Assembly (NCBI GenBank): GCA_014802105.1
Contig: JAAVCX010000028.1
Location: forward strand, 1-64,000
Source: Bacteroides sp.
GTDB taxonomy: Bacteria > Bacteroidota > Bacteroidia > Bacteroidales > Muribaculaceae
Direction of reading: 5' to 3'
DNA: 64,000 nucleotides
In this document: piece by piece, positions 1-64,000 of the stretch
How the letters are laid out: each line of letters opens with the position of its first letter
Numbering within the stretch: position 1 is the stretch's first letter
Program-made: the position numbers and the translations under genes
Notes under the pieces: model-generated
What the model saw: the letters and a program-made list of their open reading frames with translations, nothing else
What the model was told of the DNA's origin: nothing
Databases searched by the model: none

Positions 1-710
1 CCCCACACGGCTGCTATCCACATCTGAGGCTTCTTGAAAATCTGAAGGAGATTGTTGCCCACTACCTTGAATGGATTTTTGGTCACAGGTACCGGCTCGG
101 GATTACGCATGAAGATGAAGGCCAGAACCACGAGTGCCACTCCGAAAAATCCCAGGTAGATGAACAGGCGCTCGTAAGTGATATGTTTGAGTACTGCTTC
201 GATGACAGGCTGCTGCACGGCCGATCCGACCGACGAGAGGGTCTGGACATAGCCGAACATTGTGCCGTAGGCCGCCATGCCAAACCACACTCCGCCGATA
301 TAGCCGGCTCCGACGAAACCGCAGCATGCTCCCAATGCCATGAGCACCTGAGCCAACAGTATCATGGAGTAGGAGGTGGCTAAACCATAGAGAAACACAC
401 CTGCCGTGACAAAGATAAAGGCCGGAATCATCACGCGCCTCGACCCGAAACAGTCGAGAAAGGCTCCGCCGAAGAACTGGAAGATGGCAAACGCCCAGGT
501 ATACGTAGCGGCTATCATGGTGAGATGGCCAAGGTCGAGATTGAGGGTCTTCTGTATATCCCCCTGCACGTCTGAGAACATGGTCTGGATATTGAACAGG
601 TAGATCACGAAAACCGTGGCGAGGATCCAGACTGTCCAGGCCATAGGGCCTCCGAGGCGATAGCGGCCGCTCTGAGGCAGCTTGCTTGCCGGAATGTTGT
701 TAGTTGCCAT
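1..710 (-). CDS. MFS transporter, N-terminal part (C-terminus lies beyond window start)
   Basis: Minus-strand open frame from ATG at 710 running off position 1 (MATNNIPASKLPQSGRYRLGGPMAWTVWILATVFVVYLFNIQTMFSD...); hydrophobic multi-span MFS pattern. Absent from ORF track because no stop is in the window. Confidence 0.85.
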   Translation of the reverse strand, partial: MATNNIPASKLPQSGRYRLGGPMAWTVWILATVFVIYLFNIQTMFSDVQGDIQKTLNLDLGHLTMIAATYTWAFAIFQFFGGAFLDCFGSRRVMIPAFIFVTAGVFLYGLATSYSMILLAQVLMALGACCGFVGAGYIGGVWFGMAAYGTMFGYVQTLSSVGSAVQQPVIEAVLKHITYERLFIYLGFFGVALVVLAFIFMRNPEPVPVTKNPFKVVGNNLLQIFKKPQMWIAAVW

Positions 711-804
711 AAAAATGGATGTTAGAAAGTGAGGAGTAAATGGCGGGGGTGTGCCGGTGAGCAGGAGCTCTTTCCGACACAAACCCCTTTGTCAGCCGAG
801 TGAC

Positions 805-2214
805 TTATTTTTCAGAGATTTTCGTGTCGGGGATTTCCGAGGCATACAAGTGGGAGGGGGTGCGTGAACGGTCATATACCTTCTTGCCGGCCACATATGT
901 GGCGAGATTGACATTGTTGAGCCCCAGGGTCATGACGACAAAGAGCTTCTCGAAAAGATCATCGCTGAACTTCATGCGCCAGGCGGCAAATTCCGAGGGC
1001 TTGAGATCGACAACGGCTATATCGGCTTCGTAGCCCGGAGCGATGCTGCCGATAGTGTTCTCGAGATGCAGGGCCTCGGCCCCTCCGCGGGTGGCCAGAT
1101 AGAAACTCTTGATGGCGGTGAGATTTTTCATCTGCAACATCGCTACCTTATAAGCCTCATTGAGCTGGCGGGGTATCGAGAAATTGGTGCCTCCGCCCAC
1201 ATCGGTACCCATTCCCACTCTCACGGGGCGTGTGGGATTTTTGGCTTCCCAGTATTTAAACTCGCCGTCGCCCAGGAAGAGGTTGGAGCTGGGACAGTGG
1301 GCCACTCCACATTCACAGCGGTGGAGCTCCTGCCATTCCTCCTCGCGCACTATGCAGCAGTGGGCCATGACAGAGCGGCGTCCCACCAGGCCGAAATGCT
1401 TGTAGACCTCGGTGTAGTTGGGCTGGTCGGGAAACAGTTGGGTCACCCAGTCGATCTCGCTCTGCACTTCGTCGAGATGGGTGTGCATGTAGACACCCTG
1501 GTCGATGTAGCGCTGATAGAGTTCGCCGGCGAGCTGCAGTTGCTCAGGGGTCGAGGTGGGAGCGAAACGCGGGATTATCGCATAGAGCTGGCGACCGCGA
1601 TGGTGCCATTTCTTGAGCAATTTCTCGGTCAGCAGGATAGACTCCTCGGCACTCTCGTCCTTGAGCGAGTCGGGCAGATTGCGGTCCTGGAGCACTTTTC
1701 CCGAAATCATGCGGGTGTTGTAGCGTTCCGATTCCTCAAAAAAGGCGTCTACCGAGGTGGCGAAAGTGGTAGCGAAGACGTTGGCCGTGGTAGTGCCCTG
1801 CTCGAGCAACTGGCGGAAGAACATCCTGGCCACTTCGTCGGCGAAAGCCTTGTCCTTAAACTTGGCCTCGGTAGGGAAAGTGTATTCATTGAGCCATTGC
1901 AGCAGGGTGTCGCCAAACGATCCTATCATCGGCGACTGGACATAATGGACGTGACAGTCGATGAAGCCCGGCATGATCACCGCGTCAGTGTAGGTGTCGA
2001 TATCCTTGAGCTGTGGATAAAGCTTGGCCACGGCTGTGTAGTCTCCTACATTGATGATATGGCCGTCCTGCATCACTATCAGGCCGTCGGGATAATAGTC
2101 GTAACACTCTTTCTCATTATTGAGAAACGGATCGGCCTTGAAAGTGAGTACCTGACCTCTGATTCCTTTCAGAGCGGTGCCGTCGGGGTTGACGGGAAGA
2201 GGAGTGGTTGCCAT
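805..2214 (-). CDS. guaD: guanine deaminase (amidohydrolase)
   Basis: 469 aa; PGFIDCHVHYVQ metal-binding motif, THLDE, MAHCCIVREEEWQEL, GMGTDVGGGTNFSIPRQLNEAY. Confidence 0.9.
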   Translation of the reverse strand: MATTPLPVNPDGTALKGIRGQVLTFKADPFLNNEKECYDYYPDGLIVMQDGHIINVGDYTAVAKLYPQLKDIDTYTDAVIMPGFIDCHVHYVQSPMIGSFGDTLLQWLNEYTFPTEAKFKDKAFADEVARMFFRQLLEQGTTTANVFATTFATSVDAFFEESERYNTRMISGKVLQDRNLPDSLKDESAEESILLTEKLLKKWHHRGRQLYAIIPRFAPTSTPEQLQLAGELYQRYIDQGVYMHTHLDEVQSEIDWVTQLFPDQPNYTEVYKHFGLVGRRSVMAHCCIVREEEWQELHRCECGVAHCPSSNLFLGDGEFKYWEAKNPTRPVRVGMGTDVGGGTNFSIPRQLNEAYKVAMLQMKNLTAIKSFYLATRGGAEALHLENTIGSIAPGYEADIAVVDLKPSEFAAWRMKFSDDLFEKLFVVMTLGLNNVNLATYVAGKKVYDRSRTPSHLYASEIPDTKISEK

Positions 2215-2403
2215 AGGCGGGAAGTATAAGTTGTGAATAAACAGAATTGGCAGTGAGGGATATACTTTTAAAACATATAGGTTTGCCGAAAGTTTGAACA
2301 GTGCTAAATATTTGGTAAATAATGTTCATCAGGCGATAGAGAGGCCGTTGAGCCGGATTGACGTTTCGGATACAATAGGAGCTGAAGGCATCTCGCAGGC
2401 GCA

Positions 2404-2446
2404 AAAAAAAGAGTCTCCGGGGCTTGAGTGCCCGGAGACTCCGTTG
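2404..2446 (-). terminator. Rho-independent terminator downstream of the OmpA-like gene
   Basis: GAGTCTCCGGG...CCCGGAGACTC stem; on the minus strand followed by a T8 run. Confidence 0.8.
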
Positions 2447-2509
2447 ATATTTTTTCACCCCGGCTGACCGAATGTACGGGTCAGCACAGCGGGAGAGTTG
2501 AGATCCTGA

Positions 2510-3625
2510 TTACTTGGAGGGTTCGTCAAGAGTACAGATGGCTACGCGGTTCCAGCTTTCCTCCTTGAACATGTGACCGATACCCTGGCCCTCGGCCTTG
2601 ATGCGGTCGGCCTTCACGCCATACTTCTTGATGAGGACATCCTTGACTGACTCGGCACGGTTCTTGGCGAGACGCTCGTTAAACTCGAGGTTACCGTCCT
2701 GAGAAGCGTAACCCTTGATGACTACGGTCGACTCGGGGTTGTGCTTCATATAGTCGGCGATCATCTCTACGTTGGGGAGCTGGTCGGCTGAAACCTTGCT
2801 CTGACCGATGCGGAAGAAGACGAAGCGGACGCTTGAGAAAGTAGTGTCGCTGACAACCTTGACCTGAGCGGGCTGGCTGAGAGCTGCGGCGAGCTGAGCC
2901 TCGAGAGCGGCATTGGCGGCATTGGAAGCGGCCAGATCGGCTGCGGCGGCTACTACACCGGCACGGAGCTCGTTGATACGCTCGTTGGCGAGAGCGAGTT
3001 CACCGGTGAGGTCGGGAGGACATACGGCACACTCGAAGCCGGGGCCGAAGTTATAGTTGACACCTACCATGAGGTCGAAATTGGCACGCTTGGCGTTGAA
3101 CTGCACTGCTGAACCATCGTCAGCGATACGCCAGTTTACGTCAGGCTTAAGCGAGATGCTGACATTGTCGGTCAGGGCATAGTTGAAGTTAAGACCGGCC
3201 TTGGCGTTGAGTGAGTTGTTGTCGCCGGGGCCGGCTACATACTGGTGTCCCCAGCCACCGCCTACCACGGCATCAACCCAGAACTTACGGGGAGCACACT
3301 GATAGCCACAGAATGCGTTCATGAGGTTAACGGTACCATAGAGACCTACATACTGGCTGTCAAACGCGGTTCTGGAAGAGGAGGTGTTGACGCCCCAGGC
3401 TCCCTCGACACCGACACCGAGCACAGGGGTGATCTGCTTGGCTACGTGCAGGCCATACTGGCTACGCATATTCTGGAAAAACGAATGTCCCTTGAGAGGA
3501 GTAGTGAGGCCTCCGTCTACACCTACGCTCCAGTTGGACAGGAAAGAGGGCTGTACGATAGCGTTCTGTGCGCCGGCTGCAAGTGTGATTCCGGCAAAGG
3601 CTGCTGCGAGTAATACTTTCTTCAT
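2510..3625 (-). CDS. OmpA family outer-membrane protein
   Basis: Signal peptide MKKVLLAAAFAGITLAAGAQ starting at 3625 (the 409-aa track ORF is over-extended); beta-barrel N-terminus; C-terminal OmpA peptidoglycan-binding pattern (VVIKGYASQDGNLEFNERLAKNRAESVKDVL). Confidence 0.9.
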   Translation of the reverse strand: MKKVLLAAAFAGITLAAGAQNAIVQPSFLSNWSVGVDGGLTTPLKGHSFFQNMRSQYGLHVAKQITPVLGVGVEGAWGVNTSSSRTAFDSQYVGLYGTVNLMNAFCGYQCAPRKFWVDAVVGGGWGHQYVAGPGDNNSLNAKAGLNFNYALTDNVSISLKPDVNWRIADDGSAVQFNAKRANFDLMVGVNYNFGPGFECAVCPPDLTGELALANERINELRAGVVAAAADLAASNAANAALEAQLAAALSQPAQVKVVSDTTFSSVRFVFFRIGQSKVSADQLPNVEMIADYMKHNPESTVVIKGYASQDGNLEFNERLAKNRAESVKDVLIKKYGVKADRIKAEGQGIGHMFKEESWNRVAICTLDEPSK

Positions 3626-3974
3626 AGTGAAAATAATTTTGATTTTAATTTTTTTTGTTGAATACGTGGCCGGCGGTTGAAAGTGATAGAGGCCGGTCGT
3701 CGGGCCGGGAGAGCGACCTTCGGTGTTATAACGACCCAAGGTTAAAAAAGGTTGAGGGAAGATGTGATTTTTTGATAAAAATATCTCAAAAAATTATATC
3801 TTAGACGATTAAGTGACGGTGTTGATATTGTAGAAATAACATAAAGTCAAAGATGGTGAAATTTAATGTTTTAAAACATTAATTTTATTTGCGTAAATCA
3901 GAAAAAGATTTGTAAATTTGTCAGCGTAAAAAAATCACTCGCCCCGATCGGGCTGGTGAGCAACCGCGAAATTA

Positions 3975-4685
3975 ATGACCCCCTTAGCCAATAATCATAT
4001 CTCGGTAGACTGTGTAGTGCTCGGTTTTGACGGTTCAGGCCTCAGAGTTCTGCTTGTCAAACGTGTCGGAGAGCATAGAGGCGAAGAGTACAACGACCTC
4101 AAGCTCCCGGGCAGCCTGATCTATCAGGATGAGGATCTTGACGAGGCGGCTCAGAGAGTGCTCAGAGAGTTGACGGGAATCGGAGACGTGGCTCTGCAAC
4201 AGTTCAAAGCCTTCGGCTCCAAGGATCGCACACGTAATCTGCGCGACGTGATCTGGCTTGAGCGGGCCCAGCAGGCCCATGTGGAGCGCATCGTCACTGT
4301 CGGCTACCTGGCTGTGGTGAAACTCGATGCCGCCATGATGAGAGTGGTCAACCGCGAGAACGCCCTCTGGCACCCGATCGACTCGCTCGGCACTCTGGCT
4401 TTTGACCATAATATCATAGTCGACGAGGCTCTCAAGGCTCTCAGGCGTGAGGTCGATGTCAACAAGGCTACCATCTTTGACCTGCTTCCGCGCAAGTTCA
4501 CCGCCCTGCAACTCCGACAGTTGACCGAGATTATCTATGGTAAGCCCATCGATGTGCGCAACTTCCATAAGAAGATCGCCCAGATGCCCTACGTGGTGCC
4601 GCTCGAGGAACGCGAGCGGGGTGTGGCCCATCGCGCGGCTCGTTTTTACAAATTTGACCGTAAACTCTACAATAATTCCCGCTGA
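3975..4685 (+). CDS. NUDIX-domain transcriptional regulator (NrtR/AraR-like) with winged-helix C-terminus
   Basis: N-terminal NUDIX-like fold (LLVKRVGEHRGEEYNDLKLPGSLIYQDEDLDEAAQRVLRELTGI) plus C-terminal FDLLPRKFTALQLRQLTEIIYG...RNFHKKI; adjacent to the xylose operon. Confidence 0.85.
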   Translation: MTPLANNHISVDCVVLGFDGSGLRVLLVKRVGEHRGEEYNDLKLPGSLIYQDEDLDEAAQRVLRELTGIGDVALQQFKAFGSKDRTRNLRDVIWLERAQQAHVERIVTVGYLAVVKLDAAMMRVVNRENALWHPIDSLGTLAFDHNIIVDEALKALRREVDVNKATIFDLLPRKFTALQLRQLTEIIYGKPIDVRNFHKKIAQMPYVVPLEERERGVAHRAARFYKFDRKLYNNSR

Positions 4686-4786
4686 TCTGTCCCCCCGCCG
4701 ACGTGGCGCCCGATTGTCCAAACCCGCTCCTGCGTCGGGACTGACAGCCGACCGTGAAAAAACCATTTACCTTTTATATATAATAT

Positions 4787-6274
4787 ATGTACCTTCTCGG
4801 ATATGATATAGGAAGCTCGTCGGTAAAAGCGAGCCTCGTCGATGCCGTCAGCGGCAAAACAGTAGCTACTGATTTCTACCCTCGCTCCGAGGCCGAGATC
4901 ATAGCTCACCGCCCGGGATGGGCCGAGCAGCACCCCGACCAGTGGTGGGAGAGCCTGCGTCAGGCCACAGCGTCGGTGCTGGCCTCGTCGGGAGTGGATC
5001 CCAAGGATATCAAAGCCATCGGTATCTCCTATCAGATGCACGGCCTCGTGATGGTCGACAAAGACCTTTGCCCTCTGCGCCACGCCATCATCTGGTGTGA
5101 CTCGCGCGGCGTCCCCTATGGAGAGAAGGCCTTCGGCGAGCTCGGCGAGGAGCAGTGTCTGAGCCACTTGCTCAACTCTCCGGGCAATTTCACGGCCACC
5201 AAGCTCGCTTGGGTCAAGGAGCATGAGCCCGAGACCTTCGAGCGTATTTATAAGATAATGCTTCCGGGCGACTATGCGGCCATGCGTCTCACAGGGCGTC
5301 TGTGTACAACCGTGTCGGGCTTGAGCGAAATGATGCTCTGGGACTTCAAGGAAAACCGTCCCGCCTCGTTCCTGCTCGACTACTTTGGCTACGGAGCCGA
5401 CATCATCCCCGAGATAGTGCCTACATTCTCTATTCAGGGCACTGTCACTGCCGAGGCTGCCGCCGAGCTCGGTCTGGCCGAGGGTATTCCCGTGAGCTAC
5501 CGTGCAGGCGACCAGCCCAACAACGCCCTGTCGCTCAATGTGTTCAATCCCGGCGAAGTGGCTTCGACAGCCGGCACTTCGGGAGTGGTCTACGGCGTGC
5601 TCGGCGAGGTCAATTATGACCCCCAGAGCCGTGTCAACACCTTTGCTCATGTCAACCACACCCACGAGGATCCCCGTCTCGGAGTGCTCCTGTGTATCAA
5701 CGGCACCGGCATCCTCAACTCCTGGAGCAAACGCAACATGGCTCCCGACACCATCACCTATCCCGGCATGAACGACCTGGCGGCCAAGGCTCCCATCGGC
5801 TCGGCCGGTGTCTCGGTAATCCCCTTTGGCAACGGAGCTGAGCGAGTGTTGCGCAACCGTGAGGTAGGATGCTCGATCCACGGTGTCAACTTCCTCACTC
5901 ACGATCGCTCCCACCTGTTGCGTGCCGAGCAGGAAGGCATCGTCTTCAGCTTCATGTATGGCATGGAAGTGATGGAACAGATGGGTATGAAGCTCAGCAA
6001 GATACATGCAGGCCACGCCAATATGTTCCTCTCGCCGCTGTTCCGCAACACTCTGGCCGGAGTGAGTGGTGCCACCATCGAGCTCTATAACACCGACGGA
6101 TCGGTCGGTGCAGCCAAGGGTGCGGGTATCGGAGCCGGTATCTATACCGACAACAACGAAGCCTTTGCCTCGCTCGAAAAGATCGAGGTTATCGAGCCAG
6201 TGGCAGCCGATGCAGGCGCCTATGCCGATGCCTACGCCCTGTGGAAAGAGCGGCTCGCGATGTGTATGAAATAA
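4787..6274 (+). CDS. xylB: xylulokinase (FGGY family)
   Basis: MYLLGYDIGSSSVKASLVDA; DQPNNALSLNVFNPGEVASTAGTSGVVYG; followed by xylA. Confidence 0.95.
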   Translation: MYLLGYDIGSSSVKASLVDAVSGKTVATDFYPRSEAEIIAHRPGWAEQHPDQWWESLRQATASVLASSGVDPKDIKAIGISYQMHGLVMVDKDLCPLRHAIIWCDSRGVPYGEKAFGELGEEQCLSHLLNSPGNFTATKLAWVKEHEPETFERIYKIMLPGDYAAMRLTGRLCTTVSGLSEMMLWDFKENRPASFLLDYFGYGADIIPEIVPTFSIQGTVTAEAAAELGLAEGIPVSYRAGDQPNNALSLNVFNPGEVASTAGTSGVVYGVLGEVNYDPQSRVNTFAHVNHTHEDPRLGVLLCINGTGILNSWSKRNMAPDTITYPGMNDLAAKAPIGSAGVSVIPFGNGAERVLRNREVGCSIHGVNFLTHDRSHLLRAEQEGIVFSFMYGMEVMEQMGMKLSKIHAGHANMFLSPLFRNTLAGVSGATIELYNTDGSVGAAKGAGIGAGIYTDNNEAFASLEKIEVIEPVAADAGAYADAYALWKERLAMCMK

Positions 6275-6323
6275 AACAATTCAACAAATTCATAAATCTA
6301 ATAACTTAACACACAATCTCAAA

Positions 6324-7640
6324 ATGGCAGTAAAAGAATACTTCCCCGAGATCGGTAAGATCAAATTTGAAGGCAAGGACTCCAAGAATCCTATGGCCTA
6401 TCGTTACTATGACGCTGAGAAGCTCGTTCTCGGCAAACCCATGAAGGAATGGCTCAAGTTTGCCATGGCCTGGTGGCACACTCTCTGTGCCGAGGGTGGC
6501 GACCAGTTTGGCGGAGGTACCAAGACTTTCCCCTGGAACGAGGGTGCCGACGTGATGACCGTGGCCAAGCAGAAGGCCGACGCCGGTTTTGAAATCATGC
6601 AGAAACTCGGCATCGAGTACTTCTGTTTCCACGACACCGACCTCATCGGCGACCTCGAGGACATCGAGGGCTACGAGGCTCGCATGAAGGAGATCACCGC
6701 CTATCTCAAGGAGAAGATGGCCCAGACCGGCATCAAGAACCTCTGGGGCACAGCCAACGTCTTCGGCAACGCCCGTTATATGAACGGTGCCGCTACCAAT
6801 CCCGACTTTGACGTAGTGGCCCGCGCTGCTGTCCAGATCAAGAACGCTATCGACGCCACTATCGCTCTTGGCGGTCAGAACTATGTGTTCTGGGGTGGTC
6901 GCGAGGGCTACATGAGCCTCCTCAACACCGACCAGGCACGCGAGAAGGAACACCTGGCTACCATGCTCCGCATTGCCCGCGACTATGCACGTGCCAACGG
7001 TTTCACCGGCACTTTCCTCATCGAGCCCAAGCCCATGGAGCCCTCCAAGCACCAGTATGACGTCGACACCGAGACTGTCATCGGCTTCCTCAAGGCTCAT
7101 GGTCTTGACAAGGACTTCAAGGTAAACATTGAGGTCAACCACGCCACTCTCGCCGGCCACACCTTCGAGCACGAGCTCTGCGTAGCCGTCGACAACGGCA
7201 TGCTCGGCAGCATCGACGCTAACCGCGGCGACTATCAGAACGGCTGGGACACCGACCAGTTCCCCATCGACAACTATGAGCTCACCCAGGCCATGATGCA
7301 GATCATCCGCAACGGTGGTCTCGGCAACGGCGGTACCAACTTCGACGCCAAGACCCGTCGCAACTCCACCGACCTGGAGGACATCTTCATCGCCCACATC
7401 GCAGGTATGGACGCTATGGCCCGTGCTCTCGAGAGCGCTGCCGCCATCCTCGAGGAGTCGCCCCTGCCCAAGATGGTATCTGAGAGATATGCTTCGTTTG
7501 ACGCCGGCGAGGGCCGCAAGTTTGAGCTCGGTGAGCTCTCTCTCGAGCAGGTAGTTGCCTATGCCAAGACCCAGCCCGAGCCCGCCCAGACCTCGGGCAA
7601 GCAGGAGCTCTATGAGGCTATCCTCAACATGTACTGCTAA
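6324..7640 (+). CDS. xylA: xylose isomerase
   Basis: 438 aa; YFCFHDTDL, FWGGREGYMSLLNTD, FLIEPKPMEPSKHQYD, NGGTNFDAKTRRNSTDLEDIFIAHIAGMD. Confidence 0.98.
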   Translation: MAVKEYFPEIGKIKFEGKDSKNPMAYRYYDAEKLVLGKPMKEWLKFAMAWWHTLCAEGGDQFGGGTKTFPWNEGADVMTVAKQKADAGFEIMQKLGIEYFCFHDTDLIGDLEDIEGYEARMKEITAYLKEKMAQTGIKNLWGTANVFGNARYMNGAATNPDFDVVARAAVQIKNAIDATIALGGQNYVFWGGREGYMSLLNTDQAREKEHLATMLRIARDYARANGFTGTFLIEPKPMEPSKHQYDVDTETVIGFLKAHGLDKDFKVNIEVNHATLAGHTFEHELCVAVDNGMLGSIDANRGDYQNGWDTDQFPIDNYELTQAMMQIIRNGGLGNGGTNFDAKTRRNSTDLEDIFIAHIAGMDAMARALESAAAILEESPLPKMVSERYASFDAGEGRKFELGELSLEQVVAYAKTQPEPAQTSGKQELYEAILNMYC

Positions 7641-7664
7641 TCGTCAGTAAACAACCTGTTTCCG

Positions 7665-7702
7665 TGAGACACGGATGCCGCCCGGGCGGTGTCCGTGTCT
7701 CT
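7665..7702 (+). terminator. Intergenic hairpin between xylA and the transporter gene (possible attenuator/terminator)
   Basis: GAGACACGGAtgccgCCCGGGcggtgTCCGTGTCTC inverted repeat; downstream U-tract is weak. Confidence 0.5.
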
Positions 7703-7751
7703 ATACCTTTACTTTTACTTTCTACTATTTTCATCCATTTAACCCTTTACC

Positions 7752-9236
7752 ATGAATTATCCTCAACAGGGTAGTAAAGTCTATCTCTTTTCCATCGTGC
7801 TCGTAGCAGTGCTCGGCGGCCTCCTGTTTGGCTATGACACCGCCGTTATCTCGGGTGCCGAGAAGGGTCTCCAGGCTTTTTTCCTCGGAGCCAAAGACTT
7901 TGTCTACACCGATACTATCCACGGCATCACCTCGTCGAGCGCCCTGCTCGGCTGTATCCTCGGCTCGGCTCTCTCGGGCTTTTTCGCTTCATATTTCGGC
8001 CGTAAGAAATCACTTGCCATCGCCGGCGTCTTCTTCTTCCTGTCGGCTCTGGGCAGCTATTATCCCGAATTTCTCCTTTTCGAGCACGGCAATCCCACCG
8101 CTTCGCTGCTCGTCGCTTTCAATATCTACCGTATTCTCGGTGGTGTCGGTGTAGGTCTCGCTTCGGCCATCTGCCCGATGTATATAGCCGAGGTGGCTCC
8201 CTCCAACATGCGAGGTACCCTCGTGTCGTGGAACCAGTTTGCCATCATCTTCGGCCAGCTTGTAGTCTATTTCGTCAACTTCCTCATCCTCGGCGAGCAC
8301 ACTCAGCCCATCATCGAGAAGATCTCCGAGACCATCTATCAGGTTCACTCCTCCTCCGACCAGTGGACCATCCAGACCGGCTGGCGCTATATGTTTGGAT
8401 CAGAGGCTTTCGTAGCCGGTATCTTCACCATCCTCGTGTGTCTGGTGCCCGAGTCGCCCCGCTATCTTGCCCTCATCGGCAAGGACGAGAAGGCTCTCGA
8501 CGTGCTCTCCCATATCAACGGCTATGAGAAAGCCAAGGAGATCCTTCAGCAGATCAAGGAGACCACCGAGGTCAAGAGCGAGAAGCTCTTCTCGTTTGGC
8601 GTCATGGTGATCTTTGTCGGCGTGATGCTCTCGGTGTTCCAGCAGGCCGTCGGTATCAACGCCGTGCTCTACTACGCTCCCCGCATCTTTGAGTCGATGG
8701 GTATGGACAACCCCATGATGAACACCGTCTATATGGGTATCGTCAATATCACCTTCACCCTCGTGGCAGTCTTCACCGTCGAGAAGCTCGGTCGCAAGCC
8801 TCTGCTCATCTGGGGCTCGCTCGGCATGGCTCTGGGCGCCCTGGGCGTGGCTGTCAGCAACCTCGTCGATGGCGTCAACCCCATCTTCCCCGTCATCTCC
8901 ATCATGGTCTACTCGGCCTCGTTCATGTTCTCGTGGGGCCCCATCTGCTGGGTGCTCATCGCCGAGATCTTCCCCAACACCATCCGCTCGGCCGCCGTGG
9001 CTATCGCTGTGGCCTTCCAGTGGATCTTCAATTTCATCGTGTCGTCGACATTCGTGCCCATGTATAACATGAGCCTCGGCGACATGGGCGATCGCTTCGG
9101 CCACATGTTTGCCTACGCTCTCTATGGCGTGATCTGTATCATAGCCGCATGGTTCGTCTACTCGCTCGTGCCCGAGACCAAGGGCAAGACCCTCGAGGAC
9201 ATGACCAACCTCTGGCGCTCGCGCAGCCGCAAATAA
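7752..9236 (+). CDS. xylE: D-xylose/H+ symporter (sugar-porter MFS)
   Basis: GGLLFGYDTAVISGAEKGLQ, GRKKSL, PESPRYL, VPETKGKTLEDM sugar-porter signatures; xylB-xylA context. Confidence 0.92.
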   Translation: MNYPQQGSKVYLFSIVLVAVLGGLLFGYDTAVISGAEKGLQAFFLGAKDFVYTDTIHGITSSSALLGCILGSALSGFFASYFGRKKSLAIAGVFFFLSALGSYYPEFLLFEHGNPTASLLVAFNIYRILGGVGVGLASAICPMYIAEVAPSNMRGTLVSWNQFAIIFGQLVVYFVNFLILGEHTQPIIEKISETIYQVHSSSDQWTIQTGWRYMFGSEAFVAGIFTILVCLVPESPRYLALIGKDEKALDVLSHINGYEKAKEILQQIKETTEVKSEKLFSFGVMVIFVGVMLSVFQQAVGINAVLYYAPRIFESMGMDNPMMNTVYMGIVNITFTLVAVFTVEKLGRKPLLIWGSLGMALGALGVAVSNLVDGVNPIFPVISIMVYSASFMFSWGPICWVLIAEIFPNTIRSAAVAIAVAFQWIFNFIVSSTFVPMYNMSLGDMGDRFGHMFAYALYGVICIIAAWFVYSLVPETKGKTLEDMTNLWRSRSRK

Positions 9237-9286
9237 TCAGTCTGATCAATCTATCCAACCAATAAACTTTCATTAATATTTTCACA

Positions 9287-9958
9287 ATGGCAAAGTTTGA
9301 CAAAATCGCCGTTCTCGCCAAGATGGGCGCAACCGGCGTAGTACCCGTGTTTTATCACAAGGATCCCGAAGTGGCCAAGCAGGTAGTTAAGGCTTGCTAC
9401 GAGGGTGGTATCCGTGCATTTGAGTTCACCAACCGCGGCGATTTCGCCCACGAAGTTTTTGCCGAGGTAGTTAAGTTTGCCGCCAAGGAGTGTCCCGAGA
9501 TGGCCATGGGTGTAGGCTCGATCGTAGATCCCGCCACCGCCGCTCTTTATATCCAGCTCGGTGCCTGCTTCGTGGTTGGCCCCCTGTTCAACCCCGAGAT
9601 CTCCCGTATCTGCAACCGTCGACTCGTTGCCTATACTCCCGGCTGTGGTAGCGTGAGCGAGGTCGGCGCAGCTCAGGAGACCGGCTGTGACCTCTGCAAG
9701 GTCTTCCCCGGCGACGTGCTTGGCACCAAGTTCGTCAAGGGTCTGCTCGCACCTATGCCCTGGAGCAAACTCATGGTCACCGGTGGCGTAGAGCCCACTA
9801 AAGAGAATATCGAGGGCTGGATGAAGGCCGGCGTCTTCTGCGTAGGCATGGGCTCCAAGCTCTTCCCCTCCGACAAGGTAGCCGCTCAGGACTGGCAGTA
9901 TGTCACCGATAAGTGTGCCGAGGCCCTCGCAATCGTAGCCGACTGCCGCAAGAAGTAA
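9287..9958 (+). CDS. eda: bifunctional 4-hydroxy-2-oxoglutarate / KDPG aldolase
   Basis: 223 aa; [87 protein letters not shown]. Confidence 0.9.
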
Positions 9959-9987
9959 TCGACCACCGCCACAATCTCCCCTGACTA

Positions 9988-10027
9988 TAACGGGAGGACG
10001 CGCCCACCCACGGCACGCCCTCCCGTT
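9988..10027 (+). terminator. Hairpin terminator after the xyl/eda operon
   Basis: AACGGGAGG...CCTCCCGTTT inverted repeat. Confidence 0.6.
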
Positions 10028-10077
10028 TCATATTTCGATTGTATCAAACATTTGTGTCAATACTTAACGCGATCCTC

Positions 10078-11379
10078 TTAGTCCTTCTTATCGAATAAAT
10101 AAGGGATAGTATATAAAGGGTAGTTGGTGAGTCGGTCTTGTTCGATATATCCGGCAAGTGAAAATCTCATTCCTTGCATATCAGGATTGTTCTTAAGAAA
10201 TTGGGATAGCGAGCGGCTTCTCACATTAGTGGCTGCCTTAACTTCGATTGGCACGGGCTGCCCGTCGGTTTCGATGATGAAGTCAAGCTCGGCGGGAGAA
10301 TTGTCATTTGACCAGTAACAGGGGCGAAATCCTGACGAGACGAGTTGCTGGCACACATACTCCTCACTCAGCATCCCCTTGAACTCGTTTAGTCCCTCGG
10401 GTTTGAGCAACAGAGAGGCGGCATCGATGCCTGACATACACCCCAGCAGACCGACATCAAGGAAGAATAGCTTGAAAGCCGGCAGATCCTCATAGAAATT
10501 CAGTGGGGAGGAAACCTTCTTGACACGAGGAACTTTATAAACCAGACCTGCATCAATGAGCCACTGAATTGCCAGTTCGAAATCGGCTGCGCGACCTCCG
10601 GGTCTGGCTACTCCATAAATGAAGCGCTTATTCTCCTTGGCGAGCTGCGATGGCAGGCTGGAAAGCACCTGTCCTATCCTGATGGATTCTTGTTTAGAAG
10701 CGTGTTTGGAAATATCACGTCGGTAAGCCTCGACTATATTGGTCTGCTGGTGCCTGAGCTCCGTGAGATTTTTATTATCGATAAATGACTTGACTATCTC
10801 GGGCATACCTCCGACATATAGATATTGCCGCAGAAAGTCGGTGAGTTTATTGTTGAACGGCTCTATCAGTTTCCAGTCCTGCCCTCTCAGCAGTTGCGAA
10901 AGCCTTGACTCACCGTTGGCATCAATAAATTCCTCAAAATCCATAGGATAGAGTTGCATCATATCCACTTTTCCTACAGGAAATGACTCCTGCCCCCCTA
11001 TGGTGACGCCAAGCAATGAACCGGCTGCCATGATGTGATAACCCGGTGCTTTTTCGCAGAAGTATTTGAGACTATGCACTCCACGCGGAGCTTCTTGCAG
11101 TTCGTCGAGTATAATCAGTGTGCTTCCTTCGTTTATGCTCTCGCCTGATATAGCCTGAAAGCTAAGTAGCAGACGGTTTATATCGTAATCAGCTGCAAAA
11201 ATAGCGTGCATGAGAGGCTCGTCGTCACAGTTGAGATACACTACGTTCTCATACTCATTTCTGCCAAACTCCTTCATTAGCCAGGTCTTGCCCACCTGTC
11301 TTGCTCCGAGCAGAAGCAACGGTTTGCGAGTCGAAGAGTCCTTCCATTTTAACAACTGGTTATATAATTTTCTGCGCAT
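10078..11379 (-). CDS. AAA ATPase with C-terminal DUF4143
   Basis: Walker A LLLLGARQVGKTWLMKEF; Walker B TLIILDELQEAP; C-terminal SSGFRPCYWSNDNSPAELDFIIETDGQPVPIEVKAATN. Confidence 0.9.
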   Translation of the reverse strand: MRRKLYNQLLKWKDSSTRKPLLLLGARQVGKTWLMKEFGRNEYENVVYLNCDDEPLMHAIFAADYDINRLLLSFQAISGESINEGSTLIILDELQEAPRGVHSLKYFCEKAPGYHIMAAGSLLGVTIGGQESFPVGKVDMMQLYPMDFEEFIDANGESRLSQLLRGQDWKLIEPFNNKLTDFLRQYLYVGGMPEIVKSFIDNKNLTELRHQQTNIVEAYRRDISKHASKQESIRIGQVLSSLPSQLAKENKRFIYGVARPGGRAADFELAIQWLIDAGLVYKVPRVKKVSSPLNFYEDLPAFKLFFLDVGLLGCMSGIDAASLLLKPEGLNEFKGMLSEEYVCQQLVSSGFRPCYWSNDNSPAELDFIIETDGQPVPIEVKAATNVRSRSLSQFLKNNPDMQGMRFSLAGYIEQDRLTNYPLYTIPYLFDKKD

Positions 11380-11433
11380 GGTGTAACTTGTTTATTATCT
11401 GCAAATTTACAAAAATATATGATAAAAGCAACC

Positions 11434-11532
11434 AAAATACACACAAAACCGAGGATAGTAACTGTTAAAATCCACATAAAATTGAGGATAGAAGCTATTA
11501 AAAACCACACAAAATCGAGGATAAGCATTTCG
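11434..11532. repeat. 33-bp direct tandem repeat, 3 degenerate units, upstream of the DUF4143 ATPase gene
   Basis: Units at 11434, 11467 and 11500: AAAATACACACAAAACCGAGGATAGTAACTGTT / AAAATCCACATAAAATTGAGGATAGAAGCTATT / AAAAACCACACAAAATCGAGGATAAGCATTTCG. Confidence 0.85.
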
Positions 11533-11578
11533 TCCTAATCACGCCTGCGTGTAAAAAAGGATGTGTCCGACTCCTATT

Positions 11579-11645
11579 ATTGACCTGTACCCCAAAAAGT
11601 TTTTGTCTAACTTTTGGAGTGCAGTTCATTTTGACACAGCCTCGC
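11579..11645 (-). repeat. Miniature IS-end-like palindromic element (copy 1)
   Basis: Reverse complement CGAGGCTGTGTCAAAATGAACTGCACTCCAAAAGTTAGACAAAAACTTTTTGGGGTACAGGTCA; matches copy 2 at 18271. Confidence 0.7.
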
Positions 11646-11781
11646 TTTATATTATCTATGTGTGTCATACTATGCCTCAAAAAATATCAGGTTTTCATCA
11701 CGAGACGGCTCAGACGCCGAGGTAGACGGTCGGGTAAATGTGATAATGGTTAAATGGATTGGTTGACAATATTTTGTCTTG

Positions 11782-11872
11782 GGCCCGGAGACGTCGGGGA
11801 GTAAGGGAATGATGTTAGAGCGGCAGGTCGTCTGAGATGTCTCATCTTTCCCCGACGGTTTACCTCCGGGCC
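11782..11872 (+). promoter_or_regulatory. Large inverted repeat in uxuA upstream region
   Basis: GGCCCGGAG-ACGTCGGGGA ... TCCCCGACG-...-CTCCGGGCC arms ~100 bp before uxuA. Confidence 0.5.
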
Positions 11873-11975
11873 ATAAAGGGAAATATAGTGGATGTCTCAG
11901 ACTTTTTTAGTGGAAAAATTGTTATATCTTTGTTGAACACAAATGTTCTTTATTAACAATCAAAATACTGTAAAT

Positions 11976-13136
11976 ATGGAGAAAACCTGGCGATGGTTTG
12001 GCCCAAACGATAAGATCACTCTCGATATGCTGCGGCAGATCGGAGTGGAGGGTATCGTGACAGCCCTGCACCATATTCCCAACGGCGAAGTGTGGAGCCT
12101 CGAGGAAATCAATAAGATGAAGCAGCTCATCGAGAGCTACGGTATGCGCTGGAGCGTGGTCGAGAGTCTGCCTGTCTCAGAATCGATCAAGTATGGCGGC
12201 CCCGACCGCGACGAGCTTATCGAGCGATACAAGGAGTCGCTCGCCAATCTCGGCCGGGCCGGAGTGAAGAGTGTGTGCTACAACTTCATGCCTGTGCTCG
12301 ACTGGGCGCGCACCGATCTGGACTACCCCAATGGCGACGGCACCTCCAATCTCTATTTCAATATGGGCGAGTTTGCCTACTTTGACATCTATATCCTCGG
12401 ACGCGAGGGTGCTGAGAAAGACTACGATGAGGACACCCTCAAGCGTGTGGCTGAGCTACGCGCGACCATGACCCCCGAGGGTGAACAGCGTCTCATAGAG
12501 AATATCATTGTCAAGACCCAGGGCTTCGTGAGCGGCAATATCTCGGAGAACGATAAGAACCCCGTCGAGAAATTCCGCGATCTGCTCAAACTCTATGACG
12601 GTATCGATGCCACGCAACTGCGCGAGAATATGGCCTATTTCCTCAAGGCGATCATGCCTGTGTGTGAGGAGTGGGGCATCAACATGTGTGTCCACCCCGA
12701 CGATCCCCCGCGCCCCATCCTCGGACTGCCGCGCATCGTGACCTGCGATGCCGATATCAAGGCTTTCCTCGACGCCGTGCCCAACCCCCACAATGGTCTG
12801 ACCTTCTGCGCCGGTTCGCTGAGTGCCTCGCCCGACAACGACGTGGTGGAGCTCGCCCGCAAGTATGCCGACCGCACCCACTTCGCCCATCTGCGCATCT
12901 GCAAGACTCTCCCCGGCGGTGACTTCAAGGAGTCGACCCATCTCGATCCGCGGCTGATCGAGGTCGTCAGGATCTTCCAGGAGAAAAATCCCGATGTCCC
13001 CATGCGTGTCGACCATGCCGAACTCATGCTGGGCGACGGCGACAAGGGCTATAACGCCGGTTATTCCTTCCACGGGCGTATGCGTGCGCTGGCTCAGATC
13101 GAGGGTGTCATGGCCGCCCTCCGCGCCTCCAAGTGA
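11976..13136 (+). CDS. uxuA: mannonate dehydratase
   Basis: MEKTWRWFGPNDKITLDMLRQIGVEGIVTALHHIPNGEVW; WGINMCVHPDDPPRPILGLPRIV. TATCTTTG promoter-like motif ~45 bp upstream. Confidence 0.95.
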   Translation: MEKTWRWFGPNDKITLDMLRQIGVEGIVTALHHIPNGEVWSLEEINKMKQLIESYGMRWSVVESLPVSESIKYGGPDRDELIERYKESLANLGRAGVKSVCYNFMPVLDWARTDLDYPNGDGTSNLYFNMGEFAYFDIYILGREGAEKDYDEDTLKRVAELRATMTPEGEQRLIENIIVKTQGFVSGNISENDKNPVEKFRDLLKLYDGIDATQLRENMAYFLKAIMPVCEEWGINMCVHPDDPPRPILGLPRIVTCDADIKAFLDAVPNPHNGLTFCAGSLSASPDNDVVELARKYADRTHFAHLRICKTLPGGDFKESTHLDPRLIEVVRIFQEKNPDVPMRVDHAELMLGDGDKGYNAGYSFHGRMRALAQIEGVMAALRASK

Positions 13137-13171
13137 TAAAATCATAGACTTATACATTATATTAATATTGT

Positions 13172-13984
13172 ATGAATGAACTCTTTTCAATAGACGGCCG
13201 TGTAGCCGTCATCACCGGCGGAACCGGAGTGCTCGGTAGCTGCATAGGTCAGTATCTGGCCACCCAGGGTGTCAAGGTTGTCATCACCGGGCGCCGCCAC
13301 GACGAAGGCGAAGCCATAGTCAAGACCATCACCGAGGCCGGTGGCGATGCTATGTTTATCAAGATGGATGTCCTCGACAAGGCTTCGGTCGAGGATGGAT
13401 GCCGCCGGGTGATAGAACGTTACGGCAAGGTCGACGCTTTGCTCAACGCTGCCGGCGGCAATCAGCCGGGCGCTACCATCCAGCCCGACGGAAATATCTT
13501 TGATATCGATCCAGAGGCTTTCAGCAAGGTGATCGATCTCAACCTGATGGGTACGGTGATACCCACTCAGGTATTTCTCCACCCCATGGCCGAGGCCGGC
13601 CGGGGCTGTATCATCAACTTCTCGTCGATGTCGGCCTTCCGTCCCATCACCCGTGTGGCTGGCTATGGAGCCGCCAAAGCCGGTATCAGCAATCTCACAG
13701 CCTTCCTGGCCAACGAAGTGGCCACCAAGTTTACTCCCGAGATCCGTGTCAACGCCATTGCCCCCGGCTTCTTCGTCACCAATCAGAACCGTGCCCTGCT
13801 CACCAATCCCGACGGATCGCTCACGGCCCGCGGCGAGGCTGTGATACGTCAGACTCCTTTCAAGCGCTTCGGCAGCCCCGAGGAGCTCAACGGCACGATA
13901 CATTACCTCATGTCAGACGCAGCCTCGTTTGTCACCGGCACCGTAGCGGTGGTCGACGGCGGCTTCAATGTGTTCTGCATGTAA
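13172..13984 (+). CDS. SDR-family oxidoreductase, probable fructuronate reductase (D-mannonate oxidoreductase)
   Basis: Rossmann GGTGVLGSCIG; active-site YGAAKAG; C-terminal GTVAVVDGGFN; directly after uxuA. Confidence 0.85.
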   Translation: MNELFSIDGRVAVITGGTGVLGSCIGQYLATQGVKVVITGRRHDEGEAIVKTITEAGGDAMFIKMDVLDKASVEDGCRRVIERYGKVDALLNAAGGNQPGATIQPDGNIFDIDPEAFSKVIDLNLMGTVIPTQVFLHPMAEAGRGCIINFSSMSAFRPITRVAGYGAAKAGISNLTAFLANEVATKFTPEIRVNAIAPGFFVTNQNRALLTNPDGSLTARGEAVIRQTPFKRFGSPEELNGTIHYLMSDAASFVTGTVAVVDGGFNVFCM

Positions 13985-14111
13985 GGTCATTTCTATTTCT
14001 GAGAGCCCCGGTTTTAACACTCCACCCCCATTTTAGGCCGTATATTAGACTTTTTTAATCTCTTTTAGCCTTATCCCAACTGACAAACGGGCGTCGGAGA
14101 TTGTTTTATTA

Positions 14112-14210
14112 ATGAAACAAGAAAAGAAAGACAATATAATAATCCCGTACATCCCTCGTCCTCTTTATCGAGTTGTGAAACTGGGTACTGAGGCTCTCAT
14201 AAATAAATAG
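14112..14210 (+). CDS. Putative small protein, 32 aa (MKQEKKDNIIIPYIPRPLYRVVKLGTEALINK)
   Basis: ATG...TAG small ORF in an otherwise empty intergenic region, followed ~12 bp later by a strong intrinsic terminator. Confidence 0.45.
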   Translation: MKQEKKDNIIIPYIPRPLYRVVKLGTEALINK

Positions 14211-14222
14211 TTGAAACGTGAG

Positions 14223-14262
14223 GAGCGGTGTTGCACCACAGTGTGTGACACCGCTTTTTTTG
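14223..14262 (+). terminator. Rho-independent terminator
   Basis: AGCGGTGTtgcaccacagtgtgtgACACCGCTTTTTTT. Confidence 0.88.
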
Positions 14263-14305
14263 TGTGACGCTTTTTTCTTATCTTTGTAGATCTAAAGTGA
14301 CAATT

Positions 14306-15013
14306 ATGGCTACTTATCAGGATAAGCTTAACGTTCATATAGTGGTGGCCGCCGGGAGCGGCAGCCGTTTCGGTTCTGATCTGCCCAAACAGTTCTGCCT
14401 GCTGGCCGGACGACCTATGCTGATGACCTCGCTGAGCCGTCTCGACGAGTGTGCTCCGGGAGCGCGTATCATCGTGGTGCTCAGCGAGTCTATGTTTGAA
14501 CCCTGGCGAGAGATGTGTCGCCGGTATGACTTCAGGCTACCTCACGAGATAGTGGGCGGAGGAGCCACGAGGGCCGAGAGCGTGAAAAACGCTATCTCTA
14601 CTCTCGATCCCGCGAGGGTAGGGTGGATCAGTGTCCATGACGCAGCCCGTCCCCTGGTGACACGTCCGATGATCGACAGGCTCGTAGCGGCCGTCAGTGG
14701 CGGGGCGCCGGGCGCAATTCCGGTAGTTGCGGTCACCGACTCGCTGAGGCTGATCGACGACGACGGAGTCGGTTCGCGGGCCGTAGACCGTAGCCGTTAC
14801 AGAGCTGTGCAGACTCCTCAGCTCTTTGACGGCTCGTCGCTGATCAAGGCCTATGACCGACCGCTGACACCCGAGTTTACCGACGATGCCTCGGTCATGG
14901 AGGCCGCCGGATTTGGCCCCCTGGTAATTACCGACGGCCACCCGGCCTGTTTTAAAGTCACTTCGCCCGGCGACCTCCAACGTGCCGAAGCCATGCTTGA
15001 GAGTGAGAACTGA
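14306..15013 (+). CDS. ispD: 2-C-methyl-D-erythritol 4-phosphate cytidylyltransferase
   Basis: VVAAGSGSRFGSDLPKQFCLLAGRPML; SVHDAARPLV; AVQTPQLFD; TDDASVMEAAG. Confidence 0.93.
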   Translation: MATYQDKLNVHIVVAAGSGSRFGSDLPKQFCLLAGRPMLMTSLSRLDECAPGARIIVVLSESMFEPWREMCRRYDFRLPHEIVGGGATRAESVKNAISTLDPARVGWISVHDAARPLVTRPMIDRLVAAVSGGAPGAIPVVAVTDSLRLIDDDGVGSRAVDRSRYRAVQTPQLFDGSSLIKAYDRPLTPEFTDDASVMEAAGFGPLVITDGHPACFKVTSPGDLQRAEAMLESEN

Positions 15014-15020
15014 TTTATAC

Positions 15021-15187
15021 CTATTGCAAATTAACAATTCGAGGTTGTTCCGGTGATAATTTTGAGGGCGAGATGAGAGATCCATCGTGACTGATAAAAC
15101 CGATAAAATTAGCCCAAAACATCCTCAAGTGGGGTAATTCTAAGATTATTTTCAGCTTTGTCTTAACTCTCCGTATAAAGTTTAAAT
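15021..15187 (+). repeat. ~165-bp interspersed repeat, copy 1 (upstream of recG)
   Basis: CAAATTAACAATTCGAGGTTGTTCCGG...GATCCATCGTGACTGATAAAACCGATAAAATTAGCCCAAAAC...; aligns to 32570-32742. Confidence 0.8.
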
Positions 15188-15241
15188 CATTTCACTCTAA
15201 GACTCTGTGTTGAGAGATCGGCTCGAAATCATATTTTTCCT

Positions 15242-17335
15242 ATGGATCGACTGCGCGCAACAGATATAAAATACCTCAAGGGGATCGGCCCGAAACGGGC
15301 CGAGCTGCTCGGCAAAAATCTCGGCATAGCGACCTATCGCGACATGATCTATCATTTCCCGACAAGCTATGTCGACCGGTCTACCATCAGGCGCATAGCT
15401 GAATTTGAGGGTGATGAGATGCCGGCCGTGCAGCTCAAGGGGCGTTTCGTGACATTCACAGTGCAGGGCGAAGGGGCCAAAACGAGACTCGTGGGCCTTT
15501 TCAGCGACGGGTCGGGCACAATGGAGGTGGTGTGGTTTCAGCGCATCAAGCAACTCAGGTCGATTTATAATACAGGTACTGAATATATACTCTTCGGCCG
15601 CCCCTCATGCTTCAACGGCCGCTGGAGCATGGTGCATCCCGAGGTCGATCCTCCCGGCAAAGCTGTGGGAGAGGGGGGACTCAGAGGTGTCTACCCTCTG
15701 ACCGAGCAGTTGCGCAACCGTGGGTTCTCGTCGCGCACCTTTGCCTCGGCCGCCTCAGAGATACTGCGCGCCGCCCCGGCGATCGGCGAGACTCTTCCCC
15801 CTCACGTCATAGCCCGTCATAGGCTGATGGGATTGCGCGAAGCTCTATGCAACATCCATTCCCCCTCCTCGATAGCTCAGCTCGACAAAGCCCGTCTCAG
15901 ACTCAAGTTTGAAGAACTCTTCTATCTCCAGCTCGACATCCAGCGCTACGCTCGCCGTCGGTCGGCCGCCTCGGTCGGCTTCCGCTTCAGCCATATAGGC
16001 CATTTTTTCAACAACTTCTACACTCAGCAGCTCCCTTTCCCGCTCACCGGAGCCCAGAAGCGTGTGATACGCGAGATACGCGCCGACATGGGGTCGGGAC
16101 GCCAGATGAACCGCCTCCTCCAGGGCGATGTGGGCAGCGGCAAAACCCTCGTGGCCTTGCTGACCATGCTGATAGCGCTCGACAACGGCTATCAGGCCTG
16201 CCTCATGGCACCGACCGAAATTCTGGCTACGCAACATTACGAGACCCTGCGCTCCTTGCTCGCACCCACGGGAGTGAACGTCAGACTGCTGACCGGTTCT
16301 ACCCGTGCCCCGGAGCGACGCCGGATCGACTCGATGCTGCGCGATGGCACCCTTCACATTCTCATAGGTACCCATGCCGTGATAGAAGACCGGGTGCAGT
16401 TCAAGAACCTCGGCTATGTCGTCATCGACGAGCAACATCGCTTCGGTGTAGCCCAGCGGGCCCGGCTCTGGAGCAAAAACACTCTGGCTCCCCACGTGCT
16501 GGTGATGACTGCCACACCTATACCTCGCACTCTGGCCATGACCGTCTACGGCGATCTCGATGTGAGCGTGATCGACGAACTACCGCCAGGACGCAAGCCG
16601 ATCGTGACTCTGCTACGCTACGAGGACAACCGTTTCGCCACCTATCAGGGCATAGGCCGACAGCTCAGAATGGGGCGCCAGGTATATATAGTCTACCCTC
16701 TGATCTCAGAGAACGAGAAACTCGACCTGCGCTCGCTCGAGGAGGGCTATGAGACGATCCGCGAGACCTTCCGCGACTACCGGGTGGCATACGTCCACGG
16801 TCGCATGAAGCCCGAGGAGAAAGAATATCAGATGAGCATCTTTGCCTCCGGCGAGGCCCGGATACTCGTGAGCACTACCGTGATAGAAGTGGGAGTCAAT
16901 GTGCCAAATGCCACCACCATGATGATCGAGAACGCCGAGCGCTTCGGCCTCTCCCAGTTGCATCAGTTGCGCGGACGGGTAGGACGCGGTGGCGAGCAGA
17001 GCTATTGCATACTCATGTCGCGACGCAACATCTCGGGCGACACTCGCAAACGTCTCGAACTCATGACCGCCACCACCGACGGCTTTGCCATAGCCGAGGC
17101 CGACATGCAGATGCGTGGCCCCGGCGACATCGAGGGCACCCAGCAGAGCGGCATCCCATTTGAACTGCATATAGCCAATCTCGCCAGCGACGGACAGATA
17201 GTGCAGATGGCCCGCGATGCAGCCTGCGAGATACTCAATGCCGATCCCGCGCTCGAAGCCCCCGAAAACCTCCTTTTGCGCCGGCAGCTCGCCTTACAGG
17301 CATCTCGATTGCAAGACTGGTCAAAAATCTCCTGA
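15242..17335 (+). CDS. recG: ATP-dependent DNA helicase RecG
   Basis: KYLKGIGPKRAELLGK; RLLQGDVGSGKTLVAL; VVIDEQHRFGVAQR; QLHQLRGRVGRG. Confidence 0.97.
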   Translation: MDRLRATDIKYLKGIGPKRAELLGKNLGIATYRDMIYHFPTSYVDRSTIRRIAEFEGDEMPAVQLKGRFVTFTVQGEGAKTRLVGLFSDGSGTMEVVWFQRIKQLRSIYNTGTEYILFGRPSCFNGRWSMVHPEVDPPGKAVGEGGLRGVYPLTEQLRNRGFSSRTFASAASEILRAAPAIGETLPPHVIARHRLMGLREALCNIHSPSSIAQLDKARLRLKFEELFYLQLDIQRYARRRSAASVGFRFSHIGHFFNNFYTQQLPFPLTGAQKRVIREIRADMGSGRQMNRLLQGDVGSGKTLVALLTMLIALDNGYQACLMAPTEILATQHYETLRSLLAPTGVNVRLLTGSTRAPERRRIDSMLRDGTLHILIGTHAVIEDRVQFKNLGYVVIDEQHRFGVAQRARLWSKNTLAPHVLVMTATPIPRTLAMTVYGDLDVSVIDELPPGRKPIVTLLRYEDNRFATYQGIGRQLRMGRQVYIVYPLISENEKLDLRSLEEGYETIRETFRDYRVAYVHGRMKPEEKEYQMSIFASGEARILVSTTVIEVGVNVPNATTMMIENAERFGLSQLHQLRGRVGRGGEQSYCILMSRRNISGDTRKRLELMTATTDGFAIAEADMQMRGPGDIEGTQQSGIPFELHIANLASDGQIVQMARDAACEILNADPALEAPENLLLRRQLALQASRLQDWSKIS

Positions 17336-17387
17336 TCCACTCTTGCGCAATCAAAAAAAACTCCCTACCTTTGCATCCGAAGCCATC

Positions 17388-17469
17388 GCCCGGATGGCGG
17401 AATTGGCAGACGCGACGGTCTCAAACACCGTTGGGGCAACCCATCCCGGTTCGAGCCCGGGTCCGGGCA
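17388..17469 (+). tRNA. tRNA-Leu (anticodon CAA)
   Basis: GCCCGGATGGCGGAATTGGCAGACGCGACGGTCTCAAACACCGTT...GGTTCGAGCCCGGGTCCGGGCA; cloverleaf with variable arm; TACCTTTGC promoter just upstream. Confidence 0.95.
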
Positions 17470-17678
17470 CTGAATTGGAGTCCTATATTTTTAGGTGCTC
17501 CAATTTTTTTATTGTTGGATCCTGCAAAATGGGGGTGATCTTGATTTTACCTGCCTGCAATAATTTTTATCGGAGAGCGATAGATTTTTTACTTTCTGTG
17601 ATGAACAAAGTGAAACAACCGTGTGTTATGATTGTAAACGATATAACTCACTATTAATCTCTTAACTCTCCCCATCGT

Positions 17679-18248
17679 ATGAGAAGTATTACGACTTTTG
17701 ATCTTCAGTATGCCCACCGTTTCTATGGATTTAAGGGCGAGGCACAGTACCTTCACGGCCACACAGGAATTATGACCATTGAAGTGGAAGATACCGTAAA
17801 TGAAGGTGTAAACATGGTCTTCCCATGCAATGAGATCAGGAAAACAGCATGGGACGTGTTGCAGAATTTTGATCATGCACTCGTGCTCAGGGAGGACGAT
17901 CCGCTGCTTCCGGCCATTTTGGGCGTTTATGAAAAGCAGGGTATCCTCAACGGCCATCCCCAGAACACCATGAAGGGCGAAGCCTTCAAGACTTCGCTGG
18001 CCACAGCCTATCCCGACGCACGCCTTGTGGTGACCAAAGAGACTATGACCGTCGAGGGTATGATAAAGATTGTCTATGATCTGTTGAAAGACAAGCTCAA
18101 TATCGCACGCATCAAGTTTACAAGTGGAGTCAATGCCGCCTCGATGGACTTTGACACCCATAACGACATAGACCGCTGTCCGCTCTGTGGCATTTCGCTC
18201 GACGAGGACGGTGTCTGCCCCAAATGCGGCTACCGCAAGAAGAAATAA
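17679..18248 (+). CDS. queD: 6-pyruvoyl-tetrahydropterin synthase / 6-carboxytetrahydropterin synthase family with C-terminal zinc ribbon
   Basis: AHRFYGFKGEAQYLHGHTG; FDHALVLREDDPL; C-terminal CPLCGISLDEDGVCPKCGYRKKK. Confidence 0.8.
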   Translation: MRSITTFDLQYAHRFYGFKGEAQYLHGHTGIMTIEVEDTVNEGVNMVFPCNEIRKTAWDVLQNFDHALVLREDDPLLPAILGVYEKQGILNGHPQNTMKGEAFKTSLATAYPDARLVVTKETMTVEGMIKIVYDLLKDKLNIARIKFTSGVNAASMDFDTHNDIDRCPLCGISLDEDGVCPKCGYRKKK

Positions 18249-18270
18249 ACCCCGTCGGTCTATATGACGA

Positions 18271-18338
18271 CGAGGCTGTGTCTAAAATAGAACTGCACTC
18301 CAAAAGTTTTGTGTTCAACTTCTGGGGTGCAGTTCAGT
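18271..18338 (+). repeat. Miniature IS-end-like palindromic element (copy 2)
   Basis: CGAGGCTGTGTCTAAAATAGAACTGCACTCCAAAAGTTTTGTGTTCAACTTCTGGGGTGCAGTTCAG; internal IR CTGCACTCCAAAAGTT/AACTTCTGGGGTGCAG. Confidence 0.75.
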
Positions 18339-18384
18339 TTTCGTATAAGATCTCTGGATATGGAAAGTGATGTGTCAGATAAGA

Positions 18385-19038
18385 TTAGTCGTTTCCATAA
18401 TTACGGATATAATCTATTGTCTCAAAAGTGTATGGATCATCGTCGTTTTCATCCCAGGACAGAATGATCTCTTTCACTTCCGGGTCGACAATGTAGTGAT
18501 AGGTATAGATCCTTGTATCTGATCCGTTATCGGCATATCTGAATTTGTGAGTAATATGCCAGTAGTTGTTCTCGGGGACGGTAACTGAGTTATAAATGCT
18601 GTCGAAATATTCTTTTTTAGTGGCAGTAGCGGTACGCAGGAGTGCCTGATCTTTCTGAGCTTTTTCAAGTTCCTGGCTTGCATAGGCATAATTTTGCATC
18701 GCATTATACACCGCATTACCATGAGATATCGAAAATGACACTGCGGCGGAACCGCAACGATCCTTCAGATCTGCCACACGTTCATCGTGCACCTCACTTT
18801 TATAGACAGAGATCAGATAATCTTTGGCAGAGTTTAATACTTCGGGGGATGAGAGATGATATTCTCGCAGAGTGTCTACCTCAATTGAGATTTTCTCGTA
18901 GGTTGAATAGTTGTCAAGTGTCTCGAAGAGATGTCTCCGGATGAGATCTTCAGCTTTGGCTTCTCTTCGTTTTGATGAGTCGCACTGTGTCATGAACACG
19001 CCTAAGAGTATCGGAAGAATGATCTTTAAAAGTTTCAT
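18385..19038 (-). CDS. Hypothetical lipoprotein
   Basis: Lipobox-like MKLLKIILPILLGVFMTQCDSS; last gene of a tight minus-strand operon. Confidence 0.75.
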   Translation of the reverse strand: MKLLKIILPILLGVFMTQCDSSKRREAKAEDLIRRHLFETLDNYSTYEKISIEVDTLREYHLSSPEVLNSAKDYLISVYKSEVHDERVADLKDRCGSAAVSFSISHGNAVYNAMQNYAYASQELEKAQKDQALLRTATATKKEYFDSIYNSVTVPENNYWHITHKFRYADNGSDTRIYTYHYIVDPEVKEIILSWDENDDDPYTFETIDYIRNYGND

Positions 19039-19039
19039 G

Positions 19040-19507
19040 TTATTTATTGGAATTTAAGGGGGTTATGAATATGAAAACTTGCTGACCGTCTTTAGCCTGG
19101 AAGTTGGTCAAGTGTTCGAGTTGTTTGACGTAGCCGACCGAGTGTTCGCGTATGTTTTCAATGATTTCAGTGTCGGAAGTTCCGTCAGCTTTCTCCGTTG
19201 TGCGGATAATCATGTCTTCCGTAATGTTGGAACCGTTGAAAAAACGCGAAGCCTGCGACATGGCTTTGACCTGTGCCACGCGGTTGAGCGCCGAGTCGCT
19301 TTTATACTTTTCTTTGTCAAGTTTCACCACCGACATCAGATAAGCGTTGTCGTAGTCCTCCACAGCCTTTACGCCATCGAAAGGAGCGTTCTCATACATT
19401 CTCACGAGAAAGTTGGTCAGTGCCGTTTTCTCCTGATTGTAGCTCTGGGAGAGAGCGTGAGTGAATGAAGCTAATAGAATTATCAGCGATAAAAAGAGTC
19501 TGTTCAT
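19040..19507 (-). CDS. Hypothetical secreted protein
   Basis: Signal peptide MNRLFLSLIILLASFTHALSQ from ATG at 19507; abuts the preceding gene. Confidence 0.75.
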   Translation of the reverse strand: MNRLFLSLIILLASFTHALSQSYNQEKTALTNFLVRMYENAPFDGVKAVEDYDNAYLMSVVKLDKEKYKSDSALNRVAQVKAMSQASRFFNGSNITEDMIIRTTEKADGTSDTEIIENIREHSVGYVKQLEHLTNFQAKDGQQVFIFITPLNSNK

Positions 19508-19508
19508 A

Positions 19509-20684
19509 TTATTTCTTGGAGTCAATTATTGTAACGATATCTTTTCTTTTGTCAAGAATGTCTATCAACTGGAGATATTGCGTAATCAAACTGTCATTGT
19601 CATAGACTTTAAACCAGAAGGGATAGCGATAGGTAGAGCCAATTCGCGCCTCGGTTAATTGAGCGGGAGCTGACTGCATTGGCTCGAACAGGGATTTCAA
19701 TCTCTCCACTACCGAATTGTCCAATGGGCCGTTGTTGTTCCGGTCAATTATGCCGATATAACGTTGGCGCAGGTTAGAGACCACAGCATAAAACTTGTTG
19801 TCCATGCCCTGGATAGAAAATTGAATCCCGGCATCAGGGAGATCCCACCCTAACTCTTGCATGGAAAGCAACCGCGGCAATCCTTTTTCTCTCAAACGGC
19901 TGTTGAGATCAACTTGTATCTTGGCCCAGAGCCTTTCATTCATCAGTTTTCTGCAGATTTCAGAGGTTTCCAGGAGTTCCTTACTTAGTCTTTCAAGAGC
20001 GGATATGTCATTCCTATCGTTGCCTGACTGGCTCAAATATTTTTCTATCTGAGCCCTGATTTCGTTTGGGATCTCCGAATTGTAATCTGATCCAAACATA
20101 TGATCGAGATAATTTATGTAGTGATACAATGCGCTGTGGACGCTGAAAGGCCTATCCTTAGTCAACAGTTTGCTGTTGAGCCATTTCCTGATGTCATACT
20201 TGTATGTCGCGGTAACAAACCGACACTTATCCTTTGATGAATCTAAAGAATATTCACTTGGCATAAGCGGATATTCTCGGGTAAGATATAATACATAAAT
20301 GTTGGGGCGACCTTCTGAATATTTTTGTTCGACATATCGGTCAATCTGACGATATTGCTCGGAGGCATTGTTGACCTTATTCTCTATAATTACTACATTA
20401 TTATCACCTTGTATAGTGATATCAATATGGTCTTGCTCAATGAGAACATTCCATGTCGCCTCTTTGCGAAACAGTCCTGTCTCCACAAACTCGTCTAAGA
20501 ACGACTTAAGAATGGATTGATCATATCTGAACATCTCGCCCAGGATGCGGCTATGGGAAGTCTCATGGAGCTTCCCCCTCGCCACAGCCTGAATGAGATT
20601 GAACGATAACTTATGAGAGACTAATCCCTCTATATTTTTAGACACAGAAGCACATAATGTTATGACCTTGTGAATATCTATCAT
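19509..20684 (-). CDS. PD-(D/E)XK nuclease superfamily protein (PDDEXK_4-like)
   Basis: GKLHETSHSRILGEMFRYDQS and core HIDITIQGDNNVVIIENKVNN (D...ExK). Confidence 0.8.
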   Translation of the reverse strand: MIDIHKVITLCASVSKNIEGLVSHKLSFNLIQAVARGKLHETSHSRILGEMFRYDQSILKSFLDEFVETGLFRKEATWNVLIEQDHIDITIQGDNNVVIIENKVNNASEQYRQIDRYVEQKYSEGRPNIYVLYLTREYPLMPSEYSLDSSKDKCRFVTATYKYDIRKWLNSKLLTKDRPFSVHSALYHYINYLDHMFGSDYNSEIPNEIRAQIEKYLSQSGNDRNDISALERLSKELLETSEICRKLMNERLWAKIQVDLNSRLREKGLPRLLSMQELGWDLPDAGIQFSIQGMDNKFYAVVSNLRQRYIGIIDRNNNGPLDNSVVERLKSLFEPMQSAPAQLTEARIGSTYRYPFWFKVYDNDSLITQYLQLIDILDKRKDIVTIIDSKK

Positions 20685-20693
20685 CTGATATAA

Positions 20694-22493
20694 TTAATCC
20701 GTCTGTATCTTAAAAGAAGAATACTTACTTATTTCCGAGACAGGTACAATTGTAGTAACTACCCATGAACATGGTATAACCGGCTGGCGGCTATACGCAT
20801 TGTCATTATATTCCGGTCTATCCGTCTTTCCATATTCACCTACATATTCAACAATAAACAATTTATTGAAAATTCCGGTGGCACCGAAACATACAAAATT
20901 CCCATTTCTATGATCCAAAATCACCTTGTCTATTTTATCCGGAAAAGTGTAAATATCAGAATTGAAATGTTCAATTCTATTTTTCTTGAATCTCTTACTA
21001 TCATTCCTAAATTTGGCCAGTTCTTCAGGAGCAAAATCAGAAGTCACGCCATTATTATCTACAATCCGGAAATTGTTTTTTACTTTATCAAGTTCTGAAT
21101 AAAGCGCCTCAAACCACTCCTCGATATCCTCCGGAGTGTTTCTTAATATGATATAACTCCAATTCTCCATATTCTCTGAGTTTCTTTCTGCAATTTCCCA
21201 GGTTTCACTCGCAATGTCCCCTATAGCATTACTCCCTTGAAAAATATTATGCCCTTGCTCACGATATTTACGGGCAGCATATTCATCAAGAGACAACTCA
21301 TGCAGAAATTTCATCACATGATAGCTCAGATCGTTATTGGGATCAATAGGAATCCATCGCACTCTAAACTGGACAAATAGGTTTTCACCATTTAAAATGT
21401 CATTAATGTCCTTCGCTTGTTCATCATCTACCACTAAGTGCCTACCATCTGGTCCTACTCTACGATTCAAGTCACTCGTCTTCACTTTAGTATGTTTCCC
21501 ATAACCCTCACTATTAACATAGCCCTCAATATTAAGTTCTGTGGGTTCATACGGTCCATCCTTAGATATATAGACTTTCGCCAATTTTGGCTCGTCGACA
21601 TATAGCACATGCTTCATATTATTCTTAGCAAATTCTGCAATCATAGGGATAGCATTGTATAATGCCTTCAATTCATTCTCTTTCTGAATCTTGAATAATT
21701 TAAGATCCATACCGAAAGTATTACCGGCAAATTCACATTCGCTTCCGTGATTTTTGGCATAGGTGACGAGATGGGGGAGACTCACGGTAGCGTTTACAGT
21801 TGCAAGATAACCATTACCTTCAGGCTTTTCAGACTCAGTGAGTATCTTGTAGTTTTTGATGGCACCGGTAGAGATTGTGACGATTTCATCCTTGACAAGA
21901 TCATCGTTAAGGATCGTGGTGTTGGCTGATACGAAGGCACCATAAGACTGCTCTATCGCCAGACGCAAAGCATTTTTAACAGCATCATCTTTTGTCGGAC
22001 CGTCAGAAGATACTGTCAGAGTGATCTCTTCGTTAGGATTTGCTTTCACAGGTGTTGCAGTTGCAGTCTCACTATTGGCGATAGCGGATGACAATTTGAC
22101 ATCTTCATTAGGGTTAACTGGTTCACGCAACATTTTTGAGATATACTCGGACGTGATTGGAAAATCTATCTTTTTAGCCAGAGTTCTAACAAATTCCATA
22201 TGTTTATCTGTAAATTCTGTATATATAGATACATCCTCATCAGGATTCGCATCTTTGATAGAATGAATATATTGGTTATATTTCCTAATCTTTCCGAAAA
22301 AATCATCATACATTAGCTTTTTGACTTCTTGAGGAGTTGAATGGGCTAATTTACGGTTCATATCCACCACTTGACTCGTTATTTCTTTTTGCAACTGGTT
22401 AATTTCATTATCATAAGATGGATTCTGTGCATCTGCGGTATTAGCCATACACGCGAATATTATCGCGGCTACAATAAATAATAATTTCTTCAT
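20694..22493 (-). CDS. Hypothetical secreted protein with LPP20/FlgT-N-like segment
   Basis: Signal peptide MKKLLFIVAAIIFACMANTADA; segment VSSDGPTKDDAVKNALRLAIEQSYGAFVSANTTIL resembles LPP20/FlgT N-domain patterns (by eye). Confidence 0.7.
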   Translation of the reverse strand: MKKLLFIVAAIIFACMANTADAQNPSYDNEINQLQKEITSQVVDMNRKLAHSTPQEVKKLMYDDFFGKIRKYNQYIHSIKDANPDEDVSIYTEFTDKHMEFVRTLAKKIDFPITSEYISKMLREPVNPNEDVKLSSAIANSETATATPVKANPNEEITLTVSSDGPTKDDAVKNALRLAIEQSYGAFVSANTTILNDDLVKDEIVTISTGAIKNYKILTESEKPEGNGYLATVNATVSLPHLVTYAKNHGSECEFAGNTFGMDLKLFKIQKENELKALYNAIPMIAEFAKNNMKHVLYVDEPKLAKVYISKDGPYEPTELNIEGYVNSEGYGKHTKVKTSDLNRRVGPDGRHLVVDDEQAKDINDILNGENLFVQFRVRWIPIDPNNDLSYHVMKFLHELSLDEYAARKYREQGHNIFQGSNAIGDIASETWEIAERNSENMENWSYIILRNTPEDIEEWFEALYSELDKVKNNFRIVDNNGVTSDFAPEELAKFRNDSKRFKKNRIEHFNSDIYTFPDKIDKVILDHRNGNFVCFGATGIFNKLFIVEYVGEYGKTDRPEYNDNAYSRQPVIPCSWVVTTIVPVSEISKYSSFKIQTD

Positions 22494-22505
22494 ATTATCA
22501 ATGGG

Positions 22506-23477
22506 TTACCAGTTTAGATATACTTTTGTTTCGGATTGATTTTCCGCCCACTTTTCTGCAACGGCGCGAGCTGCCGTTATTGTCGCCATAGAGCGGGCGT
22601 GACTGTTGGCCTGCTCGCGAGAACGAAATTCTTTTTCGTCGTTATACTGACGTTGTTTGAGCTGCCACTCGCGCTCCTTTTCTGACGACATTTTTTTAGA
22701 GATGCTGTTTGCCAGAGTTTCGGCCTCGGCAAACGACGACGAGGTGACTGGAATTTCGTTAAGGTATGTCATGGCGAGCTCGGCTCCGTTTTCGTCAGAT
22801 GATGCTGCCCAAGCGTTCTTTGCTTTTGTCAGCAATGAGGCTCCCTCACCATCAACCTTATTCTGATATATCTCGACAACCGTGGCCATAGCTTTTTCAT
22901 GACAATCACTGCAAATGTTGGGCACAGCCATCAGGTTTGCGATAGCTTCATCGCTCCGTCCTGTCGAGGCAAGGGTGCGTGCCTTTGCGATAATGTTCTC
23001 GCAATGCCCGACATAATATGACTCGATTTTTTCAGATGCTTCGTCAAACATCTGTTTGAAAGTCTGACTGGCCGGTCGGATGGTGTTGAGGGCCGTTTGC
23101 CATGCTTTGGTTTCGTTAGTCCCTATGCCTGACAATTCCATCGAAGCAGATGAGTAGATCTTATTTTCAACCACATCTCCGAGAATAAAAGTCACCTCTA
23201 CTCTCTGACTGATGTGGGGAGGAGTGGTAGCGGCCACGTCTTTCTGCACGACATTGCATTTGGCGAGCATCACAAAACGGTCGGCATGGCCGATCGATCC
23301 CAAACCGTTTTGAGTCATGGCCTGCTCCATTTTCGAGACTATGAGTTTTCTTGATGCTTCGGGTATATCCATCCCGGTCACCACGGGATAAAATGAGATT
23401 TTACCCGAATTTCCGATAGCGTTGGCTCCTGAAAAACAGAGGAGTGAAAGCATGATTGATAAAAGATAACGTTTCAT
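22506..23477 (-). CDS. Hypothetical secreted protein, possibly CsgG/TolB-like
   Basis: Signal peptide MKRYLLSIMLSLLCFSGANA; 4-bp stop/start overlap with the upstream gene; fold assignment is weak. Confidence 0.65.
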   Translation of the reverse strand: MKRYLLSIMLSLLCFSGANAIGNSGKISFYPVVTGMDIPEASRKLIVSKMEQAMTQNGLGSIGHADRFVMLAKCNVVQKDVAATTPPHISQRVEVTFILGDVVENKIYSSASMELSGIGTNETKAWQTALNTIRPASQTFKQMFDEASEKIESYYVGHCENIIAKARTLASTGRSDEAIANLMAVPNICSDCHEKAMATVVEIYQNKVDGEGASLLTKAKNAWAASSDENGAELAMTYLNEIPVTSSSFAEAETLANSISKKMSSEKEREWQLKQRQYNDEKEFRSREQANSHARSMATITAARAVAEKWAENQSETKVYLNW

Positions 23478-24421
23478 TTCTCACCCAAGATTAAGATAGC
23501 CTCGCCGAGACCACGGATTACGACTTTTGAAGTGATATCGAATGGTGCCTTCTGCAAGTATTTGCGTAGCGATGTGGCAAATGCTCGCGCGTCCATTGCG
23601 TTACCGTTTTTGTCTTTCAGGGGGATACGCACCTGTTCAAATTGAGCGAATGTTTCGGTCCCGTCGCTGAGGTTGAAGCTGCCGTTGACGGTATTCTTGC
23701 GGATCCAGTTCTGAATCACGTCGGTAAGTTCCTCTCCGTTATACTCTGTCTCAAGGTCGTTGTCCCAGCTATCCCAACAACGGACAGTCAAGGCTATTTC
23801 ACGACCGTTTTTCTTTTGGTCGGCATACCATTTGTCGAGTTGCTTGTCAAATTCCTTTACGTTAGCCTTGACAGCCTCCTCGAGAGCGACGGGAATGGCC
23901 GAAGTGGTCGGCTTGGAATTACCTGTGGCCGTGGCGATGCGCTTGTTGGTGTATGCGTCAAAGGCTTCGAGAGTGAATGAAACGACTTTGCCTGCAGGAT
24001 CTTTGGTGATGTTCCACCACAGCTGTATCACGATATCAGACTTCATGCGGCGCTTCAGTATATCAAGCGGGGTCTCGGCGATCGATGCTCCTGAGGTTTT
24101 GCTTGTCAAGACATCATCCTCTGCTTGCTTGACTCCGAGCGACTTGATCTCCATTTCGGCATCCTTCAGGCTATACCCCATGCCGGTGAGCACACCACCG
24201 ACTTTAGAGATCACCTGAGGTAACTCCAGGTCTTCGGTGAATGCTCGCTGATAATCTGACACTTTGACAGTTGAGCCTTGGTTGTCAAACGACTGGGTGA
24301 AGTAGCGCTGAGTGCACCAGTTGTCGCTCGGCAGTATCATCACAGTAGGCTTTTTTACTTCGTCGGCCAGGCATGCAATGCTTACCGCAACGCAAAAAAT
24401 GGCAAATAATAGACGGTTCAC
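23474..24421 (-). CDS. Secreted protein, DUF6175-like; first gene of the six-gene operon
   Basis: Likely GTG start at 24421 (VNRLLFAIFCVAVSIACLADEVKKPTVMILPSDNWCTQRYF...); upstream extension to 24559 overlaps the putative RNA and is not supported. Confidence 0.65.
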   Translation of the reverse strand: MNRLLFAIFCVAVSIACLADEVKKPTVMILPSDNWCTQRYFTQSFDNQGSTVKVSDYQRAFTEDLELPQVISKVGGVLTGMGYSLKDAEMEIKSLGVKQAEDDVLTSKTSGASIAETPLDILKRRMKSDIVIQLWWNITKDPAGKVVSFTLEAFDAYTNKRIATATGNSKPTTSAIPVALEEAVKANVKEFDKQLDKWYADQKKNGREIALTVRCWDSWDNDLETEYNGEELTDVIQNWIRKNTVNGSFNLSDGTETFAQFEQVRIPLKDKNGNAMDARAFATSLRKYLQKAPFDITSKVVIRGLGEAILILGEK

Positions 24422-24481
24422 GTTGTTGAATTCGTGCCGTTGGACCCCCTCGTTGGCATTTAGATTGGTTACTATATAGAA

Positions 24482-24787
24482 TACGTGAGGTCCGTACCTT
24501 TTGCTCGTCCCACAGTCAGAGGCCTTCGCATTGCCCATCTCAGTAGAACGAGCAAACATGCAGAGGCCTCACGTAGAATATGCGACATAGCCCGACATAA
24601 CACTCGCGTGTCGTGTCGGGATAAGTATATACATATCCATTTAGCCATCTACCGTTTGCTACATCCTTGACTGAGATAAGAAAGTTGCGAAGTTTCTGAC
24701 TGTCAAGAAAGAGCGTCGAGTAAACGCATTCTAAAATATTCTACAGTCCCTCCCGCATAGCCCATGAAAAGGCCTCTGCAAGTGGTC
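24482..24787 (-). ncRNA. Putative structured RNA, copy A (leader or stand-alone)
   Basis: Minus-strand TAACTTTGC promoter at 24795-24803. Hairpin 1 24666-24671/24702-24707. Hairpin 2 24482-24490/24567-24575 and 24500-24508/24548-24556. Hairpin 3 24591-24597/24614-24620. Loop-loop complementarity 24512-24520/24695-24703, 24524-24530/24686-24692, 24537-24543/24671-24677. Confidence 0.65.
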
Positions 24788-24921
24788 TGTAAGTGCAAAG
24801 TTATAAATAAATTCAGTTTATGTCAATAGCCGGTCTGTAAAAAACAACTTGTGTTTCTGATTGTTTCGATATTGACTTAAGGATAGATCCGTATTGTTGT
24901 TGCCTCACATCCGTTGTTGTT

Positions 24922-25479
24922 TCACATCCTGTTGAAGTGGATGAGGTCGGGGTGCCATTTGTCGATAGGGTGGGCGGGGGCGGCGGGATGGCCGATGGGG
25001 ATGAGGGAGAAGGGGATGAGGCGGTCGGGGAGGTTGAGAATGTGTCTGACGGGGTCAAGACGTTCCTCGTGTGGGTAGAGGCATGTCCACACGGCGCCAA
25101 GTCCCAGAGCATGGGCGCTCAGGAGTATATTTTCACTGACGGCCGAGAGATCCTGCTCCCAGAGCGTGCAATCGACTCCGTCAAGAAAACGTTCACGGTT
25201 GCCACACGGTATGATAGCAACCGGAGCCCGGTCGGTCATTTTGGCGTAGGGTAGGGCTTGTGCAAGTTGTTTCAGCAGGTCGTGATCGTCGACCACTACA
25301 AATTCCCATGGCTGACGGTTGACACCGCTGGGCGCGCTCATGGCGGCGTGGACTATGGCGGTGAGTTGCGCGTCGGTGATAGGCTCGGAGGTGTATGAGC
25401 GTATGCTTGAGCGCGATAATATATTGTTGATTGCCGGGAGCCGTGTGAGGGCCGGGTCGGGAGTGTCGAGGATTTTCAT
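24922..25479 (-). CDS. nitroreductase family protein
   Basis: SRSSIRSYTSEPITDAQLTAIVHAAMSAPSGVNRQPWEFVVVDD; AHALGLGAVWTCLYP. Confidence 0.92.
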   Translation of the reverse strand: MKILDTPDPALTRLPAINNILSRSSIRSYTSEPITDAQLTAIVHAAMSAPSGVNRQPWEFVVVDDHDLLKQLAQALPYAKMTDRAPVAIIPCGNRERFLDGVDCTLWEQDLSAVSENILLSAHALGLGAVWTCLYPHEERLDPVRHILNLPDRLIPFSLIPIGHPAAPAHPIDKWHPDLIHFNRM

Positions 25480-25517
25480 GTTGGGACGGATTATAGTTAG
25501 GGGAGAGAAGCGGGCGG

Positions 25518-26123
25518 CTACTCCTCGACGGGGAGTTGGTTGAGTTGCTCGATATAGTCGAGGAGCTGCTCGCGGCCACGGCCGTCCTCGCTCGAGGTAG
25601 TGAATATCGGGGGGAGTTCCTCCCAGGTCTCCAGGAGTTTGGCACAGTAACGCTCTACATTGCGACGGCCGGCGTCATTGCCGAGCTTATCGAGTTTGGT
25701 GAAGACGATGGCAAAGGGCACGCCGTTCTCGCCCAGCCAGTTGAAGAAATCGAGATCGATCTTCATGGGCGCGTGACGCGAATCGATGAGCACAAACAGA
25801 TTGGTCATCTCGCGCCGATTGAGTATATATCCGCGTATCATCTTCTCGAGCTGCTCGCGCTGTTGCTTGCCGCGCAGGGCAAATCCATAGCCGGGAAGGT
25901 CGACTATATACCAACTGTCGTTTATCAGAAAGTGGTTGATCAGCAGAGTCTTGCCCGGAGTCGATGAAGTCTTGGCAAGTTTGGAATTGCCGGTGAGCAT
26001 ATTTATGAGCGACGATTTGCCTACGTTGCTCCTGCCTATGAAGGCATACTCGTGGCGATGGTCGGAGGGACACTTGGTGTGAGTGGAATTGGAGATGGCA
26101 AAGCGTGCGGAGTTGATGATCAT
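25518..26123 (-). CDS. engB: ribosome-biogenesis GTP-binding protein YihA/YsxC
   Basis: [48 protein letters not shown]. Confidence 0.95.
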
Positions 26124-26234
26124 TGTAGTGAATTATTTGATTATGATTCAGGCGTTCAAGCCTTCCGGGGAAAAGCATTGACCCGCCGTCGGGATTTCAG
26201 TAGTGGAGTAGGGGAGGAGCAGATTTTGTCTCGG

Positions 26235-27317
26235 TCAGTCAAGCATAAGGCTTATCATGGGTCTCACGGCCGGAAAATTCATCACCTCGCCTATGCGCCG
26301 CGATGAGAACGCTATGTCGGCCAGCACGTCTATGCTGACATCGAGATCGAGATGGCCCGTATAGCTGTCGTCGACAATGACCGAGCCATCCTTGATGATA
26401 TATGTGTGGGAATTGATCTCGGGTAGCAACGGGTCGCTGACACGTATCGACGATTTCCATTTGGGATAGGCCGAAGCCACAGCCCCCAGTAGCATTGAGG
26501 CGTTGACCACTCGGGCCATGCCGCGTGGCATCAGGCGCCCTCCGGTCGTGTCGTCGGGATGTCCGAGCACCAGAAACGGCACATCGGGGTGATGTCGGCG
26601 CAGTTCGCGCAGAGCCGCTGTGCGTGCGTCGGCCTCCTCGCCCATCACATCGGTGACCAGCAGCAGATCGTCACGCATCACAGCCCAGGCCATGGCCGAG
26701 ATATGAGGGCCGTGGTCTTCGTCGTCTCTCTCGACCACTACGAAGTCACCTCCGTCCTCGTCGAGATCGGCCACTATATTGTCGAGGTCGCGGCGCGAGT
26801 GGGTGATATAGCAGGGACGTAGATGTTGCAGACTGTCAAAGGCACTCCAGAGATCGTCTGAGGCGATAGACTCGGCCGGGCGCGAGCTATACTCCCCCTC
26901 TGTCGGGAACCTGTGGAGTGACGTGAAGCGTTGCTCGCGGTTGTAAAACACTGTCGAGAAGCCAAACTTCTTATAGAAGAAATACAGCGCGCTGCGGGCC
27001 GGTATGAGCGAGACAAGCATATCGCCGCGGGCGGCCGAAGCCTTCAGGGCGTCATTCATGAGCCGCGACATATATCCGTGGCCACGCCGGGAGCGTCGGG
27101 TAGCCGCTCCGGCTATATATCCGACCGGAAGGGTCGAGCCGTGAAAAGTCATCGAGTAATGCTGTAGCAGCAGACTGCTGGCTGTCACTCCCGATTCATC
27201 AGCGATAACGAGAGCCTCATCGTCGCGATAGACACGGTCAAAATACATGGTTACGTATGACCGGCTGTCGCTGAAGCTCTCCTGCCAGATTTTCATTATG
27301 TCGTCTCTCTTGCTCAT
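26235..27317 (-). CDS. GNAT-family N-acetyltransferase (Eis-like)
   Basis: VGYIAGAATRRSRRGHGYMSRLMNDALKASAARGDMLVSLIPARSALYFFYKKFGFS. Confidence 0.85.
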   Translation of the reverse strand: MSKRDDIMKIWQESFSDSRSYVTMYFDRVYRDDEALVIADESGVTASSLLLQHYSMTFHGSTLPVGYIAGAATRRSRRGHGYMSRLMNDALKASAARGDMLVSLIPARSALYFFYKKFGFSTVFYNREQRFTSLHRFPTEGEYSSRPAESIASDDLWSAFDSLQHLRPCYITHSRRDLDNIVADLDEDGGDFVVVERDDEDHGPHISAMAWAVMRDDLLLVTDVMGEEADARTAALRELRRHHPDVPFLVLGHPDDTTGGRLMPRGMARVVNASMLLGAVASAYPKWKSSIRVSDPLLPEINSHTYIIKDGSVIVDDSYTGHLDLDVSIDVLADIAFSSRRIGEVMNFPAVRPMISLMLD

Positions 27318-27439
27318 AGTTGATAGGTTGTGTGATGGTCAGAAAGGGGACTGACAGGTCTGATACTCGTGACAGGCCCCATTTCCCTCGTATATGTTTA
27401 TAACAAGACGATCGACGCGAGGGTTCAGAAAAAGGGATC

Positions 27440-27483
27440 TGCCGGCGCAGGAGCCGAATATCGCTGCACCGGCAGATCAACGG
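27440..27483 (-). terminator. Bidirectional hairpin terminator
   Basis: GATCTGCCGGcgcag...ctgcaCCGGCAGATC with T-tracts on both sides. Confidence 0.75.
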
Positions 27484-27520
27484 ATTTTTTTTACTTGGTT
27501 TTTCAGAGATTGTTTTTAAC

Positions 27521-27655
27521 TAAGTAACTCTTGAAAATTAATTTATACTATATGTGAGATTTATTTTAGCCAAAATAAAGCCACAGAGAGTATAAAAGTC
27601 TATCACGGGTTAATAATGGAAAACATATTGACGTTTAATTTTTAAGAGTTACTTA
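27521..27655. repeat. 135-bp MITE-like element with 21-bp terminal inverted repeats
   Basis: TAAGTAACTCTTGAAAATTAA (27521-27541) versus TTAATTTTTAAGAGTTACTTA (27635-27655), 20/21 complementary; internal TTTATTTTagccAAAATAAA hairpin. Confidence 0.7.
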
Positions 27656-27660
27656 CCTCT

Positions 27661-29184
27661 TTAGCTCTGATGGGCGGGACGCAGCAGGTCGTTGACAGTC
27701 TTGACGGGATTGAATGTAGAGATAGGCACCTCGACAAAGACTGTGTTCCAGTCGCTCATGGCGCCGTTCCACAGGCCGGGGAGCTCCATGGCCTTGAGTT
27801 CCTTGCCATGGCTCGACTTGGAGGAAATGAAACCCGTGGCGGGGTCGACGTAAGAGGGCAGGTCAAACTTCTTGCCGTGAATGTCCTTGATGTAGCACAC
27901 GAGGTCTACGGGATTGAAGTGAGTCGCCGTAGCCATCATACGCTTATACTCCTCGTTGGCCGGATCGACCTGATTGCTCTCCAGAATCTGGGGCGAGGCC
28001 GAGCCGTCGGGATTGTAGGCTATGAACGGGCCGCCGCCGGGTTCTCCCTCGTTGCGCACCATGCCACACACTCTCAGCGGACGGTTGAGCTTACTCTTGA
28101 TATACTCGACGATCTCATCGTCGGCCAGAGAGTCAAGACGCTCGTCGTGGATATTGAGCACTGTGCGCATGTAGTCGATCATACCCTTGAGGTCAGAGGG
28201 GGTATAGACCTTCTCCTCGAGGGCTATGAGATCTTCCTCGATCTGATCGTGGATCTCGAGCAGCAGGCCGCCGAGCACTTCCTTATATTTAATGGTGTCG
28301 GCGCGACGTGAGTCGGGCACCACATTATCGATATTCTTGATAAACACCACCGCGCTCTCGATGTCGTTGAGATTGCGTATCAGCGCGCCGTGACCGCCCG
28401 GACGGAACAACAGGCGCCCGTTCTCGCGGAAGGGGGTGTTGTCGGGATTGGCGGCGATGGTATCGGTCGAAGGCTTCTGCTCGCTCATGGTGACAAAGAA
28501 CTTCTTTCCGGTACGCTTCTCGGCCTCGGGTATCACCTCGTCGAGTTTGGCCTGGAACAGTGCGTGATGGTCGGCCGACACGGTGAAGTGGAGATGCACC
28601 TCGCCTTTGGAGTTGGCAGCCGTCTGCGCCCCCTCGGTGAGATGCTCCTCGACTGGTGTGCGCGACCCCTCGGGATAGGTGTGAAACTTGAGCAGACCCT
28701 TGGGCAGACCCCCGTAATTCATGCCCTCGGCTCCGACGATAGCGGCTATGACCTTGCGGTTCTCACCCTCGGCGAGAAGCTCGTCGAGCGACTTGCCATA
28801 GAGCTTCTGACACGCTTCGCGCAGCTCGGGCAGGAAGGGAAGTTTATCGACCGATCCCAGCAACTGGGCCACGGGCGAACCCTCCTTGAGCTCATCGGTG
28901 CCTCCGTCGACATATTCAAACAGAGCCTTGAACATGCGTGATGCAGCTCCCGAAGCGGGCACAAACTTACACACCTCGCCCCCATGGTCGAGATATTCAT
29001 GCCAGCGCTCCAGGGCGGCCTCGATCTCCTCGTCGCTCAGACGGAAGATGCCGGCGTCCACGCGGGCTGTATCGAGTATTTTCAGATAGGGAAATCCGGT
29101 GGCAAAGCGATTGAGCTGTGCCTCGGCCTCCTCGCGGCTGATGCCTTTGGCGGCAAGCAGCTCCTGATCTTCGGGTAGTAACAT
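27661..29184 (-). CDS. DUF4301 family protein
   Basis: 507 aa; CKFVPASGAASRMFKALFEYVDG; LFRPGGHGALIRNLNDI; CGMVRNEGEPGGGPF. Confidence 0.85.
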   Translation of the reverse strand: MLLPEDQELLAAKGISREEAEAQLNRFATGFPYLKILDTARVDAGIFRLSDEEIEAALERWHEYLDHGGEVCKFVPASGAASRMFKALFEYVDGGTDELKEGSPVAQLLGSVDKLPFLPELREACQKLYGKSLDELLAEGENRKVIAAIVGAEGMNYGGLPKGLLKFHTYPEGSRTPVEEHLTEGAQTAANSKGEVHLHFTVSADHHALFQAKLDEVIPEAEKRTGKKFFVTMSEQKPSTDTIAANPDNTPFRENGRLLFRPGGHGALIRNLNDIESAVVFIKNIDNVVPDSRRADTIKYKEVLGGLLLEIHDQIEEDLIALEEKVYTPSDLKGMIDYMRTVLNIHDERLDSLADDEIVEYIKSKLNRPLRVCGMVRNEGEPGGGPFIAYNPDGSASPQILESNQVDPANEEYKRMMATATHFNPVDLVCYIKDIHGKKFDLPSYVDPATGFISSKSSHGKELKAMELPGLWNGAMSDWNTVFVEVPISTFNPVKTVNDLLRPAHQS

Positions 29185-29450
29185 GGTAATGATAGATATT
29201 AGGTGAAACGTTTTAATTGCTCAAAAATACAAAATTTATCCCCCCGTTGCAAGCATGCGCCCCACCGACTGTGCGAAAAATTTGAAAAAACCTTCCCCTC
29301 GTTGTCTAAAGTAAATTTTAAAGCTCTCATATTTGGGCGTTTCGGAAAAAATGCTTACCTTTGCACCGCTTTTTAGCCCAGCCACGTGTGATGGGAAATT
29401 AAGGAGCACTTAATTTTGAGTAACACAACCTTTTTAACACAATCCAAGAA

Positions 29451-30107
29451 ATGAAGACTTTTCAGCTCTCAGCCGAGCCCCGTACCGACCTGGGCAAGAA
29501 GGCTGCCAAGAACCTCCGCAAGTCCAACCTCATCCCCGTTGTTCTCAACGGCGGCGCTGTTATCGACCTCCCCTTTACCGGCACCCTCAAGCCCGGTGAG
29601 AAGATCGTGACCATCAACGAGGAAGGCACCAAGGGCCTCATCACTACCGATCTCGTAGTTAAGGCCGAGGACGTTCGCAAGCTCATCTATACTCCCGACA
29701 TCTTCGCTATCGAGCTCGACATCAACGGCGAGAAGCGCAACGCTGTCCTCAAGGACATCGACTTCCACCCCGTAAAGGACAACATCCTCCACATCGACCT
29801 CCTCGAGGTTAACGACAAGAAGCCCGTCACCATCGAGGTGCCCGTCAAGCTCGAAGGCCACGCCGAGGGTGTCAAGGCCGGTGGTAAGCTCAACCTCTCC
29901 ATGAAGAAGATCAAGGTACGCGCTATCTATACCGAAATTCCCGAGCGCGTAGTCATCAATGTCGACAACCTCGGCCTCGGCAAGACCCTCCAGATCGGCG
30001 ACCTCCACTTCGACGGTCTCGAGCTCGTAAACGCCAAGAACGCCGTAGTCTGCGCCGTTGCCCTCACTCGTGCCGCCCGCGGTGCTCAGGCCAACGCCGG
30101 CAAGTAA
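29451..30107 (+). CDS. rplY: 50S ribosomal protein L25 / general stress protein Ctc
   Basis: [61 protein letters not shown] promoter ~29357. Confidence 0.95.
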
Positions 30108-30277
30108 TCTCGCGCCGACTATTCAAGCCACGCGACTGCTGCGTCTCACCGACACCATCGCCGTCGCGTCATAAAACATCATTCAGAGAACGGGAAAGAG
30201 TCATCACAGAGTGTGAGTCCTCTCAGCCCGTTCTCTCTTATTTTTCCCGTTCTCTCATATTTTTAGAGTTACTTATA

Positions 30278-30841
30278 GTGAAATACCTGATAGTGGGGCT
30301 CGGCAACATAGGCCCCGAATACGAATGTACGCGCCACAACGCCGGCTTCATCATAGCCGATGCCCTGGCCGACTCGGCAGGAGCCACATTCTCCACTGAA
30401 CGCTACGGCGACGTGGCCCGTATGAGAGTCAAGAGCGCCCAGCTCGTGGTGCTCAAACCCTCCACCTATATGAACCTCTCGGGCAACGCCGTGCGCTACT
30501 GGAGAGACAAGGAGGGCATAGCACTCGAAAACATCCTCGTCATCGTCGACGACTGCGCCCTCCCCTTCGGAGCCATCCGCCTCAAACCCTCGGGTAGCGA
30601 CGCCGGCCACAACGGCCTCAAGAACATCGCTCAGATGCTCGGCACCCAAGCCTATCCGCGCCTGCGTTTCGGCATCGGCAACGACTTCCCCCGCGGCGGA
30701 CAGATCGACTATGTCCTCGGCCACTTCACCGACGCCGAGATCGCCGCCATGAGCGAGCGCATACCCGTCGCCGTCGACGCTATCAAGACCTGCTGCCTGG
30801 TCGGCATGCAGAAAGCAATGTGTGACTTCAACAACAAGTGA
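30278..30841 (+). CDS. pth: peptidyl-tRNA hydrolase
   Basis: GTG start; [46 protein letters not shown]. Confidence 0.95.
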
Positions 30842-30844
30842 CCT

Positions 30845-31273
30845 ATGGCCGAAGTGAGAGTTGACAAATGGCTCTGGGCCATGCGTGTATTCAAGACCCG
30901 CACCATCGCCACCGACGCCTGCAAGAAAGGCCGCGTGCTCATGGACGGCAATCCGGTCAAGCCCTCCAGGCTCGTCAAGCCCGGCGATCAGGTCAGCGTG
31001 CGCAAACCGCCCGTGACCTATACCTTTCTGGTCAAAGCCGTGACCCAGAACCGTCTCGGTGCCAAACTCGTGCCCGAATACATGGAGAACATCACCCCCC
31101 GCAGCGAGCTCGACCTGCTTGACATAGTGAAAATCTCGGGCTTCATAGACCGGCGCAAAGGCCTCGGCCGACCCACCAAGCGCGAAGGCCGAGAACTCGC
31201 CGAGTTTACCGAAATGATGTCGGAAGGCTGGGACGACGACTTCTTCGACGACGACGAGGGATCGGAGAATTGA
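30845..31273 (+). CDS. S4-domain RNA-binding protein (Hsp15-like)
   Basis: VRVDKWLWAMRVFKTRTIATDACKKGRVLMDGNPVKPSRLVKPGDQV. Confidence 0.9.
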   Translation: MAEVRVDKWLWAMRVFKTRTIATDACKKGRVLMDGNPVKPSRLVKPGDQVSVRKPPVTYTFLVKAVTQNRLGAKLVPEYMENITPRSELDLLDIVKISGFIDRRKGLGRPTKREGRELAEFTEMMSEGWDDDFFDDDEGSEN

Positions 31274-31417
31274 CCTGCACGACATTTAGCCTATTTATTA
31301 GAGCTGTCAGCGAATGTCTGAAGGATGTTTTCCAATTCTGACACACCTCCCTCAAAAAAACTGTAATGATTAGTGCGTGACGTCAAATTGTTCATAAATC
31401 AGAATTTATGAGTATTT

Positions 31418-32329
31418 TTGTGCATGGAAAATAATCAGAAGCACTCTCGACCAAAAGTGGAACCGGTCGCAAATTGCGACCGGTTGACGATTCCTATTGA
31501 AAATCGGATACTGACTCTTCGCGGTCTTCCAATAATGATTGATCGAGATTTGGCTGATTTGTATGGCGTTGAAACAAAGGCTCTCAATCAAGCCGTTAAG
31601 AGAAATATTGATCGATTTCCCAAGTCATTTAGATTTCAGTTAACCGATCTCGAGAAAGATGAACTGGTCACAAATTGTGACCGGTTCGATACGCTGAAAC
31701 ATTCCAAGGTCAATCCTTACGCATTTACAGAGCAAGGGGTAGCCATGCTATCTGCTGTCCTGAAAAGTGAAACGGCAGTACGAACCAGTATTCGTATCAT
31801 AGAGGCATTCGTTGCAATGCGAAACTTTCTCATAAACAACGCTTCTATCTTCCAAAGAATAGAGCGAATAGAGATGAAACAACTGAGGACGGATGAGAAA
31901 ATAGATGCGATTCTTGATAAACTTGGTGATGGTGACAAACCGAAGGAGGGTGTATTCTTCAACGGTCAGATATTTGACGCCTATTCGCTTGTGGCAAATC
32001 TAATCCGTGAAGCCAAGGTGCGAATAGTGTTGATTGATAACTATATTGATGACACGGTGCTCGTCCAGCTATCCAAACGTCAGCCTGGCGTGACGGTGGA
32101 TATATACACCGGTCAGATCTCTCGTCAACTCCGTCAGGACGTGGAGAAACACAATGAGCAATATCCCGGCGTAACGCTGCATAAATGCACCAAAGCCCAC
32201 GACCGTTTCCTGGTAATAGACGAAGACGTCTACCACATAGGCGCATCCCTCAAAGACCTTGGCAAGAAACTCTTCGCTTTCTCCAAAATGGAAGTCCTCA
32301 CCGGCACCAAACTCATCGCCGGGTTGTAA
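31418..32329 (+). CDS. ORF6N domain-containing protein
   Basis: LRGLPIMIDRDLADLYGVETKALNQAVKRNIDRFPKSFRFQLTDLEKDELV...YAFTEQGVAMLSAVLKS. Confidence 0.9.
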   Translation: MCMENNQKHSRPKVEPVANCDRLTIPIENRILTLRGLPIMIDRDLADLYGVETKALNQAVKRNIDRFPKSFRFQLTDLEKDELVTNCDRFDTLKHSKVNPYAFTEQGVAMLSAVLKSETAVRTSIRIIEAFVAMRNFLINNASIFQRIERIEMKQLRTDEKIDAILDKLGDGDKPKEGVFFNGQIFDAYSLVANLIREAKVRIVLIDNYIDDTVLVQLSKRQPGVTVDIYTGQISRQLRQDVEKHNEQYPGVTLHKCTKAHDRFLVIDEDVYHIGASLKDLGKKLFAFSKMEVLTGTKLIAGL

Positions 32330-32357
32330 ACCATAGAGTTTTAAACAGGGTGAAAAC

Positions 32358-32405
32358 AAAAGCGATTGACAAGCCGCTGAACGAACTTGTCAATCGCTTT
32401 TTTTA
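32358..32405 (+). terminator. Rho-independent terminator
   Basis: AAAAGCGATTGACAAG ccgctgaacgaa CTTGTCAATCGCTTTTTTT. Confidence 0.93.
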
Positions 32406-32569
32406 ACAAAAAATCTGCAAATAGCTATTGATTGGTGATAAAATCATTCTAAATGATGGTAAATTCATATAAAATTACTACCTTTGTAATAGAAAACACA
32501 TTGATCATCAATAATAATCTGCTGCCGACACTTAATACAGTAGCTCAAAATAATGAACTGATCTAAACT

Positions 32570-32742
32570 TATTACAAATTAACAATTTGAGATTGTTTTG
32601 GAGCTAATTTTGAGGTTTTTGAGGGAGCGATGGGGATCCATCGTGACCGATAAAAACCGAAGAAATTAGCCTAAAACAAGCCGAAGGGTTAATTCAAAGA
32701 ATATTTCAGTTCTGGTTTTTAACTTTCTGTAATTAGTTTTGA
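32570..32742 (+). repeat. ~165-bp interspersed repeat, copy 2 (upstream of susC-like gene)
   Basis: CAAATTAACAATTTGAGATTGTTTTGGAGCTAATTTTGAGG...GGATCCATCGTGACCGATAAAAACCGAAGAAATTAGCCTAAAACAAG; same orientation as 15021-15187. Confidence 0.8.
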
Positions 32743-32770
32743 TCAGTTCAATAGTTTCTACATAAAACCT

Positions 32771-35700
32771 ATGCCAAAAAACAAGAAAGAGTGTGGCTCC
32801 GCACTGCGTGTCGCAGTGGCTGCTGCCACCTTGATTACGTTAGGCTCAGACCTCGTGCTCAATGCCCAGACCGCTTTAGGCAACGGTCGGAGTGTTCCTG
32901 CCACAGGGATGGCGCTGGCGCAGTCAACAGCTTCAATTATCACCGGTAAGGTCATCGATGCCCAGGGCGAGCCTCTCGCCGGCGCAGCCGTGGTGACCGA
33001 CTCTAAAGGACTCGGCGCTCTCACCAATGCCGACGGTGTGTATGTCATTAAAGTACCCTCGTCGACCAAGGTGACTACAGTTACAGCTTCCTTCGTCGGA
33101 ATGAAACCGCTCACTCAGCCCGTTCCCTCTGATGGCAAGCCTCTCGATTTTACTCTCAGCGAAGACGGCAATCAGCTCAACGAAGTGGTCGTCACCGGTC
33201 TGTTTGACCGCAAGGCCTCCAGCTTCACCGGCTCCGCCGCCACTTATAGTGCCGAGGATCTCAAACTCGGCGGTAACCAGAACGTGATCAAGAGCCTTCA
33301 GAACCTTGACCCGTCGTTCATTACCAACAACTATTCCACCAACGGCTCCAACCCCAACGCCCTCGACGACATCTCCCTGCGCGGCAACGCTTCATTCTCG
33401 GGACTCCAGGGCGACTACTCGGGCAACCCCAACGAGCCTCTCTTCATCCTCGACGGTTTCGAGACCTCGGCCCAGACCATCTTTGACCTCGACATGAACC
33501 GCGTGAAGTCGGTGACCATCCTCAAGGATGCCGCCGCCAAGGCCATCTACGGCTCCAAAGCCGCCAACGGTGTCATCGTGGTGGAGACCTACGAGCCCGA
33601 GGCCGGACGCATACGCCTCACCTACACCGGCGACCTCAATATCGAGAGCGCCGACCTCTCAAGCTACGATATGTGCAACGCCGCCGAGAAGCTCCAGGTC
33701 GAGCTCAACGCCGGACGTTTCGACTCGTCATCGCCTACCTATGCCCAGGCCCTGCGCGAGCAGTACAACGCCATAGCCGCCAATGTGGCTCGTGGCGTCG
33801 ACACCGACTGGCTCTCCAAACCTCTGCGCACCGGCATCGGCCAGAAACACTCGCTCTATCTCGAGGGTGGTTCTCAGGAGATGCGCTATGGTGCCACCGT
33901 CACATATAATAAGGTGGCCGGTGTAATGAAAGGTTCTGACCGCGAGAACATCTCGGGTAATATCAACCTCAGCTACAAGTTGAGAAACTTCCTGTTTCGC
34001 AACTCGTTCACTATCACCTCCAACCGTGCCGACAACTCCCCCTACGGCACCTTCGGCGACTTCATCTCTGTCAACCCCTACTATGCACCCGTCGATGAGA
34101 CCGGAGCAATCTCAAAGGTACTCGGAACCTTCACCCCCGGCGGATACAACGCCTCGCCGGTGATCTACTACAACCCCCTCTACAACGCCACCCTCGGCAC
34201 CAAAAACTTCGGCAAATACACCGAGTATACCGAAAACTTCTATATCGAATACCGACCCATCGACGAGATACGTCTCACCGGCCGTCTGGGCTACACCCAC
34301 CAGAACTCAACTGCCGAAGACTTCAAACCGGGCGACCACACCTCCTTTGCCACCTGGACCGGCGACCAGTTCTTCAAACGTGGCTCCTACCGTATCACCG
34401 ACGGAGAAGTCTCAAACCTCTCGGCCGACATCACCGCAAGCTACACCAAGCAGTGGAATAAACAGATGCTGATCGTCAACGGCGCCTGGTCGCTTAACTC
34501 CTCCTCCTCCCAAAGCCACGGCATGGAGGCTTGGGGTTTCACCAACAACCATGTCGATTACATCACCTTCGCCAAGCAATATGCCGAGAATGGCCGACCC
34601 TTCGGCTCCGAGGGCAAGACCCGATCGATCGGTATCACCGGAGCTGCCAACTACTCCTATGCCGACCGCTATCTCGTCGACGCCTCGATACGCTATAACG
34701 GCTCATCGATCTTCGGTTCCGACAGCCGTTGGGGCACTTTCTGGTCGGCCGGCCTCGGATGGAACCTCCACAACGAACCCTTCATGCAGTCGGCCACATG
34801 GCTCAACCGCCTGAAGCTCCGTGGCTCCTATGGCCTCACCGGAAATCAGAACTTCAACCCCTACCAGGCCAAGGCTACCTACACCTTCTTTGACGATATC
34901 ATCTACGACAACATCACCGGTGCCTACCTGATGGCTATCGCAAACGACAAGCTCAAGTGGCAGCAGACCGCCGACCTCAACCTCGGTCTCGACTTCCAGG
35001 CCTTCGACCGCATCAACCTGCGTGCCGAGTGGTACAACTCTAAGAGCAAAGATGCACTCATCGCTCTCACGCTCCCGACATCTACCGGCTTCACCTCCTA
35101 TATGGAAAACCTCGGCAACGTCGAGAACAAAGGTTTCGAGGCCACTCTGTCCTACAAGATATTCCAGAAGCGCGACTCCTACTTCTCGGTAATGGCCTCC
35201 GTAGCCCACAATCAGAACAAGATCACGAGCATCAACGATGCCCTGAGCTCGTTCAATAAAGAGACCGACTCCGAAAACTCCACCACGCCCCGTCTGCGCT
35301 ACGCCGAGGGTCAGTCCATGACCGCCATCTGGGCAGTGCGCTCGCTCGGCATCGACCCCGCCAACGGCCGTGAGCTCTTCCTCAAGAAAGACGGCGTCAC
35401 CACTACCTACGACTACTCCACCGACGACTACGTCATTTGTGGCGACTCCAATCCCAAATACCACGGCACATTCGGCTTCAACGGCGAGATCAAGGGAATA
35501 GGCCTCAACGCCATCTTCTCCTACCAGCTCGGTGGCGACTACTACAACCAGACCCTCGTCGACCGTGTCGAGAACGTCAACATTGCCAACAACGTCGACC
35601 GCCGTGTGCTCACCGACACCTGGAACTCACCCGGCGACCGTGCCCTCTACAAGCACATCACCTCGACCCCATCGACCACCTACGCCACTTCGCGTTTTAT

Positions 35701-35908
35701 CCAGCGCAACAACCAGCTCCAGCTCTCGAGTGTCAACCTCTACTACGACTTCAAGAACCAGCCCTGGCTCCGCTCATCGCGCATCGAGCGTCTGCGTCTG
35801 GCTTTCTACATGAACGATGTGTTCCACATCTCATCCGTCAAGGCCGAGCGCGCCTTCTCCTATCCCTACGCACGCTCCTACTCTTTCTCGGCAAGTATCA
35901 CATTCTAA
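32771..35908 (+). CDS. SusC/RagA family TonB-linked outer-membrane protein
   Basis: GKVIDAQGEPLAGAAVV carboxypeptidase-like domain; LNEVVVTG TonB box; plug GSKAANGVIVVET; C-terminal barrel ending SASITF. Confidence 0.96.
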   Translation: MPKNKKECGSALRVAVAAATLITLGSDLVLNAQTALGNGRSVPATGMALAQSTASIITGKVIDAQGEPLAGAAVVTDSKGLGALTNADGVYVIKVPSSTKVTTVTASFVGMKPLTQPVPSDGKPLDFTLSEDGNQLNEVVVTGLFDRKASSFTGSAATYSAEDLKLGGNQNVIKSLQNLDPSFITNNYSTNGSNPNALDDISLRGNASFSGLQGDYSGNPNEPLFILDGFETSAQTIFDLDMNRVKSVTILKDAAAKAIYGSKAANGVIVVETYEPEAGRIRLTYTGDLNIESADLSSYDMCNAAEKLQVELNAGRFDSSSPTYAQALREQYNAIAANVARGVDTDWLSKPLRTGIGQKHSLYLEGGSQEMRYGATVTYNKVAGVMKGSDRENISGNINLSYKLRNFLFRNSFTITSNRADNSPYGTFGDFISVNPYYAPVDETGAISKVLGTFTPGGYNASPVIYYNPLYNATLGTKNFGKYTEYTENFYIEYRPIDEIRLTGRLGYTHQNSTAEDFKPGDHTSFATWTGDQFFKRGSYRITDGEVSNLSADITASYTKQWNKQMLIVNGAWSLNSSSSQSHGMEAWGFTNNHVDYITFAKQYAENGRPFGSEGKTRSIGITGAANYSYADRYLVDASIRYNGSSIFGSDSRWGTFWSAGLGWNLHNEPFMQSATWLNRLKLRGSYGLTGNQNFNPYQAKATYTFFDDIIYDNITGAYLMAIANDKLKWQQTADLNLGLDFQAFDRINLRAEWYNSKSKDALIALTLPTSTGFTSYMENLGNVENKGFEATLSYKIFQKRDSYFSVMASVAHNQNKITSINDALSSFNKETDSENSTTPRLRYAEGQSMTAIWAVRSLGIDPANGRELFLKKDGVTTTYDYSTDDYVICGDSNPKYHGTFGFNGEIKGIGLNAIFSYQLGGDYYNQTLVDRVENVNIANNVDRRVLTDTWNSPGDRALYKHITSTPSTTYATSRFIQRNNQLQLSSVNLYYDFKNQPWLRSSRIERLRLAFYMNDVFHISSVKAERAFSYPYARSYSFSASITF

Positions 35909-35926
35909 TTCCTCATCTCTTCTAAT

Positions 35927-37360
35927 ATGAAAATGTCTAAATTCAATATACTCCTCCTCTCTCTGAGCCTCTCGCTGGGAGCCACCTCGTGCAACGACTG
36001 GCTTTCCGTTCAGCCCGAGTCTGAGGTCGAGGACAAGGATCTCTTCTCGGCCGAGTCGGGCTTCAAGGAGGCGCTTGCCGGTGTCTACTCCTCGATGGTC
36101 AAGGATGCCACATACGCCCGTCAGCTCACCTTCGGGGCCCTTTCGGTAGCCGGTCAGGAGTGGGACAACTATCCTTCGGCCGAATACTCCGACTTCGCCG
36201 AATATAACTACGACATGGCCTCTCCGACAAGCATCATTGCCGGAATCTGGAGCACCGCCTACAACTCCATAGCCAATGCCAACAGCCTCCTCAAACACCT
36301 CGACGAGACCGACGTCCCCTTCCATGGCGACAACAAGGCCATCATCAAGGGCGAAGCCCTCGCCCTCAGAGCCATGCTCCATTTCGATCTCCTCCGTTGC
36401 TTTGGTGTGAGCTATCAGGTCGACCCCTCCAAGCCCTCCATCCCTTACACCACCGATTTCACCTATCGTGTCTTCCCCCAGCTCAAGGTCAGCGAGGTGG
36501 CCGACCTCATTCTCAAGGATCTCGACGATGCTCAGGCCCTGCTCGAGGTCGACCCCATCTACACCGGTCGCTCGGTGAGCCTCCTCGACGACAACGGCTA
36601 TCTCATCAACCGCACTATCCACCTCAACTACTGGGCCGTGCGTGCGCTCAAGGCCCGTGTGCTCCTCTGGACTCAGCGCTATGCCGAGGCCTACGCCGAG
36701 GCTAAGGCCGTCTACAGCAGCGACAAATTCTCATGGGCCACTCAGGATAAGCTCGGAAATGGCTACGACAACTCCTATGCCGACGAGCAGATCTTCGCCC
36801 TCCAGAACGTCAACCTCAAGACTCTCGGCGACAACTACTTCAGCAGCTCGCGCGACGCTTACAGCTTCTCGCTCAACCGCGCCACCCTGCTCAACCGCTT
36901 CGACAACGACGCCACCGACATCCGCTTCCTCTACGGCTTCTCCGAGGGGGAGACTTCCGACAATATCGACAAGCGATACATGAAGAAATATGTCGAGTCC
37001 TCGGGCGACGACTCCTGGTATCAGAGCAAGATGCCCATCCTGCGTGTCGGCGAGATGCTCCTCATCATGGCCGAGACTGCCTCCCATGCGGGCGACGACG
37101 GCCTGCAGTGGCTCAACGAGCTCCGCGCCGCGCGCAATCTCCAGCCGCTCACCGACACCTCGGCCTCTTCTCTCATCGACCTCATCACCGCCGAGTATCG
37201 CCGCGAGCTCCTCGGCGAGGGCCAGATCTTCTTCCTGTGCAAGCGCCTCAACCTCGACTATGTCTTCGGATCGGGCGTAGAGATGATCTCATCCAAGTCC
37301 TACACCTTCCCCCTGCCTCAGAGCGAGACCGAGCCCGGTCAGCGTCAGGAAAACCGTTAA
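35927..37360 (+). CDS. SusD/RagB family lipoprotein
   Basis: SLGATSCNDWLSVQPESEVEDKDLF; RAMLHFDLLRCFG; EYRRELLGEGQIFFLCKRL. Confidence 0.95.
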   Translation: MKMSKFNILLLSLSLSLGATSCNDWLSVQPESEVEDKDLFSAESGFKEALAGVYSSMVKDATYARQLTFGALSVAGQEWDNYPSAEYSDFAEYNYDMASPTSIIAGIWSTAYNSIANANSLLKHLDETDVPFHGDNKAIIKGEALALRAMLHFDLLRCFGVSYQVDPSKPSIPYTTDFTYRVFPQLKVSEVADLILKDLDDAQALLEVDPIYTGRSVSLLDDNGYLINRTIHLNYWAVRALKARVLLWTQRYAEAYAEAKAVYSSDKFSWATQDKLGNGYDNSYADEQIFALQNVNLKTLGDNYFSSSRDAYSFSLNRATLLNRFDNDATDIRFLYGFSEGETSDNIDKRYMKKYVESSGDDSWYQSKMPILRVGEMLLIMAETASHAGDDGLQWLNELRAARNLQPLTDTSASSLIDLITAEYRRELLGEGQIFFLCKRLNLDYVFGSGVEMISSKSYTFPLPQSETEPGQRQENR

Positions 37361-37381
37361 TCACCTTTCTTTAATTCCACA

Positions 37382-38179
37382 ATGGATTTTCTTATGAAAT
37401 CAACATATCTAAAGCTTGCAGCCCTGCTCTCGGTGATCTCCCTGGCTTCGTGTGACAAGGAGGAGGTCGACCGTTACGATGTCGACCGCTCGGCTCTGAA
37501 TATCGGCTTCACCTCGGCCTCTCAGCTTGTCCAGACCTCTGTCTGGAACTACTCCGAGACCACTACCGAGCGCCCTCTCAAATTCTATGCCCGTGTCTCG
37601 GGCATGCCTGCCGATGTCGACCGCAGCTTCAGCCTCGAGCTCTCAGGCGGCGATCTCCCCCTCGTAGGCTCGAGCGTGAGATTTGACTCTTACGCCATCC
37701 CTGCCGGTGAGGTCGACGGTGAGTTTGAGATCTTCTTCGACCCCGCCGGGCTGGCCGACCCCGCCGCCTTCTCCTCCGAGGAGGGCGAGCTCGTCATCAC
37801 CCTCATCCCCGACGAGACCTTTGCTCAGGGTGCCCAGGGTCAGAATGAGCTGCGCATCACCCTGCGCAACTTCCTGGCCAAGCCCGACGCCTGGGATGTA
37901 GGCGCCGGCTTCTACAAACCCTCGATCGCGAGCATCTTCGGAGTCTACTCCACCGAGAAGCTCCAGTTCATGATCGGGCAGGGAGCACCCGCCAACTTCA
38001 GCATCTTCACCAACCAGACCGAGAATGTTGTCCCCGACCCTGATAAGGCCGGTGCCTACATCATTTCCACCGGTTATGCCAACTTCCTCAAGCAGAAGTG
38101 TGTCAAGGCGCTAGAGCTCTACAACGCCACCCATTCCACCCCCCTCTGCGACAGCTTCGGTAATCCTATCTACTTCTAA
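37382..38179 (+). CDS. DUF4843 domain lipoprotein
   Basis: Lipobox SLASCDKEEV; position and composition typical of DUF4843 proteins in SusCD loci. Confidence 0.75.
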   Translation: MDFLMKSTYLKLAALLSVISLASCDKEEVDRYDVDRSALNIGFTSASQLVQTSVWNYSETTTERPLKFYARVSGMPADVDRSFSLELSGGDLPLVGSSVRFDSYAIPAGEVDGEFEIFFDPAGLADPAAFSSEEGELVITLIPDETFAQGAQGQNELRITLRNFLAKPDAWDVGAGFYKPSIASIFGVYSTEKLQFMIGQGAPANFSIFTNQTENVVPDPDKAGAYIISTGYANFLKQKCVKALELYNATHSTPLCDSFGNPIYF

Positions 38180-38190
38180 TCCCCTAAGCG

Positions 38191-39807
38191 ATGAAAATAC
38201 TCGACTATAAATATAAGTTTGCGCTCCTCATGCTTGGGGCCGCTGCCCTCACGGCCTGCAGCGACGACAAAGGCAACTACGACTACACCGACCTCGACAC
38301 CGTCGAGATCTCTCTCGACTCTGACGACACCGATCGCACAGGCTTCACCATCGACCGTGGCGACAACCTGGTCATCAATCCCGTGATCTATTTCAACGGC
38401 CGACGTGTGACCGAAGGCTCCGACGCGCCCCTCGACTATCTCTGGACGTTCTACACCTCCCACACCGGTCTCGGGGCCGACTACACTGTCGACACCCTCT
38501 CGCGCGCCATGAACCTCGACGCCACCATCAACCGTGTCGGTGGCAGTTATGTGGCACGTCTCACAGTCACCAACCGCGACACCGGTGTCGAGGCCTACCT
38601 CCTCGCCGACTGTCAGGTCGAGGAGACCCTCACCGCCGGATGGATGCTCCTCTACGAGCGTGCCGACATGCCCGGCACCTCCGACGTGGGCCTCGTGGTC
38701 AACGAGATCTCCAAGAAAAATCTTGCCAAAAACAAGGAGTTCTGGAATCTCTACTCCTCTACTTCGGGCGGACGCCCCATCGACGGCACCCCCGTCTACA
38801 TCTATCATCAGATGTTCCCGATGGGTGTCGGTGTGCCCCGCATAGCCACCAGCCGTGCTCTCGTGGCTGTCAATAACGCCGACTTCACCCCTCTGGCCTC
38901 TACCGCCGACTTCTTCTTCGAGGAGGCTCCCCAGAGCGACTTCACCTGCTTCCTGCCCACAGTCGGCAAGCCCATGGTCAACTCTATGACCGAGATGCTG
39001 GTCACTGCCGACGGCAAGTGCCGCGTGCTCTCGGGCGATGCCAACGGCCTGGGTAAATTCAGCGACCCCCTGACCTCTGCCGGAGCCGCCGACTCGGAGT
39101 TTGCTCCCTGGTCTACCCAGATGTGCAACTACACGGCCATGCAGACCGTCGTCTTCGACAAGACCCTCTCGCGATTCTGCTACACCGTCAACGGCAGTTT
39201 CAACTTGCGTAATTTCCCGGCCCAGGCCGCCGAGATGGTAGCCTTTGATGTCAACGATCTCCACGGTGCCGAGCTGCTCTTCGGCGACTACAATGGCTTC
39301 ACTCCTGCCGGTGGCCCCGACATCATGCTCTTTGCCGACGGCAACTCGCGCTATATAGCCGAAGCTCAGTTCCATCTCACCCCCTCGATGCCTATCGGCA
39401 AGACTTGGACTGATGTCAGCGACGCCCCCGGCATACTCCAGACCTCTGCATTTGCCGTCAACGGCCTCGGCCGCTACGCTTTCTATGGCTCCGGCAACAA
39501 GGTCTACACCCTCACCTACGACAACGGCCGCGCCTCTCAGGTCTGGGAAGCCCCCTCGGCCGACGAGACCGTCACCTGCATCGCCACTCATAAATACTAT
39601 GCCGGCATGATAGCTACCGCCATGATGCCCAACATCAACAATGCCGTCCATATCGCCACCTGGAACGAGTCCACCCGCCAGGGCAAGCTCTACGAGATGT
39701 ATATCAATCCCGCCAGCGGTGCCATCCTCCCGGGCCGTCCGTCTTTCGAGTACACTGTCCCCGGCAAGGTCAAGTCTATGAACTGGAAATATGAAATGGC
39801 TATGTAA
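38191..39807 (+). CDS. PKD-like family lipoprotein
   Basis: Lipobox ALTACSDDKGNYDYTDLDTVEI, PLDYLWTFYTS; third lipoprotein of the SusCD operon. Confidence 0.75.
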   Translation: MKILDYKYKFALLMLGAAALTACSDDKGNYDYTDLDTVEISLDSDDTDRTGFTIDRGDNLVINPVIYFNGRRVTEGSDAPLDYLWTFYTSHTGLGADYTVDTLSRAMNLDATINRVGGSYVARLTVTNRDTGVEAYLLADCQVEETLTAGWMLLYERADMPGTSDVGLVVNEISKKNLAKNKEFWNLYSSTSGGRPIDGTPVYIYHQMFPMGVGVPRIATSRALVAVNNADFTPLASTADFFFEEAPQSDFTCFLPTVGKPMVNSMTEMLVTADGKCRVLSGDANGLGKFSDPLTSAGAADSEFAPWSTQMCNYTAMQTVVFDKTLSRFCYTVNGSFNLRNFPAQAAEMVAFDVNDLHGAELLFGDYNGFTPAGGPDIMLFADGNSRYIAEAQFHLTPSMPIGKTWTDVSDAPGILQTSAFAVNGLGRYAFYGSGNKVYTLTYDNGRASQVWEAPSADETVTCIATHKYYAGMIATAMMPNINNAVHIATWNESTRQGKLYEMYINPASGAILPGRPSFEYTVPGKVKSMNWKYEMAM

Positions 39808-39849
39808 ATCAGCCTCGTTAACCGATCATCAATTAATACTTACTCTCAA

Positions 39850-41022
39850 ATGAAACTTTTCAAGACACTCGCCGCAGTGGCGGCTCTTACATTGAGCTCC
39901 ATCCCGGCCATGGCCCAGGGTATCGACTTCATGCCCGAAGGTTCAAAGCTCAACGACGCCGTCGCCAAGGCTAAGGCCGAGGGCAAAATGGTGTTTCTCG
40001 ACTGCTACACCTCCTGGTGTGGCCCCTGCAAGATGATGTCATCAAAGATCTTCCCTACTCAGGAGGTCGGTGATTTCATGAACCCCCGCTACGTCTCCAT
40101 CAAGATCGACATGGAGAAGGGCGAGGGCCCGTCGCTGGTCGAGAAACTTCAGATTTCGGCCTATCCCACCTTTATTATATTCAACGGCGACGGCGAGGAG
40201 GTAGGCCGTTTCCTCGGTGGCAGCGACGCCGCCCGCTTCATCGACAATGTCACCAAAAACAGTGTCGACAACGGTTCGGCCGAGATGCAGAAACGTTTCG
40301 ACGCCGGCGACCGCGACCCGCAGTTCCTCACCGACTATCTCACCATGCTCTCCAAGGCCTATAAGCGCAAACAGTGTGGCGAAGTGGCCGAGATCATCCT
40401 CGACGGCAAAGCCGAGACCTTTGCCTCCGACTCTGTCCTGACCAACATCTTCATGGGTCACATCTCCAACCCCTTCTGCCCCGCCTTTGTCTATACGGCC
40501 AAAAATCCCTCGGCCCTCATCGCCGCTATCGGTCAGATGCCCGTGACAATGAAGCTCCGCAGTGTCTGGGAGAGATACCCCATGACCCTCGTCAGCGAGG
40601 AGAATGGCAAAGTTTCCTTTGACACCGTGGCCTTCACCCGCTTCCTCGACCTCATGGCCGAGTGTGGCGAGCCCGAGGCCGACCGCTACCGTTGCATGGG
40701 TCTGCTCAACTATGCCAAGCGTGCCGCCGACTGGAACGCCTATATGGATGCTGCCGAGGCCTACGCTGCGAGCTCAAGCGTCGACATGGACGACATGACC
40801 ATGGCACGTGTGGCCAAACCGATCCTCGAGGACTGCAAAGACCAGGCTCAGCGTCTGCGTCTCAAAACCCTCATTGACACCCGTCTTGATCAGATACGTT
40901 CGGGCAAGCGACAGGCCCAGACCCAGATAGGACAGATGAAGCTCTCGATGCCTACCGACAAGCTTCTCGAGCGTCTTGCCGCTGATCTCGCCAACCCCGC
41001 TCCTGCCGCCGCCAACTCCTGA
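39850..41022 (+). CDS. secreted thioredoxin-fold protein
   Basis: Signal peptide; MVFLDCYTSWCGPCKMMSSKIFPTQEVGDF; ISAYPTFIIFNGDGEEVGRFLGG. Confidence 0.9.
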   Translation: MKLFKTLAAVAALTLSSIPAMAQGIDFMPEGSKLNDAVAKAKAEGKMVFLDCYTSWCGPCKMMSSKIFPTQEVGDFMNPRYVSIKIDMEKGEGPSLVEKLQISAYPTFIIFNGDGEEVGRFLGGSDAARFIDNVTKNSVDNGSAEMQKRFDAGDRDPQFLTDYLTMLSKAYKRKQCGEVAEIILDGKAETFASDSVLTNIFMGHISNPFCPAFVYTAKNPSALIAAIGQMPVTMKLRSVWERYPMTLVSEENGKVSFDTVAFTRFLDLMAECGEPEADRYRCMGLLNYAKRAADWNAYMDAAEAYAASSSVDMDDMTMARVAKPILEDCKDQAQRLRLKTLIDTRLDQIRSGKRQAQTQIGQMKLSMPTDKLLERLAADLANPAPAAANS

Positions 41023-41096
41023 TCAGTCTAAGGGGGGGGCGTTTTAAACGACCTCTTTTACACAACCGCTCCCCCTCGACACCAAAGTCAACCTCA

Positions 41097-41136
41097 AAAA
41101 TAACGGAACGCCCCCTGCGCTCCGTTATTTTTTTAC
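41097..41136 (+). terminator. Rho-independent terminator of SusCD operon
   Basis: AATAACGGAacgccccctgcgcTCCGTTATTTTTTT. Confidence 0.85.
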
Positions 41137-41143
41137 CCCTTTT

Positions 41144-41360
41144 CCGCCCCTGCGTTATGTCGGGAGGGGTGAAAAGTGGCAGTTCAGTCCGCCCCTGCGT
41201 TTTGTCGGTAGGGGTGGAAAATGACAGTTCCGGCCGCTCTTGCGTTTTGTCGGGAGGGGTGAAAAGTGGCAGTTCAGTCCGCCCCAGCGGTTTGTCGAGA
41301 GGGTTAAAAAATGGCAGTTTCGGCCGCTTTTGCGGTTTGTCGATAGGTGTTTCTGCCCCC
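41144..41360. repeat. 45-bp tandem repeat, ~4.8 units
   Basis: Unit starts 41144, 41189, 41234, 41279, 41324; consensus CCGCCCCTGCGTTTTGTCGGGAGGGGTGAAAAGTGGCAGTTCAGT. Confidence 0.92.
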
Positions 41361-41483
41361 AAAAGTAATTTAACAATATTTAATAAAGTCGTGAACTTGT
41401 TTGAACCAAAAAATTTTGTAATTATTTAAATTTTATTATATATATTTGCAGGTGAATTTTACCAAAACCACTCAGCAGATAAT

Positions 41484-44400
41484 ATGAAAGTAAAACTACT
41501 CTCGTTTTCGCTTCGCCGATGGTTGCCCGTGCTTCTCATAGCCCTTGCGACCCACCTCTCGGCCCGGCCAGTATTCACCTACTCTTACCGATCTGACGGC
41601 ACCTGTAAGCTCACATCGGTCTCTTCCGCCTCAGGAATTGTAGCTATTGAGGATGATGTGTTATATAATGACGAGCTCTATAAGGTCACCGAGATTGCTC
41701 CCGGCGTGTTCAAGGACTGCGCCGAGTTGACCGGCCTGAATATGGGCCGTTATATCACCGCCATCCCCGAATCGTTCTGTCAGGATTGCCCGGCCCTGAC
41801 TTATGTGTATTTCTCCGCCTCCTCAACCGTCACCTCTATCGGCAAGCAGGCCTTCAGGGATTGCACCTCTCTCCTTGGATTTACTATTCCCGAGACAGTC
41901 ACCTCTGTCGACGAGCAGGCTTTCCGTGGCTGCTCCTCCCTGGCTTCGATCACCATTCCCGAGGGTGTGACATCGATCGGCAACAGTGCTTTCCGCGACT
42001 GTCCGGCTATGAACTTTATCGCTTTCAGAGGCAAGGCTCTCAAGAGCATCGGCTCCTACGCCTTCTATGGTTGCACCGGCCTTGAATTTGTGTCGTTCGA
42101 CGAGGCGGGTGCTATCGAGGTTCCCGACAATATCTTCAGCGAGTCGGTCTATTCATCAGCCACTCTCTATTATCCAAGTTTCAGCTACTATAATATCCCC
42201 GCTCCCTGGACCCGTTTTAAATTTGAGTCTGTCAGGTCTGCCACCCCCCGGCTCGTCTACTCAGTCTCTCGCGGAAACGCCACCTGTAATGGCTATGAGG
42301 GCTATAAACCCCATGGTGACATCGAGATACTCTCAGAGTATGAGGGGGCTCCCGTGGTGTCGGTTACCGGATTTAAGAACACTCGGATCTCCTCGGTCAA
42401 AATCCCCGAGTCAGTGACAACTATCGGGAATGGGGCTTTCTCTGATTGTGACAGCCTTGTAAATGTAGATCTCCCGTCCTCACTCACCACGATCGACCAT
42501 TCAGCTTTTTCAGGGTGTTCTTTTCTTAGGGTAATTTCAATCCCCGATGGGGTCACCTCCATCGGCCAAAGGGCTTTCTACAATTGCTCTTACCTCAGAA
42601 AGGTCACCCTCCCGTCGAGGTTGAAGTATGTCCCTACCGATGTATTCTCTTATTGCAGTCTGGATTCCATCGTGCTTCCCGACTCGGTCAACCACATCGC
42701 CTCCTATGCTTTCAGAGATTGCCATAGTTTGAAGTCAATCACTCTCCCCGACTCGCTCAAACGCATCCGCGGCGGAGCGTTTATCAACTGCTCCTCACTC
42801 GTCTCTATCTCTATACCTGACGCTGTGACCGAGCTTGAGAGCCAAACTTTCTCGGGTTGCACCTCTCTTGCCTCGATCACCCTTCCGGCCTCTCTGACCT
42901 CTATCAACAGGTCTACGTTCAAGGATTGCAACTCCATCTCTACGATCGTCTACGACACCGACAATCCCGTCGCCGCTGACAACAGCCTGTTCTCTGACGG
43001 CATCTATTCCCATGCCACTCTCTACACCTCCTGTCCGGCCGGGAAGCTCGCCACGGTAGCTCCATGGAATAAATTCGCTTTCGTGAAATCGATGGACGAT
43101 CTCGCTGACAGCGACAATCTGCGCTATTCCTTTGACGAGACTACCCACACCTGTGCGGTCACCGGCTATCTCGAAACTCCTGAGGGTGAACTCGTGATCC
43201 CTTCTGAAAAAAATGGTTATACTGTCACGTCTATATCTGACGGTGCTTTCGGTGGCTGCGTCGGCATGACCTCTCTGACCATTCCAAATTCTGTGACAAC
43301 TATTGGATCAGATGCTTTTTACAATACAGGTCTCACCACCCTCACTATTCCCAATTCGGTAAAGGAAATCGGCTCCTACGCTTTTTATAAAAACGATAAC
43401 TTGACAAGCGTCACCATTCCCGGTTCAGTCACTTCATCGGGAAACTATGTTTTTTCAGATGCTCTGACTGAGATTTATTATGACGCCGTCACCCCTTCGG
43501 CCCTGAACCCGGAATTATTTTGGAATATAGATTACGACAAGGTCAAGCTCTACACCTCCAGCCGGCCCGATAAGCTCATGAGTCTCGAGCCTTGGAACAA
43601 GTTTGAGACTATCAAGCCTATCGACGATAATTGCACTCTGAAATACAATTTCGACGATGCCTCCAAGACCTGCTCGGTCATCGGCTATGAAGGCTCGAAG
43701 CCTCTCTATGTCTTCGATATACCCTCCGACGTCGACGGCTACACGGTCACCTCGATCGGTGCCGATGCCTTCAAGGGTTGTGACGGTATCATTAAAATCA
43801 ATTTCCCCTCCTCTCTTACCTCTATCGTTGACGGTGCTTTCGACGGTTGCTCACTGCTCGCATCCATGTCTTTACCCGAGACTCTCACCTCTATCGGCGA
43901 CAATGCCTTCAGGGGGGCTGCCGCTCTGAAAGTGCTGACCATCCCGGCCGGTGTCACCTCGCTGGGCCGGCAGGCTTTCTATGGTTGCACGGCTGTCGAC
44001 ACGGTTTACTATGCCACCAAATCTCCCGTAGCATCCACCGCCGACCTCTTCTCCTCCGATACCTACTCCAAGGCCCTCCTCTGGACCGATACCACCTACG
44101 ACAACACTTCCAGGTTGCTCCCCTGGGGACTCTTCCGACACACCGATTGCATCTCGGCTCCCGATCCCTTTATTTACAGCTATGACGACACCAACAACAC
44201 CTGCTCGTTGACCGGCTACCGATACAAGCGAGATCCCTGGACCGGGGAAATATTAGAACGTATTGAAGGCGATATTGTCATTCCCGCTAAGAAAGACAAC
44301 TACACTGTCACTTCGATCGGAGAAGAAGCGTTTTTTCAACACACTGGTATCACCTCGGTTTCATTGCCCGAGTCGATCAAATCTATTGGCTCTTATGCTT

Positions 44401-45389
44401 TTTGGCTATGCAGAAATCTCACTAAAGTTGAATATGCGAGTCTGGAATCATTCTTAAATATGGATAGAGATAACCCTCATATTCCCGTTCACAGCGTTTA
44501 TGTGGCCGGCAAGGAGATAACCGAGGTAATTATACCACGGTCTTTCACCAAGATCAAGGATTATACATTTTCTGGTTGCTCGAGCATTAAGTCAGTTACT
44601 ATCCCCAACACTGTCACATCGATCGGAGAGGATGCTTTTAACTCTTCAGGAATCACCTCAATCGATATACCCACTTCCGTTACTTCGATCGGATCGTATG
44701 CTTTTAACAATTCGGGTCTCACCTCAGTCGATATACCCACTTCCGTTACTTCAATCGGATCGTTTGCATTTGCTCGCTTAGGACTCACCGATGTTGTCAT
44801 CCCTGAGTCGGTGACTGAAATGGGTGAGTATGTATTCTCTTACTGTTATTCGCTGAAGTCATTCTCCTGGCCGACTTCGTTACCCACCATGCCCGGATGT
44901 ACATTCTATCGTTGCTATTCACTCAACCCGATTATCATTCCTAATACCGTGAAACGTATTAAAGGAATGGCCCTCGGTAGCGCAAGGGAAGATTACATGT
45001 CGGTGACATACGTCTATATACCCGGCTCGGTAGAGACATTTGACAGTAAGGTTTTCAACAATTGTATCTATCTTAAGAGTGTGGTCTACGACACCGACAA
45101 TCCAGTCGAAGGCCCCGAAGATATGTTCCCCGAGGAGGTCTATTCCAACGCCACCCTCTACACCGACTGTCCTCCCGAGAAGATAGCCCGTGTGACCCCC
45201 TGGCGTCTCTTCAGTAAAGTCTCCGGCACCTCGGCCATAGAGCTGACCCCTGACGATCCCGTGATCGACGGCCCTGTCGAGATCTTCACCCTCACCGGTG
45301 TACGCGTAGGCAGTGATACCCGGGCACTTGCCCCCGGCATATACATCGAGCGCCGCGGCTCCAAGACCCGCAAGATCTCCGTCCGCTGA
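41484..45389 (+). CDS. BspA-like leucine-rich-repeat surface protein with T9SS-like C-terminal tail
   Basis: 1301 aa; many LRR_5 repeats (TSIGNSAFRDC, VTIPNSVTSIGEDAF); tail VEIFTLTGVRVGSDTRALAPGIYIERRGSKTRKISVR. Confidence 0.9.
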   Translation: MKVKLLSFSLRRWLPVLLIALATHLSARPVFTYSYRSDGTCKLTSVSSASGIVAIEDDVLYNDELYKVTEIAPGVFKDCAELTGLNMGRYITAIPESFCQDCPALTYVYFSASSTVTSIGKQAFRDCTSLLGFTIPETVTSVDEQAFRGCSSLASITIPEGVTSIGNSAFRDCPAMNFIAFRGKALKSIGSYAFYGCTGLEFVSFDEAGAIEVPDNIFSESVYSSATLYYPSFSYYNIPAPWTRFKFESVRSATPRLVYSVSRGNATCNGYEGYKPHGDIEILSEYEGAPVVSVTGFKNTRISSVKIPESVTTIGNGAFSDCDSLVNVDLPSSLTTIDHSAFSGCSFLRVISIPDGVTSIGQRAFYNCSYLRKVTLPSRLKYVPTDVFSYCSLDSIVLPDSVNHIASYAFRDCHSLKSITLPDSLKRIRGGAFINCSSLVSISIPDAVTELESQTFSGCTSLASITLPASLTSINRSTFKDCNSISTIVYDTDNPVAADNSLFSDGIYSHATLYTSCPAGKLATVAPWNKFAFVKSMDDLADSDNLRYSFDETTHTCAVTGYLETPEGELVIPSEKNGYTVTSISDGAFGGCVGMTSLTIPNSVTTIGSDAFYNTGLTTLTIPNSVKEIGSYAFYKNDNLTSVTIPGSVTSSGNYVFSDALTEIYYDAVTPSALNPELFWNIDYDKVKLYTSSRPDKLMSLEPWNKFETIKPIDDNCTLKYNFDDASKTCSVIGYEGSKPLYVFDIPSDVDGYTVTSIGADAFKGCDGIIKINFPSSLTSIVDGAFDGCSLLASMSLPETLTSIGDNAFRGAAALKVLTIPAGVTSLGRQAFYGCTAVDTVYYATKSPVASTADLFSSDTYSKALLWTDTTYDNTSRLLPWGLFRHTDCISAPDPFIYSYDDTNNTCSLTGYRYKRDPWTGEILERIEGDIVIPAKKDNYTVTSIGEEAFFQHTGITSVSLPESIKSIGSYAFWLCRNLTKVEYASLESFLNMDRDNPHIPVHSVYVAGKEITEVIIPRSFTKIKDYTFSGCSSIKSVTIPNTVTSIGEDAFNSSGITSIDIPTSVTSIGSYAFNNSGLTSVDIPTSVTSIGSFAFARLGLTDVVIPESVTEMGEYVFSYCYSLKSFSWPTSLPTMPGCTFYRCYSLNPIIIPNTVKRIKGMALGSAREDYMSVTYVYIPGSVETFDSKVFNNCIYLKSVVYDTDNPVEGPEDMFPEEVYSNATLYTDCPPEKIARVTPWRLFSKVSGTSAIELTPDDPVIDGPVEIFTLTGVRVGSDTRALAPGIYIERRGSKTRKISVR

Positions 45390-45403
45390 CCCATCAGGTC
45401 TCT

Positions 45404-45510
45404 CTCCACGCGGTTTACCCCGTCCCCCCTCAAGGGCGCGCTCCACGCGGTTTACCCCGTCCCCCCTCACGGGCGTCTCCACGCGGTTTATCCCGCCCCA
45501 CTTACGGGCG
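45404..45510. repeat. ~36-37-bp tandem repeat, 3 units
   Basis: CTCCACGCGGTTTACCCCGTCCCCCCTCAAGGGCG-type units at 45404, 45441 and 45477. Confidence 0.85.
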
Positions 45511-45576
45511 ACCCCGTGGCAGAGATGAACCGTCAGTAACCCCATCTGAAATAGATTTAGTTTAATACATTCCCCC

Positions 45577-45622
45577 CGCCGGGCATCCTCACCAACCGAA
45601 GGATGCCCGGCTTCCATTTTTA
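45577..45622 (+). terminator. Rho-independent terminator
   Basis: GCCGGGCATCCT caccaaccga AGGATGCCCGGC ttccaTTTTT. Confidence 0.8.
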
Positions 45623-45737
45623 TCCCTGCAAATCGGATAGGAGATAATCACATGCAATTTTTGAACAATCCTGCCCGTGAGGGTAGACTTCATAAATTTT
45701 AAATAATTTGCACTACGGGCAACGTGTCATAAAAGCA

Positions 45738-45830
45738 AATGTAGGGACATGGCGTGCCATGTCCGCAAATGCAAGCACATGATAATTATCAGCATACATC
45801 GGCGGACATGGCACGCCATGTCCCTACATT
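45738..45830. repeat. REP/BIME-like doublet: two nested palindromes in inverted orientation
   Basis: 29-bp arms AATGTAGGGACATGGCGTGCCATGTCCGC (45738-45766) and GCGGACATGGCACGCCATGTCCCTACATT (45802-45830); each contains palindrome GGACATGGC-GT/AC-GCCATGTCC. Confidence 0.9.
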
Positions 45831-45969
45831 CATGATTATGAAACACCCTCTTTTTTCGTGCGGAGCACATCTTTGGGTACATTCTATGGGGACGCGAAGA
45901 ATGTTGTCAGTAAAATATCATGGTTATTTAATATGCCGGAGCAGTCCGAGTATAGCCTGGCCACTCAAA

Positions 45970-46012
45970 AAAGAAAACGACCGTAAACTTTTTGGTTTAC
46001 AGTCGTTAAGTG
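45970..46012 (-). terminator. Terminator downstream of tRNA-Ser
   Basis: CGACCGTAAAC tttttg GTTTACAGTCG stem; minus-strand T-rich tail. Confidence 0.75.
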
Positions 46013-46017
46013 CATCT

Positions 46018-46109
46018 TGGCGGAGAGGACGAGATTCGAACTCGTGGAAAGGATTGCTCCCTTCGTCGGTTTAGCAAACCGGTGGTTTCAGCCACTCACC
46101 CACCTCTCC
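46018..46109 (-). tRNA. tRNA-Ser (anticodon GCT), CCA encoded
   Basis: Minus strand GGAGAGGTGGGTGAGTGGCTGAAACCACCGGTTTGCTAAACCGACGAAGGGAGCAATCCTTTCCACGAGTTCGAATCTCGTCCTCTCCGCCA; TACCTTTGC promoter upstream. Confidence 0.95.
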
Positions 46110-46260
46110 TTCAGCGCGAAGGTTGGCTCTGACAGAGCCGTGGTTGTGCCTTTTTGCTCTGCAAAGGTAAAGCTAATTTATGATATATGCAAATTTTTAC
46201 AAGCCTAAATATGCTGCTTTCTGCAAAAATCTACACAAAAATCTACTCGAAACACCTCTC

Positions 46261-46617
46261 TCACGGATAGATGGCATCGGGTATATGCTCGAGAGAGAAG
46301 CCCGTTTCGGGAGTTCCGACTATGAAAATCAGGTCGATCTGAGGCTCGAGCGACAGCTCTACACCGCGCATATAGGTGTCGGCAGCCCTGAGCAACCGTC
46401 GGGTCTTCTCGGCATCGATCGATGTCAGCGCATCCACATAGTCGCTGCTGCGCGTCTTGACCTCCACAAAGATAATACGGTCATCTTTACGGGCCACTAT
46501 GTCGATCTCGACCTTGCCTATACGCACATTGGTGGCCTCGATCGTATAACCTGAGGCGAGCAGATGCTCCATGGCTATCTGCTCGCCCCATTTTCCTGTC
46601 AGATTATGTTGTGCCAT
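46261..46617 (-). CDS. YraN family protein (UPF0102)
   Basis: MAQHNLTGKWGEQIAMEHLLASGYTIEATNVRIGKVEIDIVARKDDRIIFVEVKTRSS. Confidence 0.92.
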   Translation of the reverse strand: MAQHNLTGKWGEQIAMEHLLASGYTIEATNVRIGKVEIDIVARKDDRIIFVEVKTRSSDYVDALTSIDAEKTRRLLRAADTYMRGVELSLEPQIDLIFIVGTPETGFSLEHIPDAIYP

Positions 46618-46635
46618 CGGCGGTAGAGGCTCGCG

Positions 46636-47841
46636 TCACTCGTCTTCATCCTCGTCGAGCATGCGGTAGCCGTAATTCTCGCCGAAGTCTTCGGGATAAT
46701 CGTCGTCGTCCCACTCCTCGCCCTCGCCGGCGGGATCGTCGGCAGGCATCGGGGGAACGTTCTCGAAGATAAACTCATCTTCCTCCCTGACACGGTGGTG
46801 GCCGTCGAGCGGACGGTGGGTGATGGGAGCCGGGTCTATGCGGTTGCGTTCGTCGGTGATTTCGCCCCAGAGCATATCCTTAAGTTCGGTGATACCCTGG
46901 CCGGTGACAGCCGAGATGAAGATATGGGGGATACCCTCGGGGAGCTCGGCCTCCATGGCCTGACGTAGCTCCTCGTCGAGCATATCGCTCTTGGAGATGG
47001 CCAGCACACGGGGCTTGTCGGCAAGCTGGGGATTGAATTTCTCGAGCTCGCCGGCCAATATATCATATTGGGCGCGTATGTCGTCGGCATCGGCGGGCAC
47101 CATAAACAGAAGCACCGCGTTGCGCTCTATGTGTCGCAAAAATCTCAGTCCGAGACCCTTGCCCTCGCTGGCTCCCTCGATGATACCGGGGATGTCGGCC
47201 ATCACAAACGATCGGTCGCCGCGATAGCTGACGATGCCGAGCTGAGGCTCCATGGTGGTGAACGGATAGTCGGCTATCTTGGGGCGGGCGGCCGAGATGG
47301 CCGAGAGAAGGGTAGACTTTCCGGCGTTGGGGAAACCCACCAGACCTACGTCGGCCAGCAGCTTCAGCTCCAAGATGATACTGCGCTCTATGGCAGGCTC
47401 GCCCGGCTGGGCATAGCGGGGAGTGCGGTTGGTAGGACTCTTGAAATGCCAGTTGCCCAGACCTCCGCGGCCTCCGCGCAGGAGCTTGATCTCCTCGCCG
47501 TCCTCGGTGACTTCACAGAGAAACTCGCCGCTGTCGGCATCAAAGACCACTGTGCCGCAGGGCACGTCGACAATCACATCCTCGCCGTCCTTGCCAAAGG
47601 AGCGGCCGGCTCCTCCGCTCTCGCCGTTGCCTGCAAAGATGTGGCGGCGGTAGCGCAGGGGCAGGAGTGTCCACATGTGGGAATTGCCACGGAGTATGAT
47701 GTGGCCTCCGCGGCCTCCGTCGCCTCCGTCGGGGCCCCCTTTGGGTACATATTTGGCACGATGGAAATGGCGCGAGCCGGCTCCGCCTTTGCCTGAGCGG
47801 CAGAGCACTTTTACGTAATCTATAAAGTTGGAATCAGCCAT
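46636..47841 (-). CDS. obgE: GTPase ObgE/CgtA
   Basis: Glycine-rich Obg domain ([38 protein letters not shown]); [29 protein letters not shown]. Confidence 0.97.
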
Positions 47842-47907
47842 GATGATTATTTTATTAAACGACCTCTTGGAGTAGAACGCCCCCGGAGCCCCGAGGGTTC
47901 ACCGCGG

Positions 47908-48597
47908 TCAATACTCCCGCTCGCCGAAGATGGTGGTGCCGACGCGTATCATATTGGAGCCGTGGGCCACGGCCAAAGGCCAGTCGTGGCTCATGCCCAT
48001 CGAGAGGGTGTCAAATGTCGGAGCGTCGGCAAACACTGTGGTTTTCAGTCTCCCGAAGGTGAGCCGCAGGGTCTCGAAATCCTCGGATATGCGGGCTTCG
48101 TCGTCGACATTCGAGGCCATGCCCATCAGACCGCGTATCTCTACCTCGGGCAGCCCGGCCACAAGCTCGGGGCTCATCAGCGAGATCACCTCGTCGGGGG
48201 TGAAGCCAAATTTGGTCTCCTCGAGCGCCACATGTACCTGAAGCAACACACTCACCCGGCGCCCCAGCCTGCGGGCCTCCTCGGCCACCAGGCGCAGGAG
48301 CCGCTCAGAGTCGATGCTGTGGATCAGGCTGACGTGGGGCAGGATCGTCCTCACTTTATTGGTCTGGAGATGGCCTATGAAATGCCAGCTGACATCAGAG
48401 GGCATCTCCACGGCCTTGGCGCGCAACTCGTTGGCACGGCTTTCGCCAAAGACTCTCTGCCCGGCCCCGTAGGCTTCGCGCAGTGACTCCAGAGGGTGAA
48501 ACTTGGAGACAGCCACGAGCTCAACCCCCTCGGGCATGGAGGCTCTGAGCGCGGCGAGCCGTCCGGCTATGGTGTCGGCTGAAGGGAGGTTGCTCAC
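47908..48597 (-). CDS. YggS family pyridoxal-phosphate enzyme
   Basis: VELVAVSKFHPLESLREAYGAGQRVFGESRANEL; WHFIGHLQTNKVR; LSMGMSHDWPLAVAHGSNMIRVGTTIFG. Confidence 0.93.
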   Translation of the reverse strand: MSNLPSADTIAGRLAALRASMPEGVELVAVSKFHPLESLREAYGAGQRVFGESRANELRAKAVEMPSDVSWHFIGHLQTNKVRTILPHVSLIHSIDSERLLRLVAEEARRLGRRVSVLLQVHVALEETKFGFTPDEVISLMSPELVAGLPEVEIRGLMGMASNVDDEARISEDFETLRLTFGRLKTTVFADAPTFDTLSMGMSHDWPLAVAHGSNMIRVGTTIFGEREY

Positions 48598-48600
48598 GTC

Positions 48601-49053
48601 TCAGTCCTCCTTCTTGGTGCCTTTGCCCGAGAGATCGGCATCATATACATCCATGATGGGGGTCTCCTGGATAGTATTGACCTCAAAGTCGGCCAGAGTG
48701 CCGCTCATGCCTTCGAGGAAATTGTCATAGGCTTCCTTGAAAGAGTCGCCGGCCACCAGAAACTGGGTGATCGATTTTTTCTCGACAGCGGTCTTCTCGT
48801 CGAGAGTGATGAAGGCTGCCTTGACAAGATACCATTTGTCGCCGGTCTTCTGGCGGAAGATTTCGGCCACCTTGGAGATCTTGACCGCCGAGATGGTGAA
48901 GTCGCTGGTGAAGTGGGCCACCTCCTCCGAGATGCGGGCCTCGGCTTCGGTAAACGACAGGGCGTCGACCATGAACGACTCGGTCACCTTCTTCTCGGTG
49001 CCGTTTTCCATCGTCTTGTTATAGCGTACTTTAGTTTCAAACCATGTTGCCAT
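48601..49053 (-). CDS. DUF4494 domain protein
   Basis: MATWFETKVRYNKTMENGTEKKVTESFMVDALSFTEAEARI; ATG at 49053 with TACCTTTGC upstream; longer track ORF overlaps nadK end. Confidence 0.85.
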   Translation of the reverse strand: MATWFETKVRYNKTMENGTEKKVTESFMVDALSFTEAEARISEEVAHFTSDFTISAVKISKVAEIFRQKTGDKWYLVKAAFITLDEKTAVEKKSITQFLVAGDSFKEAYDNFLEGMSGTLADFEVNTIQETPIMDVYDADLSGKGTKKED

Positions 49054-49123
49054 GAGCGTATAGTGTCTTAGTGATGAATAGAAATTAACGGGTTGCAAAG
49101 GTAAATAAAATTTCCGAGAAATC

Positions 49124-50011
49124 TCAGCGTCGCGAGATGCCCCAGAGAAGCTTGGAGGAGAGGGTGTCGACAAAGGTGTGGGTGTCGCGGTGGATCACCT
49201 TGACCACAAAGGGAGCGCGCCTGATGCTCAGCTCCACGTCGATAGGGAGGATGAGCTGGCGCCCGTCGAGAGTCACCCGATAGGTGTCGGAGCGGGCCTC
49301 GACACGGGTGATGATCTGATGGCTGTCGCTCACCACCAGGGGGCGCATGGTCAGCGCGTGGGGGGCGATGGGCGAGAGGGCCCAGCAGGGGGCCGTGGGC
49401 TGGATGATGGGGCCTCCGACCGAGAGATTGTAGGCTGTGGAGCCCGTGGGGGTCGAGATGATCAGTCCGTCACCCTGATAGGAGGCTATCTCGATGTCGT
49501 CGAGATAGGTGTGGACGGTGATCATCGAGGCCGAGTCGTGGCGCAGGATAGCCACCTCGTTGAGGGCGCAGGCCCACCCCGAGAGCTGGGAGCGCAGATG
49601 GTCGCCCGAGGCGCTGACCTCGAGCAGCGAACGCTCCTCGATGAAGAAGCGTCCCTCGAGCAGATTGTCGACTATGGCTCCCCCGTCGGCCAGATTTTCC
49701 TCGGCCAGAAAACCGAGATGGCCGGTGTTGAAGCCTATGATCGGGGTCTCCTTGTCGCCGATCCAGCGGGCGGTGCGCAGGAAAGTGCCGTCGCCGCCTA
49801 TCGAGATAGCCACGTCGGCTCCCGGGTAGGTGTCGGCGTCAAAGACGTCGTCGGCCTCGAGCGGACATCCTCTGTCGCGAGTCATGGCTTCAAAGAAGTG
49901 TCGCTCGACGGCTACCATGAAGCCGCGCGCCGAGAGCGTGGAGATCAGCTCCGAGATGAGCGGAAGATCGGCCGAAGCCTGGCGTCGCTTGCCGAAGACT
50001 GCTGCTTTCAT
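49124..50011 (-). CDS. nadK: NAD kinase
   Basis: AISIGGDGTFLRTARWIG; GFNTGHLGFLAE; GDGLIISTPTGSTAYNLSVGGPII. Confidence 0.96.
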   Translation of the reverse strand: MKAAVFGKRRQASADLPLISELISTLSARGFMVAVERHFFEAMTRDRGCPLEADDVFDADTYPGADVAISIGGDGTFLRTARWIGDKETPIIGFNTGHLGFLAEENLADGGAIVDNLLEGRFFIEERSLLEVSASGDHLRSQLSGWACALNEVAILRHDSASMITVHTYLDDIEIASYQGDGLIISTPTGSTAYNLSVGGPIIQPTAPCWALSPIAPHALTMRPLVVSDSHQIITRVEARSDTYRVTLDGRQLILPIDVELSIRRAPFVVKVIHRDTHTFVDTLSSKLLWGISRR

Positions 50012-50046
50012 AGGCGTTGGGAATTAATACGTATGTGTGTAGTGGA

Positions 50047-50433
50047 TCACAGGTCAAGATAGTACAACAGCTCGCTCAGCCTGTCGTCGGCCAGAGGGTC
50101 GGAGGCCAGCGCCGAGTGATCGATGTCGACAACCTCAAAGCCATAGCGCTCGAGCGAGCGGGCCACGGCCAGGGGGCTGCGGTGGCTCACCCTGAGCTCG
50201 GCCACCATGCGGTTGTCGAGACGCTCGCCGTCGGTAGTGACATTGAGGTTGAGCAGATGGGCGTCGGCATCCTCGACAGCGCGGGCTATGCGCGAGGCGC
50301 TGTAATCAGAGGGCAGGCAACTCACCAGCAGGCGGCTCGACTCCTCCAGACGCGGAAAGAGCCGCTCCAGAGAGGGCTCTGAGGGGAGTGCGGGGAGAAA
50401 TTCGTTGGGAGATATGATGTCTTTTGGGCTCAA
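50047..50433 (-). CDS. Short protein resembling the ends of Bacteroidales CBS-domain proteins without the CBS pair
   Basis: 128 aa; N-term SPKDIIS and C-term [21 protein letters not shown]...[12 protein letters not shown]...[13 protein letters not shown]; between nadK and pdxJ. Confidence 0.6.
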
Positions 50434-50534
50434 TTCTTTCTTATTTCAGTTTTTTCTGCCTAAATTTGCATTCACAAAGTGTCGGCCTGCTCACGCCCTT
50501 GAAGCATGAGCAGGTACAAAGTTACAATAAAAAC

Positions 50535-51251
50535 ATGACAAATCTAAGCGTCAACATTAATAAAATAGCTACTCTGCGCAATGCCCGCGGCGAGAATGTG
50601 CCCGACCTGCTCAAAGTGGCTGCCGATTGTGAGGCTTTCGGTGCCCAGGGCATCACGGTGCATCCGCGTCCCGACGAGCGTCATGTGCGCCGCGACGATG
50701 TGCTCAGACTGCGTCCGCTGGTGACTACCGAGTTCAATATCGAGGGAAACCCCACCGAGCAGTTCATGGAGCTCGTGCTGATGGTCAAGCCGGCCCAGGT
50801 CACCCTGGTGCCCGATGCCGAGGACGCGCTGACCTCGTCGGCCGGATGGGATGTCAAGGCCCACTTTGATTTCCTCACCTCGATAGTCGACCGCCTCAGG
50901 GCCGGCGGTATACGCTCGTCGATCTTCGTGGGCACCGACCCCGACAATATACGTCTCGCCGCCAAGACCGGCACCGACCGCGTGGAGCTCTACACCAAGC
51001 CCTACGCCGATCTCTATCCTCTTGATCCGGCCCGCGCCGTGGCCCCCTTTGTCGAGGCGGCGGAAGTGGCCCATAAGTGTGGCCTCGGAGTCAATGCCGG
51101 CCATGATCTCAGTCTGGTCAACCTCAGATATTTTCATGAACACCTGCCTCGTCTGAGCGAGGTCTCCATAGGTCATGCCCTGATCTGTGACGCCCTCTAT
51201 CTCGGCCTCGAGGAGACCATTCACCGCTACCTCGCCTGTCTGCGCGGCTGA
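50535..51251 (+). CDS. pdxJ: pyridoxine 5'-phosphate synthase
   Basis: [60 protein letters not shown] at 50535 (track start over-extended). Confidence 0.96.
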
Positions 51252-51301
51252 GGTCTCGGTCTTTATTATCACGCTTTAACTCATTACCCCTCTCTTACAC
51301 C

Positions 51302-52009
51302 ATGTTACAGGAGCAATTTGTCGATACTCTCACCTCAGTCACTTCCTCAGTCACCCCCGCAATGGAGGCTCAGGCCGCCGATCTCGTCAAGGAGCTTTCG
51401 ATCTGGGAGCTCACTATGCGCGGCGGTTTCATCATGATCCCCCTGGCTCTGCTCTCGATCGTCAGCATCTATATATTTGTGGAGCGTTGCATCGCCATCC
51501 ACCGTGCGGCCGCCGACGACGCCTCGTTCATGCAACGCATACGCGACTACATCCATGAGGGGGAGATCGAGAGCGCTCGCAATCTGTGCAACCGTGTCGA
51601 CACCCCCTATTCACGCCTCATTCTCAAAGGTATCTCGCGCATAGGCCGACCGATGAACGATGTACTCGTGGCTATCGAAAACACCGGAAATATCGAGATA
51701 GCCAATCTTGAGAAAGGGCTCCCCTGGCTCGCCACTACTGCCGCCGGTGGCCCGATGATAGGCTTCCTCGGCACTGTGGTCGGCATGGTCAACGCCTTCT
51801 TCAACCTGGCCTCGGCCGGCACCAGCGCCAATATCGCAGTGCTTGCCGACGGCATCTATGCGGCCCTGGTCACCACTGTGGCCGGTCTTATCGTCGGCAT
51901 CATCGCTCTCTTTGCCTACAATTATCTCGTGGCCCGCATCAACAAGGTCATGAACTCGCTCGAGGCCAAGACCATGGAGTTTATGGATCTGCTCAACGAG
52001 CCTGCTTAA
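51302..52009 (+). CDS. exbB: MotA/TolQ/ExbB proton channel family protein
   Basis: GLPWLATTAAGGPMIGFLGTVVGMVNAFFNLASAG; ADGIYAALVTTVAGLIVGI. Confidence 0.93.
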   Translation: MLQEQFVDTLTSVTSSVTPAMEAQAADLVKELSIWELTMRGGFIMIPLALLSIVSIYIFVERCIAIHRAAADDASFMQRIRDYIHEGEIESARNLCNRVDTPYSRLILKGISRIGRPMNDVLVAIENTGNIEIANLEKGLPWLATTAAGGPMIGFLGTVVGMVNAFFNLASAGTSANIAVLADGIYAALVTTVAGLIVGIIALFAYNYLVARINKVMNSLEAKTMEFMDLLNEPA

Positions 52010-52020
52010 ATTCCTGAGAT

Positions 52021-52458
52021 ATGGCACTCAAGCGTCAACACCGCATGATGGAAGTCTTCTCGATGGCGTCGATGACCGATGTTATCTTCCTGCTTCTCAT
52101 CTTCTTTATGGTCACTTCGACCTTTGTTTTCCCTACGGCTCTGGAGGTCAATCTCCCCGAGAGCTCCCATCAGACCGCCCTCAAGCCGTCGACACGCGTG
52201 TTTATAGACCGCGACTCGCGTCTCTATGTGTCGGTCTCGGGCGAGGAGCCCTCTGAGATCGATGCCGAGATGCTGGTAGGAGCCATTCAGGAGGCCCAGG
52301 CTCTTGCTCCCCTCGACAGTGACCCGTTCATAGCCGTCTATGCCGACGAGGAGGTCACCTACGGCACACTCGTCAAGGTGCTCGACATCGGCGCGAGCAA
52401 CAACATGAAGATGGTGCTCGCCACCAAGCCTGCGCCGGCCTCGGCACGTCCCGAATAA
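52021..52458 (+). CDS. exbD: ExbD/TolR family biopolymer transporter
   Basis: FSMASMTDVIFLLLIFFMVTSTFVFPTALEVNLPES. Confidence 0.93.
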   Translation: MALKRQHRMMEVFSMASMTDVIFLLLIFFMVTSTFVFPTALEVNLPESSHQTALKPSTRVFIDRDSRLYVSVSGEEPSEIDAEMLVGAIQEAQALAPLDSDPFIAVYADEEVTYGTLVKVLDIGASNNMKMVLATKPAPASARPE

Positions 52459-52506
52459 TCTCAGAGCTTTCAGACTCATCTTTATTACTTCCCCCTGTTC
52501 CCATCA

Positions 52507-53319
52507 ATGAGCCAGTCATCCTCATCACGCCGCAACCATCTTGTAGCCATGCTGATCACGGTGTTTTTTCATGCCGCGATAGTAGTGGTGCTCATGACTC
52601 TCGCCATGCGTTACACCCCCGACGACCGTGCCGACCGCACCTGGCCTCCGGTCGACTCCTCGGAGGTGCTCTTCGGCGGCGAGTTTGTGATGACCGGCGA
52701 CTCGCCCGAGCAGGCCGAGAACAATATGGAGTCGGCTCCTGCTGAGCAGGTGGAGCCTACACCTCCGGCACCATTGGCCGAGTCGCGCGAAAACACCGGC
52801 ACTCCCTCGCCTCAGCCGGCCCCGGTGATCACTTCCAACCGTCCTTCGCCTGCCAAGGTGATTGCCGAAAAGCCCGCCGAGCCTACCGGCCCCACCAAAG
52901 CCGAGATAGAGGCTGCCGAGCGGGCCAAGCGTGAGGCTGAGACCCGCCAGAAGATTGCCGACAGAGTGAAATTCGGGTCGGCGGGAGCCGGCGCCTCAGG
53001 TAGCGGAAAGGCCGGAAGCACTAACGGTAATTCCAACTCGGGAGTCCTCAGCGGCACTCCGGGATTTAATCTCAAGGGTCGGTCATTGGCTTCGTGGCAG
53101 ACTCCCCCCTCGGCACCCCTGGGCACTATCACTGTGAGAGTGAGTGTCAACCGTCAGGGTCAGGTCACCGAGGCTTCCTATCAGAGCGGCACGGGAGCCG
53201 CCGCCGCCAATGTCGAGGCTCGTTCAAATTGCGTGAAAGCCGCCAGAGCTTCGCGCTTCTCGGTCGACTCAGACGCCCCGGCCATCCAGACCGGCACCAT
53301 CACTTATCGGTTTAATTAA
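52507..53319 (+). CDS. TonB-like energy transducer
   Basis: N-terminal TM, Pro-rich linker, C-terminal GTITVRVSVNRQGQVTEASYQSGTGAAAANVEARSNCVKAARASRFS; follows exbB-exbD. Confidence 0.85.
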   Translation: MSQSSSSRRNHLVAMLITVFFHAAIVVVLMTLAMRYTPDDRADRTWPPVDSSEVLFGGEFVMTGDSPEQAENNMESAPAEQVEPTPPAPLAESRENTGTPSPQPAPVITSNRPSPAKVIAEKPAEPTGPTKAEIEAAERAKREAETRQKIADRVKFGSAGAGASGSGKAGSTNGNSNSGVLSGTPGFNLKGRSLASWQTPPSAPLGTITVRVSVNRQGQVTEASYQSGTGAAAANVEARSNCVKAARASRFSVDSDAPAIQTGTITYRFN

Positions 53320-53405
53320 AGGAGTTTTTTTGATGGCCCGGTAGGGCCTGCCGATTGACAACTTGTCAAATTGACAGATTGACAAGATGTCAAATTGACA
53401 TCATG

Positions 53406-54092
53406 TCACTCCTCGTCGTCGCCGGGTTGCTCGGGGTCGGGGAGCACTATGATGTGGGAGTCCTTGTGTACCAGGGTGCGCAGGGCTGTGACTTTGTCGT
53501 TGTGCATGCGCATGCAGCCGTGGCTCCGGCGCCCGGGCACCGAGTAGGGGGCATTGGTGCCGTGGATACCGATGTCGGTAAATCCCGGGGTGATGAGCGA
53601 AATGAAATAGGGCCCGTAACATTTGTCGCCGGTGTCCTGGTAGGTCCAGTCGGTCGAATTGTATATACCCATGATGCGGAAATCACCCTCGGGGGTGCGC
53701 CAGTCGTCGCGCTTTTTCTTCTGTCCGCGTTTGAGCGAGGCACACACCCGGCCGTCAAACAGTGTGTCGCCAAAGGCTGTGATCACATACAGAGTGGTGT
53801 GGGGTTTGTCAACCACTATATTGCGCGGCACTCTCTGACGTCCCGGAGCGGCCGAACTGGGCGACTCCAGCAGTGCCCAAGCCTCGGTGTCGGGCTCGGG
53901 TAGCGACGGTTCGGCAGTCTTTCCGTAGCTTTTGACCAGCGACTCGGTGGCCGTGGTAAATACATAGCCCCCGTCATCGGCATCCTCAATGTCGGGAGCC
54001 GATGCCGACCCCCGGCCTACACCTGTGGCAGTAATCCCGACAGGCGCCAGGGCGGCATATATCATGACCAGCGTTACCCAAAGTTTTTTCAT
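53406..54092 (-). CDS. L,D-transpeptidase family protein
   Basis: DDWRTPEGDFRIMGIYNS...DIGIHGTNAPYSVPGRRSHGCMRMHNDKV; signal peptide. Confidence 0.92.
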   Translation of the reverse strand: MKKLWVTLVMIYAALAPVGITATGVGRGSASAPDIEDADDGGYVFTTATESLVKSYGKTAEPSLPEPDTEAWALLESPSSAAPGRQRVPRNIVVDKPHTTLYVITAFGDTLFDGRVCASLKRGQKKKRDDWRTPEGDFRIMGIYNSTDWTYQDTGDKCYGPYFISLITPGFTDIGIHGTNAPYSVPGRRSHGCMRMHNDKVTALRTLVHKDSHIIVLPDPEQPGDDEE

Positions 54093-54235
54093 ATCGCAAA
54101 GCTACTAAAAAACTTTCTGATAAGTAACTCCTGAATTGAATTTATACTTTATTATCGCAATTATCGCACCTTTTTGTCATCTCGGCGTGATTAACTTTGC
54201 AGCATAATGACTGATCAAACCATATCACTGCTATT

Positions 54236-54715
54236 ATGAAAACTGCAAAGCTCCACGTCAGAAAGAAGGTCTACACGCTCCCCGTCTCGCGCAAGTTCTA
54301 TCAGGATCTGATGGCCAGACTTGAAGATATTATCCGGGCGGTCTGTCCGGTTACTTACGATGAATGTCTGCGGGCGGCCCGACGCATGGTCGATTATTAT
54401 CTCAACGACAACCTCGACGCGTTGCCTAAGAGCGCGATCATCCCCGAGGTCAATATCATTTTCCTCACCCTCAAAGCCGAGATCGACAGTGCTCGCCTCC
54501 GTTCAGAGCGCGCTCGCCAGGCCGCGCTCTCACGCCGTGGTGTCCGCGCCGCCGTTCCTGCTCCCGGTCTTGAAGACGCTGTTGTGCCGGCAGGTGAGTG
54601 CAGCAGGGGATCAGCGGGCGAGGGAGAGGTTGAAGTTGAAGCCGAAGGAGGTGTTGGTGGTGGGGTAGGAGCTGGAGGAGACTATGGGGGTGTTGACGGG
54701 TGGAGTTGTCGGTAG
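54236..54715 (+). CDS. Hypothetical protein; last ~37 residues read through the 92-bp sprA-derived repeat
   Basis: MKTAKLHVRKKVYTLPVSRKFYQDLMARLEDIIRAV...; TAACTTTGC promoter upstream; C-terminal GEGEVEVEAEGGVGGG is antisense sprA tail. Confidence 0.6.
   Translation: MKTAKLHVRKKVYTLPVSRKFYQDLMARLEDIIRAVCPVTYDECLRAARRMVDYYLNDNLDALPKSAIIPEVNIIFLTLKAEIDSARLRSERARQAALSRRGVRAAVPAPGLEDAVVPAGECSRGSAGEGEVEVEAEGGVGGGVGAGGDYGGVDGWSCR
54606..54697. repeat. 92-bp perfect direct repeat, left copy (sprA 3' end)
   Basis: GGGGATCAGCGGGCGAGGGAGAGG...ACTATGGGGGTGTTGAC, identical to 57163-57254. Confidence 0.97.
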
Positions 54716-54787
54716 GTGAGATGGTAATGATTTTGAAAATGGTTTGATCCTCCAGGCGCAAAACATTGTCCCTATATGTTTGCGGTT

Positions 54788-54833
54788 ACAAAAAATCCAC
54801 CACTATCGCGTAGGGAGGACGATAAAGGTGGAT
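54788..54833 (-). terminator. Rho-independent terminator of the minus-strand cassette operon
   Basis: AATCCACC...GGTGGATT stem followed on the minus strand by T-run. Confidence 0.8.
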
Positions 54834-54862
54834 TGACAATCGGGTGAGATGGTTAAGATAAG

Positions 54863-55906
54863 TTATTGGTTGATCATTTTGGCGGTCGATCCGTCGGAAT
54901 ATTTGACTATGACCAAGCCACGGTAGTCGTCACCGACTTTATGTCCCTGCAGATTGTATCGTGCGATCTCGGTCTTGGGAGTATCGGCAATAACTGTCTC
55001 TACACTCGACTCATCTTCATCCATCTCACTCATATTCCAGAAATTCTTCCAACCCTCAGCACTCTGATAAGCCTCAAGACACCCCATCGGCACCTTTACC
55101 TCTAATTCCATATACTGTTTATTAGACGCAGTAAGCCCTGTCGGAGGAGTAGTGGCATGACAAACTAACTTAGTCAGATCATAATAGCGGGCAATATTTA
55201 ACTCAACACTCTTAGTATTTTTCCCAAAAGTGAGATCTATTATAGGTAAATATAAATAAATATGAGATAAACTACTCCAACTACTTGAAGATAAATTACA
55301 ATCAGTAATAAGGGATTTTATCCCACAGTCATCAAAAGCTTCAGCGCCTATATATGAAACAGAATTAGGTATGTTTAGTGATGATAGGGATTTACACGAA
55401 TTAAAAGCGCGGTATCTTATACTTGTAACAGAATTAGGTATTACGATTGATGATAGGGAATAACATTCAGAAAAAGTGCCGTCTTCTATCCTTGTTATAG
55501 AATTAGGTATGACAATTGATGTGAGGGATATACAATGTCCAAAAGCATACATTCCTATACTTGTAACAGAATTTGGTATTTCGACTGATTTTAAATCAGA
55601 ACAATTGTCAAAAGCCTCATGTCCTATACTTGTAACAGAATTTGGAATTACAATTGAAGTAAGCTTATCGCAATGCTCGAAAGCAGATACGCCTATACTT
55701 GTTACGCTCAACTCTCTATTGTTATATTTTACTTTTGATGGAATGATCACATCCCCCGCATACTTCGTCGTTCCTGAAGTAACCTCGCAAGTGAAGTCAG
55801 TAAACGAAACAACATTATAGTAGATGCCATCGACCTCGAAGTCGTAGGCGTGAGTTGAACGGACTCCTATTATTACAAGTAAAACTGCTAATACAAAATG
55901 TTTCAT
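54863..55906 (-). CDS. BspA-like leucine-rich-repeat protein
   Basis: MKHFVLAVLLVIIGVRSTHA signal; VTSIGVSAFEHCDKLTSIVIPNSVTSIGHEAFDNC repeats; C-term YNLQGHKVGDDYRGLVIVKYSDGSTAKMI. Confidence 0.85.
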   Translation of the reverse strand: MKHFVLAVLLVIIGVRSTHAYDFEVDGIYYNVVSFTDFTCEVTSGTTKYAGDVIIPSKVKYNNRELSVTSIGVSAFEHCDKLTSIVIPNSVTSIGHEAFDNCSDLKSVEIPNSVTSIGMYAFGHCISLTSIVIPNSITRIEDGTFSECYSLSSIVIPNSVTSIRYRAFNSCKSLSSLNIPNSVSYIGAEAFDDCGIKSLITDCNLSSSSWSSLSHIYLYLPIIDLTFGKNTKSVELNIARYYDLTKLVCHATTPPTGLTASNKQYMELEVKVPMGCLEAYQSAEGWKNFWNMSEMDEDESSVETVIADTPKTEIARYNLQGHKVGDDYRGLVIVKYSDGSTAKMINQ

Positions 55907-55919
55907 GTTCTTTATATAA

Positions 55920-56717
55920 TTATGGAATGATTTTAGATTGGAGAAGTTCGACATTTGTGTAACCTCGAGATTGTAGCATGAGGTTAATGGCATCTCTTTG
56001 AGATTGGAAATTATATCCGTAACCTATGGTTATACTTTTTAAAATGTCTTTGGGCAGATTTATGTCAATATATGGTATGATACCATAGTCGCTAACTCTA
56101 AATTCGAATTTTTCGTAATTCTCACCATCATAAACCTCTTTATGATTTCCCCCGTTATAACTAAAAGCCATAGCATCGTGAACACAGCGGAGATAGCGAG
56201 TTTCGTTTTCATGTGCGTAAATACGGCGTTTTATGAAAGCGCAAACTTTGTCGATGTCAGTGGAATGGCATATTGTTTCAATTTGATTAAACACATTAAG
56301 TGTTTGGAAGAACTTTAGCTCCCAATCTGTCTCATCCGTGTACGTAATAGATTGAAGATGATCCCCGTCTTTATAGTGTTCTATTACAAATTCTTCTAAT
56401 TTGGAATAATCAAAGGTCAGCATATAGCCTTTCCCGTCTGTTCCATAGAGTTTCCACATCAGGTGGTTATCAGCAAGTTCGGCAAAACAGATTACATACG
56501 GGTAAGTGTGTTGATCGGGATCGAAAGGGATTTCAAGACTTTTGCAAATGTCCTTTTTCTTATCTTTAATCTTCTCGCTAATCCAGTTGTATTCCTTGCT
56601 GTCATTGAGATGTGAAAAACGTGTTGCTCGAAGGTTGATATGGTCTTTTTTCAGGATTCCTTCTAAACCATAAGCACTTGTATAGTGATGTAGCATAAAA
56701 TTTTGTTGTCCTCTCAT
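55920..56717 (-). CDS. DUF2971 family protein (start may be 56696)
   Basis: LHHYTSAYGLEGILKKDHINLRATRFSHLNDSKEYNWI; CFAELADNHLMWKLYGTDGKGYMLTFD. Confidence 0.8.
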   Translation of the reverse strand: MRGQQNFMLHHYTSAYGLEGILKKDHINLRATRFSHLNDSKEYNWISEKIKDKKKDICKSLEIPFDPDQHTYPYVICFAELADNHLMWKLYGTDGKGYMLTFDYSKLEEFVIEHYKDGDHLQSITYTDETDWELKFFQTLNVFNQIETICHSTDIDKVCAFIKRRIYAHENETRYLRCVHDAMAFSYNGGNHKEVYDGENYEKFEFRVSDYGIIPYIDINLPKDILKSITIGYGYNFQSQRDAINLMLQSRGYTNVELLQSKIIP

Positions 56718-56745
56718 TCCCCGCAGGACAGGTTAGGTATGGATA

Positions 56746-57016
56746 CAAAAAAGGTGTGAGGAATGTATCTTGTTTTATCCTAAAGTCAGGTCTTCGCATT
56801 ACCTATTCCACGGATAAAACAATAGCCCCACACCGATAAAGCTATATAAGCTGTCGGTCACGACAGGGTACAAGCTACCGATGCAGGTGCTATTGCCAAC
56901 CTTATCTTCGTGGAATTTCAAAGTTGCGAAGTTTGACTTTAGAAGATAAAATTTCAATAACACCTTAACTATATATGGATTAACTCACTGCGACGCTTCG
57001 CCTGTGATTTTGCTAA
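56746..57016 (-). ncRNA. Putative structured RNA, copy B, ending in an intrinsic-terminator-like hairpin + T7
   Basis: Minus-strand TATCTTTGC at 57024-57032. Hairpin 1 56902-56909/56942-56949. Hairpin 2 56770-56780/56812-56822 and 56753-56758/56829-56834. Loop-loop complementarity 56782-56788/56934-56940, 56792-56798/56925-56931, 56805-56812/56909-56916. T7 after hairpin 2 on the minus strand. Confidence 0.68.
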
Positions 57017-57162
57017 TCCTTTTGCAAAGATAATAAAAAGTGTTGATTATGGGGCTATATAGAAATAAAAAACATAGGGATGCGAAATCACGCCCCGCTG
57101 ATAGCCGTGGTGACGGGAATGGGGTTTGTCGATAGGTGTGGCGGTAGTGGTGGCCGGGGTAG

Positions 57163-57254
57163 GGGGATCAGCGGGCGAGGGAGAGGTTGAAGTTGAAGCC
57201 GAAGGAGGTGTTGGTGGTGGGGTAGGAGCTGGAGGAGACTATGGGGGTGTTGAC
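57163..57254. repeat. 92-bp perfect direct repeat, right copy (native sprA 3' end)
   Basis: Identical to 54606-54697; spans the sprA stop codon at 57168. Confidence 0.97.
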
Positions 57255-60200
57255 CTGGTGGTCGAAGAAGGCTCCGATGGTGAGTCGGCGCGACATGATG
57301 TAGTTGGCCGCGATGTTGATATTGAGCGTGCGTGTGCCCGAAGTGGCCTGGGTATAGGCGGTCTCGATGCGTCGTATCAGTGCCTGGGTTTCGGCAAAGG
57401 ATAGGTCGCCGTTGACGGTGAGGTCGTTGGAGATACCGTGGCCCGAACCTTTCATCTTGAGCACGGTGTTGAAGCCGATGACCTTGTATCCGAGGCCGAG
57501 GGTGATGCCGCGCTGGTTGGCCTCGACCACTTGTCCGGCCGAGGTGTTGAGCGTCAGGGTGCGCGAGTCACGATATTCAGCCGAGACGGTCATATTGTTC
57601 TTGAGAGTAGCCGAGGCGCCGATGAGGGGGGCGAATTTCTCGGTGATGGCTACCGAGGAGATGTTGTAGCGCGTGGAGGGGATGGGGTCGCCGGTGATGC
57701 CGTCGGGGGTGAAGCCGATGGCGGGATTTTCGGGCGAGGGGGCCCAGTTGAGGAATGAGGAGTAGGAGCCCACGCTGTAGGTACACTGATAGGCGTGGCT
57801 CAGGGTGAAGCTCTTGAAGATGTTGCCGAGGCGGCCGAGGTTGATAAGGCCGTCATAGGTCACGCGCCAGTTGGGGAGCGCATGGGCGAGCGAGGGGAAG
57901 GGGGAGAGATATTGCTTGTGGGGATCGGTGCCCGAGTAGGCTGAGATGAAAGCCGGGATGAGCACGTCGCTCGAGGTTGGCGATACGGTGCCCACCAGGG
58001 GATTGTAGGGGTTGCCGGCGTTGATGTTTCCATCCATGAAGCCGCCGGTGGGGTAGGTGACTCCGGCATATTGGGCTTCGTAACGGGCGGCTATGACGGG
58101 GATATTGCTCAGAAACTTGTCGAAGGCCTCGGAGGCGTAGCCGTTGTCAGCCTTGAAGTGGCGCAGGGCTGTGCGCATGGCCACATGGGTCTTGGTATAG
58201 GAGCCGGCATAGGTGGTCGGCATGTTTTCATACATGAACTGGGTGGAGCGCGAGCGGTTGTCGGTGCGGTTGGTGGTGAGGAGTATCTTCAGTCCCTTGG
58301 CCGGCTCGAGGTTGAGCTCGAGATTGATCTCGCGTGTGCGGGCCGAGTTGGCCGGCGAGGTCTGACCGTCGTCGGTGATGAGCCATCCGCGCTTGAGGGC
58401 TTTGTCGATGAAGCCGTCGCCCTCAAAGCCGAAGGCAAAGCCTACGCCGGGCGCCATCGGGCCGTAGCTGCGAGTCTGGCCCAGGAGGTTGCCGACCGAG
58501 GGGCGGTAGAGGGGGAGCGAGAGGGAACGGGTGTCGCGGTAGCGCACATTGATGCTGCGCGGAGCCATGAGGAAGCGCACTCCGTGTTCAGCCAGATCGC
58601 GCCACAGAGGTTTGCGGTCGGCCATGACTTCGGTGACCTTGAATTTGACATTCTGGGTGCCGCGGGTGAGCACGGTGAGGGTTGCGGGATCCTCGATGCG
58701 GGTCTCGATGCGGATGGGCTTGTTGGTGGTGGCGTCGACGGCGGTGACTTTGATTTTCTTGACGCGCAGGTTGTGACGCAGGGTGATGGTGGTGTCGGGC
58801 TTGAGAGCCATGGTGCGTTCAAATACACGTGGTTTGCGTTTGGCGGCGCTTGATCGTTTGGCCTGGAAGCGGTTGTCGATCTCCTTGGTGAAGGCCCATT
58901 TGCGGTAGATGCTCTCGATGTTGACACGGCCGTCGGCGTTCCAGGCGGCCTGATTGGCTATGGAGTTGCCCATCGACACGCCGTCGACCTCGGCTCCGCG
59001 ATCCCATCGGTAGGTGGCGTTGTAGGAGACATTTCCTGTCAGCCAGTCGAGCACGGGGATCTTGCTGAAGGGGGCCTTGTAGCTCACTACAAATGACTGA
59101 TTGTAGGCCCAGGGTGTACCTAAATGGAGGAGCGACTGGATGACGGTGTCTTTCCACTCGCGATATTTGTCGGGGAAGAGACGGCGGTTGACGGCACCCA
59201 TTGTCTCCTCGATGCGTGCCGAGGTGTTGGAGTTGAAGTTGACGCTGAGAGATTTGGTGAGGTTCCAGGCGATGGCCAACTGGCGGTCCCAGGTGAAATT
59301 CTTGCTCACCGACACCGGGAGCTGGAAATCGTTGTCGGTCTCGGAGCGGGTCTGGAGTTCGTAATAGTAGCGCGAGATGGTGGTCAGGAACGAGATGGTG
59401 GTCGGCAGATAGTTGAGCTCCCACTCCTTGAAGAATTTCAGGTGTTTGCTCTTGCTCTTGATAAAGGCCAGCGGCCTGAGGGGTTTGGCGTAGGGGGAGT
59501 AGGTGTACTGGAGGGAGCCGCGGTAATCGTTGGTGTACTCATACTCGGTGGTAGGGTCGCTCTTAGACTGCTTGTTAAACGAGAAGTTGACCGTGAAGTT
59601 GGCCGGATCCCAGGGCATGGGGTTCTTGCTCTTGACGTCAAACTTGAGGCCAGAGATGGAGAAGTTCTTGACCGTGGAGTGGTCGACGGCATAGTTGAGT
59701 ATCGAGTCTTTCTGGGCTTTGGTGGTGCAGGCGTCGAGGGCGTCCTTGAGCTCCACGTCCTGGTCGAGAGGATTGTATTTGGGGGTGGTCTTCTCTTTGG
59801 TGACACTGTAATAGATCGGGGCGCGTAGCTTGAACGACTCGGGCAGGAAGCGTCCGGCGTCGATCTGCATGGCGAAACTGTATTGCTCGTAGTCGTCCAT
59901 GCGCCTGGAGTTGAGCGCCTGGTCAACGGCGCCAAAGCCGGCAGTCTCCTTGTGGGCGGCAAAGTTGAGGGTGCCTATGTCGGATAGGCCCAGATTGACG
60001 TTGCCCTTGGCAGCCCATCCTCCCGAATTGTTGAAGTCGGTGACTTTAAGTTCGTTGAGCCACACGGTGGCGTCCTTGACGGTCGAGGCGTTGTTGCGCA
60101 CACCGACCATCATCACTCTGACGTCGCTGAGCGAGGGATTGCCGACGACAGTCATGCGGCACCGCTCGTTGGAGGGGTCGCGCTTGGAGTAGGGGATGGC

Positions 60201-63200
60201 ATAACCCACGCCGGGAGTGTTGTCGTTTTTGGCGTGGTTGCGCTCCTTCTTGAGGTCGACGAGCTGCTGGAGGACGAGATCCATGAAGTTGGCGGCCGGC
60301 CACACGGCCGAGCGCTCGGCATCGGTGTAATGGCCCGGGGGGGTCAGATCGAGTGGCACCTCATACTCGTAGTAATTGCTGCGCACGTCGGAGCCGAGGC
60401 GTATGAAGGCGGCTACCTGACCGTTGCGCAGGTCGGTCTTGTCGTCGATGAGTTGCTCGGCGTGGATCCACATCTGGAGGCGTTTGTAGTTGCGCATGTC
60501 GAGCAGGGTGTTTTTATAGACACCGCGGCCGTCGCCGGGCTGCAGGCCGGTGACCTTGAGCGAGATCGACTGCTCGTTGAGCTGCACTATCTGGCTCTGG
60601 CTGGGGTCGGAGATGCGGCTCACACCCGGGGGGAGCACATAGTTGACCGGCTCACGGCCGGCGTTTTCCTCGATATTTACCACCGAGACGTCGAGCTCGC
60701 CCTCGGCTGGAGCGTCGCCTCGGGTGTTGAGGTTGAATTTATAGGGGCGCCACTCGCCCTTGACCAGCTCGAGGGTGGCGAAACGCAGGTGGGTGGTGGC
60801 TTTGAAGCCGGTCATATACATGCGTGCAAACCTGATGGTCGAGAAGTCGTTGATATTGCCGACGATCTTCTCGTAGGCGGCCAGAGGTATCTTGAACTGA
60901 TACCACACGACCTCCTGGGTGGAGCCGTCGTTGTTGATCACCAGAGAGGTCTGCTTGTCGGTGATGAAGTTGCGGCCCACCTCGAGATCTTCGGGGCGTA
61001 TCGAGACGCGATACTGGTAGTAGCGCTCATACTCGTTGAGGGTGTTGTCCTGGTTGATGTCCTCGACATCGGGCAGAGCGCGCGAGGACTGATAGAGGGG
61101 ATCGGGCGCGTCGTCGGGCGACAGGGAGTTGCCCTCCACGCCGTTGTAGCGCTTGTAGCGTTCGAGCACTCCGAGTCGCTGCTCGTCGTAGTCGTAGCCG
61201 CGATAGAAGTGGTAGTTGTCGCCGGCGGGGTCGTTGAAGGGGGAGAATTTGTCCTGCTCCATGGCGGCGATTGTCGAGGCGTCGAGGCGGGAGCGCAGTT
61301 TGTCGAGATACTCGGCGTAGGAGCTGAAGCCAAACTCCAGGTCGTTCTTGAGGCCGTCGAGACCGACGTCCTGGATGGGTCGGGCCGAACTGTTGTTGTC
61401 GAAGGCGTAGGTCAGCGAGTTCTGAGACGAGACTTTGCCCCAGACGGTCTCCTGCATGAACTGTTCGTTGCCGTCGACGGGGTTGCCGTTCTCGTAGGTC
61501 TTCAGGCCGTCCTTGAGGATGTCTTCAGAGACTTCGCCGAAGTTGATGTAGAGGTCGCCGCCACTGAGGTTGTCGGCGTCGGGATCGAGGAACGGAGAGA
61601 GCATCCAGAACTGGACATACTCGATATTCGAGGCCTCGAAGTTGGTGTTGTCCATGCGCCGCATGATGCCTCCCCAGCGTTTCTCGGGGTCAGAGAGCGA
61701 GCCGTCGGGGTTGACTCCATCGGCGTCGAGATTGTAGGGGCCGCGCTCGGTGGGGTAGAAGGAGAGGTTGAGGGTCTGTATAGTGTTTGACTCGCCATAG
61801 GTGAGTTCCCTGCCCGGGAAGATCTCTTTGGAGGTGACTTCGCGTATGTAGGGATTGTTCATCTGCTTGGGGTCGCTCTTGATGTAGCCGGGACATAGCG
61901 AGGAGTTGCGCTCGGTGAACATGCGGTCGATATAGTACCAGTTGAGCAGGGCTCGGTTTTTGCCGTAGTCGACGTTGTTGCTCAGGGCCGCTTCGGGGAA
62001 GAGGGCTCCCGGGGACGGGTCGTAGGGGGTAGCAGAGAGGAACCACGAGTAGGGTGAGCGCAGGTCGATGCCTATCTGGGTAGACTCGAAGTCGTCGATG
62101 TAGCTTGAGCCGCGTGTCGATCCGCTCTTCTGGGCGTGGGGCATGAGTTGGGCAAACTCGGCCTGGAGGGCCAGGGTCGAGGGGGCTTCGGCGTTGACGG
62201 TGGGTATCTTGTTGAGCAGGTTGGTGAGCCATTGGAAGCGTGTGGTGTAGCGTGTGTTGAGGCCCCACATCGTGTTGTTGACCACCTCATCGCCTATATT
62301 GACTTTTTCAGTGAGTGCCTTTTCGGAGAAGTGCATCAGAGTGCCACCGAGACTGAAGTCTTTGTTGAACTGGTAGTTGAGATCGAGGCCGAGGAGGGTC
62401 TTGCGCTGGGTCGAGAAGAGTGACTGGTTCTCGAGGGTGACGCTGATGTTCTGGCCCGAGTCGATGATGCTCTGGTTGGTGATGGTGACTATACCCATGG
62501 TGTAGTCGACGGTGTAGTCGCTGTTCTCGCGCAGGGTGACTCCGCCGGCTGTGACCACTACCGATCCTCGCGGCACGTTCATGGCGTTGAGCCTGATCTG
62601 TGAGCCTGAGGAGGCTTGATAATGGCCTGTGAGCACAAATTTGTTTTTGTCGGCAAACTGCTTGGCTATCACCAAGGTGGAGTCGTAGAGCTCCTTGTAG
62701 ACGTATCGCTCGGCAAGCACCGGGTCGTCTATCTTTCGCTCGAGGTTTGAGCCGAAGGGCTCGGCCACGGGGAAGATGATTTTGCCCTGGGAGGAGAGGA
62801 TGGTGTATCCCTCGATGAAGTCAAAGAAGCCGTCGGGGTTGGTGGCCTGGTTGGAGTCGATATTGTCGAGCCCGGTGACCCTCAGCAGCGGCTGGTCGGC
62901 AATGGAGGGGACGGGGAGATAATTGATCTCGGTGCCGGTGGTGTCGCTCAGATACTTGACGTTGAGGCGGAAATTGTTTTTCTGTACCTGGAAGGCACCG
63001 AGCGAGTAGACGTTTTTCATCATCAGTTTCCACAGAGGCTGACGCGGGTCGATGGTGGTCGACTTGAGCATCTTGAGATAGAGCGATGAGGCGGTGGTGG
63101 TGATGTCGGCCGAAAATTCACCGACCTTGTAAGTCTTGCCACCGTAGGTGTACTCGTAGGCCACGCCGAGCACTTCGTCAGAGCTCAGGGCGGTCTTGAG

Positions 63201-64000
63201 CGATATGTATCCGAGGGTGGAGTTGAGGGTGTACTCAGAGGAAGCCAGCAGTCGGGCCGACTCAACTTTCTCGTAGTCGCTACCTCCGTCGATACCATAG
63301 GCGGCCAGCGGGGCCAGGGCTTGGGTGACGGTTGAAATGTTGCGTGCGCCGGGATAGTCCTCGGAGATGACGCGAAGCAGGTTGTTGGAGGAGTTGGAGG
63401 GGACTGAGACGGCGAGGTCAGGCTGCCAGTAGTCGCTGGCGAGCACACGGTTTTCGCCGAGATCCTGGAAGGCCACGAAGTCGCGGCTCTGCTCGAAGTG
63501 GCTGTTGCGGTTGGTGACCCATACTTCGATGCGTGTGATGTTGATGCCCGAGGAGACAAAGGGGAGGCGCGAGGCAAAGGTGTCGTAGTTGTCGCGGAAG
63601 TATTGGGCCAGGAAGAAGTGGCGGTTCTGGTCGTAGTCGGCGGCGCTGATGCTGAAGTCAGTGGTCTGGGAGCCTCCTTTAGAGTTGACGGTGGTGGACT
63701 GGGAGTTCTGCTGAGAGACCAATGCTGTGGCCGTGAGTTTGCCAAACTGGAGTTTTGTCTTGATGCCGAAGAGCGCGGTGCTACCCCTGATGAGCGACGA
63801 GCCTGTGGTCATGGAAACGTTGCCGGCTTCGATTGACTTGACTATATCGTCCTCCTTGCCTTCATAGGCGAGCTTGATGTTTTTGGAGTCGAAGTCAAAG
63901 GTAGCGTCGGTGTTGTAGCTCATGTTGAAGTTCATGCGGTCGCCAACCGAGGCCTGTATATTGGCCTGTATCTTCTGGTCGAAGTCGAAGTAGGTCTTGC
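57168..64000 (-). CDS. sprA: cell-surface protein SprA (T9SS outer-membrane translocon), N-terminus beyond window end
   Basis: >2255 aa; repeats of WLNELKVTDFNNSGGWAAKGNVNLGLSDIGTLNFAAH, PYSWFLSATPYDPSPGALFPEA, C-terminal barrel GFNFNLSLAR. Frame stays open through 64000. Confidence 0.93.
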   Translation of the reverse strand, partial: KTYFDFDQKIQANIQASVGDRMNFNMSYNTDATFDFDSKNIKLAYEGKEDDIVKSIEAGNVSMTTGSSLIRGSTALFGIKTKLQFGKLTATALVSQQNSQSTTVNSKGGSQTTDFSISAADYDQNRHFFLAQYFRDNYDTFASRLPFVSSGINITRIEVWVTNRNSHFEQSRDFVAFQDLGENRVLASDYWQPDLAVSVPSNSSNNLLRVISEDYPGARNISTVTQALAPLAAYGIDGGSDYEKVESARLLASSEYTLNSTLGYISLKTALSSDEVLGVAYEYTYGGKTYKVGEFSADITTTASSLYLKMLKSTTIDPRQPLWKLMMKNVYSLGAFQVQKNNFRLNVKYLSDTTGTEINYLPVPSIADQPLLRVTGLDNIDSNQATNPDGFFDFIEGYTILSSQGKIIFPVAEPFGSNLERKIDDPVLAERYVYKELYDSTLVIAKQFADKNKFVLTGHYQASSGSQIRLNAMNVPRGSVVVTAGGVTLRENSDYTVDYTMGIVTITNQSIIDSGQNISVTLENQSLFSTQRKTLLGLDLNYQFNKDFSLGGTLMHFSEKALTEKVNIGDEVVNNTMWGLNTRYTTRFQWLTNLLNKIPTVNAEAPSTLALQAEFAQLMPHAQKSGSTRGSSYIDDFESTQIGIDLRSPYSWFLSATPYDPSPGALFPEAALSNNVDYGKNRALLNWYYIDRMFTERNSSLCPGYIKSDPKQMNNPYIREVTSKEIFPGRELTYGESNTIQTLNLSFYPTERGPYNLDADGVNPDGSLSDPEKRWGGIMRRMDNTNFEASNIEYVQFWMLSPFLDPDADNLSGGDLYINFGEVSEDILKDGLKTYENGNPVDGNEQFMQETVWGKVSSQNSLTYAFDNNSSARPIQDVGLDGLKNDLEFGFSSYAEYLDKLRSRLDASTIAAMEQDKFSPFNDPAGDNYHFYRGYDYDEQRLGVLERYKRYNGVEGNSLSPDDAPDPLYQSSRALPDVEDINQDNTLNEYERYYQYRVSIRPEDLEVGRNFITDKQTSLVINNDGSTQEVVWYQFKIPLAAYEKIVGNINDFSTIRFARMYMTGFKATTHLRFATLELVKGEWRPYKFNLNTRGDAPAEGELDVSVVNIEENAGREPVNYVLPPGVSRISDPSQSQIVQLNEQSISLKVTGLQPGDGRGVYKNTLLDMRNYKRLQMWIHAEQLIDDKTDLRNGQVAAFIRLGSDVRSNYYEYEVPLDLTPPGHYTDAERSAVWPAANFMDLVLQQLVDLKKERNHAKNDNTPGVGYAIPYSKRDPSNERCRMTVVGNPSLSDVRVMMVGVRNNASTVKDATVWLNELKVTDFNNSGGWAAKGNVNLGLSDIGTLNFAAHKETAGFGAVDQALNSRRMDDYEQYSFAMQIDAGRFLPESFKLRAPIYYSVTKEKTTPKYNPLDQDVELKDALDACTTKAQKDSILNYAVDHSTVKNFSISGLKFDVKSKNPMPWDPANFTVNFSFNKQSKSDPTTEYEYTNDYRGSLQYTYSPYAKPLRPLAFIKSKSKHLKFFKEWELNYLPTTISFLTTISRYYYELQTRSETDNDFQLPVSVSKNFTWDRQLAIAWNLTKSLSVNFNSNTSARIEETMGAVNRRLFPDKYREWKDTVIQSLLHLGTPWAYNQSFVVSYKAPFSKIPVLDWLTGNVSYNATYRWDRGAEVDGVSMGNSIANQAAWNADGRVNIESIYRKWAFTKEIDNRFQAKRSSAAKRKPRVFERTMALKPDTTITLRHNLRVKKIKVTAVDATTNKPIRIETRIEDPATLTVLTRGTQNVKFKVTEVMADRKPLWRDLAEHGVRFLMAPRSINVRYRDTRSLSLPLYRPSVGNLLGQTRSYGPMAPGVGFAFGFEGDGFIDKALKRGWLITDDGQTSPANSARTREINLELNLEPAKGLKILLTTNRTDNRSRSTQFMYENMPTTYAGSYTKTHVAMRTALRHFKADNGYASEAFDKFLSNIPVIAARYEAQYAGVTYPTGGFMDGNINAGNPYNPLVGTVSPTSSDVLIPAFISAYSGTDPHKQYLSPFPSLAHALPNWRVTYDGLINLGRLGNIFKSFTLSHAYQCTYSVGSYSSFLNWAPSPENPAIGFTPDGITGDPIPSTRYNISSVAITEKFAPLIGASATLKNNMTVSAEYRDSRTLTLNTSAGQVVEANQRGITLGLGYKVIGFNTVLKMKGSGHGISNDLTVNGDLSFAETQALIRRIETAYTQATSGTRTLNINIAANYIMSRRLTIGAFFDHQVNTPIVSSSSYPTTNTSFGFNFNLSLAR

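Follow-up and report, generated by a model that had tools for sequence, protein, structure and literature searches.

Six genes on the minus strand of the window (the whole stretch of 64,000 nucleotides of Bacteroides sp. DNA analysed here) are led by an RNA element of about 370 nt, counted from the transcription start to a hairpin at the start codon. The first gene encodes a DUF6175 protein and opens with GTG; the ATG chosen for it by the ORF caller, 24559, falls within the RNA. Among the five genes that follow is one for a PDDEXK_4 protein of the PD-(D/E)XK nuclease superfamily, in an operon otherwise made up mostly of exported-looking or unknown proteins. One arm of a 30-nt inverted repeat (87% complementary; 11609-11638 and 18279-18308) lies just beyond the operon end, and a palindrome at 45724-45844 (60-nt arms, 78% complementary, 1-nt spacer) has 36-37-nt tandem repeats close by, at 45396-45505.

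An earlier note on this DNA had described the element, here called copy A, as two hairpins with mutually complementary loops, a third hairpin between them and a promoter on the 5' side. Each of these parts was recovered on the minus strand exactly where it had been placed (Table 1): hairpin 1, both stems of hairpin 2, all three blocks of loop complementarity, the hairpin between them and the promoter element. The GTG lies 61 nt beyond 24482, where about 60 nt had been claimed, and the 5' end of the transcript is expected near 24790. The second copy, copy B, is likewise real, with a covariance-model match at 56744-56840 (minus strand, E 4.7e-6).

Table 1. Features of copies A and B and of the genes behind them, in window coordinates.
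Feature	Position	Strand	Details
TTGACA	24826-24821	-	copy A promoter region
-7 promoter element TAACTTTG	24796..24803	-	sequence; TAnnTTTG conserved upstream of copies
5' domain D1	24743..24790	-	closing stem P1 and strand m
Stem P1	24790-24784 / 24749-24743	-	74.6% paired; two-sided changes at all 7 pairs
Strand m GCAGAGGCC	within 24780-24771	-	partner m' 24568-24559
Strand n TAGAATGCGT	24724..24733	-	closes long hairpin (state 2) with n' 24486-24477; 10/10 paired in copy A
Hairpin H1 (hairpin 1; state 1)	24666..24707	-	CTTGAC 24707-24702 / GTCAAG 24671-24666, inner stem GAAA/TTTC; lower stem 96.4% paired
Strands a, b, c inside H1	a 24703-24695, b 24692-24686, c 24677-24671	-	complementary to a', b', c' over 9, 7 and 7 bp
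Strand X GCAAAC	24654..24659	-	state 2 partner Y
Strand w GTAGATGGC	24644..24652	-	second partner of m' (state 2)
Stem P5 GGATATG/CATATTC	24576..24638	-	91.7% paired; encloses the variable third hairpin
Third hairpin CCCGACA..TGTCGGG	24620-24591	-	variable
3' domain (hairpin 2; state 1)	24482..24575	-	stem T, then Y and Z
Terminator-like stem T (outer stem)	24575-24567 / 24490-24482	-	TACGTGAGG / CCTCACGTA
Y / Z (inner stem)	24557-24546 / 24510-24500	-	TTTGCTCGTTC (24556-24546) / GGACGAGCAAA
Loop strands in 3' domain	c' 24543-24537, b' 24530-24524, a' 24520-24512	-	
U-run position after stem T	24473..24481	-	degenerate in copy A: ATTCTATATAG
Hairpin SL3	24435..24458	-	directly 5' of start codon, about 15 nt before it
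Helix K	24446-24442 / 24493-24489	-	SL3 loop GGTCC / GGACC
First gene, DUF6175	23474..24421	-	GTG start 24421; Pfam E 7.6e-105
Five further genes	22506-23477, 20694-22493, 19509-20684 (PDDEXK_4), 19040-19525, 18385-19038	-	ORFs; Pfam; together 18385..23477
Copy B promoter element TATCTTTG	57032-57025	-	
Copy B RNA	~57020-56707	-	whole unit 56707..57032; SL3 56729-56708
Copy B downstream gene	likely ATG 56696	-	265-aa ORF

Strand, novelty and distribution of the RNA

Folding of the region 24480-24795 on the minus strand gives -133 kcal/mol, compared with -86.8 (sd 4.0) for dinucleotide shuffles (z -11.4, 0/100 shuffles reaching it), while the plus strand of the same region reaches a z of -4.6; copy B folds with a z of -7.3. 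Because G-U pairs outnumber A-C mismatches by 129 to 22 over nine helices in 28 copies, the minus-strand RNA is the selected molecule. The Bacteroidetes promoter TAnnTTTG points the same way: it lies upstream of 166 of 183 copies, compared with 4 of 183 for the complementary strand. The choice of strand, which the earlier note had offered as an inference, is borne out by all three observations, and an RNA from the plus strand or a palindrome of the DNA was rejected because of the wobble bias together with the folding.

Scanning copy A with Rfam 15 (cmscan) gave no match at the gathering threshold, and for the whole window the only one was a tRNA, with no T-box among the hits. At E<=10, the region 24350-24900 returned only sroH, at 11.3 bits and E 2.6, a chance match. 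A known RNA class was rejected on the basis of this search, and no description of the family was found in open-licence PMC papers. At the same time, homologs exist beyond copies A and B, and they carry covarying pairs. The element is a real RNA family, new to Rfam, and the comparison of its sequences supports the proposed reading as an undescribed structured RNA and candidate riboregulator. Attenuation by a leader peptide was set aside, the 28-copy alignment containing no conserved small ORF by eye.

BLAST of the region detected further copies in the same assembly; within the genus, 24 of 27 genomes carry the element, the source genome included. For a wider view we used a covariance model, R1, of the 3' domain (covering 24582-24473). 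It matched 177 of 198 genomes of the family, in 28/30 genera and with up to 17 copies per genome, and 33 of 295 genomes of the order, 29 of which lie outside the family; in a phylum-wide sample the single match among 249 genomes was the source genome itself. Named carriers include MAGs of Muribaculaceae and isolates of Segatella, Xylanibacter, Prevotella, Paraprevotella and Phocaeicola oris; as the isolates belong to cultured species, the RNA is directly testable. Nine copies lie on contigs of MAGs titled Veillonellaceae, Pseudoflavonifractor, Lachnospiraceae, Clostridiales, Eubacteriales or Firmicutes, either because these bins are mislabelled or contaminated or because the RNA has been transferred beyond the order.

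Phage and plasmid records held no DNA match, and one pattern, that of the conserved 3' domain, was seen in four IMG/VR contigs, which may be phage or host DNA; an element of phages or plasmids was rejected on these grounds.

Conservation of two exclusive folds

Pairing was counted in the 28-copy alignment for two structures, with slid partners as controls. State 1, comprising H1, Y:Z, T, m:m', P1, P5 and b, has 93.6% of its cells paired (slid controls, 34-46%), and state 2, comprising n:n', a, b, c, X:Y, m:m', P1 and P5, has 92.8% (slid controls, 31-47%) and a covariation score of 0.479 compared with 0.181 in shuffles. Both folds are conserved helix by helix: for state 1, H1 is paired in 96.4%, T in 96.9% and Y:Z in 99.6%; for state 2, a in 98.6%, b in 100%, c in 98.8%, X:Y in 96.7% and n:n' in 95%. 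All four Watson-Crick orientations occur in helices a and c. In a phylogeny-aware test on 182 copies (a G-test corrected by average product, with substitutions re-placed on a FastTree tree), 15 pairs were significant at E<=0.05, all of them complementary, with five in a, five in c, four in b and one in T.

The strands of helices a and c (24703-24671 / 24543-24512) are much more variable than the adjoining sequence, and almost always paired. This variability may be neutral, or possibly reflects selection against cross-pairing between copies within one cell.

Several strands have more than one conserved partner. Y alternates between X and Z, m' between m of the 5' domain and w, and the 3' strand of stem T has three partners, namely, the 5' strand of T, n, and the SL3 loop, which engages its 5' half through helix K. 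We compared duplex energies across copies for these exchanges, a comparison that ignores phylogeny throughout. In 11 copies with a variant Y, pairing is better with the copy's own X than with the consensus X (-7.4 versus -4.7 kcal/mol) and likewise with its own Z (-16.2 versus -10.2 kcal/mol). For m:m', own partners give -15.2 kcal/mol and those of other copies -13.1 (p 2e-7), and for w:m' the values are -11.0 and -9.8 kcal/mol (p 3e-13), the reversed control being flat in both cases. Copies with unusual tails pair at -8.2 kcal/mol with their own n and at -6.8 with the consensus n. Helix K, over 140 copies, gives -9.4 kcal/mol for own and -7.35 for other partners (p 2e-15), with three control strands flat or nearly so. 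On this sequence evidence, the terminator-like and antiterminator-like pairings are exclusive and conserved, T versus n:n' and Y:Z versus X:Y, and both covary.

The clearest single case of strand exchange is copy B, in which nearly every helix, b excepted, is rebuilt in different letters; the renewed ones include H1, a, c, X:Y, Y:Z, K and SL3. Its n (AAGGTGT), T5' (GGTGTGGGG) and T3' (CCTCACACC) have changed together, such that T3' retains its pairing with both n and T5'.

These data also modify the original view of the loops. Their mutual complementarity stands; two intact, kissing hairpins do not, and the better reading places the blocks within one long alternative hairpin. Simple kissing, with 23 bp between two closed loops, seems topologically implausible by reasoning and leaves X, w, n and SL3 without a role. 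Two exclusive folds replace it.

With pseudoknots ignored, which makes the balance of states uncertain, state 2 has the lower energy in all but one of the 28 copies (27/28), with a mean difference of 15.7 kcal/mol. Thermodynamic folding of transcript prefixes has H1 forming first and X:Y next, after which c, b and a zip up and n closes the hairpin.

A proposed switch ahead of unrelated genes

The element is a cis-acting leader by position: an ORF of at least 50 aa starts on the same strand within 220 nt of 182 out of 195 distinct copies, and in 131 of these 182 the start lies 40-79 nt past the T-run. (Many of the 195 copies were retrieved by searching for the pattern of a single conserved stretch, whose letter frequencies are biased as a result.) The genes themselves are diverse. 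Among 136 first-gene proteins there are 68 Pfam families, the commonest of which, LRR_5 (BspA-type repeats), occurs in 10, and 168 first-gene proteins form 127 clusters. By a crude rule, signal-peptide-like starts are found in 52% of cargo proteins of at least 150 aa, compared with 20% of background ORFs. The downstream genes are not amino-acid genes and indicate no known ligand class; a riboswitch specific to one pathway, or a regulon restricted to defence, was rejected, the gene families being too mixed. RNA-gene pairs recur across species, both with DUF6175 and in 23 clusters. The RNA lies upstream of the gene in 5/5 instances when the copy A protein and four homologs at least 78% identical to it are considered, and in 2 of 25 more distant homologs fetched.

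With moderate confidence, we interpret the element as an undescribed family of large, pseudoknotted, bistable cis-acting 5' leader RNAs of Bacteroidales, whose exclusive folds would form an attenuator. It probably serves the downstream genes as a large RNA switch. We infer that the element is transcribed and terminates conditionally, in the following direction. In state 1, H1, Y:Z and stem T would form, with m:m' connecting to the 5' domain, and stem T with its U-run would act as an intrinsic terminator at which the transcript stops. In state 2, a single long hairpin would arise from the pairings n:n', a:a', b:b', c:c', X:Y and w:m'. Both halves of the 3' strand of the terminator would then be occupied, by n and by the SL3 loop, permitting read-through, and the hairpin near the start codon would be docked on the core. 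Read-through is the likely default in this model because prefix folding suggests that a growing transcript nucleates X:Y and zips into state 2. Whatever stabilises state 1 would turn the gene off.

Such an arrangement resembles that of transcription-attenuating riboswitches, including large orphan candidates, in being a 5' leader with a complex pseudoknotted fold, several copies per genome and mutually exclusive terminator-like and antiterminator-like pairings, here predicted from covariation. It differs in that the genes share no pathway, in contrast with those of most metabolite riboswitches, and point to no known ligand; in that nearly the whole RNA swaps partners instead of a short expression platform; and in that the terminator strand also has a partner in a conserved hairpin located past the U-run. 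Leader RNAs of the T-box class likewise occur in several copies per genome and choose between terminator and antiterminator, unlike the present family in their Rfam match and amino-acid genes. A metastable local hairpin giving way to long-range pairing, and complementary loops developing into an extended duplex, recall hok/sok-type mRNAs and CopA-CopT kissing; here, in contrast, all strands reside in one molecule, and no antisense RNA or small toxin was identified alongside.

A possible, albeit less probable, alternative is a leader acting in cis at the level of translation or mRNA stability, the long hairpin and SL3-K docking exposing or hiding the start region and the U-run being merely the partner of n. 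This reading draws on the position of SL3 just before the start codon, on the covariation of its loop with the core, and on copy A, which retains n:n' by compensatory changes though its U-run is lost. It does not account for the very strong T-richness after stem T (147 of 166 copies have at least 6 T among 8 positions), nor for the covariation of stem T itself, which n:n' alone would not require. Within the attenuator model, too, the poor U-run of copy A means that termination cannot be strong in every copy, and the conservation of SL3 and K downstream of the U-run implies that part of the function concerns the read-through mRNA. It is mainly for these two reasons that a translational role may exist.

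We consider it improbable that the element is a stand-alone, trans-acting small RNA of about 310 nt with the U-run as its 3' end, adjoining genes by chance. Its own promoter, strong fold and terminator-like 3' end would suit such an RNA, whereas the same-strand gene 3' of nearly all copies, at a narrow start distance, the structure extending beyond the U-run to SL3 by the start codon, and the RNA-gene pairs shared between species speak for a leader.

Less credible still is a DNA-level recombination element, that is, an attC-like hairpin or palindromic repeat acting as single-stranded DNA and marking mobile gene cassettes. Many dispersed copies do lie ahead of unrelated genes, and direct repeats of at least 20 nt surround 14 of 100 copies with enough flanking DNA, versus 6 of 311 anchors placed at random in that DNA, some of the repeats resembling dispersed intergenic ones; copy B, too, sits between perfect repeats. 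Set against this, the excess of G-U over A-C and the gap between plus- and minus-strand folds indicate selection on RNA, conservation extends to promoter and start-codon spacing, and most copies have no flanking repeat. Finally, a variant of a known RNA class overlooked by the models, which the layout of T-boxes and big riboswitches as similarly large, bistable leaders might suggest, is barely plausible given that Rfam offers nothing beyond the sroH chance match and no known ligand class is suggested by the genes.

An apparently undescribed RNA family is thus present in most sampled genomes of one gut bacterial family. Covariation records both of its folds, and two conserved partners exist for several of its strands; it is for this reason a rare case in nature on which co-transcriptional RNA switching can be tested. 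As a switch, it would subject many surface and accessory genes of gut bacteria, unrelated to one another, to one common signal.

Flanking repeats and mobility of RNA-led units

The repeats around some units raise the rather unlikely prospect of a mobile gene-cassette system in gut Bacteroidales with this leader at its front, in which promoter and bistable RNA travel as a module with unrelated accessory genes. Each acquired gene would then arrive already under one common RNA switch. Mobility of RNA-led units is to be taken as a lead, not a result. Integron gene cassettes with their attC hairpins are comparable in having one structured element beside unrelated accessory genes, and some of the present units are flanked by direct repeats. 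Unlike attC, the element stands 5' of the gene with its own promoter and has its RNA pairing under selection; no integrase was noticed beside the window copies.

For copy A, no empty site was readable, the segment after engB differing among the relatives compared. Copy B and its two genes, encoding the 265-aa protein and a BspA-like protein, are bracketed by perfect 92-nt direct repeats (57254-57163 and 54697-54606, minus strand). This repeat has just two copies genome-wide and is identical to the 3' end of a conserved 2255-aa gene at 57168-63935, behind which no clear empty site was seen. Nine other RNA-led units have direct repeats of 30-101 nt, mostly reaching from a few hundred bases upstream of the promoter to 1.7-3.6 kb downstream.
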